From the NCBI GenBank assembly GCA_964019135.1, contig OZ025248.1, forward strand, positions 51,019,670 through 51,083,669: a stretch of DNA of 64,000 nucleotides, in the 5' to 3' direction. The stretch is from Arenicola marina (Eukaryota > Annelida > Polychaeta > Arenicolidae). The translations under genes were made by a program, and so were the position numbers. Below, one piece after another: positions 1 through 64,000 of this stretch (positions are counted from its first letter, which is position 1; each line of letters begins with the position of its first letter). The notes under the pieces are model-generated. The model was not told the origin of the DNA, did no database searches, and saw only the letters and a program-made list of their open reading frames with translations.

Positions 1-3000
1 CTGGTCCACCCTCTGGCATGGGTCATGCTTGGAATACAGGTAACCGTATGTCTAGTCCACCCTCTGGCATGGGTCATGCTTGGAATACAGGTAATCACCT
101 GCCTAGTCCACCCTCTGGCCTGGGTCATACTTGGAATACAGGTAACCGTATGTCTAGTCCACCCTCTGGCATGGGTCATGCTTGGAATACAGGTAATCAC
201 CTGCCTAGTTCACTCTCTGGCCTGGGTCATACTTGGAATACAGGTAACCGTATGTCTAGTCCACCCTCTGGCATGGGTCATGCTTGGAATACAGGTAATC
301 ACCTGCCTGGTCCACCCTCTGGCATGGGTCATGCTTGGAATACAGGTAATCACCAGCCTAGTCCACCCTCTGGCATGGGTCATGCTTGGAATACAGGTAA
401 TCACCTGCCTAGTACACCCTCTGGCATGGGTCATGCATGGAATAAGGTAATCACCTGCCTAGTACACCCTCTGGCATGGGTCATGCTTGGAATACATGTA
501 ATCGTATGTCTAGTCCACCCTCTGGCATGGGTCATGCTTGGAATACAGGTAATCACCAGCCTAGTCCACCCTCTGGCATGGGTCATGCTTGGAATACAGG
601 TAATCGTATGTCTAGTCCACCATCTGGCCTGGGTCATGCTCGGAATACAGGTAATCACCTGCCTAGTCCACCCTCTGGCATGGGTCATGCTTGGAATACA
701 GGTAATCGTATGTCTAGTCCACCCTCTGGCATGGGTCATGCTTGGAATACAGGTAATCGTATGTCTAGTCCACCCTCTGGCATGGGTCATGCTTGGAATA
801 CAGGTAATCACCTGCCTAGTCCATCCTCTGACATGGGCCATGCTTGGAATACAGGTAATCACCTGCCTAGTACACCCTCTGGCATGGGTCATGCATGGAA
901 TAAGGTAATCACCTGCCTAGTACACCCTCTGGCATGGGTCATGCTTGGAATACAGGTAATCGTATGTCTAGTCCACCCTCTGGCATGGGTCATGCTTGGA
1001 ATACAGGTAATCGTATGTCTAGTCCACCCTCTGGCAAGGGTCATGCTTGGAATACAGGTAATCACCTGCCTAGTCCACCCTCTGGCATGGGTCATGCTTG
1101 GAATACAGGTAATCGTATGTCTAGTACACCCTCTGGCATGGGTCATGATTAGAATACAGGTAATCGTATGCCTAGTCCACCCTCTGGCCTGGTTCATGCT
1201 TGGAATACAGGTAATCACCTGCCTAGTCCACCCTCTGGCCTGGGTCATGCTTGGAATACAGGTAATCACCTGCCTAGTCCACCCTCTGGCATGGGTCATG
1301 CTTGGAATACAGGTAATCGTATGTCTAGTCCACCATCTGGCCTGGGTCATGCTCGGAATACAGGTAATCACCTGCCTAGTCCACCCTCTGGCATGGGTCA
1401 TGCTTGGAATACAGGTAATCACCAGCCTAGTCCACCCTCTGGCATGGGTCATGCTTGGAATACAGGTAATCACCTGCCTAGTCCATCCTCTGACATGGGC
1501 CATGCTTGGAATACAGGTAATCACCTGCCTAGTACACCCTCTGGCATGGGTCATGCATGGAATAAGGTAATCACCTGCCTAGTACACCCTCTGGCATGGA
1601 TCATGCTTGGAATACAGGTAATCGTATGTCTAGTCCACCCTCTGGCATGGGTCATGCTTGGAATACAGGTAATCGTATGTCTAGTCCACCCTCTGGCAAG
1701 GGTCATGCTTGGAATACAGGTAATCACCTGCCTAGTCCACCCTCTGGCATGGGTCATGCTTGGAATACAGGTAATCGTATGTCTAGTACACCCTCTGGCA
1801 TGGGTCATGATTAGAATACAGGTAATCGTATGCCTAGTCCACCCTCTGGCATGGGTCATGCTTGGAATACAGATAATCACCTGCCTGGTCCACCCTCTGG
1901 CATGGGTCATGCTTGGCATACATGTAATCGTATGTCTAGTCCACCCTCTGGCATGGGTCATGCTTGGAATACAGATAATCACCTGCCTGGTCCACCCTCT
2001 GGCATGGGTCATGCTTGGAATACAGGTAACCGTATGTCTAGTCCACCCTCTGGCATGGGTCATGCTTGGAATACAGGTAATCACCTGCCTAGTCCACCCT
2101 CTGGCCTGGGTCATACTTGGAATACAGGTAACCGTATGTCTAGTCCACCCTCTGGCATGGGTCATGCTTGGAATACAGGTAATCACCTGCCTAGTTCACT
2201 CTCTGGCCTGGGTCATACTTGGAATACAGGTAACCGTATGTCTAGTCCACCCTCTGGCATGGGTCATGCTTGGAATACAGGTAATCACCTGCCTGGTCCA
2301 CCCTCTGGCATGGGTCATGCTTGGAATACAGGTAATCACCAGCCTAGTCCACCCTCTGGCATGGGTCATGCTTGGAATACAGGTAATCACCTGCCTAGTA
2401 CACCCTCTGGCATGGGTCATGCATGGAATAAGGTAATCACCTGCCTAGTACACCCTCTGGCATGGGTCATGCTTGGAATACATGTAATCGTATGTCTAGT
2501 CCACCCTCTGGCATGGGTCATGCTTGGAATACAGGTAATCACCAGCCTAGTCCACCCTCTGGCATGGGTCATGCTTGGAATACAGGTAATCGTATGTCTA
2601 GTCCACCATCTGGCCTGGGTCATGCTCGGAATACAGGTAATCACCTGCCTAGTCCACCCTCTGGCATGGGTCATGCTTGGAATACAGGTAATCGTATGTC
2701 TAGTCCACCCTCTGGCATGGGTCATGCTTGGAATACAGGTAATCGTATGTCTAGTCCACCCTCTGGCATGGGTCATGCTTGGAATACAGGTAATCACCTG
2801 CCTAGTCCATCCTCTGACATGGGCCATGCTTGGAATACAGGTAATCACCTGCCTAGTACACCCTCTGGCATGGGTCATGCATGGAAAAAGGTAATCACCT
2901 GCCTAGTACACCCTCTGGCATGGGTCATGCTTGGAATACAGGTAATCGTATGTCTAGTCCACCCTCTGGCATGGGTCATGCTTGGAATACAGGTAATCGT

Positions 3001-5065
3001 ATGTCTAGTCCACCCTCTGGCAAGGGTCATGCTTGGAATACAAGTAATCACCTGCCTAGTCCACCCTCTGGCATGGGTCATGCTTGGAATACAGGTAATC
3101 GTATGTCTAGTACACCCTCTGGCATGGGTCATGATTAGAATACAGGTAATCGTATGCCTAGTCCACCCTCTGGCCTGGTTCATGCTTGGAATACAGGTAA
3201 TCACCTGCCTAGTCCACCCTCTGGCCTGGGTCATGCTTGGAATACAGGTAATCACCTGCCTAGTCCACCCTCTGGCATGGGTCATGCTTGGAATACAGGT
3301 AATCGTATGTCTAGTCCACCATCTGGCCTGGGTCATGCTCGGAATACAGGTAATCACCTGCCTAGTCCACCCTCTGGCATGGGTCATGCTTGGAATACAG
3401 GTAATCGTATGTCTAGTCCACCCTCTGGCCTGGGTCATGCTTGGAATACAGGTAATCACCTGCCTAGTCCACCCTCTGGCCTGGGTCATGCTTGGAATAC
3501 AGGTAATCACCTGCTTAGTCCACCCTCTGGCCTGGGTCATGCTTGGAATACAGGTAATCACCTGCCTAGTCCACCCTCTGGCCTGGGTCATGCTTGGAAT
3601 ACAGGTAATCACCTGCCTAGTCCACCCTCTGGCATGGGTCATGCTTGGAATACAGGTAATCACCTGCCTAGTCCACCCTCTGGCCTGGGTCATGCTTGGA
3701 ATACAGGTAATCACCTGCCTAGTCCACCCTCTGGCATGGGTCATGCTTGGAATACAGGTAATCACCTGCCTAGTCCACCCTCTGGCCTGGGTCATGCTTG
3801 GAATACAGGTGATCACCTGTCTAGTCCACCCTCTGGCATGGGTCATGCTTGGATTACAGGTGATCACCTGTCTAGTCCATCCTCTGGCATGGGTCATGCT
3901 TGGAATAACGGTAATCACCAGCCTAGTCCACCCTCTGGCATGGGTCATGCTTGGAATACAGGTAATCACCTGCCTAGTCCACCCTCTGGCATGGGTTATG
4001 CTTGGAATACAGGTAATCGTATGTCTAGTCCACCCTCTGGCATGGGTCATGCTTGGAATACAGGTAATCACCTGCCTAGTCCACCCTCTGGCATGGGTCA
4101 TGCTTGGAATACAGGTAATCACCTGCCTAGTCCACCCTCTGGCATGGGTCATGCATGGAATACAGGTAATCACCTGCCTAGTCCACCCTCTGGCATGGGT
4201 CATGCTTGGAATACAGGTAATCACCTGCCTAGTCCACCCTCTGGCATGAGTCATGCTTGGAATACAGGTAATCACCTGCCTAGTCCACCCTCTGGCATGG
4301 GTCATGCTTGGAATACAGGTAATCACCAGCCTAGTCCACCCTCTGGCATGGGTCATGCTTGGAATACAGGTAATCACCTGCCTAGTCCACACTCTGGCAT
4401 GGGTCATGCTTGGAATACAGGTAATCACCTGCCTAGTCCACCCTCTGGCATGGGTTATGCTTGGAATACAGGTAATCGTATGTCTAGACCACCCTCTGGC
4501 ATGGGTCATGCTTGGAATACAGGTAATCACCTGCCTAGTCCACCCTCTGGCATGGGTCATGCTTGGAATACAGGTAATCACCTGCCTAGTCCACCCTCTG
4601 GCATGGGTCATGCTTGGAATACAGGTAATCACCTGCCTAGTACACCCTCTGGCATGGGTCATGCTTGGAATACAGGTAATCACCTGCCTAGTCCACCCTC
4701 TGGCATGGGTTATGCTTGGAATACAGGTAATCGTATGTCTAGTCCACCCTCTGGCATGGGTCATGCTTGGAATACAGGTAATCACCTGCCTAGTCCACCC
4801 TCTGGCATGGGTCATGCTTGGAATACAGGTAATCACCTGCCTAGTCCACCCTCTGGCATGGGTTATGCTTGGAATACAGGTAATCACCTGCCTAGTCCAC
4901 CCTCTGGCATGGGTCATGCTTGGAATACAGGTAATCACCTGCCTAGTCCACCCTCTGGCATGGGTTATGCTTGGAATACAGGTAATCGTATGTCTAGTCC
5001 ACCCTCTGGCATGGGTCATGCTTGGAATACAGGTAATCACCTGCCTAGTCCACCGTCTGGCATGG
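1..5065. repeat. 51-bp minisatellite array, about 99 copies
   Basis: Tandem units of 51 bp (17 codons) fill this stretch and continue past the left edge. A plus-strand unit reads roughly SPPSGMGHAWNTGNHLP. Two main variants alternate, one with AATCACCTGCCTAG and one with AATCGTATGTCTAG. A few 48-bp units carrying GCATGGAATAAGG recur near 431, 889, 1551, 2417 and 2875. Because 51 is a multiple of 3 and the unit has few stops, several frames on both strands stay open for hundreds of codons. These frames are not evidence of a protein. The right end lies inside a sequence that diverges at GGATCGCG near 5063. Confidence 0.97.
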
Positions 5066-5301
5066 ATCGCGTTGCCACTTTGGGTAGAAGTAACAGCACT
5101 TCAGATGTACTTCATGAACAATCGATATTGGTATCGATGAGATTGCCAATCTGTATACAGCTATAAAAGCTTTGATAATATTGTAATGTAAAAGTCAACT
5201 ATTATATATTTTGTCTGAATAATTAAAATGTACAGCGTTTCTTCACACCGGATTCTGGTCTTTTTTGTTTGACAGGGATCGATATGTATGGACTGCCTAA
5301 C

Positions 5302-5441
5302 CAGCGAGTGCTGTGGACCCCTTGTCCTCTGCCAGATGGACCGGGAACTGCAGAGCGTCGGGATTTGAGTAGACACAACTGTACCGGAAGCTATGGAAGT
5401 CGTCATAGCCCCAAGCCTCCTCGTCACGGCTTGGGCAAAGC
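5302..5441 (-). CDS. Candidate internal exon of an unrecognised gene
   Basis: On the minus strand a frame here reads RDEEAWGYDDFHSFRYSC and continues as VYSNPDALQFPVHLAEDKG. Its amino-acid mix and codon use look like real coding sequence, with no stop. A donor (GCTG|GTTAGG) ends it at 5302. Acceptors are available at about 5429 (CCCAAG|) or 5441 (CCTGAG|). The donor leaves one base, which would join in phase to a possible next exon near 5046-5110, just before the 51-bp array. That would place the array in an intron, or at the exon end, of a gene running off the left edge. I do not recognise the family. The overlapping plus-strand frame (5269-5538) is the less convincing alternative. Confidence 0.4.
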
Positions 5442-6177
5442 CTCAGGATCAATCGGACAAATAGTTATTAGGGGTCTGGAAGGGGTAAATGGCGACACAC
5501 GATACAGAGAGACTGGAAACATCAACATTCGACATTGACACCCAAACTCCGACACTGAGAATTGGAGAAACTGGCATCGAGGCAGAATTTAGAAAAACGA
5601 CACTGAGCCAAAAAGCGACACGAAACGTCGTGAAATGTGGACATTCGACAGTGAAAATTTAGAAAAATCTACACTGAACTCTGGACACTGGACCCCCCCC
5701 CCCCCTTCCAGACCCCTTTTATGGCGCCGCATAATGCCTCGAAATGACGTCACGAACTTAAGGCGGGCGCTGCATCACATCCCAAAAAGAATTAGATGAG
5801 AATCTTACTAAATACTTTATCATCGGAGCAGAACTATTCGTCTCAATATATATTCCAACACGTTTTCCTTAAATCGGCGGCGAGGCGTGTTTTAACTGAT
5901 GCTAAATATATTTCATTCTTTCTTTCTGTGATATTATCAAGTCATTGAATATTATCTGCTTTGTGGTTTATTGCTGTATTGTTATCGCCAGCCTGACCGC
6001 GACGTTGACAGAGACAGTTAAACTTTAAAGTTCAATTACAGGAAAGTTGCGGGAATAGCCACGGAGGGGGAGGGTGGGGGAGGGGGTCTTGAAACAGCTG
6101 GATGACATGATGTGATGGTGGTTCAAAGACAAAAAGAACGTCACAGTTAATGAAGTGCCTTCCACCTAGAGTTCGTT
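5442..6177. other. No gene seen; short dispersed motifs
   Basis: There is no convincing coding sequence. Around 5500-5690 the motif CGACACTGA / ACATTCGACA recurs irregularly and is followed by a run of C. Nothing else is recognised. Confidence 0.4.
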
Positions 6178-6305
6178 GGTTGTATATTCAGGACGTTTTA
6201 ACCGCTTTTGGTCATATCATGTCAATGGGAGAAGGAAGGGAGAGCGGAGCCATGCATGTCCCCGGGGGTAACCCCCTACTCTTTGTGAAGAAGGGCATGG
6301 AACCC
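6178..6305 (-). mobile_element. tRNA-derived SINE, truncated copy
   Basis: This matches the 3' two-thirds of the SINE at 24661-24912, in reverse orientation. Shared words are CTCTCCCTTCCTTCTCCCAT, GGGGGTTACCCCC and TTCTTCACAAAGAG. The tRNA-like head is missing, as expected for a 5'-truncated insertion. Confidence 0.75.
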
Positions 6306-7289
6306 AATAGGTTTGTTTATTACTGAGTGCTTACATCTCCCCGCGAGGTGCCCTACCGTCACGTGGTGGCCCGCCACCCCAAAACGTTTCTAGTTGATTT
6401 ATCACTGACTACCTGCGTCAGACTTCAGCGAGAGACCCACAGCCGGGAGGTGGGGGTCCAGGAAGCCATGCTTGGCTTACTCAATCATGTCAATATCAAT
6501 GCATTCATGGACAAACGCAATGCTCGCTGACCGAATCACATTAATGAACATTAATCTACCAAGTAAATGGTCTCTTGCCTTAGTATTGGTCTCGACTGGT
6601 TTTAACTTTCGAGCTGGAAAGCAGTGACAGTTGTCCCCTTTACGAATTATCTGCCTTTAGTTTTGCATAATAAGTAACTCCATTAGTCAGCCCCAATCAG
6701 TTAAATATATGGGAAACTATGATTAGGCCACATTCGAAGCCCAAATGCTTGCCCGCCCCCCCCCCCCCCCCTCCGCTCCCCCTCTCCCCACCGTCTCTTC
6801 CCTCTGCTGCATGTGTGGTATCCTTGGCGCTCAAGTGTTAGCCCTTTGTGGCCAAACAGGTCACTGACATTGTGTGATTCGAGGAAACGTCTCTATGCGT
6901 ACGCCGGATCCCCTGGAAACTCTCCACCTGGACCTTGCCCGTTGTCCCGATACCGTCCTGAAGTTTAAGGTGTTCAGAAATATGACATATTTTGCTGAAA
7001 TTAATGGTAACATTCAGACTACAGAACTGTAACGTGGGCGAAGAACATTGTGATGAATAACCATAAGGATCGTTTTTCATTGACAGCTGATGGGAAGCTG
7101 AAAGCTATGAGAATGGCGTCGCCGGTTTGTGTATAATCAATTGATTTATTCTCAGTTTTAAGGACTATATAAAAAAGCAAACTTAGATATGATAGCGGAT
7201 ACAAGACAACGCTCTTTGAATAACGTTAAGCATGCCAACCAATCTTGACATTAAATAAAAGGAACTATAGCTTACATGTCTTTATATTA

Positions 7290-7295
7290 TTTATT
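7290..7295 (-). terminator. Possible poly(A) signal for the PNPO-like gene
   Basis: AATAAA on the minus strand, about 400 bases past the stop at 7690. If it is used, the small inverted-repeat element at 7438-7609 lies in the 3'UTR. This is a motif match only. Confidence 0.3.
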
Positions 7296-7437
7296 TCTCT
7301 TTAAGTAGGATCTTACATTCTAAAATCGTCGTGAAAGGACGCACAACAAGACATAATATAAACGAAATAGTCTCACTCCTCTGATTCGAGGATGAAATCG
7401 TTGGCACCGTTTACAGGCTGATGTATATGCCCATAAG

Positions 7438-7609
7438 CAAGGGCGGATCCCGTGGGCCCGCCCCCCCCCCCCACTTTTGTAGGATAAATGCCGTTTTTGA
7501 AAGCCAAATTTATGCCATCTAATGCGAGCCCCCCCCCCTCCCCTCTTTTTTGAGGAAGAAGGCTATCTGAGCGGCGTGGACCCCCCCCCCCCCACTGGAT
7601 CCGCCCCTG
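7438..7609. mobile_element. Short TIR element with poly-C core
   Basis: A 172-bp element with 13-bp inverted ends (CAAGGGCGGATCC and GGATCCGCCCCTG, one mismatch). It is flanked by a direct repeat CATAAG at 7432-7437 and 7610-7615, which marks an insertion. It is non-coding, with long C runs, so it is a non-autonomous DNA transposon. A related copy is at 62339-62704. The superfamily cannot be fixed from this short target duplication. Confidence 0.75.
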
Positions 7610-7689
7610 CATAAGTCGTGCATTGCGTCATCACGGTTGGCTGCGACGGTCCATTATACAGGTATTAAAGAGGATGCCCGACGAAAGGT

Positions 7690-10600
7690 TCACGGGGAAA
7701 GACGTTCGATAGCGAGCCCCGCCTGAGCGCTGTGAACCGTCACACCATCCGGGACTTCGCCAGGTTTCAATGGACGGAATACCAGTCGGTCCGGGAAGTC
7801 GTTGTTGCCTTGGTAAAACTCCCAGCGCTTCACTGCCAGGTTATATGCACACCTGGGGAGAGTGGCGACAAGAGAGAAAAAGTGAAGGCGATGGTGTAAC
7901 ACAAAACTTAACCAAGAAGGGAGTGGGGAGGACTCACTTCATCACAAGTCAAGAGGATAGCAGTTTGAAAGAGGGGGTTGGGGCTTTGGCGGGGATGAGC
8001 GAGGCTTTTTTTCGGTGGGTCCACGCCAAAGATGGGATGCAATTTACAATTTTTTTTAAAGTGGCGCACTTGAACCCTCCCCCCCCCCCCTCCCCCAATC
8101 CCTTTCCCCACACGCTCGATCCGTTAGTGCAAGTGAATAATAATGATGGATGGAGTGGATTCTGAGATTTAGGGTCCCTATCCATGCAAGGTTTAAATCG
8201 GTAAGTGGCTGTTTGGGATGTTGCATGTGAAAGAAATGTGAAACAATCTTGATACAGATGAAGATGCCCGGATTAATCACACACATGGACAGGTGAGACA
8301 CACTTTTTATTGTAAATCAAATACACTTTTGCGTTTTGAATACAGATATTTGTCGCAAAAGACATACACGTATTCAATGACTGTCTACTGAAACCCAAGG
8401 ATATTCTGTCCCAGGATGTATGTGTTGCTCCCGCCACCGTGTGATATCATGGAGTACCCGATCAAGTACCCTGATGTTGGCGCCACGTTGTAGGGGTAAC
8501 GTTATGTCGACGCATACAGTATAGCCCTTTACGATGGCTGCCACTGAAATGCCTTTCTGGCGATAAATTGTCTCAAATTGACAATAGTGTTGTGATTTTG
8601 AGGCTTATTTTTGGGGTTATGGACTCACAGGGAGTACAGTTATGAAACTCTTTTCGATATTGTTTTTTTAATTACAGCAAAGTTTGAAGATGGTGGACGT
8701 CAAGAGCCGGTAACTGGACTCGATTGGGACGCATGCTGTATGTCTGGCGCCAGGGGTTCATATCGGTACTTGCTGACCAGAACTATGACATAATGTTTCC
8801 TTCGGTAATACGTAAATACTATTTTAAATCCCGTCTAATATTCGATGTTTGTAAATGCTGCTTTATATATGCTGTCTAACACCCGATGTCCGTAAATACT
8901 GCTTTATGGCCCGCCTAACAAACAACGTTCCTAAATGTTGTTTTACATCTCGTCTAACATGCAATGCTCATTAATGCTGCTTGATATCCGGTCTAACATG
9001 GTATGTTAGTAAACTTTGCTTTATATATTGTCTAACTCTCGATGTCACTTGACGATAACCGTTACATATTTCAAGCATTGCGCGACTTTATTGCAGCCTC
9101 CAAACATTTCCCTTAGATATCACGTATTTAATGTTATGCCCGAATGTATTAATTATGGAATTTCTACCACATTGTGATGTACGCAACTGTTATGTATACA
9201 TGTATGTATGAGCATTTGTTTCAAGTTCAGCAAGAGGAATTAACATAGGCAGTGTGCCTGTTTTCCAATTGCAAAATAAATTATCTTTAAACTAACTTTC
9301 GATGTTTGTAAATACTGCTTTATACCGCGGCTAAGATCCGATGCTCGTAACTATTATATTACATCCCGTCTAAGATGCGATGTTCATACATACTGCTATA
9401 CATCTCGTCTAACATGTTCATAAATACTGCTATACATCTCGTCTAACATGTTCATAAATACTGCTATACATCTCGTCTAACATGTTCATAAATACTGCTA
9501 TACATCTCGTCTAACATGTTCATAAATACTGCTATACATCTCGTCTAACATGTTCATAAATACTGCTATACATCTCGTCTAACATGTTCATAAATACTGC
9601 TATACATCTCGTCTAACATGTTCATAAATACTGCTATACATCTCGTCTAACATGTTCATAAATACTGCTTTACCCCGTCTAACATTCGAAGTCCTAAATA
9701 CTGCTTGATATCTTGTCCATCCGATATTTGCAAATACCCGTTTTAGATACTCTAGCTGCCACCTACGGTTAGACAATGAGATAGCATGATAAAGGATTGT
9801 AAGGACTTTTCGGTTTGAAAAGAGGAGTAGGGCTGGGGGAGGGTGGAAGGGTGGAGAAACCGTTAAAGCCCTCTATTATAATAGATAAACCGGGAATATA
9901 TCGCACAATGTTATATACATTTGATATTTGCTAAATTGGTGGGAATTGTAACGACTTAAGATAAGCAGCGGCCTCACCATTGGGGATTTCTCGGTACTTC
10001 CCGATCTCGATACTGTGCCGCCACCTCCACTTTTCTGGCGGTAAACGCCTAAATGGGGCAGGTAATGTCATTAATTAATGCTCAATGTCAACCAATAATC
10101 AACGAGATACCAATGTCATGTCGTAGGGAGCCTAATGAGTGAGATAAGAAAGACAGTGAGACGTGGATAAGTTGGCAATTAGTGCATGGCATGGGAGCAG
10201 TGTTTATGACAGTATAACGCACATTTTGACAGTTTTAGTTGAATAAAATGGCGAATGGGGCACTAAATTACATTGCGAGGTGAGGCACATTTAACCTTGG
10301 AACTCAAAAAGACACACAGTCAGTTGCTTCCCTATTATACTATGTACTATATATATAGAGAGACAAATTGTGTAGATAGATGCGTTACCTCTCTACTTGT
10401 GAGAACGTCGTCCTGTTTGCTGGCTGTATGGGTCACCTTGGCTTCCAGCGGGAACGCTTTCCAAATTTCGTCTGCTTCGGCATCAGATAACTTGTGAACA
10501 GTGCCTTCAACTCGGACCTTAACAAGTAATGATAATACAAAATTACTATAGATACAAGCTACAATTCTAAATTTCTGTTGCGTGTACGCGCGTTCCCCTA

Positions 10601-13600
10601 ATATTTACTGATTTTGCCGATTTACAAAGAGTCAAATTTCTCAGAAATAAATAACTTTCTCCTCAAGCTATATTGCATTTCATTCCTGTGCATTTTAAAC
10701 GGCGTGAAGCATAATTCATAGTGTTTCACCTCAGTTTAATAGTTCTAATAGTAGCCTGGATTTGTTCAATGCTCAAAAAGAGAAATCTTTGTTTTGATAA
10801 CTAACCAACTTATACCAAATTCAGCTCCACGCATGTCCTATGACCCTGAAAACAAATTTAGCCACTATAGTTATACCCTTGAACCTCCAATTTCCATTTG
10901 CTAAGCAACCCTATGCCGTTTTCATATTGCGATTTCCCCACAATAACATGGATATATACTCACCATTTTGTTTAGCGATTCCCAATAGAACATGATAGAT
11001 GCTTGCGGGTTCTCGTCCTGTAACCAGTAGATACACGATACTGAGAGAAGAGTCTCCTGTTTAAGTACGAACGCAGTAGCTTTCTACGAAATCACTTTTT
11101 ATTATGGTTGATGGTTTTCTGCAACCACAAATAATATAACAAGCAATGAAATCTTTACCCTATAAAGATAACCCCCGTTGAGATGCTTTTATAGCTCAGT
11201 GTTGGTCTTTTTTAGAATAGACATAATACAGATACAATTTAAGCAACGCAAGACGAATACTAAGCATAACATTTACCATTTCAATAGCTTTCTGGCTCTT
11301 GCTGTTAGTTGCTATTTTAAAGCCTTCGACATCGAAACCTTTGACTCCAACAATTCGACAGGCTGGCTTCCCCGACCTGTGTAGGAATAACAGAAAATAA
11401 GACTAAAATTAACAGGTTTTGGATGGTACGCTGGTATTGAACTAAATACCAAATACCAATAGGAAATGCCGACAAAAATTCAATACCAAGGCCTATCTTG
11501 TCGCGGCGTTACAACATCGTTATAAAACATCAAGATGGGAGCAGATAACATAATTAATAATGAAGTAGCTAATTACGCAATTGCTAACTAGATGGATTGC
11601 ATTTGATTTTATTTATTTATTTATTTTGTACTCGCAGTACACGAAAAGAAAATCAGGAAAAGAAAGAAACGCACATTGGCCTACTTCATCAAAGAGATAG
11701 ACCAAGCCGCACCCCCCTACCCCCCCCCCCCCCTCCTGCATCGTCTCTGAAGATGAATGCCCTGGTATATAGCTGGTATAATCTCTGTATACAACTAGCC
11801 TGGATGCCGTGGCCAAGGTGGCACTGGTGGCCAGGTGCACTCCCTCCGTGGTCTGCGCCTCGTGGAACCAGCAGGAGAACACATCGAGAGGGTGTCGAGA
11901 AGGGAGGGAATCTATGTCCAGCGTATGAAGGTCAGAGACTGATGTGGCAGCCACATGGATTGGTGCTTGTACGTGTCCTGTAGTGCCTTTAGTTTCTGCA
12001 AAACAAATACCACATGCATGCGCCAATCAATGAGATCGGGTGTGGTATCGGGCATCGGAAAATATTCAGCAGATCTGATGCTATATGTAGTATATTTAAT
12101 ATATATAATGACTGTCGAGACCCGCATTTGGTGCTAATTTCACTCTTGTGTTTGGTTGATGGTAGACCCCCCCCCCATACTTTGTGGAGAGACCATCACC
12201 GCCCTTGGTGCTCCCCTCCTCCTCTGCACCCCGGTGTCTAACCCCCCCCCCCCCACCCCCACCCCAACCGTCACTACGGTCGTCTATTTTTGGAGCTATC
12301 TCCACTCAGCTTCTTCCTCTCCGGTCGTCAGTGTAAGACCGCTCCTCATTATCTGAAAGCCAATCCCATCGGAAGTAATTGCAGCAGTAGTTTTGTTAGA
12401 GCCCATAAGCCAAAGACATGTGCTCCGTCTTTCCTCACTGGTCAACGCAGCAGCGTCATTATCCCACTCCGGAAGCAAGTAGAAACCATGCATCAAAGGA
12501 AGAACAATTTATATAGCGAAGCTATTTGAGGACTATTATATGTAATAACTTGATTGTACCACAAGGCTTTAGACCCACCTACAACATGAAAACCTATATA
12601 CCATCGGTCATATATTGCTGTTGAATAACTCCGTTTGACGTATAAATGCAGAAAACAATAAGGCATTCAAGTTAGTTACATTTCTATCATCTAAACTTGA
12701 CATAATCTGTCCATTCTCACTTGTATCATGATCGTCAACTCATCCGAGGAAAAATCGAGTTTGCCCGTTTCATTAAACGTAATTGGGAAATCATCAGAGC
12801 CTCTTACAGTATCAACTCTAATATTATCATGTCAATAGTTAGTAAAGTAGAGACAAGTACCTAGTCAACAACACTCTGACCCGTTCAAATAAATTGTCCA
12901 TGCGGAACGACCATTTGATTATTGAAGGATACTCAATCCGTCATTTGTGTCTAGGGCGGATGCAGGATTTAAAAAAATGTGTGTGTGTGTGGGGGCGGGG
13001 GTGGGGGGGCGGGGGTCAGCTGTGGCGGAGGAAAGGTGATGACGACAGGGGTGGGTGTTAGGCACAAGAACCTTTTTCGAAATTTGGGACTCAATAAAAT
13101 ACTAACAACGCTGTGCTGTTCAACACCCATAATTTAATCATTAATAACATTATATCATAATATGATATCTTTCGATCATCTGTTACCAGTACCACTCGAA
13201 ATACGTGTATGTTGTCGGTGAATATATGACAATATTTGAATATTAAGACTGTTCATACAACATTTTACATTTTTCATGTTCATTTTTCCCATGAGCCATA
13301 TTTTAAATAGTTCTAATTTAGATTAACCGAAAGTCATGTATCTGGATTCTTAATAAAGAAAATGTGTACAATCCACTTCTGAAGAAAGTTATTACATGGA
13401 AATATGGCTGCATCCACAACTCTAACGGAGCGATGTTTGAACAATTATAAATGTCGATCTGAGGTAATGGTTTATAATTTAATCAATTTAAGTCAATATA
13501 TCACACCAGATCGGCAACAACGGCTTCCGGCGGCTTACCTGTTTCCGTGACGATGTCGGATACTCGGTGATCAGCTGTGCGCCATAATCCTGTTAATCTC

Positions 13601-13620
13601 CGCAGAAAATTCCCCATCAT
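7690..13620 (-). CDS. PNPO-like: PNPO-like pyridoxine/pyridoxamine 5'-phosphate oxidase family gene
   Basis: Seven coding exons were read by eye: 13539-13620, 11800-11995, 11277-11376, 10964-11017, 10389-10517, 9978-10024 and 7690-7852. They give about 256 residues, against 261 in human PNPO. Matching stretches include SGKPACR..VKGF (human DGKPSAR..LKGF), ASIMFYWESLNKM (ASLVFYWEPLNRQ), VRVEGTVHKL, YRDREVP, WEFYQG, DRLVFR and C-terminal ERLSP. Known family members are FMN-dependent, cytosolic, and oxidise PNP or PMP to pyridoxal phosphate. The FMN/PLP lysine (VKGF) is kept. The RLH substrate motif before DR is replaced by DFP, and the region equal to human YFHSRPKSSQ is changed, so this may be a divergent paralogue. 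The exon ending at 11800 uses a GC donor. Phases agree throughout if exon 6 starts at 10024; an acceptor at 10034 or a microexon is possible. The start is MMGNFLRR. Confidence 0.85.
8800..9735. repeat. Degenerate ~40-bp satellite with a homogenised 34-bp core
   Basis: Imperfect repeats built on GTAAATACTGCTTTATATC..GTCTAACAT..GATGTTC run from about 8805 to 9720. Between about 9388 and 9668 a shortened 34-bp version (CATAAATACTGCTATACATC followed by TCGTCTAACATGTT) is repeated about eight times almost without change, a sign of recent local amplification. The satellite is interrupted at 9046-9291 by an unrelated insertion. It lies in the last intron of the PNPO-like gene. Confidence 0.9.
9046..9291 (+). 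mobile_element. Short retroposed insertion with 14-bp target duplication
   Basis: A 246-bp segment splits the satellite. It is flanked by CTAACTCTCGATGT (9032-9045) and CTAACTTTCGATGT (9292-9305), a 14-bp direct repeat with one mismatch. It ends in TTGCAAAATAAATTATCTTT, an A-rich tail. This is the form of a truncated LINE 3' end or a SINE. No coding sequence is visible. Confidence 0.7.
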
Positions 13621-15800
13621 GTGAGATGGTCAGGATGAACGAATTCCGCCTCTTCTGTCGTCTCGTGCGATCTTCTGGATGTATATACCAGACGCTCTAC
13701 CATATCCAAGGCACATTTGAAGGCGCGATTTGACGCCAATGGATCGCGCAAACAGAACGCGAGAAGGTCGAAAGTAGATATGCTTACAGCCCGAGGAGGG
13801 GGGAGGGATTACCCACCCAGTGCCCCACAGCGGCGGCTGCCGAGACTGAAGAATCCTGGGTGACTAAGGTGGATTGCTTCTGTCGCACGGGAGGACAGAT
13901 CTGCCCTCGGAGGCCAGGAAACGACCGGACCAAGCCAGGCTCATGCCACGGGCAGACCGTGCGGTAAGAGGTGCTGTAGGGCACCCGTAAGATGTTCGCG
14001 CGGCGGTCATCACATTGAGTGCTCAGGCGTTATTAGCATAATCTGTGATGTGGCTTTCCGGCTGAAGGTAGCCTGAATTCAAGACGATCAACGCAAGGAA
14101 TGTTCCGTGTAGTGTCCCCGAAAATAGAGATTAATTAAGGAGAGATAGAGCTGAATGATAGAGAGGCGGGAGAGGAGGGTGTATTGGGATTGAGGGGGAG
14201 AGAGGGAGCGAGGGGGGGGGGGAGGGACGGGGAGAAATATAGACAGAAAGAGACACAGAGAAGACAGAGAGAGAGAGAAAGCGAAAGAGATAGAGACAGA
14301 AAGACAGGGAGGGCGGAGGGAGAGGAAGAGGGGTCGGGAGGGTGGGGGAGCGAGGGTGGAGGCGAGAGAGAGGACATACTGAGAATCGCTTTCCCGGCAG
14401 ACGCCGTTCCGCTAACGATAGGGTCCCTTAACCCGACGTAAATCGAATTAGACCAATTTAACCCTCAGAAGTATCCTAATTATCCTAATTATACGCAAAA
14501 ATTACGATTTTCATCGTCTGTTTCAAATGAACGCACAACCGTTCGATGCGGTAGAGAATCCCTCCATTTGGTTGTGGTGACCATTCCCGGTGGTGATATT
14601 GTATCCATTTCGATGCAAAGGTATCGAGACACGTTATCATGTTGGTGTAACTACTTCGCGTGGCCATCTATGAATTAGCCTCTAACAAGAAACAAAATGA
14701 AACACACGCATTATCACAAGAACGAATTTCTGGGAGAAAAAAACCCTGTTTCGCCGCATCATTCAAAGATAAATGTTTCATGGAGTAAGTGATAAGTTGG
14801 TGTCACTGCTCATATGAATATGACTGGCTGTGTAAATCAATAAATCATGTTCTTCAAAAGTTTTCGTGACACTCGTTGGGGTCCCGGGGGGAGGGGACTG
14901 TAATACACATTTGGTATGTGTGCAGGGGTGGAGGGTGGGGGGCTCCTGTGTGCCCCGTGATGCCTGAGGAAGCGGATATTTCTGATGAAAAAGAACGGAT
15001 ATTTGCGACGGGGGGTGGGGGTGGGGGCGACTCTGTGCAGTCATAGAGCGGGTTTGCCTGAAATAAAGAATAAATCGAGCGGGTCTGCAATGAGTGGTGA
15101 CATAGAGCGGGTCAAAGGAAAAAACAATGGATTTTTGATGTGAAATATCCCTTCGAGCGGGTCCATCTTTTGAAAATTGCAAAAATACACGGTCAGATAT
15201 TAGTATCAGGAGGTCTTCGCAGTCTGTCAAGTAGTATAAACGCTCTCATGGGTTCTTTAACGTGGGCCAGAGATCACGTAAGGACCACCCGCCCAGCCCT
15301 GCCCCCTGACGGTTTCACTGCGGGCCAGATTTACAATTATTTAGAGTTCCATAATCATTATAAAACGGAAACATTTGCCTACCAATGACCGTCCACCGAT
15401 GTTTGGCTCCTGAAAGGTCACAGACCGATGCGTCCATCTCGACCGTAATCTCATCCATTTTGAAGCAATTACCATGTCGAAACCGTAGGTCGGTGATTAC
15501 CCACCTCTAATGTACTGTAGGCTCTCAAGGAGAGGTAAAGATCGAAAGGGCCGGCAATGGGGAGTGTGGCGACTTTAGTTACTGTCGCCTGCTGGGTCGC
15601 GCGATTAATTGGTGCGGAAAGCAATTTAGCCAAAACACGAAGCTGGAGGCCGGGTTGGCTTTCAACCTAAACGACCCAAGGCGCTTTCTAACGAAGAGCC
15701 CTACGAAGGTTACAGCGCTCTTTAACTATAGTTGGATACCACGACTGTGGTGGGGAAGCATATTTGTCAGCTTGTTCATCAGTCCGTGATGGTTTTAAAT
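13621..15800. other. Upstream of the PNPO-like gene; no gene seen
   Basis: The PNPO-like promoter should lie just after 13620, but no TATA box or other clear element is visible. At 14140-14380 there is a strongly purine-rich stretch (GAGAGA, GGGAGG). At 14880-15130 there are G-rich blocks and repeated GAGCGGGTC words. No coding region is recognised. Confidence 0.5.
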
Positions 15801-16350
15801 GATCACGAACAAAGGGTGCATATTTATTAATTAATTCGACCGAATGGCCTCAGCAGTAGATATGGGGAAGTTCACATTAGGAATATTTTTGGACCTTTCA
15901 AAAGCAATCAACAAGGTGAATCACGATTTTTTTTTATTGAACCTCGAACGGTATGGGATTCGCGGAGTATCTCTAAAATGGCTTAACAGTTATCTAGATT
16001 CAAGGTACCAGGATGTGGAATACAACTACACCAAATCATCAAGGTCAAAAATAAACTGTGGGGTGCCTCAAAGATCTACTCTCGGTCTACTGTTATTTTT
16101 AATTTATTTCAATGATATTGCCCCGGGTCAGTGCGAAACTAGTCAGTATTTCATTCGCTGGTGAGTCTTTCTTTATATCAGGCAAAGATATTGCCGATGT
16201 GACTTCTACCCTTAATTTTGAACGAGACAAAATAAGATACTGGCTCCAATTAAACAAGAGATATTCGACCATAGGTCGAGGACCAAAATCCATAAGTACA
16301 TTTGGAAGCTGTATTAATGGCGACGTTACGAGTCGTCCGGGCCAATTTCG
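15800..16350 (+). mobile_element. Decayed LINE reverse-transcriptase fragment
   Basis: The frame from 15844 reads GIFLDLSKAINKVNHDFF, ..GIRGVSLKWLNSYLDSRYQ, then INCGVPQRSTLGLLLFLIYF and NDI. These are the conserved non-LTR reverse-transcriptase blocks (DLSKAFDTVNH; GVPQGSxLGPLLFLIYINDI) with substitutions. A second frame from 16112 continues the RT thumb region, so there is at least one frameshift. The endonuclease and the element ends are not recognised. Confidence 0.85.
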
Positions 16351-19300
16351 GCTAAAGGGCCTTTAAGGGCAATTTGGGCTAATGCTGCCTTCGACAGGCA
16401 GTGTGGGCACTGTAGGCGGAGCTTAAATGAACATCCAGTTTGAAGCCAACAGCGCTTCTCTTGAAGCAACATTAACGGTACTTTCGTACCTTTTATTTCT
16501 TATGCCTTCGTTCACATGACGTCATTTGACGGTCACGACAATATTTTTCGCGATGGCTTCTATTTTGTTAAATACACCTACTTATGTACTCATGGGTGAA
16601 CTCATGAACTTATGGGTGATGGCAGCTATTGCCAAATTAGCTGAACATCAAGCAGGCCCAATCTTTCGTAGGAGCACGTTAGCTATGACGTTGAAGCACA
16701 CTTAGCCCCCTCGCCATAAGGTGTCTCTGAAGACGACGTGTAACGTCAAATACACCGGGAGTCGCCATAGCGTATAATAGCTGATAGTCCAGCGCATATG
16801 CTAAACAATCCTGCATGTTGTGGTAAAAGCATGAATTTGGTACACATGTTCGAAATTCATGGCAAATCAAATTGAGCTATAGTGTCAAATCAGACCTTTG
16901 ACATTAGGAAGTCCTTAACTTGAAAATTGCAACTCCGACATGCCACATTTCCATAAAAGTTGGTGAACGCTAGCTGTTGTCGTTAGGTCAGTAGAAGGTA
17001 CGAACAAAAACAGGATTGCATAAAGCTTAAGTCTAGTGGATGCCGGTGGGCGGGGGGCGGGCCAGTGCAGGAGTCTGAGGAGTGTCGAAGGGCTGGGGAG
17101 CTGCAGGAGTCTGATGGATGGGTGTGGGGGATGAGCAGAGAGTCGTCCATTAACCCTGGTTGGTGTGGGTGGGCGAGGGGAGGGGGGGGGAGGGGTGGGC
17201 GGAGGGACAGCAATCCGTGAGGCTGGTGGGCGGCTGCGGGGGCGATACAAAAGTGGCAAACATACGCAGCGGAATGCAGCGGAGTGGTTAAAAAAATCGT
17301 CTTTCCGACGATCTTTCTGTGCTTGAAGAATTGAAACCCAATTGATAGCAAAGTGCACTGATTAAAGTGCCATGTTCATTGAGCTTAAACGTGACTATTA
17401 GTCCGAAGTTACATATGTTTGCCTTGTGGATGCATACTTAACACATTGCTGAGGGGGAGGGGGGGGGGCGGTTCCGCGGTAAAGCCCCCCCCCCTTTTTT
17501 TTCTTAATCTAGTGAAATATAAGCTATGATTCCATTATATAATATAATAATTACAGGAAAGTTTATGGAGACATCTTGTGTGTTTGTGTTTGTTTTGTGA
17601 ATAACAATGCCATAGAACAAACCTTCCCCTAACAAAAGTAACGTTGAAGCCGCGCACCTGAACTAACTCCATAGGATTGCAATCTTAAACGCATGCCATT
17701 ATCTGCTTTCTAACGCGTAACACGCAGTGTATATTTTTGCCGATGTCGACTGGGGCATCTGGAACGGTCTATATGGGTATCTTTTTCATCATTAATGTCC
17801 GCTTTATAAAGGAATCCGCTCTCTCAGGCATCAAGGCACCCGCGGACCCACCCCCAACAGATTTGTATAATAGACACCCCCCCCCCCCACCGTGATGTTC
17901 GCAAAATTCAAATTATGTTTTAGATTTTATTTTTATTCCGCTGCAGGGACCATGGCAACTTTAGCTTTCAACAGAATAGAATTAGTCATCAACATAAATG
18001 TTTAAATATCGATGACGTCAACAGAAACGCCGTGAGCGGCAACAGTTCCTTGCCGGATTCAGGAATGTACGAAGGGGGGGGGGGGGCACCATTTATTTAA
18101 ATCCTATCCAGGCACCAATCCAGTGAGAAACTTGCGACCGGAGCGGGGGTGGGGGGGGGGGGTACTGTTGAGGTTGTGCAGAAAGACTGGTGACTGTGCC
18201 CCTTCTACAGAGAAAGGGAGGGCATATACCTTTTTTCGCCTATTTTCCATGGGGGGCAAGTGTCCCATGTGCCCCCCGCCCCCCCTGGATCCCCCACTGA
18301 ATTCAGTCAATCACTATATTTTAGTCATGTCCCATTGCTCAAATCGACATGCCAGTTCTTCTTTGATGAACTCTAGAACTTCGAAGTATTGGTGAGAGTC
18401 ATCGCATGATGATTTTCTGATCGAGATTATCATCCTACTTATCATTTGGCCCACCCTTACCAGATCAATCATAGAGTAATGTAGTCCCCCGTCCCCTAGC
18501 TCAGACAATCTACACTATTTGATGCAAATCTAGAATAAATATAGTGGATAGGGAACAAAAGTCCAAATACAAATTGCCGAGTCGAGACCCGGTTTATTGG
18601 CTTCATCTGCTGTTCTGCATGGCCGTTTGACAATTCCACAATTTAGCAGGGTAAAACGCTTTCATTTTAGCTTCATGGTGTGTGTTTTTCGCGCAAAACG
18701 CAACAGCATGCTGCACACCAGTTGCTCAGCAAGGGCAATACCGCATTGATCAGACGATTCGTGGTTCTATATATAGATATGACACGCCCATAAAAATATC
18801 TAGCTCTAAAGGATAATAAGAAAAATATCATGTTTTAGTCTGGAAAGAAGCATGAGAATTATTGGGGTTGGTGGGGGGGGGGGCACAAAGATCAGGGGGG
18901 AACGTGCCCCGGATGCCCCCCCTCCCCGGTTCCTCCGCCTATGGATAACGCATATAGGAATACCAATTGGATTTCCTGACGACACTGATCGCGGTCTCCT
19001 TGTAGCACGGATGAAGCTAGCGCCAAGATGTCTTGGAGTGAGACACGATGCGGAAATGATGCCAATCAGCGTTAGTTTTTCAGTGGTTCAAATCCTAGAG
19101 TGCCAGAATGCATCTGCCGGCAATCGTGCCTTATTAATAGGCCTACCCCACTTACGGGAGGCACTAACTACCACCACCCCCCCCCCCACCCCCGACCACG
19201 CCCCCGTCTCCTCCCCTCCTACTCTCCGAATCTGGGTGCAGGAGAAGAAATGGATCCTACAACCCCTCCCGCCATCACTGTTGACTGGAGACGTGGGCTA

Positions 19301-19607
19301 GCTGGCTATATATGCAGCGGCTTATCAATTGGAAGACAATTTGTACTTTCGCATTATTTCGACGGGTCCTTGAGCCGTAGACACGTGGCGGGCTTCCGTC
19401 AGGTTTGATATGTACGGCGGGTGACACAGCATGTACCGAATATGGGGCTTCTGGACGGTTCGCTTGCTCGAGCTACCACAGGCGTAGGCGAGTGGGGTGG
19501 GTGGGGGTGGGGGGGGGGGTTCTTCCTGTTAGACTGAGCTCAATTGATATGTCCTTTGTTCCCGTCACACGTGGATCGACTTTCAAAGACGGTTGCCTTA
19601 TTCGCTC
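16351..19607. other. Gene-free, repeat-rich stretch
   Basis: No gene is recognised. Runs of C or G punctuate the region (17040-17230, 17455-17510, 17870-17890, 18075-18290, 18870-18930, 19175-19210, 19495-19520). The block 18050-18300 contains GGATCCxGGGGGG-type words like those at the ends of the elements at 7438 and 62339, so it probably includes decayed copies, but the boundaries are unclear. Confidence 0.45.
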
Positions 19608-20330
19608 TTAGTGCTGACGCCCACTGGACGCGTTTGCGGCGCGGCGACGGAACTGACGCGGCGCGGAAAAATAGGACAGTTGAGTTGCGCTTGGCTAACG
19701 CCCACTGCACGCGTCAGCGGGACGGCACCGCCGTCGAGCCTCCGCGGTGAGATAGGACATGTTCTATTTTTCGGTCGTCGGTCAGCGCGCCGTCGACATT
19801 TCAGCCAATCAAAAAAAAGAATGAAATTCAGCGCAATGCACACTCTCCAACCTGGCGGCAAAAGCGTTTGTTTCGGACACAAAGACGCGCGAAAGTTGGT
19901 GGAGACATGATACCAGATCCAGCAACTCCTGAAACTGCACTGCATGGTGTCAATCTGAAGTAAATTTAAGTCCTAAACCTCTCATCGTTTGCAATTTTTA
20001 GCTCCTGTATGAGCCTGTGGTATTCTCCCAGCGTCAGTCTTTTTTGAAGGGTGCGATGAATCCAATATCTCTTCCTTCTGCGACGTCCTTACGTTGCAAC
20101 ATGAGTACGTCCTTATCAGAAGAATCTATCTTTCATTTGTTACAAAATACCGCCAATATCTAAAAATAGCCTAAGCCGTTAATTCAGATAGCTGCTATAC
20201 GGTCACTCAGGGCGCGACCACCGCGTCCAGTGGGCTATAGCCACCGCGACCGAACCGCGCCGCCTCGGTTCCGTCGCCGCGTCAGTTCCGTCACCGCGCC
20301 GCGAACGCGTCCAGTGGGCGTCAGCACTAA
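19608..20330. mobile_element. Non-autonomous DNA transposon with ~55-bp TIRs
   Basis: The left end TTAGTGCTGACGCCCACTGG is matched in inverted form by the right end near 20310-20330. The match continues for about 55 bases through ACGCGTT(T/C)GCGGCGCGG(C/T)GAC with only a few differences. The interior has further GC-rich subterminal repeats, and no transposase is recognised. It is 723 bp long. A clear target duplication was not found, so the superfamily is open. Confidence 0.75.
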
Positions 20331-22439
20331 CAGCCTGGCGAGCCAGCCACTGGCGAAAGGGCAAGTGGGCGGCCACGATTTTCGGTATCCATGGAGATTC
20401 CGGGGCGATGAAGATCGTGGAAGCCTTTCGTAGCGATATTCACAACAATTTGCTTTGATTCGAGAAATGAGACACGTGACTCCACTCTCTGCCTTCGACT
20501 CACTCCGCTAGGGCTCCATTATATCGATGTTGTCGCCTACGTCCTCAGTGCATTTTCACACACGCTCGCCAGGGCGGCGCTGCGCAAATCGATAGGAAAA
20601 ATGCGTCGCGCATTTCTAAAAATTAGTGCAACCTAAGCCTAATTACACATGAAATCTGTCACAATTTAAATTTTTTCGAAAGGGTGCAAGATGTTTTTTG
20701 TTGTAATAAATGCACAAAGCTCGTTATTTTTATGTTTTATTCTTGAAAATTATAATGTTGCAAGAAATTACAGCTGTTTTGACCGTTTTTCAAGAATCTT
20801 GAAATTTGCCCCCGGCCGACAGCAGCGGTAAAAGCTAGCTTGCGTAGCGCCACCGTGCTAGGAGCTTAACGAGACTCGGGAACGTAGCCATAGTCAGTGC
20901 GAAACAGCAGGCCACGCACGTCAGGACTGTGGCCAGATCTGCCAGTTCAGTCAAAATTACAAATGTCGCAAAATATCAACCGGATTACTTAAATTTACAC
21001 AAAGCCAGCCGGACGTTCATCGTCTTAATACAAGGATTTCATGCGTGTGGATGACACATATGATATATTATAAGCGGGTGACATATAAGATATTGTGAGT
21101 GTGCCTGCATGATAACATATGATGCAATGCTTGTGTGTTACAAGCCCCCCTCCCCCCCCCCCCTACAAATGTTAAATGAGGGGATGGAATACCTTTTCCG
21201 ATCTCCGCGATTGCCACCCAGGTGATTCGCGATTAGCTGTTTGCTTTTGGGGATCGTTATCCGTAGAATCCCTGGTTCAACGAGAAGACCCTTTCCCTAT
21301 TTAGGCCTACCTCGATCGTTATAGCAGTCTGTGAATTCCTCGATATTCGCGATATCACTTTCAACATGTTTTTTTTTTCGCGCCCGGTCTTGAACCGTCC
21401 TCATCTAGGAGATTCGATATTGCACCCCCTAATTCTTGGGGATTCGCGATTCCGAGGGGTTATTCACCCCCTCAAAAAAACGCCTACCTTAGGCAAGACG
21501 CGCCTTATTAATTTTCAGTATGAAGCGAGAAAATCTAGATAACGTCAGAGACCTTCATCACGCATGGCTCTACGTTAAGGATACATGGATTTCTTTGTAA
21601 ATATTAACCGTAAGGCGTGGAAAACGAAAAGGTAAAAGGTTTATGTAATTATCGCCCAACCACATCGTTACAGCTTATAATCTTGTTCTTGTGACTGACC
21701 TGGTAATCAGGCCTGAGTCATAAGTCAGCTATGCATGGTTAGCCAATAATGTTCGAGCAATTTAACGAAAAAGGAGGTCATAATGGGAAATTGTCAATGT
21801 TATACTTATTTTTGCATACTCGACCCCATGCTTGCAGAAGACGTTTGGCTATTATCACGCGACGGGTTTGGGCATCACTTCCGGAACATGCGCGTATGGG
21901 CTATTTTGGGCATGGGCGTATTACCCCGCCTGGGCATCTTGCCCCACCCTACCAAATGTGTCTGCCCCAGACGGAATGCATTGTGGGAGAGTTCTATAAT
22001 AGATGATGTGTGGTTGATAGTATAAGGCGCAATGTGTAAGGATGCTATAACATGTTGTGTGTTTTTCCTAGCAGAATCGCCCTACAGACCCTAGGATCAC
22101 TCCAGAACTTCCCAGTCGTCCTCTAGTAATTTATTTATGCTTTAAAGGTGATTTTTTTTCTGTTTAGGTATCAGAGGGCTCTTTATGAAAATGTTACTTC
22201 TATAGAGAGAAATTTGTTTTACAAAAATATGTATTTTTTATATGTTGTTCATAAGATATTTTCCTCTCTCTAAGGCATCACTGGGCGTCCAGGGCCCCCC
22301 CCACCACCAGATGTGCATAATAGTGCCCCCACCCCCACCCCGGGTGATGTGTAAGATATAAGTGTGTTTAATAACTATATCGGATAACATATGTTGGTGA
22401 TCTGCGCCCCGCTCCATCCTCAGGGCGAAATGTTCCGCC
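20331..22439. other. No gene seen
   Basis: Intergenic. There are C runs at 21145-21163 and 22295-22335. No frame resembles a known protein. Confidence 0.4.
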
Positions 22440-25340
22440 ACGGCGCTTGGTTGGCATCCGTCGGTATACGATAGACGATGGATTTTGCAGCTTTGTTAGA
22501 TTTCAAGTGATACGATTTGCGTCACGGCATTTGCGCTTATGACTGAACAAGCCTATCTGTGACCGACAGAGCTTCCCGCAGTCGTCGCATCGATGACCCG
22601 TCGACAGGTCCTGGTCTGTACTCACCGGGCGCCAAGATTGGCGTTTTAAGTCCAGTTTGTCAACCAGAGCCCGTCGTGGTGGGTCATTCCCTCACGTACG
22701 ACACGTGACACTCTCTCTTTTCGGATGCTAGGTCCTCCCAAGAATTTGTATGGATGCCGAAAACCTTCATGTCACGCTTGCAAACATCCTTAAAACTTGA
22801 GCTTTGGCCGTCCAGTTGGCCTTTTGCCATCGGCAAGCTCACCGTAGAGCACATCCTTTGGAATGCGTTCATCTTGCATTCGATGACCGTTTCCAAGCCA
22901 ACGGAGACATCGTAGTTTCACAAGAGCAAGAATGCTCGGGAGGTTGGCCCTGGCTAACACGTCGGCATTTGTTACCTTGTCTTGCCAAGAAATGCCTAAC
23001 ATGTTTCGCAGGCGAAGATGGAAGTTGTTTAACTTTTTTTCTTGGCCACAATATGCAGTCCACGTTTCACTGCCATACAGCAGGGTACGCTCTGTAGATT
23101 AGCACTTTAGTGCGAATGGTTAGTTTTGAATTTTTCCAAGCACGTTCGTTTAACCGACCAAAGGTGGTGGCTGCCTTCCCAATGCGAGTATTTATTTCTT
23201 CATCCAGGGATAAATTATCCGTGACGGTACTTCCCAGAAAACAAAACTTATTCACCATCTCTAGTGCGCAACCAGTGCTGCGTCGTCAGCAAATAGCAGT
23301 TCCCTTATTATGAAGCGCCTCTGCTTGGACTTAGCACGCAATCTGGAAAGGTTGTACAATTTCCCATCCGATCTGGTGTGCAGGTAAACCCCCATCCGCA
23401 TCCTCATCAAATGCGTGCGAAAGGAGCATAGAGAAAAAGATACCAAATAAAGTTGGCGCAAGAACACAACCCTGCTTCACGCCATTTCTGACTTGGAAGC
23501 TCTCGGACGTAGCTCCGTCGAACTGTACTGTGCTGAACGAGTGTTCGTGAAAGAAGCGGATAATATTGAGCAGTCTGTGGAGGGAGCCAATGGACTCCAA
23601 GATTTTGTACAACCCGGTTCTGCTGACAGTATCAAAAGCTTTGGTGAGATCAACAAAAGCAAGGTAGAGGGGTTTGTTCTGCTCTCGTCATTTCTCCTGG
23701 AGTTGACGCAACGCGAATATCATGTCGACAGTGGAATGTCCGGCTCTGAAACCGCACTGCGCCTCAGGATACACTCTGTTCGCAAGGAGTTGCAGTCTCT
23801 TTGAGGCAATTCTGGCGAAGAGTTTACCAGTAATGCTTAAGAATGATATGCCACGGTAATAGTTACAATCACCCCGGTCCCCTTTGTTTTTGTAGAGCGT
23901 ACATATATTTGCATCACGCATGTCCTGTCGAACAGTACCATTGTTCCAGCAAAGGACACGAAGCTGATGTAGATGAGGAAGCAATATAGTTGTCCCACAC
24001 TTAATGACTTCAGCAGGAATCCTGTCATTGTCATTACTGTTGGAACACTGTCCAGATCGTCCGTGACCGGCAGACGGGGTAGTGCATCAAGCGCCGTTGG
24101 CGATACTCGGCGAGACTCTTGCGCGTACAATGAGACAGCGTTCCACCCAGCGAGACATCTGTTTGCTACGATCTGTTATCACTTCGCCATGAAGTGACTT
24201 TAAGGGGGCTGTTTTAGTGACCGTGGGGCCCAGGGCTTTCTTAATTCCGGTGTACATTGCCCGCATATTACTTCTTTCTGAAGCCTCCTGGATCTTCTTA
24301 CAGATGTTTATCCAGTATTGATTGGCGCAACAACGCGCAGTTTTTTGTACTACTTCACGCCAGCCTCAGTTGTAACAGAGAAGTGTTTGTCGGATTTTGA
24401 TTGTGTTGTACGTGCTTTTCATTTTTGGCTTCGATAACTGGTTCCATCTCTGCTGAGTGAGCAGCGAACCAGTCTTTGTTATCAGATTTCATTTTCCCGA
24501 ACGCTGTCATCGCAGCGCCGAAAATGGCAAAGCGAGTGCCCCAGCATTCTTCTACATCAGAAGATGGCTGATTAGCTGGCAGCGTCTGCTCCAACGTCTG
24601 CAGAAAATGACGACGCCTATCGCTATCCTGCGTCCCGAGTGAGTTAATCCGTGATTGAGACTGGGGCCGGCGCGACAGCTCAGTGGGCTAGAGCGTTCGC
24701 ATTGAGTGCTCTGGTCACCTGAGAGCCTAACGGCACGTGGGTCGGTGGTTCGAGCCCTGCTGTGGCCATGTCTATGTGGTCGCAGGATAAAGATCCCATG
24801 TCTTTCTTCGTAAAGAGTAGGGGGTTACCCCCGGGGACATGGCTCCACTCTCCCTTCCTTCTCCCATGGACGCGATATGACCAAAAGTGGTTAAAGCGTC
24901 CTGAATAACCAACCGTGATTGAGATTGATGTTTAGTGGTATACATTTTCCTAGGGGTAATCATTACCTTGCTCCCGACAAGCGAGTGATCGGTATCGCAG
25001 TCTGCACTGTGATACGCTCAATGACATGGGACAAATCTCGCCGTTTTGTCAGGATCAGATCTAGCTGATGCCAATGACCTGACCTTGGGTGGCGCCATGA
25101 CACCTTATGCCTGAAGCTACCTTGAAAAAAAGTGTTTGTAATACAGAGTTCGCTCTGCGCGCAGAGCTCCAATAGACGTTGTCCATTTTCGTTAATTTTC
25201 CCAACGCCAAAGTGTGCTATGGAACTTGGCCAAGACCCATGGTCGTCCTCAACGCGTGCGTTAAGGGCCCATTTAGTTGATGAGATTTCGCTGCAGGGGG
25301 ATTTTGGTGACTGACTGGCCTTCGGATCGTCTTATAACGA
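22440..25340 (-). mobile_element. Decayed LINE: endonuclease, RT and C-terminal zinc finger
   Basis: Read on the minus strand from right to left. Endonuclease tail: LCITNTFFQGSF, KVSWRHPRSGHWHQLDLIL (25170-24963). Linker: DVEECW..IFGAAMTAFGK (24594-24355). RT: LYKNKGDRGDCNYYRGISFL, QCGFRAGHSTVDMIF, VRNGVKQGCVLAPTLFGIFF and LLFADDAALVAH (about 23984-23261). Thumb and C-terminus: RIGKAATTFGRLNERAWKNS, RLRWLGNGHRMQDERIPKD, and a final C2H2-like finger CDDCGKLC...FSHKRKC ending at the stop near 22503. Several frame changes mark it as inactive. A SINE is inserted between the endonuclease and RT parts. The clade is not assigned. Confidence 0.9.
24661..24912 (+). mobile_element. Full-length tRNA-derived SINE
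   Basis: A 252-bp insertion flanked by a perfect 12-bp repeat CCGTGATTGAGA (24649-24660 and 24913-24924). The head has pol III promoter boxes: A box in ACAGCTCAGTGGGC and B box GGTTCGAGCCC. The body contains GGGGGTTACCCCCGGGG and CTCTCCCTTCCTTCTCCCAT. It sits in the decayed LINE, so it is the younger insertion. Other copies are at 6178, 55734 and 60104. Confidence 0.92.
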
Positions 25341-28300
25341 GCGACAAGAGTCGTCCTCGTGGCCAAGACCTGGGTAATCTTCCGTGGGCGCCAATTAAAG
25401 ATGTCGGTAAGGCACATATATATACATATAGCGGGACACAGGTGAAGGCCCGCAGGCCCGCCAGTGGTGGGGATGGGGGATGGGGGGGGGGGGGGAGGGG
25501 TGGGGAGGCAGACGGTAGTTGTGCAGTAGGGGTGATGGGTGGTATATCCAGGTAGACAGGTAGACGCTCGTTGTCTCCATGTTACATGCCAACAGCTGGC
25601 TCCCTGGCCGTGTCACGCCTGGCTCCTGGCACCTCGCGATGATTATCACAGACTGTGGCATGCTTATCTCTATCTATTATATCTAGCTATTCGACCATCG
25701 TCTTCATTCTGACATGTGGGGGATACTTTGAGTTCTGGTGATTAGCTCTCTCTAAAAGCGCCGCAAACAAACCCACGTGATATACCCATTTTAGGAAAGC
25801 TAAGATAATATACACATATCATTTGTCTTAATCAACGTTTTATTCTTTTCGGATCTATAGATAATTGTTAATATTTGTTATTGCTCGTCTGTTAATCAAA
25901 GGACATTTGCCGCAATATCGTCACTGTTATTCATGGCGGGTGGGAAACCGAGCGCAGAGTATGCCTACCAGCCGTTTCATAATGCGAACAGTTTCCGCGA
26001 GCGCTCGTGACTTGAGCTCAGCCGTGAGCGCTCGTGGTTTCAAACATCTAAAGGGAGCCTACACCCAGAGTATTCAACCTATATATATATACTGAAGAGG
26101 GGAGAGGTGAATGCCATGCCATGGTGTAGACTTTTGGGGATACAATCCGGTTGTACACAGGTAGATGTATTCATGTAATGTTACATAACAATTGCTCTCA
26201 ATCCGCTCGGGTGATTAATTCTTGCCAGATTCTCCATATCGACCGGCCCATGAATGTAATCCTAATACTGGCACCGACTGAACTCCGGAAAGCAGCTTAG
26301 TCCAGTGAATAAAAGACCGGTTCACATAATCTTAGAAAGATGCTCATCAAGGTCGCTTAAGTTGGTCGTTCTTCCTCCCTTTTCTACAAGAGAGCACAGC
26401 CGAGACGGCAGTATCATTCAGTGGAGACACAGGTGGCAAGGGGCACCTTTGCCTCACACCAATCGATATTTTCATTGGACCTTCTGGGATAGTGCACCTG
26501 GGTAACTGCTGCTTAGCCGTACATCGGCTACATGAAGATGGCGCCCATTCTTCGCCAGTCTAGTGACATCAAAAAATCCCCGCTCATTGTTTGACCCACG
26601 TGCTCTGTCTGCCGGCCAGGCGTAAATACATTAGCAAGGCTAATGCTACTTCATATGCATCTGATTACAAATAAATAGTCGTCGAAAAAATTGTTCTTGC
26701 CCCGCTTATATTATTTCATTAGTTAATCTATAGTATTCCGAATGTGGGGAGAGGATACTAAACAATGAACTCGTAATGATGTTTCCATTTTTATTTCGCA
26801 TTTATACAGTAATAAACAGGGATTTCCTATTGATTAGACACGTGGTCTCATATTGCCCTAGCAATTACTCAGCGGCGAAGGAGCAGTTCTAAAAGATACA
26901 GGTGCAGTCGTAATCCAATGCAAATTAAGTCTACTGAATTGACCTATTTATATGTTAAATAAGGCTTAATTACTATACAGAAGCTGACAGAACGTTCCCA
27001 ATCTTACCAATCTCACTATATGTATATACCAACCATATGGGTTCAATCGGGTCCTTCAAATACCATACCGTATAGAGCAAGGTAACATTATTTCGTCGCT
27101 ACTTCAGGATGCTTTTCCACTCAATCTACAGCAAACACGATCCTTTATAAAATATTTGAATCTAATAGATAATTATGGATTTCACTTGTAACCTCGATTA
27201 TTCCGAGACGACATATGTAAAAATACCATGTGGACACGGGTCGAAAATATCTCTTAATTTGACTTTTTTTTTAGTGTGGCCTTCACCGTGAAAATGTAAC
27301 ATGGAGTAACAGAACACGTTAAACTGGATGGTAAAGAGAGCAAAAACGGATCGACTGCAAGAGTCATCAACATCAAAAACCCCAAAATATAATTATTGAT
27401 AACTAACAACAAAGGTAATCCATTCAGCGGTCATCAGTCTGGCAGCGACTGATACTGTTAGTAAACCGTACATCCCATTGACTTACTACGGAGGAGCGTG
27501 CGGAGTGCCCAACGACAGCGACACAAATGGTGACTACTAGCACTCTAACATCCGTTGAAATATAACACAAAATACATTTTCGGGCCGACACCGGAACCTT
27601 AATTGGGTTGCTGAAGCGAATTTCGTCTTCAAACATCTACTTGATGCACCAGTCGATTAATAAGACAAATGTCTAGCCCCCTTTATAATCTTACTCAAAC
27701 CCACATTTTTAACACTAGTTTCGCCATTCTTCACCTGTTCCCAGGTCAAATAATAAATCGTGCGATTAGTTGAGAATTAACGGTTTCAGTTAACGTTAAG
27801 ATCCCCTCCCAGGTAATAAAATCCGGCTCTTATAACCCTCATCTGAAGCTATTATAACGTTGTAATTTTTGTGTCGTACTAATTTTGCCAGAGGCTCAAC
27901 TGTGCGGCCAAATCAACATAGCGAGGATAGCGAACATCACGGTCATGATATGGAGTCGAGATAAACGTGCAAACAGGAAATTGCATACAAACAGGTGAAA
28001 ACAGTGACGCATACCATAGCGTGGCCTACTCTGAATCTGTTATAGAAAGGTGATAATGAGTCAGCGGAGAAAAGAACAGAGTAAACTTACATCTTCAAGC
28101 TACATACTGGCTGATATGACATTCAAACCTTCGATATCATCCGGTCATCATTGCATCAGACGTTCTGGACTAAGCGGTGGACATTGGAGTAAAGTCCGAT
28201 TCACGTGTTTGCCGCCAAAAATCACCCTTGCAACCGTTAATCTTTCAAGTGCAAAGACAAACGGTGCCAAACGATTGCTTTCATGCCACGCGTTAAAACA

Positions 28301-28895
28301 TATCAAGTACTTATTTACACATCGTAAATACTTTGGTTCTGTATTATGTACACACGTGATCCACTAGCCCTGCGTCACTTCCGGCGCAGGACACGTGAGC
28401 GGTGCGTGTGACGTCACCACACATTATGATTAGCGCCTAGCCAGAGGCAACGACTTCCTGAATTCTAGTGGCTATTATACAAATACTACGCCAGAGGAGA
28501 GACCAGAGAAAGACTGCAAAAATAACAACACTTCACATTTTTCAACTGTTACCGCGGGACATGTGCACAAGGTAACAACACACCTCTGACACGAGACGTC
28601 ACTCGTCGCATCTACAGCGTCTTAATACAACACCCGACAAGGAGCAACACCTGGTGCACCCCTCTTGATTGGGAAGTCTCGTTTCACGAAGTCGTCAACT
28701 TGACCTGTTTATTCCAAGACTGGGGGTTATATAATGTCTCATCGGCCGATCGCGCCTGCAGCTCCTATAAATCAGCACGCGTAAGGCAGGAGCGTCATGA
28801 TTATGTTCGATGGTAACCGGCTTTAAGACGCCAGTACTCCTCCCGAAGCCCGCAGTCGCTAACATCTGACGGGCTGGGCAAGCACGGGGGCCTCA
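25341..28895. other. Intergenic; no gene recognised
   Basis: There is a G-rich block at 25470-25510. Short frames such as 27424-27636 (minus) and 28050-28367 (plus) have no recognisable family and no supporting splice pattern. WDTC1 transcription probably ends at the right-hand edge of this stretch. Confidence 0.4.
28708..28713 (-). terminator. Possible poly(A) signal of WDTC1
   Basis: AATAAA on the minus strand, about 360 bases past the WDTC1 stop (29075). It is the first such motif noticed downstream, and it is a motif match only. Confidence 0.35.
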
Positions 28896-29011
28896 GGCAC
28901 GCGGACACGGGCACCCCCTGCACGCGGACACGGGCGCCTCCGGCAGGCGGACACGGGCGCCTCCGGCAGGCGGACACGGGCGCTGACGGCACGCGGACAC
29001 GGGCGCTGACG
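28896..29011. repeat. 23-bp tandem repeat, five copies
   Basis: GC-rich units of the form GCAGGCGGACACGGGCG plus CCTCCG or CTGACG follow one another five times. They lie just past the WDTC1 stop and so probably in its 3'UTR. Confidence 0.85.
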
Positions 29012-29074
29012 GGTCCCTAAAAGACGGGTCCAGGGGGTGTGATCAACAAGTTCACGGGGGGGGGGGAGGCGGCC

Positions 29075-32000
29075 TCAGCTGGGTCTACAGTTCACGGGGG
29101 CGTCCCTCCCCTCCTCCTCCTCCCCACCCTCAGTACTCTCCCCGCCGGAAATCCGGTACCCCATGTTCATCAGCATGAACTCCAAGGGGTCAGCGTTCAT
29201 GCGACGCTGATTCGCTGAAGCGGCGTCTTCAGAGTTGTCCACCTCTCGCTGGTCTTTCTTTCCATCCTGAAAAAGGCAAGAGCAAGAATATTGGGCCAAA
29301 GTCGAGAGATATGCTATTGGGGAGTAACGATTAAATAGTGGCAGAACGGGGGATTCCAGGCCATCTCCGTGAACTACATTGTGACATTAGGGTTAATAGT
29401 TGCAAAACCCAGATGCAAAACATCGGCGGAGAAACTTTTTTAAATTCTTTTAGAGATAATGTCTTGGACACATTATCTGCCTATATGCATGTCAACTCCG
29501 TACGATAAATTATCCAATGTGGGACTTGGAAATGTGAAGACGTCGTACACAACAAAGCCACGCTTTCCCACAAGCACTTGACCAAAACAAAGGGGGCTTA
29601 ACAACAGGCCCTGTAATGTATTACATACATTAAGTGTGTCTTACACACTACCATCACTACCAGGGTTATTATTGATGTAACTTTAATCACGTTAACCACA
29701 GGTGATCAGCCGCGTGGTGTGACGTCACTAACCTCCGGACGCGGGCTCCAGAGCCTGACGACAGGATCGATGCCGCTGGTGGCCAGCAGACAGGAAGTGG
29801 GATGCGGCTGGAGGCAGTTGACGATGGAGTCATCCCCCCGTAGCGCCCGGACCATGTTTGTCGTGGCCTTGTCCCAGATGAAGAAGGAACCGTCGTCGGA
29901 ACCCGCCACGATGTACTGGCTATTGCTGGATAAAACACGTCAAGCAAGACAGCGTCTTATCATAGGTACACATATATTATACTCCTATAAAAAATGGAGG
30001 CTATATTCACTATTCGCTTAAATTGAAACAATTTCTCTGGGTAACGTGTATCATATGATTGGCGATGTGGGCATACTGTAAAGCAATTGCCACATTGTTT
30101 TGAAACATAGCACGTAACCCATGACGGTTAAGCCTGCGCTTTCCAACGCAGTAGTAATCCAAAGCAAAATTCACACAAATGAGCATTATTAAATTTGGTG
30201 TTCAAGCAAACAATTGGCAGCATACTAATAAATTTAAAAACAATTGTCGGTAGTTCTATTCGGTGCAAATATAAATAGATATACATTATATCCATATTGT
30301 TAGACACTCAACCGTGATTTTGCGTTAGAGATATGTCACATAGTTCACATCACAACGGTAACATGCACACCTTAATTGCTAAAGTTTATTTCAACAACAT
30401 GAGAAAAGGGAAAACTAAAAGTTACATCATGACAATAATCGTACAATAGCCAAACTAACGGAAGCGGACTGATCTAACCCAAACGCGATTCCAAACAAAC
30501 ACTTTCAGGTTTCGTATTGCAAGACCGATTGCAATGCTATCTGACAATGTTAGGTGGAAATGCTTTGTTGCCATGTTATGTTACAATGTTATGCAAAATA
30601 TCGTAGTAATGCAAAAGTTGCAACTTCATCGTGCAAGCGTTTTAAACTTCATTCAGGACTCCTTGTAATCTAAGTTAAAGCAGATAAATAATTGAAGAAT
30701 TGAGGGTTTATCTGACTTTGTGATATTTGTTGCATGATATGACATATTATCTAATCGGTGTGAAGAAAACAAGTTACTCGTTAGCCTTTACTAAAGCGAG
30801 TGACGTGCCCATTCTTATTACATGTATTAGTTTATTATTCTTACCACCCGTTTTATAACGCTAATTCGGCACCAATGAGCTGATTAAATCCCATTATAAG
30901 TTTTTACCACCATTTCTGCCCGTCGTTGTATACAGCAACCTACACCATATGTCACTGTGACCACCTGAAATTGGTTGACAATTCGACGTAACTATTTACA
31001 TGTGCATACGCTGTTGGAAAGCACCGACGATAAATCACAGATGATAAGTAAAAGATCAGGCAAGCGTGTACGAACCTTCCGAAGAAGTTGGCTTCCTTGA
31101 TGTCGGTGGTGGTGTTGCAGTGACCACAGAAGCGCCTGTCGTAGTCGAAGGCCTGGGAGCGCCACAACAGCTCCTGGTCAGACACGAGCTGTTTCCGCCT
31201 CGACTCCCCGCCACCCGCCGCCTGCGCGTCGCTCCCGGTAGGGCTGGAGGACTTGTCAGAGTCCGACTTGTCCTCATCTGCTCCATCAAATATATAAAAG
31301 ACAACGGCCGCATGGGATGTGGGGATAACCTTGATAATATCTTGGCTAAACACCAATACCACAGTAAACAATGGCGGCCTTGGATAGGGCTGACGTCACT
31401 AAGGGTCGTGGGAATCCCTTCACACAATCGCATATTATTTGGAAACATTAATTTCAATCGTAGTGTCCAGAAGCAAATCGCATTGACATATATATATAAC
31501 GCTTACTGTCTTTACTCGTCGAGTAATACCGGTCACTAAAATTAACATGAAAAAGACTAAGTATCGATACCATATATCTTGGCGAAACTATCTCGCACAT
31601 ACATTTTATAGGGTCTGTAAGTGACGTCACAGACAGCGCGCGCTCACCTCCAGCGAATCCGGTTTTAGGTACATGACGCTTCACCGCCCCATATACAAAG
31701 CATGGGGAGCTCTTTGTAATGGCTTGACACACGCAGAAAACCAGCGTCTTTCGATTGAAAAACTAGTACCAGTATAAAGGTACACCCCCAAATATTTAAT
31801 CCATATGGTTTGCAACTCTAACAGTGCATTCATATCCCAAACTTCACTGAGTCTAGTTTGAGGCCGATTGTAAAGTATAGGGACCCGCTAACGCGTTGTA
31901 CCCAGAATGGTTGTTTCTAGGGGTGAGCGCGCGCTGTCTGTCACGTCACTTACAGACCCTATTGCCATTGAAGCGGCTACTGGTTAGCGTCGTCATTCCG

Positions 32001-35000
32001 TAACATGAACGAGTCTTGATAGGTAAATTAGTATAGGCATCATGCACTCTTTGCTCTAAATAATGGCTTCAACGACCAGAATACGCGCTTTACATAGAAG
32101 CCATCTCGGATTACGAGCGACAGACTTGTTTGGGGCTCTACAGCGGTGACGCTTTGACCGCGGAGCGACAGACTTGTTTGGGGCTCTACAGCGGTGACGC
32201 TTTGACCGCGGAGCGATAGACTTGTTTGGGGCTCTACAGCGGTGACGCTTTGACCGCCGTCCCTTACCATGGTCGTGATCAGTCTTGGAGTAGATGGCAG
32301 CACGGATGTCGCGGTCCAGCGAAAGGCATGCGTTACTCGTCGCGTACTCGGGGAATTTCTCCTTAAAAATCTGCAGGCAGTCGAAAGCGTCCTTCGTCCA
32401 GGACAACTCGAATAAGCATTTGGCGAGTCGGAAGTGAGCCTTGAGGTGATCGGGGTCGAGCCGGATGGAGCTCTGGCAGTCCCGCATCGCGGCGTACAAG
32501 TCGCCATCCCTGTGGAACAGTTCACAATGCATAGGACATCGCGGCAGCAGCATTCACCCAACAGCTACAGGCGACATGGGGTCATAACGGGACCCGCAAT
32601 ACCTAAGTTCATGATTAAACGTCAGACTATGTACAACATGGCGCTATAACAATGGAAACAGCAAACTTACAACAAGTACAGCTGCGAATCCATTAGTCTC
32701 ACACAGACGGATGGATGTCAACAAACAACTGTTATCAAACGAATGACTTCGATGTAAACTTCAGCATGAACGTTTTTATATTCATGGGAATTCATATATG
32801 GCTTTGTGCCCAAGATGGTGATCAGTAAACCGTGAACATCATCAACGTACTGGTCGAGAGCAAAACCAAACCAGGATTCACGGAGTATCTAATAAATATG
32901 TATTATTTCGAATTGAAAAAAAAATTGAATCTCGAATCAAATGAAATGATTGTTGTTGAAGTCCGTTTGTGCACACGAGGGTTAAACTAGACAAAACTCC
33001 AGATCAGATCGCCCAGACCGGGTTTTGATCGGAAACCAAGGAGGTAATAACATGCCAGCGAGTGTCCAACCACTCGGCCATGGAGGATGCTCCCTTGAAT
33101 CCTACATCAAGCCAATCTCACCATTTTCTCTTCATGTAGGCGGCGGCCCGGTTGCCATGGAGGATGGGGGAGTCTGAGACCATGGCGAGAGCCCGGTTAT
33201 AGAGATCGATGGCTTCGTTGTATTGCTGCTTCTCGAAGACGGCGTTAGCGGCTTGTTTGATGGCCTCCACGGCAGGCGGCAGCGGCTTCCCGGGGTGCTT
33301 ACTGCAACGACAATCACTTCTGTACATAGAAATAGCCAACTTATTATTTACTGGAATTTAACTGTTAAAAAATATGTATAGTACTGTAAGTGGTCAAATA
33401 CGGTTCCACATTTTCAGGGTGTGAAAAACTGCATAAAGAATTATTATAGGCGCGAATAAGTGCAGTAGAAAGGAAATCGAATTTAAATAAAATATTGTTT
33501 ACAAGAAATGTAGACAATTTCTCCAAGCAATACTCAGAGAAACACATAAATTAACCAATTGTTAAAATTGTTGACATTTTAATAGTGCCATGATCATAAA
33601 ACTCTTAAATTAACCAATTGTTGGTTTAAACATATTTTTATTTGGCAATTGGAAAGCAGGCAAAGCCTATACAAATTCCTCTTGCTTGAAAAATAAGAAA
33701 CATATATTACTTGAAAAATAAGAAACATATATTACAGGCAAACAACTTAATAAACTTGTAGAATTAGTTCACTAAATGACACACTGCGATGGAATTTGTT
33801 GGCTCTCTCTGTGCGTCGTAGTATGGCAAAAGGAAACAGAGTTCGTAAATATACGCGTTCCAACAAGCGAAACTAGGTGTTAAAACGCCTTGTCTTTTCA
33901 ATATACACATGTACAGCTTTAAATATTTCTAAATTTTCTTGCAAAGTTAAGTTGGCATTCCCGAATAAAATGGTTCCGAGTGTAAAACTTGTAATTTTCA
34001 TTACATTTTGCAATAATCTGTCGCGTATGATAGTATACATCGGGCATTCTAAAAAGTAGTGAGTGGTATCTTCACGAGGTGCGCCACAATTACATTGTTG
34101 ATCATTAATTATACACATATCAAAAAGATGAGCCCTTAACTTACTACAATTCATTCTCAGTCGCGAGTGTACAACGTTCGTGCCGCGCCGGCCAAAGTTA
34201 AATAACTTGGAGGTCTCCCTCTTATGACAAATATCCTTATTCACTAAGGCCTGTTTGAAAGTTTTATGGTCGCACATGGATCTTATATTGATAGGTAGTT
34301 CATTCCAGAGCCTTATCACACTTGGTAGAAACGAGTTGTAATAAGAAGAAAGTCGCGCCTTAACGGTCGTGACGTTCAAAGGCAGAGCATTACGAAGCGC
34401 GTAGTGTGTTCTTTGTGTTACATTTTGAGGTAAAATATCGCATAAATAACTTGGGGCGTTCCCATAAAACATCTTGTGAAACAGTAACAATTGAAATCTT
34501 TTACGACGAGCACTCAATGTTTCCCAACCGAGTTCTTGATAGATAAGCGAGTGACTAGTGTGTTTAATCGCCCCGGATACAAGACGGCCTGCTCTCAGCT
34601 GAACGGCTTCTAGCCTGTCAGCGTCCGCCTGTGTGCAACCATCCCAAAGGACACATGCATATTCCATAGTGGGACGCACGAAGGTTTTATACATTAAATC
34701 TAGCGTACCTCGGTTTAACTTGTAACGCAGTCTGGACAACAAATCGACCCTTCTACTCGCCTTAAGACACATTTCACTGATATGAGATGACCATGTGAGT
34801 TTAGAGTTCAAGGTTACGCCAAGATGTTTATGTTGGGTAGTATTTTGTAAAACTTCGCCTCCCATTTGCAATGGCGGTAAATCAGTTATGGGTTTATTGG
34901 ATATGGTCATAGACTTTGTCTTAGGTGCGCTAAACGTTACAAACCACTGCGAGGCCCAGGACTCCATTTTTTGCAAATCACAGTTTAACATATCAGTTCC

Positions 35001-38000
35001 ATCATCCAATTGATCATCATCGTCTACAATGACATATACAGTTGTGTCGTCAGCGAAGAGTCTAATTTTTGACTGTAACCCGTCGACGATATCGTTGATA
35101 TAAACTAAAAATAAAAGAGGACCCAGGACTGATCCCTGTGGAACCCCCGCTTGGATATGACCCAGAGGAGACGCTGCGCCATCAATCACCACACTCTGAT
35201 ACCTGTCATCGAGGTAGTTTTTAAACCAGTCCAGAAGTCTGCCAGTAATTCCAATACGCTTAAGTTTGTGGATAAGACCAACGTGCCAAACACGATCAAA
35301 TGCCTTTGATATATCGCAGAACACAACACGGACAATCTTGCGTTTGTCTAAAGCCTCACTACATATATGATATAGATGGACAAGTTGGTTAACCGTGCTG
35401 TCGCCTGGTATAAACCCAGACTGAAGTCTAGAGAGTATTTCATTGTCACGCAGATAGTTAAACGTATGTTTAAATATAATCCTTTCGAACAGCTTCCCGG
35501 TACAGCTTAGTAGCGAGACTGGCCTATAGTTGTCGACTAGGCTTCTACTACCTTTTTTGAATATGGGGATAACGCTTGCTTGCTTCCACAGACGAGGCAT
35601 CTTGCAATCCTTCAGGCATTCATTAAACAATATCATGAGCGGCTCGCTTATACAAGAGCCGGCTTCGCGTAACATTCGAGGGCTAATCCCATCAGGACCA
35701 CAGGCTTTCTTTATATCTATGCATTTAAGCAGATCGACTACTTCGTCCTGTGTAACAGAGATGTTATTTAAACCCGTGAGCATACAATCACCGTCTGTGT
35801 CTAGGCTGACGCGCTCACTTACATCGAGAGTTGAATGGGATAAAAAGTAGTTATTAAACATAGATGCTTTAGTGTGAGGATTGGACTCAGCTCGACCATC
35901 AGCCTGTAAGACTGGGTACCCGCAACTATCATTTATGCCAAGCATTTGTTTGGAGATGCGCCACCATTTCTTTGGCGTCACAGCGCTTGATTCGTTCAAT
36001 ACACATTCTAAATCATACAAGTAGGTAGCTTTTGCCTCCCTTAAGTTTGTGATATATTCGTTACGCAGTCTTCTGTACTCGGCCCAGTCCGTGTCTCTAC
36101 TGGACTTCCGTGCTTTACCATGAAGCCTGTCAAGAGCCCTCTTTTTACATCTAAGTTCCTTATTAAAAAAAGGTTTATCCTTCGGACGAATAGTAACTAC
36201 CTTGTTTGGAATGAAATCTGTACAGAAGCTAAGAAACCGCGACGTCCACGCCTCACACATAGTATCTGGGTCCCCGGACAGAAACCATTCGCTCCAGTTC
36301 GTATGTGACAGAGCTTCACGAAACTGATCAAAGTCGGCTTTGTCATAATACCAAACCTTGCGTTTGTAGCATTTAGTCGTATGCGATTTAAAACTGAGTT
36401 CACAAACAATCACAGAGTGGTCACTAGTGGTGACTGGTGTGAGAATGTCAACATTCTTTACCAGGTCAGTAGGGGTGCTTAAAAACTGGTCTAAAATGGA
36501 CTTTGAACGAGCGGTAACGCGCGTAGGCTTGTCTACATGGATCTTCATGTGATTATTGTTTGCCAAAGTGAGCATATGCAAATGATGACTTGGGTTTGTT
36601 ACTTCGTCTGCATTAAGATCACCTGTCAATAGAATGTTACAGTCGAGATAGCACTTGGCGTTGTCAACGTTGATTTGAAGTGTGTCCCAAAACCCGACAG
36701 GAGAACTTGGTGGTCTGTAAATCCCACAAAATAAGAACTTGTTATTGCCTATAAGACATTCTAACCAAATGCTCTCGATATCCCCTGCCTCAAGATCAGT
36801 TCTACGTGTGGCCAGTATACCATCAGAGACCCATACCAAAACTCCGCCCCAGGTCCCTGCTATTCGATCTCGGCGAAAGGGCTGTTGGTAACCTGAAAGA
36901 CTAAAATCGACAATAGAAGCCGGATTTAAGTGCGTTTCAGTTATGCAATTAATACCGTGGCTACCAACAAAGTTCGCAGTAATATAGTTCATTTCATCGT
37001 CGTGCAAGCCGTTCACGTTCGCATGACACACAGAAACAGCTCTGACAGACTGGACTCTGGGACCCCGACCTGGGGAGGGACCAGGATTCATGGCAATATC
37101 GCCCGAACATAATCGCGTTTTTACAGAGGACACGTGTTCCAGCAGCTTCTCACATTGGGTCGGACACATTACATCGGGCATCTCGCAGATAGTCTAAGGA
37201 AAAATAAGGAGCAGAAGACTAAATCGAGTTGAACACGAGAGAGTAAAATACAGCAGTACATAGTAACAGGACATCGGTAGGTCGCTTCGTGAATGTACAT
37301 GTATGAAATTTAAATTGATTGCAAAGAAAAACAAAACGAGAACGCGAGAAAATATAGCAGGTGTTAAAACCAGGCGATGTGCGGGCGAGAAGCAGTGATA
37401 TGCAAGTACAACTCTTTAACCCTATGTACATTTCGTGCGGCTACGGGTAGAAGCTCACGGTCAAAACAAACAGAAGCGAAAACAGGGAAGAAAGGAAGGA
37501 AAGAAAATAAAAATGGAAATGGACCCCTCGCGGTGTCACCCAACTGTTGGCAGTGATTATGTCGCTAACATGCTGTCAGCTGCGACTTGACGCAGTAGTT
37601 AATTTCAGGTAAGTGGTTACCATTTCAACAGTTGTTGGAATACCACTTGAAAGAACCGCTTTAACTCAAGCGGAGTTTTTCACGTCAGAGTCTAATTTGG
37701 GGAGGGATCGTAATTGGAAAGGCTGGCTAATTACGTAGAGGGTCTTCAGACCAAGCCTTCCAATGATGACTCAATCAGCTTGAAGCCGCTTTGTCCTAGC
37801 TGTGCGCTGTTCGTTGATATTGTAAGGAATATGGCGACGCTGTCAAGCTGGTGACGCCGCATCAGGTACCGAAGGTGACGCCCCGCTCCATGAGCTCCGT
37901 CGTCCTGCCATCCTTCTGTTGTTTCTTGCGATGGGCACGTGTCCTTGAAGCGAAAGGCAGAGGTCACATGGGCAGCCTCCTGCCTGGCGGGGTCCAGCAT

Positions 38001-41000
38001 CAGAGCCCTGTAAGCGGCTCGGACGTCTCCAATAGAGCTCACGGGGATTTTAGTCGCAGTTATCGAGACGCTGCCAGAGCTGGCAGTGCGGCCTGTTGAG
38101 CTGGTAATGTGACTGGAGAGCTTTTCTCTTTCCGAGATCGAAATGTGCAAGATATCCTTGGGTGACGGCTTGGGAAGGGGGTCCCTTTGCAACTGGCCAT
38201 TGATCCAAAGACTGTCTTTAGTCAATTTTATCGTAACCGGTGTGACGCCTGCCTTCATTTTCACATCCGCAATCTTCTCACTAAATCGGCGTCGTTTTTC
38301 TATCGTATCAATTGGATATTGCGGAGTGATTTTACCCTGATCATGGCCCTTCTTTCTCTGAGCTCTGCCATACTGCAGTAGTGTATTGGCACCCTTTTGA
38401 GTAGCGAAGCGAACAACTATTGGCCTGGGTCTTCCCAAGAGTTTGTCAAGTAGTTTGTCACAACATGTTCACAGTCCTCTGTAGCCCTCTTCTCCACACT
38501 TTCAGGAATATTGTGCAGTAGGACATTGTGTTTCATCGAGCGCAGATAAAAAATTGTTAACTTGTTCATGTGATGTTACGCCACAAAATGCAACAAAAAA
38601 AACAGCCATGGTTCGTGCATGTGTATGGCCGTGACCATAGCTGCAGAGAAGTTGTGAAAAGATCCAATATACCAACCGTTTAGATCTTCTGCTCCCCTCC
38701 TTCTCTTGAGCGCTGGATGCCGGCATGTGTTTTCCTGTCACGCCATTATTCGTCGTCCCGTTCACCGGTGGCAGTGTGAAGCCATTACTGTGTGAACCAC
38801 CAGTCTCTGAATGCAGCACACCAACAAATGATTACCCTTGGCTTAGGTGCACATGATGGAACTGAATTCCAAGCGAGCACAATATAACTATATTTTATAT
38901 AGATATCAAGTTGACATGTACTCTTATTCCAGTCCATCTACTCCTATAATATCAGACACTTTAAATAAATAACAATATACCACATTTGTTAACAAATGGC
39001 ACAAGAATGAGCAGCGTGACTACACGTGACTAAACTGGGTACGAGTAAACACCTTTTACGACGCCGTTGGTTCCTGGCCGGAGTGGTAACTGGAATTTGT
39101 CGACTTGTCTGGGTTTGTTAACATTAAACAGGTAAATTTGCTCCCCTCCCAGGTTCACCAGCAGCTCATTTCCGTCCGCGCTAAAGTTGAGGTAGGTCGA
39201 CGCCAGGGTTCGATACTTCTTCTTGTAGTCATGTAACTTCTGCGGTAAATGCCCTGTGGTTGGATGAACACAAATTTAAGTTCTCGGTCGGGGAGCGATG
39301 ACGCAATGTCAGCCAGCGGATTGCGTCAAAAAGCCGTGGCTTTAAACACAACTGTAGAAATCCAAACAGTTCCTGGGAGGTGTATTCCGTGCTCATAACA
39401 TAACAAGCTGGGAACTACAGATGTTTGGTACAACAGAACATGGGTATGTATTGGGCATTTCCCCAAATGACAGTGTATCCACAAAAGTACTGGACCCACT
39501 ACCGACCTGCTACTAAGTACTGGACCCACTACCGACCTGCTACAAAGTACTGGACCCACTACCGACCTGCTACTAAATACTGGACCCACTACCGACCTGC
39601 TACTAAGTACTGGACCCACTACCGACCTGCTACTAAGTACTGGACCCACTACCGACCTGCTACAAAGTACTGGACCCAATACCGAACTGCTACGAAGTAC
39701 CGGACCCACTACCGACCTGCTACGAAGTACTGGACCCACTACCGACCTGCTACAAAGTACTGGACCCACTACCGACCTGCTACTAAGTACTGGACCCAAT
39801 ACCGACCTGCTACGAAGTACCGGACCCACTACCGACCTGCTACGAAGTACTGGACCCACTACCGACCTGCTACTAAGTACTGGACCCACTACCGACCTGC
39901 TACTAAGTACTGGACCCACTACCGACCTGCTACTAAGTACTGGACCCACTACCGACCTGCTACTAAGTACTGGACCCACTACCGACCTGCTACTAAGTAC
40001 TGGACCCACTACCGACCTGCTACGAAGTACCGGACCCACTACCGACCTGCTACTAAGTACTGGACCCACTACCGATCTGCTACAATGTACGGGACCCACT
40101 ACCGACCTGCTACTAAGTACTGGACCCACTACCGACCTGCTACGAAGTACTGGACCCACTACCGACCTGCTACAAAGTACTGGACCCACTACCGACCTGC
40201 TACTAAGTACTGGACCCACTACCGACCTGCTACTAAGTACTGGACCCACTACCGACCTGCTACTAAGTACTGGACCCACTACCGACCTGCTACTAAGTAC
40301 TGGACCCACTACCGATCTGCTACAATGTACGGGACCCACTACCGACCTGCTACAAAGTACTGGACCCACTACCGACCTGCTACAATGTACTGGACCCACT
40401 ACCGACCTGCTACAATGTACTGGACCCACTACCGACCTGCTACTAAGTACTGGACCCACTACCGACCTGCTACTAAGTACTGGACCCACTACCGACCTGC
40501 TACAATGTACTGGACCCACTACCGACCTGCTACAAAGTACTGGACCCACTACCGACCTGCTACAATGTACTGGACCCACTACCGACCTGCTACAAAGTAC
40601 TGGACCCACTACCGACCTGCTACAATGTACTGGACCCACTACCGACCTGCTACAATGTACTGGACCCACTACCGACCTGCTACTAAGTACTGGACCCACT
40701 ACCGACCTGCTACAATGTACTGGACCCACTACCGACCTGCTACAAAGTACTGGACCCACTACCGACCTGCTACAAAGTACGGGACCCACTACCGACCGGC
40801 TATGAAGTATTGGACAAACTACCGACCTGCTACGAAGTACCGGACCCACTACCGACCTGCTACAAAGTACTGGACCCAATACCGAACTGCTACGAAGTAC
40901 CGGACCCACTACCGACCTGCTACGAAGTACCGGACCCACTACCGACCTGCTACGAAGTACTGGACCCACTACCGACCTGCTACGAAGTACTGGACCCACT

Positions 41001-44000
41001 ACCGACCTGCTACAAAGTACTGGACCCACTACCGACCAGCTATGAAGTATTGGACGCACTACCGACCTTCTACAAAGTACCGGACCCACTACCGACCTGC
41101 TACGAAGTACTGGACCCACTACCGACCGGCTATGAAGTATTGGACTTACTACCGACCTTCTACAAGGTACCGGGCCCACTACCGACCTGCTACGAAGTAC
41201 TGGACGCACTACCGACCTGCTACAAAGTACCGGACCCACTACCGACCTGCTACGAAGTACTGGACCCACTACCGACCTGCTACAATGTACGGGACCCACT
41301 ATCGACCTGCTACAAAGTACGGGACCCACTACCGACCTGCTACAAAGTACCGGACCCACTACCGACCTGATACAAAGTGCTGAACCCACTATCAACCTGC
41401 TACAAAGTACCGGACCCACTACCGACCTGCTACAATGTACGGGACCCACTACCGACCTTCTACAAAGTACTGGACCCACTACCGACCTGCTACAATGTAC
41501 GGGACCCACTACCGACCTGCTACAAAGTACTGGACCCACTATCAACCTGCCTCAAAGTACCGGACCCACTACCGACCTACTACGAAGTACTGTACCCACT
41601 ACCGACCTGCTACAATGTACGGGACCCACTACCGACCGGCTACAAAGTACGGGACCCACTACCGACCTGCTACAATGTACGGGACCTACTACCGACCTGC
41701 TACAAAGTACTGGACCCACTATCAACCTGCCTCAAAGTACCGGACCCACTACCGACCTACTACGAAGTACTGGACCCACTACCGACCTGCTACAATGTAC
41801 GGGACCTACTACCGACCTGCTACAAAGTACTGGACCCACTACCGACCAGCTATGAAGTATTGGACGCACTACCGACCTTCTACAAAGTACCGGACCCACT
41901 ACCGACCTGCTACGAAGTACTGGACCCACTACCGACCGGCTATGAAGTATTGGACTTACTACCGACCTTCTACAAGGTACCGGGCCCACTACCGACCTGC
42001 TACGAAGTACTGGACCCACTACCGACCTGCTACAAAGTACCGGACCCACTACCGACCTGCTACGAAGTACTGGACCCACTATCGACCTGCTACGAAGTAC
42101 TGGACCCACTACCGACCTGCTACAATGTACGGGACCCACTATCGACCTGCTACAATGTACGGGACCTACTACCGACCTGCTACAAAGTACTGGACCCACT
42201 ATCAACCTGCCTCAAAGTACCGGACCCACTACCGACCTACTACGAAGTACTGGACCCACTACCGACCTGCTACAATGTACGGGACCCACCACCGACCTGC
42301 TACAAAGTACCGGACCCACTACCGACCTGTTACTATGTACTGGACCCACTACCGACCTGTTACTAAGTACTGGACCCACTACCGACCTGCTACGAAGTAC
42401 TGGACCCACTGCCGACCTGCTACGAAGTACTGGACCCACTATCGACCTGCTACGAAGTACTGGACCCACTACCGACCTGCTACAAAGTACTGGACCCACT
42501 ACCGACCTGCTACGAAGTACTGGACCCACTATCGACCTGCTACGAAGTACTGGACCCACTACCGACCTGCTACAAAGTACTGGACCCACTACCGACCTGC
42601 TACGAAGTACTGGACCCACTATTGACCTGCTACGAAGTACTGGACCCACTACCGACCTGCTACAATGTAGGGACCCACTATCGACCTGCTACAAAGTACG
42701 GGACCCACTACCGACCTGCTACAAAGTACGGGACCCACTACCGACCTGCTACAATGTACTGGACCCACTACCGACCTGATACAAAGTACTGAACCCACTA
42801 TCAACCTGCTACAAAGTACCGGACCCACTACCGACCTGCTACAATGTACGGGACCCACTACCGACCTGCTACTAAGTACTGGACCCACTACCGACCTGTT
42901 ACTAAGTACTGGACCCACTACCGACCTGCTACTAAGTACTGGACCCACTACCGAACTGCTACAATGTACGGGACCCACTACCGACCTGCTACAATGTACG
43001 GGACCCACTACCGACCTGCTACAAAGTACTGGACCCACTACCGACCTGCTACAATGTACGGGACCTACTACCGACCTGCTACAAAGTACTGGACCCACTA
43101 TCAACCTGCCTCAAAGTACCGGACCCACTACCGACCTACTACGAAGTACTGGACCCACTACCGACCTGCTACAATGTACGGGACCCACTACCGACCTGCT
43201 ACAAAGTACCGGACCCACTACCGACCTGCTACAATGTACGGGACCCACTACCGACCTTCTACAAAGTACTGGACCCACTACCGACCTGCTACAATGTACG
43301 GGACCTACTACCGACCTGCTACAAAGTACTGGACCCACTATCAACCTGCCTCAAAGTACCGGACCCACTACCGACCTACTACGAAGTACTGGACCCATTA
43401 CCGACCTGCTACAATGTACGGGACCCACTACCGACCTGCTACAAAGTACTGGACCCACTACCGACCTGTTACTAAGTACTGGACCCACTACCGACCTGTT
43501 ACTAAGTACTGGACCCACTACCGACCTGCTACTAAGTACTGGACCCACTACCGAACTGCTACAATGTACGGGACCCACTACCGACCTGCTACAAAGTACT
43601 GGACCCACTACCGACCTGCTACAAAGTACGGGACCCACTACCGACCGGCTACAATGTACGGGACCCACTACCGACCTGCTACAATGTACGGGACCCACTA
43701 CCGACCTGCTACAATGTACGGGACCCACTACCGACCTGCTACAAAGTACTTGGATGGATGGATTCGTTTACTCAACAAAGTGTTACATAATAAGACTAAC
43801 CGAACGATGTTTGTATAACTATCACACTTAGTCGAGGAGACTCTAGTTAAGGCCGTGATAGGCCGCTGGCACTAGAGCCACCTAATAAATTAAATTTGGT
43901 AAATGATGACCCTATTTAAGAGAGAAAAAAGAAAAAAACAAACAAACAAAAAACGACAGGAATAGGCTAGGAAAAAAAAAAATAAATAACAACTTGCGCT

Positions 44001-47000
44001 ATTTGATGGTCAAACATACAAAGCAAAACGTACAAAAGCATTTGGTACATAATTGAAAAATTGAATTGAATTGAAAAATAAAAAATAAAATAAAATAAAA
44101 CCCCCTATGCTTGACACACAAAACAGTTTTGTATATCACACTCTATTGGGTAGTCATTTATCATAATTTGTTTAATAAATTGAGAGAATCCCTGTAGACT
44201 ATGTGTGTAGATTTTATCTAAGATGGATTTAGGTTCATGATTTATTACATATACTAAACTATGTCTTATACATTTAGTAGCATATTGATGGTGTGCACGG
44301 GTTGTTTGAACCAAATATTTACCCCTGGTGTTGTATGAGTGTACACTTGAAAGCTGGGCCAGTGGTATTTGCTCAAAGTATATTGGAAGTTTTTTATTTA
44401 CTAGTTTATAGTAAAATTTTAGAGTTTGCAATCGATGAATATCTTTAGCTTTTAGTAATTTAAGATCTTGGAACAAAGGATTCGTGTGTGCGTTATATTT
44501 ACTGCCGGTTATTATCCGCACAGCTTTCTTTTGTAGCTTTTCCAATCGTTGTGTTTGGTAACCCCAGGCTAAGATACAATAGTTTAAGTGTGGTAACAGA
44601 AGCGTTTTATAAATTGATAACAGCGTATGTTGCGGAAGGATATACTTAGATCTGCTCATGATTGCAATTACTTTACATACTTTAATTGCTATTTTATTTA
44701 TATGGCTATTCCATTTTAAGGTTTTCTCTATAGTTAACCCGAGCATATTAAATTCGCCCACACATTCGATAGACGTTGTACCAATCACAAGTTTGGGAAT
44801 ATCAATTTTTTTTCCCGGCATGTAAAAGGGCATAAATTTACATTTATTCGAGTTCAGAGCCAATTTATTTATTGCCAGCCATTGGCCAATTTTGCTCAAT
44901 TCTCCATTTAGCATTTCCGCACTGGTCTCATGAGATGATATTGGTAAATTTGCGTTTAATGTGCTCAGAAGGGTTGTGTCATCCGCGTATATAATAAATT
45001 TAAAAATGTCACTGGCGGATGTTATGTCATTTATGTATATTATAAATAAAAGAGGACCTAGAATAGAGCCTTGTGGAACGCCAGTGTGAATATTTAAATT
45101 ATTAGACCTGGTATCTTCAAGTTGCACGTATTGTTTTCTGTCGCAGAGATAACTTTTAATGAGCTTTAAAGAGGTTGAATTCAGGCCATAATGCTTTAGT
45201 TTATGTAGAAGTATATCATGATTTATTGTATCGAATGCCTTAGACAAATCCAGATATATATTTATCGGAATTTCCCCGTTATCCATTTTTTGTAGAGTCT
45301 GATCAATTAGTTCAAGGCAGGCAAGTTCCGTGGAATGTTTTGGTCTAAAACCGTATTGGCTGTTATTAAATAATTTGTTATCATCAAAATGTGAATAAAG
45401 TTGATTAGCGATAACTTTCTCAAAAATCTTAGAAAAGGCTGGTAGTATTGATATAGGTCTATAGTTATTAAATACATCATTTTTCCCACTTTTAAAAATT
45501 GGAATCAGGGAAAATACCGGTTGACAACGCTTGATTAATTATTAGTGTAAGGGAGGCACTAACTTCCTGGTTGATAGCTTTGAGCAGCTTCACCGATATA
45601 TCATCATGACCACAACTTGTTTTAGGCTTTAAAGCATCAACTATTTTATTCGTTTCAGATATATCGATTGGTTTTAAATGCAGTTGATTCAAGCAGGGGT
45701 TCCTCAAATAAGTTTTAAACGAGCCACTGGTCTGCTTACTTAATGTCTTGGTTAAACTAGGGCCGATATTGGTAAAGAAATTATTAAAGCCACTAGCTAT
45801 TTTTGATTTATCTCTTGTTTGCTGACCATCAATTAAAAAACATTCAGGAAATTTCCTTTTGTTTGTTGACTTATTGATTATTTCTCCAAGCGCTTTCCAA
45901 GTTTGCTTCATATCAGTTTTACAAGATTCAAGTATTCCAAAAAAGTATTTTTTTTTTGCGGCTTCGATGTTACGTTTCAGTATCTTGTTATATGTGTGTA
46001 AATTGGTTTTTAATGTGTGATGTATCAATGTATTAGGGGACGTTTCTTTTAGCTTTTTGTATAGTTTATCACGAAATGATATCGATTTAATGATTCCATT
46101 CGTTATCCACTTGGCTTTTTTATGTTTACGTCTATTGTATTTAACTGTTTTTAATGGTAGATGCTTGTCTTTGAGCAGAGATATCTCATTTTCTATGATT
46201 TGGTAGTTTAGATTAGGATCTAATAACATTGTCTTATCAAGTTTGCCGTAAATACTTGACCCACTACCGACCTGTTACTAAGTACTGGACCCACTGCCGA
46301 CCTGCTACAATGTACGGGACCCACTACCGACCTGCTACAATGTACTGGACCCACTACCGACCTGCTACAAAGTACTTGACCCACTACCGACCTGTTACTA
46401 AGTACTGGACCCACTACCGACCTGCTACGAAGTACTGGACCCACTACCGACCTGCTACGAAGTACTGGACGCATCCTGCAGGAAGACTGTAATCCACGCC
46501 AGGTGTCGCTTCCGGCTCGACGTAAGGACGCTCCCACGGCATTCTGCCAAGGAAGTCATCACAATAGATCCATGGTGATCGTCATTCAGGACTGGCATCC
46601 ATGTTTGATGTAACTGGCGTAATAACGCATTGAGGCTAGCCATGCCAATACGCGGCTTAGTGCATGACCGACCACTGACACAATAATAATAATAATAATA
46701 ATAATCAGTTTATTGCCAAAAGAAAACACAAATTACATTCATTGAGTACATCTTTACAATACATTTATAGTGGCAAGAGCAGAAGCCAAAGGCTTATTCG
46801 CTCGTATATGGTGAACGTGGTTAGAGTTGAAATTGATTTGCCAGCAAGCTAACAAAGAAAGAAAGCGAGAAGAGAACAGTCAAAAGTAAATAATTAAATA
46901 AATAAACATAAAAGTAAAGGAGCCATTGAATGTTGATTAAGGTCTAGCACAGCTAGCCACAGTAAAAAAAAAAAAAAAAAAAAAAAAATACACCAATACT

Positions 47001-49523
47001 GACAGTCAATAAGTGGAATGTATAGAACGCATGCAATGTTCGGACAGAAATATACAGATAATCTCACGTGCATTGGTAATTTTCAAGTGAAACACCAAAT
47101 TCTAGCTTCAATAGACACAGTGTTATCCTACACAGACCATGACTTACCTTGACGAGCTTTCAGTGGGAAACTTGATACTTTTGCAGGACAACATTCGCCT
47201 ATCGTAGAGCCTCACGTAAGGGTCATTAGCACCAACGGCAAGCAGCTCGGGCCGCAGGGGGTTCACGGCCAGGCACTTGGCCTCCGTGAGCGGACCCATG
47301 TGAGCGTTAAGGTTGATCAGGACGTTCTGGGGATTACTACCCGAGGCACTCTTGGGATCTCTGAGATCAAATTGCCTGTAATGCAGAAATATGTACAACG
47401 TCATTCGACATCAATACTATTAAACGATAGGAGCGGCTCGAAGGTCAGAGCCTGCCATGCCCGACTACTTATAGTAGTAAACATGTCTAAATCTTCCAAC
47501 TATTGGTCCCCGTTATTTTTTCCTCGTTACATAGGTCAGACGGAAAAATTACGCTACAAAGTTTAATTATTTCATTCCAGAATATCTCTCTAGCAGACTA
47601 ATACCTGTCGCATGAGTAGAAACATTGGATTTTAAGAGTAAAAAATTCACATGTTTAGTTTGTTTCTTTACAAAAGACGCAGTTAAGTCAAAGCGCGCAG
47701 TTGCATTCTCATCTAAACCTCGTGTTTTCCATTTGCCAGTATATATGAACATGCAGGAAAACAACCGAAGACGTTATTAAACTAATTTTACTTCACCTCA
47801 ACAAATCTGTACAAGCAGTCCGAACAACTGCGGTTTGTTTACGTCCATCGCGAGGCCGACCTTGAGATATGCATACCTGCCAGGCGCATTTCATTTATTT
47901 TGCAATGTATCTATGCCATTCTTCCAAAACGGTTTCAGAAAACGAGATTGAGTCTGTCAATGAGTATATCTTACATAATGGTGCCATCCTCCGCGGCGCT
48001 CCAGAACATGAAGGGTACATTGCTGGCCGTCGCGATCCGCTTCACCCGACCAACATGGCAGCTGAAGACCTGCGTGGTTTCCTGTGTGGTGAGCTCATGA
48101 ACACGTATCTTGCTGTCAGCGGCCCCACTGACGATAATCCCGTCATTTGAACTTGGCAAAAACTGAAAAATAGAAAGAAGTGTATTCTTCAATGAAGCTG
48201 AAGAAAGCAATGACCATATATAGTCTGTAAAAAAATGAACTACAAGTTGTTGTTTCCAAGATACCATGCTAACAATAACATCATGGAAAATTACCTTTGA
48301 TATACCTCCTCGTATTAGATATCACAACACGACAAGTAAGAGGAGCATTCGGATATTTAAAGTCTCACAGCAAAACGCATAATCAAATTGTTAACTCACT
48401 TTCACAGTGAAAATGTTCCCAGTATGACCAGTTCGGACAGTGGTGACCGCTTTGTGGGCAAAGGGATCCCAGATGATAACTTGCACATCATCTGAACCGC
48501 TAGCCAGCAACCTTCAGAGAGAAAATAAACATTCTAAAAAAACTAGTTACTATACATAAAATGTCATTTTGTCCTTTACGCCACAGTTGCTTCAGGTTAA
48601 AGTTATATCCAGAAGGTATTGTTCCAATAGGTATTGATTACGATAAATTAAAGAGTGGTCTACATATATGTGTGGTGAATGCAGACATAATGTTGAGACT
48701 CAACCCGAGTATGTCGCACCATTTCCCAAATATAACACACATGACTTACGTTCCCTTCTCATTCCACTCAAGGCAATTGACACAGCCAGCATGTCCCTAG
48801 GGAAAGTAACACTCGTTTACTTTTGTATCATCGGTTCAACATATCATCACAGCCAAGATACAAGTAATTATTCATTTAATATACAGTTGTACAGTTGTGA
48901 CCTAAAAACAATCAATTAACCCCAAATTCTGCTTCTTTTAGCCCACTTCTATGTATACATGACTGACCTGAACAATTTACAAACTGACCTCAAGTTCCAC
49001 CTCTAAACCTATTCTACGTATAAAGTCAGGTGTGACTTGAAGAGTTCTTTGGAAGTGCACTCCTCCCTTATTCTGAAATGAAAGAAAAATCAAATACATG
49101 TAGTTAAAGATCTAGGTGATGGTGGGGTACCGGTATATGCCGGTATATACCGGTATATGCTTTATATGTCTGACAATGGTATATATAAAACTATTTTTAT
49201 CAACCATATTGCTTTTAATTGCCAAAATGAAATAAATATTTAATAAATCAAGAGAACATGATGACTATTACTTGATTTATTTAACTTCTAGCTGCAGCAA
49301 GATTATGGAGAATGTAGTTATTAATTAGTGGCAGCACCACAAGAAACAAAACACAACAGAGACTTGGCCAAATATTTTAGAACCATAATTCAAGAATTGT
49401 AAGTTCCTTTCTAACAGGGGAATCCAACAGACCACCTTCTGACAACCCGAAGGAATAACTTACGCTGATCTGCCTGTTGAAGACACGGTTACATAGGTTC
49501 CTGTCTCTCTGGAAGGATGACAT
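29075..49523 (-). CDS. WDTC1: WD and tetratricopeptide repeats protein 1
   Basis: Fourteen coding exons join in phase to 716 residues (human 677): 49464-49523, 48989-49072, 48750-48796, 48400-48511, 47975-48162, 47148-47375, 46452-46543, 39053-39253, 38677-38806, 33122-33301, 32268-32509, 31076-31277, 29733-29925 and 29075-29266. Domain order matches the family. N-terminal WD repeats: GCVNCLEWNEKG, LLASGSDD, VSGAADSKIRVHEL, FWSAAEDGTI. Then HLPQKL..ELLVNLGGEQIYLF. TPRs: HGNRAAAYMKRKW, LKAHFRLAKCLFEL. C-terminal WD: YCGHCNTTTDIKEANFFG-like FCGHCNTTTDIKEANFFG, GSDDGSFFIWDK, CLLATSGIDPVVRLW. Tail: NQRRMNADPLEFML and NCRPS. The known role is adaptor for DDB1-CUL4 ubiquitin ligase, linked to fat-storage control. 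The start MSSFQRDR was chosen; an in-frame Met lies upstream at 49577. Introns carry two LINEs and a minisatellite arising at the donor of the seventh exon. Confidence 0.95.
31611..31959. mobile_element. Short TIR element in a WDTC1 intron
   Basis: A 349-bp element with about 40-bp inverted ends: GGGTCTGTAAGTGACGTCAC on the left and its inverse on the right, then GACAGCGCGCGCTCACC. TA on both sides (31609-31610 and 31960-31961) fits a TA target duplication. It is non-coding. The left end contains the palindrome GTGACGTCAC. Confidence 0.75.
32115..32265. repeat. 48-bp tandem repeat, three copies, next to a splice donor
   Basis: Three nearly identical 48-bp units (one T/C difference) built on GAGCGACAGACTTGTTTGGG lie in the WDTC1 intron immediately after the donor of exon 32268-32509. 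On the minus strand the exon frame runs open through all three (repeat SKRHRCRAPNKSVAPR), but splicing at CATG|GTAAGG excludes them. Confidence 0.85.
33873..37181 (-). CDS. LINE ORF2: endonuclease-reverse transcriptase, 1102 aa
   Basis: A single uninterrupted frame. The N-terminal 36 residues end in [10 protein letters not shown], a 2A-like motif. An apurinic-type endonuclease follows at about residues 45-270 ([42 protein letters not shown]). The reverse transcriptase spans about 480-780: [88 protein letters not shown] and catalytic [8 protein letters not shown]. A C-terminal domain has [14 protein letters not shown] and a Cys/His cluster ([18 protein letters not shown]). The make-up fits the CR1/L2-like part of the Jockey superfamily; the exact clade is not fixed. 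All catalytic motifs seen are intact. Confidence 0.93.
   Translation of the reverse strand: [1102 protein letters not shown]
37746..38536 (-). pseudogene. LINE ORF1-like protein with an IMPACT/UPF0029-like C-terminus
   Basis: The frame from 38536 (MKHNVLLHNIPES..) shifts by one near 38455 into a 230-residue frame beginning LGRPRPIVVRFATQKGAN. That RPRPIVVRF region followed by an EKRR stretch and an INGQL end is typical of LINE ORF1 RNA-binding proteins. From about residue 125 the protein changes character: DVRAAYRALMLDPARQEAAH, then AFRFKD, then GWQDDGAHGAGRHLRYLM and VAIFLT.. LGQSGFKLIE. This follows human IMPACT C-terminal order (ATHNIYAYRI; EDDGETAAGGRLLHLME; VMVVVSRW; LGPDRFKHIN). The RWYGG part is replaced by TISTNSA. 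The role in the element is unknown. Confidence 0.7.
39487..43750. repeat. 30-bp minisatellite, about 142 copies, in a WDTC1 intron
   Basis: The plus-strand unit is TACTGGACCCACTACCGACC then TGCTACAAAG, with variants ACTAAG, ACGAAG and ACAATG. One 29-bp unit (near 42668) shifts the register. Larger blocks repeat inside the array (for example about 41030-41280 against 41840-42090), so it grew by block duplication. Read on the minus strand, the gene's strand, each unit contains TAGCAG|GTCGGT, the splice donor of the WDTC1 exon at 46452-46543. Open frames through the array are a by-product of the 30-bp period. Confidence 0.97.
43751..46245 (-). mobile_element. 5'-truncated LINE inserted in the minisatellite
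   Basis: Minisatellite units stop at 43750 and resume at 46246. Between them lies a minus-strand LINE lacking the endonuclease. It starts in the linker (46229-45492: SCGHDDISVKLLKAIN) and continues as RT (NNYRPISILPAFSKIFEKVI, NINIYLDLSKAFDTINHDILL-like IYLDLSKAFDTINHDILLHK, GVPQGSILGPLLFIIYINDI, catalytic IIYADDTTLL) to a stop near 44105. One frameshift lies around 45500. The 3' untranslated end is A-rich and closes with a CCAT-type repeat at 43751. 5' truncation with a simple-repeat 3' end is the normal outcome of target-primed reverse transcription. Confidence 0.93.
46246..46471. repeat. Exon-proximal part of the 30-bp minisatellite
   Basis: About 7.5 units continue the array on the exon side of the inserted LINE. 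The last 20 bases (46452-46471) are also the 3' end of a WDTC1 coding exon (VQYFVAG), so the array overlaps coding sequence and begins at the true donor. Confidence 0.95.
46446..46455 (-). promoter_or_regulatory. Authentic 5' splice site reiterated in the array
   Basis: Minus-strand GCAG|GTCGGT. The coding side matches human WDTC1 (SLPAGCVQYFVAG here, PLPDGAAQYYVAG in human) and joins in phase to HLPQKL of exon 39053-39253. The same ten bases recur in nearly every unit downstream. Confidence 0.85.
46681..46990 (-). mobile_element. LINE or SINE 3' tail
   Basis: On the minus strand the sequence ends in TTTTGGCAATAAACTG followed by an ATT repeat (plus-strand AAT repeat at 46681-46704), the usual form of a non-LTR 3' end. 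A run of about 25 A on the plus strand lies at 46965-46988. No coding sequence is present. Confidence 0.55.
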
Positions 49524-51354
49524 GATGTATTTCCAGGGTTCCTGTAAGTTTCTAGGTTTCACTTCACAGCATATCAACCTTCTGTATGACCTGATGACAT
49601 GTGCTTGTACACATCATTTGTAGGCCAGTTTCATTCCAAATTTTCCTAAAACAGTAAAAGTTTTATCTTAAGAGGCTTATCTACTGTGTAAGAAATGATT
49701 ATATTCAGATAACATAATTTGAGATACATTCAATACAGCCACTTCATTGACATCCATTAGCTAAATATTAACTCTTTCCCTACTTTTGACCATACCATAT
49801 GGTAAATAACTCAGTACCAGCCAATAATCAAGAATATATTGAAAGATAAATTTGAACATAATCTTTAATGAGATTTCAGTTGATATGGATTCATAAATTT
49901 AAGTGTCTGCCAGTCATCAGTTAGATTAGGCCTAATATATATAATCTGGCAATACATCATTAAAATCACTCCCCTTTACTTTTGCCTATAAGACTTATCA
50001 AATCGAACCTAAACAGGTATTTGCATGTCTGTTGTTTCATGACCTGCAGAATCCCAGAACTGATTATGCCTAAACAGCCTAATTGAGGGCATCCATTTCT
50101 TATCATGAGACTTCATTCATCATACAGGCCATCTTGGCTTGCAAAACAAAAGTTGTATAATGCAGGAACCACTGTATACATGTTTCCATAGCTGCTATAT
50201 CAACAACACATCAACTTTTGTTCCTTACTTACTATAAAATTAGAATTTGAAAGCTGAAATCAAATAAGATTCTATTTAAGATTCAATAAGGAGGGGGCAG
50301 GGTAGGGTATTAGCCAGAATTAGTTTTTTGCCAGCTAAAAGTTTGGCTTGTAAAAAAAAGTGTTCATATAAAATAGTGAGCATTATGATTTTCTTCAAAA
50401 CCTCCTGACCAAAAGGCCCTTTTTATGGGCAGGTAAACAGCACCTGAGTGCTTGCCAAACTGAAAATCTGCTGGTAAAATTGAAACCGCCTACCCATCCA
50501 GCGGGCAGGTAGGTCTCTGGGTAATACCCTGGGGCCGGAGCAGAAGGGGCAGGGGTTTGTGTTAGTACTGTCAATGTTTGAGGGGGTGGAGGATGCCTAG
50601 GTAGCAGCGCCCAAATTGAGATAGCTGGTTATATATTTATTAATCAGCTTTAAAATCATCAATGACACCATGCAGTTTAAGACAAAAGTTCATCTTTTAT
50701 TCTATTGACACATATATACATAACACAGTAGTTGATAGGGCAATGAGAGAGGGGGTCACAATGTGCATACTACTTCCTATCAATATACTCCACCCCCCCC
50801 CCCTCCCCCTTAACATGCTCAATTCTGGTACTCAAATGGTGGTCAAAGAGTACTAACATTTAAAGTAAGCATACACCATCCAAATCATAGCAAATGGCTA
50901 CAGTCTAGCTGAACCATATTTCCATCATACAATTCCAGTAACATGAATGGGTTACTGCAAATTAAATTTAATGACAATATAACTTATAGGACCCTAGTGT
51001 AAGTAAAATACCCACTGAGTGAAACTGTTATGTAAACTGAGTGTTACTGTTAATTTCTCTGGCCAACCAATAATAGGCCACTGGCACTAGCTGCCAATGG
51101 CACTCACGACTATTGATTGCACATGTGAGTGTGTCAGTGACACACTGTGTCTGATTTAGCCCTGTTCATGGCTGTTAATGCGGGAAAAATCTGACAGGCC
51201 GCTATCAGCTCCTGCCCGCCTCCTTGCGAGCGGACAAGCCTGGAAGCCATAAACAGGGCTATGTCTGATTATGGTAAACCTCTGACTTGTGAGTGTGACT
51301 GCATGTGCACTAAATATGACTAACTGCAAAACAATAACAATTAAGCTTAGACTA
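49524..51354. promoter_or_regulatory. Upstream region of WDTC1 in a divergent gene pair
   Basis: WDTC1 (minus) and PAAF1 (plus) start about 2.8 kb apart. No TATA box or clear CpG-rich core was identified. A C run occurs at 50792-50810. The first non-coding exon of WDTC1 may lie here but could not be located. Confidence 0.35.
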
Positions 51355-51929
51355 AAGTCAAAGTCATAAATGCCGTAGACACACGTTTCGGCCCATATTT
51401 CCCGCGAATTTGCCTCGATCACTCTCAAAATCCCTGATGTGAGAAAGCAACACTAGACCATTTTAATGACACCAAACTTACATTTTTACTGCGATGTTAT
51501 CCTTTTTTATGACACAAAGAATATTTCTTCATGCTGACACGCCATTGGCAGAATACGCTCTGTCGCCAAAATACTAAAACACGCGTCATAAAATGATGGT
51601 TGCTAAGGCGCCGAACGTGCTTTAAACAATACATGCTCTATATTTATACCAGCCACGAGGATGCCATGGCAACTATAGAGCCTTTCATTGTCTGGGATTT
51701 AGTCTATTTGTGAAAGTGTGTCTGCTGCCAATTTGGAGTGTCAGCATGGAGAAATATTGTTTGTGTCATAAAAAAGGATAACATTGCAGTACAAACGTAA
51801 GTTTGGTATCATTAAAATGGTCTAGTATTGCTTTCTCATGTCAGTGATTTGTAGAGCGATCGCAGCACAATCGCGGAAAATATGGGCTGAAACGTGTGTC
51901 TACGACTACGGTATTTATGACTTTGACTT
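51355..51929. mobile_element. Fold-back element with ~205-bp inverted arms
   Basis: The left arm (51355 to about 51558) is the imperfect inverse of the right arm (about 51717 to 51929). Shared words are AAGTCAAAGTCATAAAT, GACACACGTTTC, ATATTTTCCGCGA-type, GACACCAAACTTAC-type and CATGCTGACAC. About 160 bases of loop separate the arms. TA lies on both sides (51353-51354 and 51930-51931). It is non-coding and sits between the WDTC1 and PAAF1 starts, about 410 bp upstream of the PAAF1 ATG. Confidence 0.85.
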
Positions 51930-52340
51930 TATTAACCAGTTAACAGGCGTGTCAGGCCTAATCAGCTGCTAATTGTTATATAGTTTTTTTCGCTTTCTTC
52001 TTCGATATGACTGCATGAAGATAAAACTAGAACATGGAACCTAACGTATCATCAATATAGGTAGTGAGAAACTGAATCCAGCAGCCCAGTTACACTAAGT
52101 TTAGCAGTTCATGCCAGAATGTATACTTGGACGATTGTCTGCATGTTTACGAAGTCTGTTAAATTTTACGACATTAATAACAACGAAGACCAATATTTAA
52201 TAGATTTGTTTTGTTATACAAACATGATCAAAAAAGCTATAAAATGTTAGTAAAAAAAGGCCATATATGAAGAAAATAATTGCAAAAATAACTATGTCAC
52301 TCATTTTTGGCAAATAAAGGACGTACCCACTTGCGACATC

Positions 52341-55300
52341 ATGGCGAACTTAGCAAGCAGGGCGCGACTGATCGTGCAGAGTGACTGGGAGAAAGCGTTA
52401 AGGTGGCAATCGCTTGCGAATAATGAAACTGTAATGTGTTCTATATTCTTGTGCAATTTCTTATTCCAAAATTCACTAATGTTAACGCTGCCGTTATCTC
52501 ATACAGGGAGGTCGAAGGCAGAGCCTGGGTGACTTTTCGGCGAGGTGGGATTTCGCCCAGCGGTAAGTCATAACGTAAACTTTAAATGGATCGCCCACCC
52601 TTGCAGTACAGGTACAGATGGTCTTCCAACTCCAATGGTATGTTTAAATGTCTACCTTTGGACCAACTTTACAACCCCCACCAAACTTGAAAAATCGCCT
52701 GCTAAAAAAGGCATGAAAATAAAAAGAGACTCTTAAAAGTTGCAAATTATGCTACTTAGAGCTTCATGTTGGCGCAAGTGCCCCCAGGCATACCTGCTTC
52801 TCTAGGAACACAACGGTAACAATGTTAAAATCCTTCGACGTTAGTAGGGAGTCGACTGTAGTATTTATTATAATGTGGACACATACAATAATAGTGCTTA
52901 CATATTCTATATACCTTGTTCTATCTTCTGACATCAAGAAAGTGTGTTAACACTAGATTGTTGCAGTCATATTTTCGCGAACAAATGTCGGAGCATGTGA
53001 TTTTTCCCTACCAACCACCGTGTGTATGCAGCGCCACCTGGCTAATCCAGCCACCATTTGAACCATTTGTAGTCTGGGGCCCAAACTTTGTAACAGTCAA
53101 TGACCTGTGAAAGAGGGCGCTGCTTTTGTCCTTAAGTTCAAAGTGAGCGACTGATAAGGCCCTCTAGTGGAGAGTCATATGCTAACGGAGAGGAGGAACC
53201 AAGTCGTATTCACAGGTACTGGCTTCCACCAAAAACAAATATGGCGCACAGCTGGTCGGGAACAGTTGTATGCTCCAACATTTCTTCGTGAAAATATAAC
53301 CGAATACCCTAGTGTCAATACACTTTATTGATGTCAGATGATAGAACAAGGTATATAGAATACGTAAACACTATGATTGTTCGAGTACACATTATAATAA
53401 AAGCAACAGTTAAATCCCTACTAACGTCCAAGGATTTTAACATTGTTACCGTTGTGCCCCTAGAGAAGCTGGCTTGCATGCCTGGGGGCACTTGGGCCAA
53501 AGCTTCATGATGTCATCAACAAAACATAGTGAGTTAGCGAGTGATGCAATGTTGTCAGAATAAAGTCAGACCCTACTTTTCCTATTATAAGATCATGGTT
53601 CATATATCTGAGTTTTTAGTTGTTCACTCTGTCTCTGCTCTTAGTGTTATGCTTATAGTACCATAATTTCTGGGGTACAAGTCGCACCGCCAATTTTTAC
53701 AAATTTTTAGACGAGCCATATATAGGTCGCACCATTGTATAAGTTATACCTTCAGTGTGAGAGTTGAAACACTTGATAGATGGTAGATCTGGCATAACAG
53801 TAGCTCTCAGAAAATTGGAGCTGCTTTATTTGCGGAAGGGTCAGGGAAAAACTATTACACTTATACCCCAGAAATTATGGTATTTAATTTACACTTTATA
53901 ATTAACCATAAGGACCTGTGTATTCATGCAACTCCATGCTTATGCAGTTGTGATAATTTAAACCCTTTAAATGCTTTCCATAAGATTTATTTCCTAACTA
54001 TTTGTTATAGGCCAGAACAGCATTCATGGAGAGTTGAAATGCATTGGACATGGGTCTGGTGATGTGACGAGAAGTGTAGCATCTGATAATTTTTCAATAG
54101 ATCAACTATCACAAGTAAGTAGTATATAAATTACCATAAACTGCCTTATTGAAGCTGGAGCTTGTTTTCTGAACTTGTGGATAATTCATCAGGTTTGACA
54201 GCAAAGTTGCAGTGTAGCTTTTTATATGTGTCTTAGCTATGTTCAAGGGACTATGGATGGAGATCTTGAGGCATCAGTGTAATTTTTTTGTATATATGAT
54301 ATCTGCACAGTTTTCTCATCATTGTCACTGGTCACTTATTTGCTCTCTATTAATTTGCAATATTATGTGATGTCAACTCCCACTCATAACATCAAGCATA
54401 TTTAATATAGACGTTGAATAATACACCATAACCATGTAATGAGTGTTAAATTTGCACTTACCAATTGGCAGTATCTGATAATTACTGTGTTAAGTAAGCT
54501 GATTTCAAGGTGCCAACCAATTTCTGTTAAATGCATGTTGCACTAAATTAATCAGAACCATGAAGTTGTAGGAAGTGAGTGTTCAAATATGTCATGTTGT
54601 TGGTGTCTTTCAGCGAAAGTTAACAGTTACTTATCAGGATGGACCAACAAGACATATCTGTACATTCCAGGCCCCTGGTGTACAGTATACTACAATTCAT
54701 AGTGAAGTAAAAAGTGTAGGTTTTTAACCAACCTTGTGCCAGTTGTTAACACATATTAAACACGTTAAAGCAGTCATTTGGGAATGTCATGCTGTACTAA
54801 GTGGTGTATTGCTTTTTTGTAAACTTGTATACACACCTGCAGTGGCATTAAAATATATTTCTTATTGTATTTAGATATTGTGAAGATGGTGAAGTTGCAC
54901 TTACATGGAATATTGTCCTAAACCTCAGATTGTCTGCATGGACGCAACAAGCGGAGGTCTCGCTTTATCATGTGATACAGACAGCAAGCTTAAAATATGG
55001 ACCACAAGCAATGGGGAAATTCGGGTAAGTTTGTTACAGTATGTTATAACAACAGAGGCCGTAACAAGCGTCACGTGATCAGACCAAGGAAACAGGTCGA
55101 ATTCCGATCGCATTAACCTGTGAGATAATTTCGTTTGATTCATTCGGATCTGTCATTACAAGATTTAGAATTCATAACCCATATACTTGTGGGTCAATTG
55201 CATTTTCGGCAACATAGCACTTGTGCTTAAGTTTATTGTTGACTTTTATATACTGACGTTAAAACAAATTATAAATATGAACTCTCGGAGAAAAAAGATA

Positions 55301-57831
55301 TTCAAGGCTAGGTTTGGGATTGCAATTTATTCTGTGACAAGTGTTATGGAAACCTAGACTTAATTGCATACAAAATCATATCTATTCTCTTATGTGAGCA
55401 AGATCGTATGCGTTTGCCGGTACCGCAAGTGATGCAATATCGCTTCATTTTTTTCCAGAGAGACTTGAAGGGACACTTGGGTGATGTGTACACCTGCCGC
55501 TTCTTCCCGTCGGGTGTAGTTGCGTTGAGCGGAGGAGCTGACACGCAAATCAAGATCTGGTCCGCCGAGACAGGGCAGTGTGCCACCACGATGACTGGTC
55601 ACAAAGCTGGTCAGTTCAAGCAGCCATGCAGAAAACCCCGAACATTCGACCTGATACAACTGTCATTAATTCGTTTTACATAAATACCTTGTATTCAATG
55701 TATACATATTAGACTAAGAGCATCCATACTTTATTATCCCCGGGATAACCACATACTCTTTGCGAAGAACGACCTGGGATGTTTATTCTACGACCTCACA
55801 GACATGGCCACAGCGGGACTTGAACCACCGGTCCGCGTGTCGTTAGACTCTCAGGTGGCCAGAGCGCTCTAAACCACTGAACTATCGTGGCGGCCCTCTT
55901 CTGCAAAGGAGCTACTTGCACAAAGCTATATCTTCTCTCACTTATAGTGCCAATATCCACTATTTTGGGACGTAGCGCACACCAAAACAATTGTCCAACT
56001 ATACCATGTAAATGGCGTTTCACTATTCGTCACGTGTTACAGGTGTGACTGACACAGCTATTGTGGAGCGAGGGCGAAACATAGTATCTGTATCCCGGGA
56101 CGGCACCGCCAAGCTGTGGGATTGCGGGTCCAAGTCCTGCCTGACCACCTTCTCGGACGTCTCCGGTGGTGTGGTCAACACGTGTGCCTTGCAGACCATT
56201 GACAGCAGCGTGGACTTAGGGAGACCAGGCCAAGCAACAAGTACAAGATCGTTAATTAAACCATATGCGTTTACGAAAGCTCTTCCCGTGGACAAACCTA
56301 TGCCTGAGTTGGAAGCATCTGTAATATAGTTGATCACCCGCTCTGGAGTTCCACGATGCCTTTAAGATGTTGACTATTGAAGCTCCGTGTGGAGACAAAT
56401 TCGTCAAGGAGCACCTGTTGCATGTGTTCCCAAATACTAAGAATTAAACAATACGTTATAACACGATAGCTTAGGTCTTCGACATTTTCGAGAACTTTAG
56501 CAGGAAGGCAATGTATATCCGTCGGCCGAATTACTGTAGTGGGAATACATGGACTGCAATTATACTACAGCTAATGGTACATGTGCATCAGTTTATTGTG
56601 ACACAGGAGTTTGTGCATTGCAGGTGAAAAAGAGGTGCTTACCGGTGGAAAAATGCTGTTACTTGGGACAGAAAATGGACATCTTCAAGGATATGGATTA
56701 AACAGTCGGCAGCAGGTACTGCTCATTGCTTCACCTTGTAATTAAGGCCACATACTGGGCCGGATAATTTCAAATACAGAGAACCAAATTTATGGTATAA
56801 GAGGCGTTGGACTGAAGGTTTCAGTTACACTAAGTCGAGCAGGAATTAATGCATTGTTTATCGCTCGTGATAGGTCACGTTGACGTCGTTGGTACAATAT
56901 TTTCCGTATATGGCGGCACGGTAGTAGGAGTAATGGCTCATGATAAAAACGGAGGATATTGGGTGTTCCATAATTGAATTAGTTGATTGCCAAGTTGATT
57001 ATCGCGTCTGCTCACAAAAAAATAAGTAAAAATATGGGATGTAAAACAAATTACATAATTTAAACGAATGTTTTACTACTGAAATACGATTTGCAGATTT
57101 TCAATCTACGATGCAGTGATGCTGTAAATTGTTGCACCTATCTCGGCGAAACTATGGCTGTCTGTGGCACACAGAATGGACAAGTTGTTTTGCTCGATTT
57201 ACGAAATTCTAGGTGATATTGTGTTTTTATATAGAACAAGTCTTGTACGTAGATAAATGTGTCATGTAAAAGTAAGAGGTTCGCCGGCGAAAATGTACCA
57301 GTATTTAATTCTAGAAGATTTATATGGCGTAACTGAAGAAAAACAACTTTCCTCACAATGAAAGGTGTTTGTTTTTGCAGTGAACCTTTTAAAGTCTTTC
57401 AAGAAAGCCGTTCTGCAATACTTTCTATGGCGCCTTATGAACAAGGATTTTTCGTGAGCACAGGTATGTTCTTATTATTCATATTATTTATTTTAAACCA
57501 CAATTCCATTTGTAGCATACATTGGCAAAAATTATATTTATCCAACAACTACATCTACTATGTGAAAATATCACAGCTTGCCTGTAAATTAGACAATTCC
57601 TAAGGTTATAAATTTGTCACTCGAATATTGTTGTATCCTAATTTATCATCTGCATTTATTCCCCCCACAACAGGTGACGGGTCTTGTTACTTCATGAATG
57701 AAGTAATGGAGACTTCTCTGGAGTTGACAGGGCCGGACTGCGACCCGGTGTACAAAGTAGCCCATGCTGGGTCTAACGTTTACACTGCATGTAGAGACGG
57801 CTCAATTAGGCGGTACAGCATGCATGCATGA
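52341..57831 (+). CDS. PAAF1: Proteasomal ATPase-associated factor 1
   Basis: Eleven coding exons join in phase to 405 residues (human 392): 52341-52402, 52507-52562, 54011-54114, 54614-54715, 54929-55024, 55459-55609, 56043-56240, 56624-56715, 57097-57212, 57381-57463 and 57674-57831. Matches to human PAAF1 run throughout: QSDWEKALR..EGRAW, GGLALSCDTDSKLKIW, CRFFPSGVVALSGGADTQIK, TDTAIVERGRNIVSVSRDGT, KLWDCGSKSCL, KMLLLGTENG, NCCTYLGETMAVCGTQNG, LTGPDCDPVYKVA and CRDGSIRRYSM. WD repeats fill most of the protein. The family binds 19S proteasome ATPases (Rpt subunits) and restrains 26S assembly. The first donor (AAG|GTGGCA) is weak but is the only one keeping phase with exon 2. Introns hold three short dispersed elements and a SINE. 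Confidence 0.95.
52771..52946 (-). mobile_element. ~180-bp dispersed repeat, copy 1
   Basis: This is the inverse of the copies at 53320 and 60711. Shared words include AGGATTTTAACATTGTTACC, TGTGCCCCTAGAGAAGC and GATAGAACAAGGTATATAGA. It has no coding sequence and no obvious TIRs, so the family is not identified. Copies 1 and 2 face each other about 370 bp apart in a PAAF1 intron. Confidence 0.8.
53320..53498 (+). mobile_element. ~180-bp dispersed repeat, copy 2
   Basis: It begins TATTGATGTCAGATGATAGA and ends GGGGGCACTTGGGCCAA. It is inverted relative to copy 1, with about 85-90 percent apparent similarity by eye. Confidence 0.8.
53659..53882. mobile_element. Short TIR element in a PAAF1 intron
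   Basis: The left end TACCATAATTTCTGGGGTA is matched by the inverted right end TACCCCAGAAATTATGGTA, perfectly over 19 bases. The outer TA could be the target duplication. It is 224 bp long and non-coding. Confidence 0.8.
55734..55896 (-). mobile_element. tRNA-derived SINE copy in a PAAF1 intron
   Basis: Inverse orientation. The head is on the right (GATAGTTCAGTGGTTTAGAGC, B box GGTTCAAGTCCC) and the body on the left (CAAAGAGTATGTGGTTATCC). It lacks the 3' part seen in the full copy at 24661. Confidence 0.85.
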
Positions 57832-58088
57832 AGGACGGCAGCGATGCAATTGTGGAAGACTCCCAGGCTAGCTACGAACGTACTTGACATGTCAACGTGT
57901 TCTCGTATTGTGTTGCGATACCGCACACAGCGTATCAGGAAGACATTCTTGGTACTAATCACTATCTAGGATAAGTTACCATGAAACCCTTTTAGGATTG
58001 GAAAGCAAACCAGTGTTTAAAAAAAGCGTATTTTATTATTGTTACTTGGTTTAATGTAAGTATATGTGTTTATCAACCGTCAGCATAT

Positions 58089-58094
58089 AATAAA
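58089..58094 (+). terminator. Possible poly(A) signal of PAAF1
   Basis: AATAAA about 260 bases past the PAAF1 stop. A second AATAAA lies at 58135-58140. Either could be used. Confidence 0.45.
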
Positions 58095-58535
58095 AAATGT
58101 TTGCAAAGCTTAGTATTTTATTAATCGAAGACTAAATAAAGATAAGACAAAGCTCTTCGATCCTTGAAATCAGGAGTCATACGTTGGTGTGCATTATTCG
58201 CCGCATCAACCCCTGGATGTCCACACCTTCTAAGCCAACATCGTAATGCCTGTATCAGTCCAAACTTCTAATACTACATTTCTTATACTACTTCCTCCCA
58301 TCGAACACGTTAACAATCTGTTTAAAAAGAAAAACGTAAATTGCGGCAGAGCGAAATCGTTATTCATATCAACGAAATGACATCATTCGCCCAAAGCAAT
58401 AAAGCGCATTCTCATCACAGGCGGAACCGAATATTAGCCTTACAATTTGTAATAAAAAGTTCAAAGGTCTTGAAGTAAACTTGAAGTTCCACAAAAGAGT
58501 TGCATTCAACGTCATGCATGGAAAGAAACAAAACA

Positions 58536-58541
58536 TTTATT
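58536..58541 (-). terminator. Poly(A) signal overlapping the LSM10 stop codon
   Basis: On the minus strand the stop TGA is directly followed by ATAAA, so AATAAA shares the last base of the stop codon. If used, the 3'UTR would be very short. A more distal signal is possible. Confidence 0.35.
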
Positions 58542-58993
58542 CATGAAGGTTCTTTATTTGGCTTAGCTGGCTTCAGTGAAGCAATCAGTGCTTTGGTCTC
58601 GTCCACTTTGCGTTGAAGCATTTGCTTTTGCCTCTCTTTCTTCTCAAATGTTGTTTTAGGTTTGGTGATTCTCTCTCGACGACCTCTTCTGGTTCCCATA
58701 TACCGATCGAGCTGCTCTTCAATAGTCTGTATGACATCCACTTCATCCGGTATATGCACGTAGCGAATATGTTTCCCTTGAATGTAGAACACCTCGAATG
58801 CGAACTGCTGGCCATTCAGTTTTGTAAATGTCACATCTGTTAAATGTGTATTCATGGCGCTATCCACATGATCTAACTTGCCACAGAGTGAATCTTCATT
58901 TCTTAAGTCAATCATTACACGTTGACCTTGCATCCCTTGCAAGAAACACACCAGGCTGTTCATAGACCTCGTTCTTTCTCTTATGGAAGTCAT
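58541..58993 (-). CDS. LSM10: U7 snRNA-associated Sm-like protein LSm10
   Basis: An intact 150-residue frame in one coding exon. The Sm fold is at about residues 12-85. The Sm1 part (LVCFLQGMQGQRVMIDLRNE, then GKLDHVDSAMNTHLTDV) and Sm2 part (GKHIRYVHIPDEVDVIQTIE) match human LSM10 ([34 protein letters not shown]-like; [20 protein letters not shown]). LSm10 replaces SmD1 in the nuclear U7 snRNP that cuts histone pre-mRNA 3' ends. The C-terminal tail is basic and lysine-rich (about residues 98-150) and longer than the human one. An acceptor-like TTTCAG about 20 bases before the ATG suggests an intron in the 5'UTR. It is convergent with PAAF1. Confidence 0.93.
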   Translation of the reverse strand: MTSIRERTRSMNSLVCFLQGMQGQRVMIDLRNEDSLCGKLDHVDSAMNTHLTDVTFTKLNGQQFAFEVFYIQGKHIRYVHIPDEVDVIQTIEEQLDRYMGTRRGRRERITKPKTTFEKKERQKQMLQRKVDETKALIASLKPAKPNKEPS

Positions 58994-60103
58994 TGTTGTC
59001 GGTTGGTCCGGATTTTATCCTGAAACAGTTAATGAAGATTTATATAAAGCAACATAACTCGTCGATATAACTTGTATAAACAATTGACGCCAGAGTGCGT
59101 GGCTTGTTTAGCCGGATGGGATTATGATAAGCAGGGGTACGGGAAATGGCACTGGGGAGCGGAGACAGGGATTCGAGAGAGGCTAAAGTCCAGGTGTGGC
59201 ATATAAATACGCATATTTCTGGGAGCATTTCGTCGGGGTGCGGCTTCTAATATATATGCGGCATCAAAAAGGTAGTTTACGGTAATGACATACCTAAATC
59301 TTGTGGCCAGCTTCTAATGCAATGCAAACATATGGTGCAAATCAAACCCTATATTACAAGCGGCCACAGATGAAGCAAATCAGAAGTATAGCTTCCATTT
59401 CCAGGAAATATCTCTAGATTAATGGCACAAAGTGGTTAAATTTGTACAAAACCAGAGCCATTTGAGTATATAGTTCACAATTCGGGGACCATCACGGCCT
59501 GCCACATTGACATACCAACTACCTTACAGCCTCCTCCCTTGCTTCTCTGCCTCATACTTACGTCCCTTCCACCTGCCACCACAGATTTAACCTCTCTCCT
59601 TGCTCATTACACCCTAGACAGCTATATCTGCACAGGCAACATTTACAGGAAAAGGTCTCTAACAAGCCAGGGTAATACATCGTTTCCAGCAGAGATATCT
59701 TCATATCAGGAAATAGTGCATCCATACTAGCTAGTGCATGTAGTTGGGAGCTGACCGTGTTTAATTTTTTGAACTAATTATGACCCGGACCAAAGTGCAC
59801 CCTGGTAATTAAGTCAGCTTCACAAGAGCCCTGTGGGGAGTTCCCTGAATGCCCAGTAATGCCTAATAACTCTATTGCAAAGATATTTTTCACACAAAAG
59901 ATACTGTTTAATAGTTACAATAGTTATTAAAGCTAGTTAAAGTTACTTGTACAGCAATATGTACTATGTGTTCAAAATGTGCATATTGCTGCCATATTTT
60001 GCCCTATAACTTTGAGTATAAGTTGCTAAAGCAACTATTTGAAAAAATGGTAATATCAGATAATATGTCCAGTACATTTTTAAATGTATTTGGATTGGTT
60101 GTT
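58994..60103. other. Upstream of LSM10; no gene seen
   Basis: The LSM10 promoter and first exon should be here. No frame or core element was recognised. Confidence 0.35.
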
Positions 60104-60336
60104 TGTTCACGAGGTTTTAACCACTTTTGGTCATGGCGAGTCAATGGGAGAAGGAAGGGAGAATGGAGCTATATTTCTTGGGGTAACCCTGTACTCTTTG
60201 TGAAAAAGGACATGGGATCTTTATCCTGCAACCACACAGACATGTCTACAGCGGGGTGTAAACCCCCAATGGCATGACGTTAGGCTCTCAGCTGGCCAGT
60301 AAGGCAAGCGCCCTAACCCATTGAGCTATTAAGGCG
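60104..60336 (-). mobile_element. tRNA-derived SINE, near full-length
   Basis: The inverse of the 24661 copy. The body (GAGAAGGAAGGGAGAATGGA on the plus strand) is on the left, and the tRNA-like head ends at 60336 (minus strand TAATAGCTCAATGGGTTAGG). It has many substitutions, so it is an older copy. Confidence 0.88.
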
Positions 60337-60609
60337 ATTTCATTGTATTTGAAAAGTAATGATATAGGTAGAAAATTACTTATAAAAAATTATAACAGGT
60401 TACTGTAAGTTTAAAGTTATGCACTATGTCACAGATTTGTGTGTTGTTCCCAAACAAATATAACCAGGTGATAATTAATTGGAGAGATAAATAGCCATAG
60501 CTCTAACTTACAACCGGAGGGGAAGGGGCTCTAAAATCTTGAAATCTTGCAACCTTGAAATTATTGAACACCTGTGATCTCAGGTATCTGTAGAGCTGGC
60601 CTTGGCCTA

Positions 60610-61089
60610 GGGCCATATTCATAATCGCACTTTATTATTAGGTTAAGCCACTAGATTTAGTGTTAATTATAAGTGGAAGATTTGTATAGCGATTATATTA
60701 CTCAGTTACTTTCTTGATGTCAGAAGATAGAACAAGGTATATAGAATACATAAGCACTATATTATTATACGTGCCCACATCATAATAAAAGCTACAGTCG
60801 ATTCCCTACTAACATCGAAGGATTTTAACATTGTTACCATTGTGCCCCTAGAGAAGCAGGCTTGCCTGGGGGCACTTGCACCAACACCACAACAAGCTGG
60901 TAAAGTTAAGACCAATTTGAACCTGATAATCAGTCAACAAATCTTCCACCTAGCGATTAGTCTAGTGTAGCTCCGTCACAGAGCCTTGTTCAGTTGTTAC
61001 AAATAACAAGTTGTTCCCTCGAACAGCTCCACAAAGGTTGGTGGCTAAGTCTAGTGGCGTAGCCTAAGTGGCGATTATGAATACGGCCC
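60610..61089. mobile_element. TIR element carrying a nested repeat
   Basis: The left end GGGCCATATTCATAATCGC is mirrored at the right end, and the match extends over about 50 bases through the AGCCACTAGA(T/C)TTAG block with small gaps. Inside, 60711-60890 is copy 3 of the ~180-bp repeat. No transposase is seen. Confidence 0.7.
60711..60890 (+). mobile_element. ~180-bp dispersed repeat, copy 3
   Basis: It shares GATAGAACAAGGTATATAGA, AGGATTTTAACATTGTTACC and TGTGCCCCTAGAGAAGC with the two copies in PAAF1. It is nested in the TIR element 60610-61089. Confidence 0.8.
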
Positions 61090-62079
61090 CTGCCTCTGGA
61101 CACTAGCCTAGGCTGGAACCTATAACTGAACATAGTGGGCGATAATGTAAGACAATGCAACTTTCGGATGTCACTACACACAGCTACAAGTATTTTACTT
61201 CTTCTGCAGGATTACTGCGTTTGGACCGATCCGTTATCAATCAGGACAGATAAATTATCGGTACTGGAAACCAAATAAGCATTTTAATGACAAATGATGA
61301 ACATTTCGGTTTCTCAGCGCGAACCAGTGAAACCTATTTCAATCAGTAGGTGTCGCTCCGTTTAGTCTCTTCCGCAGACTGCCGCTGCGCGGCGCTACCG
61401 CGGCTCCGCGTATAATATCTCCGCGGGTGAGGGGAGTTCGTGGAGCAGACTATCGCTCCGTTTCCCAAGGCAGCCCCCCTAGCAGAGATTGTAGAAGTGT
61501 GGGGCAGGAGGGGTTGATCTCGCCAGGCTATTGATCTCGAAGTAAAAGTGTGGGGTGCGTACTGGACGTACGGTCCATGGGGGCGGGGTTCACGGGAGGG
61601 TGGAAAAGGCGAGGGGGGGTCATCAATATTTGTACCAAGTTACTAACGTTGCGAGATGGCCGTATGTTCTGCGACGAAAAGTACCTCCCCCCTCCCCATG
61701 GCAGTTTTGAAAAAAAATTGGGTCGGATCAGAATCGGCAACAAAGGTTCACACTCCCCCTAGCCCCTCCCCCCCCCCCCCCCCACTCCCCAACTCCGCTC
61801 CTGGCTTATCTTGTGTAAGTGTAACGGCGCTATTGTAATTTAAATATTATGCCAATAATGCAACGCACTGTTAACACGGTGATCATTCTTACTTTATACA
61901 TCGAAATAGATGATACTACCCACTTTGACTTGAGTGGGCGGCAATCTTTATTAGGCCTATATAGCTTTGTTTATCGAGATCGCTTCATCAATTAACTGTC
62001 ACATAACACATTTCCCGTGCCCGTTACACTAAACACAATGACATTTTAGCTAACATTCCCCACATTTGCCATCGTGTTA
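61090..62079. other. No gene seen
   Basis: There is a GC-rich patch at 61350-61480 and C or G runs at 61580-61800. No coding region is recognised. Confidence 0.4.
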
Positions 62080-62116
62080 TAGCTCCCCCGCATCAGCCAT
62101 CATCGAGTAGGCCGTC

Positions 62117-63142
62117 GCGAACACACGGTCCGTTTTTTGCATGCGTCGCTGCGTCGTGCGTCTTTTGCGAACACACGTGTTCGTCTTCTCGTCCGTCGCC
62201 CGGCCCACTTTTCCATATGGAAGCTGTTGTTCCAGGTCATTCCAGGCCAGTAAGCCTAGGGATTCTGGCCGTAGCAAACTACAGAGCGTCATGTCATTAT
62301 ATATCATCACGGAATATGATGATATATATCATACACTGCAGTGGCAGATCTAGTGGGGGGGGGGGGGGTTAGGGGGGTTAAAGTCCCAATTCTTTAGAGA
62401 GCAACCCCCCCCCCTGGAACCTGAACATACACTGTTAAAGTCGGGTTCTCTAAGCCCCCCCCCGGTCACAAGTCTTCAGAGCACCTCCCCCCCCCGCCCC
62501 CCGTCGCAAGTTTTCAGAGAGCAACAGCCCCCTTGGGAATCTGAACATACACTGTTAAAGTCGGCTTCTCCGAGCACGCCCTGCCCCCGCTCCACCCCCA
62601 CCCCGGTCGCAAGTTTTTCAGCGCGCACACTCCTCGGTCGGAAGTTACAGAGAGCAACCCCCCCCCCCCCCCCACCCCTTTGCAAATTCCTAGATCCGCC
62701 CCTGCACTGACTCTATTTGGCAACTTAATTATAATGACGGCAAAAACGACTTGGAGGAAATTTAGCTAATTATTACCTAATTACTTAATTGCATTTTTTC
62801 TGAAATCGTATGATTTGTACTAAGTTCTAAATCCTTCTTCATACCCAATTTCCATGTTCTCCGCTGGGTTAATTCAAAACCTGGGGTGCAAAGTCCAGCA
62901 AAGCCAGCAAAGCCATCTGGATATCCTCACTCCTTCGTAATTGATGGTCCGCCACCTTCTCTGCCTGCGTCAAATTCGGTCCCGGACCGAAGTCGACGCA
63001 TCCGGAGAAGGTGGCGGACCCGAGCGCGGACTCGTGTGCTCGCTCCATTGAATTATAGTGGATCCCTTTAAGACGGACGACGCACGACGCACGACGCTCG
63101 CGGCCCCGGCGACGCATGCCAAAAAACGGACCGTGTGTTCGC
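62117..63142. mobile_element. DNA transposon inserted in the 51-bp array
   Basis: The left end GCGAACACACGGTCCGTTTT is mirrored by the right end (63123-63142). The mirror extends through GCATGCGTCG and the repeated GACGCACGACG words for about 50-70 bases. The flanks on both sides are array units in the same orientation, so this is an insertion. No transposase is recognised. A smaller element (62339-62704) is nested inside. Confidence 0.75.
62339..62704. mobile_element. Short TIR element with poly-G/C ends (nested)
   Basis: Ends CAGTGGCAGATCTAG and CTAGATCCGCCCCTG are inverted repeats (13 of 15 match). A direct repeat CACTG lies at 62334-62338 and 62705-62709. Long G and C runs follow the ends, and GAACATACACTGTTAAAGTC is repeated inside. 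It is related to the element at 7438-7609. Confidence 0.8.
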
Positions 63143-64000
63143 TGCATTACTGCTCCCCCCCATCAGTCATCATTGGGCAAGCCGTCGCGGTCTTGTATTA
63201 CTGCTCCCCCGCATCAGCCATCATCGGACAGGCCGTCGCGGTCTTGAATTGCTGCTCCCCCGCATCAGCCATCATCGGACAGGCCGTCGCGGTCTTGCAT
63301 TACTGCTCCCCCGCATCAGCCATCATCGGACAGGCCGTCGCGGTCTTGTATTGCTGCTCCCCCGCATCAACCATCATCGGACAGGCCGTCGCGGTCTTGT
63401 ATTACTGCTCCCCCGCATCAGCCATCATCGGACAGGCCGTCGCGGTCTTGTATTACTGCTCCCCCGCATCAGCCATCATCGGACAGGCCGTCGCGGTCTT
63501 GTATTGCTGCTCCCCCGCATCAGCCATCATCGGGCAGACCGTCGCGGTCTTGCATTACTGCTGCCCCGCTTCAGCCATCATCGGGCAGACCGTCGCGGTC
63601 TTGCATTACTGCTGCCCCGCATCAGCCATCATCGGGCAGGCCGTCGCGGTCTAGTATTGCTGCTCCCCCGCATCAGCCATCATCGGGCAGACCGTCGCGG
63701 TCTTGTATTACTGCTCCCCCGCATCAGCCATCATCGGGCAGACCGTCGCGGTCTTGCATTACTGCTGCCCCGCTTCAGCCATCATCGGGCAGACCGTCGC
63801 GGTCTTGCATTACTGCTGCCCCGCATCAGCCATTATCGGGCAGACCGTCGCGGTCTTGTATTACTGCTCCCCCGCATCAGCCATCATCGGGCAGACCGTC
63901 GCGGTCTTGCATTACTGCTGCCCCGCATCAGCCATCATCGGGCAGGCCGTCGCGGTCTAGTATTGCTGCTCCCCCGCATCAGCCATCATCGGGCAGACCG

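Follow-up and report, generated by a model that had tools for sequence, protein, structure and literature searches.

How does a gene come to carry some 150 copies of one splice donor behind a single exon, and which of them would the spliceosome take? Most work on how the spliceosome decides between identical 5' splice sites relies on minigenes with two or three copies, and the locus described here offers a natural test, with 142 near-identical donors following one short WDTC1 exon in a stretch of 64,000 nucleotides of Arenicola marina DNA (hereafter the window). We consider the array likely to be a border-spanning minisatellite of 'mirage' type, which was duplicated, amplified, split by a retrotransposon and tolerated through use of the exon-side donor.

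Structure of the WDTC1 array

The exon at which the array starts (MPWERPYVEPEATPGVDYSLPAGCVQYFVAG; 46452..46543, minus strand) measures 92 nt, is flanked by the acceptor CTTGGCAG|A and the donor GTAGCAG|GTCGGTAG, ends in the protein sequence VQYFVAG| and looks like genuine WDTC1 coding sequence. When spliced in silico to 39253, the start of the next exon (HLPQKLHDYKKKYR...GTNGVVK; 39053..39253, minus strand, acceptor CCAACCACAG|GG), it reads VQYFVAGHLPQKL, and of the 44 other WDTC1 rows in our tree, 40 contain the motif GHLP by text search, the remaining four being without a match. Based on this conserved VAG|HLP junction, the authentic donor is most probably CAG|GTCGGT at 46446..46454 (minus strand), with the exon ending at 46452. 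Its predicted U1 duplex has an energy of -7.7 kcal/mol, and the other donors of the gene, entered by hand, range from -4.3 to -10.3. As the WDTC1 protein is conserved across animals at both the exon end and the junction, the exon is older than the array, in agreement with the first-pass annotation.

The 30-bp units indeed begin inside the exon 46543-46452, which bears out the proposal that the array grew from this exon-intron border. Each unit consists of the last 19 exon bases (46470-46452 in unit 1) and 11 intron bases, so that exon end and intron start both lie within it. Tandem Repeats Finder reported period 30 at 39484-43750 (142.3 copies) and 46253-46470 (7.3 copies). Counted in register on the minus strand, the proximal block (46253..46470) holds 7 and the distal block (39484..43750) 141 complete units, hence 148 plus partial ones, close to the roughly 150 copies estimated earlier and far beyond chance. 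The single array first drawn at 39487..46543 is confirmed in its repeat units but not in its continuity, as a retrotransposon (43757..46252, ends approximate, minus strand) is inserted within a unit and separates the two blocks. This element matches the reverse transcriptase domain RVT_1 (E 1.6e-35), is probably of the non-LTR type and has the 3' end ATCCATCCATCC, while AAGTATTT and AAGTACTT at its two ends look like an imperfect target-site duplication. Since it occupies about 46.25-43.76 kb, only 7 units adjoin the exon.

The donor had been described as near-universal among the units, which holds for the GT (142/148); the exact CAGGTCGGT (CAG|GTCGGT) occurs in only 108 of the 148. Six units have lost the GT, as had been noticed for some, four reading GCAGTTCGG and two GCAGATCGG. 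An in-frame TAG stands at the same place just past the donor in 141 of 148 units, and the first in-frame stop lies 5 nt beyond the exon end, so that later donors would read into TAG, as anticipated. The 141 distal units comprise 39 distinct types, and block duplications are evident within the array, e.g. a 6-unit run that recurs 27 units away. Variability in the donor columns versus the other columns has a mean of 3.6% vs 6.9% and a median of 4.1% vs 2.7%, and among the 30 possible 9-mer windows that of the donor takes rank 11; the donor columns thus look neither clearly maintained nor purged.

Border arrays elsewhere in the genome

The WDTC1 array is not the singular oddity that it first seemed, as other genes of this genome, and published systems discussed below, show the same anatomy. 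Arrays across or at splice borders were found at a PLAC8-family gene, two sushi-like exons, a rhomboid exon and others, and acceptor-side border arrays are also present. The PLAC8-family array begins inside an exon 2.5 kb to the left of the window (L010:7193) and reaches into it with its distal part (1..5065, plus strand); its 51-bp unit, present in about 148 copies, consists of the last 20 exon and 31 intron bases with the donor CAG|GTAATC. The last exon of the gene (GSICMDCLTSECCGPLVLCQMDRELQSVGI*) follows at 5276..5368 (plus strand). Three exons joined gave a PLAC8 match (E 7e-14), and a Pfam search with the single short exon and three other pieces returned no match. Here 445 codons are open, the frame remaining open for ~26 units, and this neighbour has the opposite coding consequence to WDTC1; the further cases are smaller. 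One of the sushi-like exons is supported at E 1.3e-8, the other, at 0.0062, falling below the cut-off. The rhomboid exon was predicted from the donor in the repeat unit and then found in the fetched flank, with CAGGTAG in 44/44 copies. No exon was recognised in the flank of the L017 array, which has a weaker donor and was examined for the same reason. The consensus of an array in L025 carries GTAAGT. Within WDTC1 itself, a 48-bp x 3 repeat (32115..32257, minus strand) starts at about intron base 11 after the exon ...AIYSKTDHDH; it adjoins the donor CATG|GTAAGG, assigned by eye, and contains no exon sequence.

Tandem arrays make up ~30% of a random 200 kb. Among the 49 arrays in this sample, at least five meet a recognisable exon border, which coincides with the array edge, lies inside it or is no more than 7 nt away; the count is a lower bound, as crude scores and, in part, visual inspection served to screen the remaining 44. 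Two of the five are at L014 and one each at L021, L026 and L027, with Pfam support for L026 and L027 only; L014 reached no more than a sub-threshold coiled-coil match (4.4e-5 at best, 24 bits with the cut-off at 29.1) and L021 a weak one (0.076), likewise below threshold, so that splice sites and open frame were the sole criteria at these two loci. Typical gene numbers lead to a rough estimate of two or three border arrays per 49 by chance, and we therefore do not claim enrichment. Donor-like sites were not enriched in the units of 35 arrays of the random sample compared with dinucleotide shuffles (mean p 0.53, 0/35 with p <= 0.05), and most arrays here are thus not demonstrably donor-derived. 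Likewise, exon-like structures at array starts were not in excess, with 5/125 edges scoring >= 12 against 3.25 expected. Given that tandem arrays fill such a share of the sample, border arrays may be tolerated by-products.

Origin and splicing of the array

We propose that the array would have started when a short segment spanning the border of exon 46543-46452, with its donor, was duplicated in tandem, that unequal exchange or slippage may have amplified it to ~150 units, and that a retrotransposon would have split it at a later step. The exon-side donor is most likely the productive one, as the spliceosome would take the donor nearest to the acceptor of this 92-nt exon through exon definition. 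This would explain why the array is tolerated: as long as the exon-nearest donor is used, every further 'exon end + donor' copy is mere intron. Copies would accumulate on the intron side, and selection would hold only the first. Occasional use of the next few donors would yield V-A-G-R-stop and a truncated message that is probably destroyed. When two equal donors compete in classic experiments, however, the one closer to the intron often wins, and later WDTC1 units should therefore be favoured unless exon definition dominates. Predicted RNA accessibility offers no basis for the choice, being 0.0041 for donor 1 and on average 0.0063 for 103 interior exact donors. At the human CBS repeat, alternative donors are in use according to what Lievers reportedly found in 2001.

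The same features could be read as a functional rheostat, in which donors 2-7 (giving exons of 122 to 272 nt) or further ones would be taken often enough to be measurable, the resulting transcripts meeting the TAG and being degraded, with array length tuning WDTC1 output. WDTC1/adipose is dosage-sensitive in fly and mouse, and the retention of GT in 142/148 donors and of TAG in 141/148 units likewise speaks for such a role. So does the human CBS border repeat, for which a review associates more units with lower enzyme activity (PMC5188458), and leak to later donors may therefore not be negligible. However, conservation in the donor columns does not clearly exceed that of the other columns and the retrotransposon leaves just 7 units near the exon, which makes a tuning function decidedly unlikely in our view. 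Recursive splicing would shorten the array in the RNA and leave the product unchanged: AG directly precedes GT in the units, and because each holds CAG|GT, splicing from the donor of one unit to the CAG of another restores the same donor. By a crude home-made score, the acceptor of the consensus unit (-0.3) does little worse than the authentic acceptors of the two exons on either side (0.05 and 0.85), but three other acceptors of the gene score 3.0 to 6.15 and neither a pyrimidine tract nor a good branch point is seen in the unit, so that we regard this route as highly improbable.

That a dispersed satellite or mobile repeat landed at the border by chance might be entertained in a genome so rich in tandem arrays, but the exon part of the unit encodes conserved WDTC1 residues. 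Moreover, the same array was sought at unrelated loci across the 867-Mb genome, and among the best candidates, the only ones scored, 31 matches were at the WDTC1 locus and two weak ones (68-69%) in a different array, on C9; chance landing is scarcely credible. C9 was rejected as a second copy, since its 32-bp array is a different one that has CAGGTCGGTA in common, and the matches lie on the strand opposite to that array's own sushi-like exon. Long arrays are often mis-sized in assemblies and the copy number is known from a single one; on the other hand, the window is free of N and the distal block combines its 39 unit types with recurring runs, and a shorter or longer true array is very unlikely. 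The border-spanning minisatellite tolerated through its first donor hence remains our preferred reading. A far broader and rather doubtful extension is that splice-border amplification represents genome-wide intron growth, in which many genes would carry donors or acceptors amplified 5- to 150-fold and always splice at the exon-side copy, and array length would act as a heritable dial on leak. The leaked products would be dead ends in WDTC1, where almost all units have a stop, and extended in frame in the PLAC8-family gene.

Comparison with known systems

The mirage literature led us to expect a cephalochordate host, such as a lancelet, which WDTC1 protein similarity and phylogeny ruled out. 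The WDTC1 of the array host is spiralian and 54% identical to that of Branchiostoma; in the tree (45 rows, midpoint root), the window groups with two other rows (98/94) inside a clade of 30 rows with molluscs, annelids, nemerteans and a brachiopod (100/98), far from Branchiostoma.

In intron gain by tandem genomic duplication, the duplication creates a new intron, whereas in WDTC1 an existing conserved junction was multiplied. Tandem duplication and AGGT are among the terms shared with work on such intron gain (PMC4974935). Internal tandem repeats of human segmental duplications also have ~30-bp minisatellite units, some at exon-intron boundaries, but they average ~4 units, lie in recent paralogues and formed new introns (PMC2812944). 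In the available parts of papers on intronic minisatellites of earthworm and C. elegans, border arrays are not the subject (PMC12783039, PMC4039745).

The closest parallels come from human CBS and the lancelet. The 31-bp CBS VNTR, c.1444_1467+7(16_21), spans the exon 13/intron 13 boundary (PMC2630376, PMC5188458); by its name, the unit comprises 24 exon and 7 intron bases, with the border in every unit as in WDTC1 (PMC2630376), and is about equal in length to the 30 bp found here. CBS has 16-21 copies versus about 149 in WDTC1 (PMC2630376), and the excerpts mention no retrotransposon (PMC2630376, PMC5188458). A duplicated intron 7/exon 8 junction of CBS still yields normal mRNA (PMC2630376). 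Lancelet 'mirages' are described in Adh3, BflGb6, BflGb9, troponin C and others (PMC3087553, PMC3902484), and resemble our arrays as minisatellite-like border duplications on the 5' or 3' side, with many AG/GT units and several genes affected in a single lineage, although BflGb6 has only 6 and 3 units in two haplotypes; RT-PCR suggests that regular splicing is undisturbed by them (PMC3087553). Thus, the kind of structure is known from lancelet mirages and human CBS, while its scale, the insertion and the recurrence across genes are new, which suggests that border-spanning minisatellites occur beyond lancelets and vertebrates.

A split array of splice donors in WDTC1

According to the first-pass annotation, a minus-strand minisatellite with a 30-bp unit starts within an exon of WDTC1 and carries about 150 copies of its donor. 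Both reading of the sequence and Tandem Repeats Finder bear this out, with 148 complete units in register (7 + 141). The observation is thus confirmed with one correction: while the repeat of the donor stands, the array is not unbroken. A retrotransposon at about 46.25-43.76 kb, overlooked at first, with a reverse transcriptase domain (RVT_1, E 1.6e-35) and bordered by AAGTATTT and AAGTACTT, splits it into a proximal block (46470-46253) and a distal block (43750-39484), both of period 30 on the minus strand and holding 7 and 141 complete units, respectively. Because of this interruption, just seven units adjoin the exon. The unit, GTCCAGTACTTNGTAGCAG|GTCGGTAGTGG, comprises 19 exon bases and 11 intron bases. 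The donor GT is kept in 142 of the 148 units, CAGGTCGGT is unaltered in 108, and the in-frame TAG claimed for each is present in 141. Variability in the donor columns is neither clearly higher nor clearly lower than in the other columns. Runs of units recur at distant places within the array, as unequal exchange would give.

By its sequence, the gene bearing the array is identified as WDTC1. On the minus strand, its exons form a traceable series that runs between about 49.1 kb and 29.1 kb and closes with ...VNCRPS; the start-codon exon was not located. The joined protein of 694 residues, part of whose exon ends were guessed, has 1111 relatives at E <= 0.001, and among the 120 of these listed, most of the named ones are WD and tetratricopeptide repeats protein 1. 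The join of exon 46543-46452 to exon 39253-39053 reads VAG|HLP, and 40 of 44 other WDTC1 rows contain GHLP. This conserved junction puts the probable productive donor at 46452/46451 and points to an exon older than the array, as had been proposed. A later intron of the gene also contains a retrotransposon-like open frame of 1106 residues (33873-37193).

Border arrays are best known from lancelets. A lancelet host was considered and rejected on WDTC1 similarity and phylogeny: among the matches listed, identity was 54% with Branchiostoma lanceolatum, 66% with a chiton, 66% with a nemertean and 68% with one other row. In a midpoint-rooted maximum-likelihood tree of 45 WDTC1 rows, the window and two other rows form one group (98/94), nested in a 30-row set of molluscs, annelids, nemerteans and one brachiopod (100/98).

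Border arrays elsewhere in the genome

The same unit at unrelated loci would speak against an origin at this exon border. In a search of 867 Mb on 762 contigs, in which the best candidates alone were scored, 31 of 33 matches to the unit lay at its own locus. The remaining two (68-69%), on contig C9, were rejected as a second WDTC1 array, both being within a different, 32-bp array. That array (L009 3646-8089, 139 copies) and a 26-bp array on the same C9 stretch (L009 1-1537) each begin within the last part of a minus-strand, sushi-like exon and multiply the donor of their own exon, with 106 copies of GAGGGTATG and 50 of GTGAGT, respectively. The Sushi match has an E of 1.3e-8 at the 32-bp array and of 0.0062, below the cut-off, at the 26-bp array. 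As a separate observation, several small contigs (e.g. C443, C465, C504, C652) encode kinase domains in which several TAG and TAA codons stand in frame, a pattern expected if an organism whose stop codons are reassigned, for instance a ciliate, is present as an associate or contaminant. Contig C3 bears dozens of similar kinase-like matches, each in a single frame, at about 14-57 Mb (most at 45-57 Mb), which look like a lineage-specific expansion.

Closer to WDTC1, a 51-bp array of about 148 units (L010:7193-9670, in the left flank, and window 1-5065) starts inside a PLAC8-family exon 2.5 kb left of the window (E 7e-14, three exons joined). Its unit consists of the last 20 exon bases and 31 intron bases with the donor CAG|GTAATC, and CAGGTAA occurs 125 times in total. 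Thus, within 60 kb, each of two genes has about 148 border copies. Whereas nearly every WDTC1 unit carries a stop, the PLAC8-family array continues the reading frame of the exon without a stop for 445 codons, about 26 units. Another 51-bp array, nearly 8 kb long and with about 155 copies, runs from window 63146-64000 into the right flank (L011:1-7048); no exon was recognised by eye at either end.

We sampled 200 kb as 20 stretches of 10 kb each, one on C2 and the others regularly spaced on C1 (19); tandem arrays make up 30.5% of it, a high load, with 49 arrays of period >= 10 and >= 4 copies. Donor-like sites in 35 suitable array units showed no excess over shuffles (mean p 0.53), array starts were not richer in exon-like structures than other places (5 of 125 edges, 3.25 expected), and we claim no excess of border arrays over chance. 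The two best-scoring donor units both lie on exon-like sequence. One belongs to a 68-bp array in L014 that spans the point where an open, coiled-coil-like frame ends; a 31-bp array in L014 starts at the first intron bases past a frame. The other belongs to a 64-bp array of 44 copies (L026 8071 to L032 888, the adjoining flank), for which an exon was predicted past the right edge and a rhomboid-like exon was then found in the fetched flank. The array starts inside this exon, which ends CATAGCAG|GTAGTGAC and matches Rhomboid when joined to an adjacent piece (E 1.9e-7), and CAGGTAG occurs 44 times in the 44 copies. Two neighbouring exons within the same 4 kb likewise have tandem copies of their ends: a 167-bp unit in 5 copies (L032 2272-3110) takes in most of one exon plus its donor, with GAGGTGAGA four times, and a 115-bp unit in 1.8 copies (L032 1542-1752) repeats a third, its second copy lacking the donor. 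Exon order suggests that the 167-bp exon may be part of the rhomboid-like exon's gene. On the acceptor side, an 82-bp array (L027 1-643) stops 7 nt short of the final exon of a papain-family protease (Peptidase_C1, E 2.3e-10), and a 56-bp array (L021 1926-2244) straddles the acceptor of an exon that looks like a membrane helix; no exon was recognised in the L017 flank. At least five of the 49 arrays are therefore at a recognisable exon border.

Proposed mechanism and comparison with known systems

A tandem copy across a donor is most probably self-hiding, as each further copy would be intron if the copy nearest the exon's acceptor is spliced, and such arrays could thus grow where arrays within exons could not. 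Exon definition over the 92-nt WDTC1 exon would favour donor 1, the exon-side copy, for which predicted RNA accessibility gave no preference. Its calculated pairing with U1 is -7.7 kcal/mol, within the range of -4.3 to -10.3 for the gene's other donors as typed. Leak to donors 2-7, the next copies in the proximal block, would lengthen the exon to 122-272 nt and bring in a stop 5 nt past its normal end; we infer that such leak occurs and that the messages decay. The question of donor choice at this array is a real one.

Border repeats are covered in a lancelet globin paper (PMC3087553), and PMC3902484 mentions Adh and troponin C, with PGBD5 as a comparison. In humans, PMC2812944 describes exon-intron boundary tandem repeats with units of about 30 bp in about four copies. 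A border array of WDTC1 size, or any in a spiralian, was not found in the open-access literature searched, a result that does not extend to other literature. In human CBS (PMC2630376), the repeat c.1444_1467+7(16_21) joins 24 exon and 7 intron bases in 16-21 copies, whereas the WDTC1 unit joins 19 and 11 bases in 148; according to a review (PMC5188458), more repeat units are accompanied by lower CBS activity. The WDTC1 array is of a border-repeat kind already known; what sets it apart is how large it is, which host carries it and that other such arrays accompany it in this genome.
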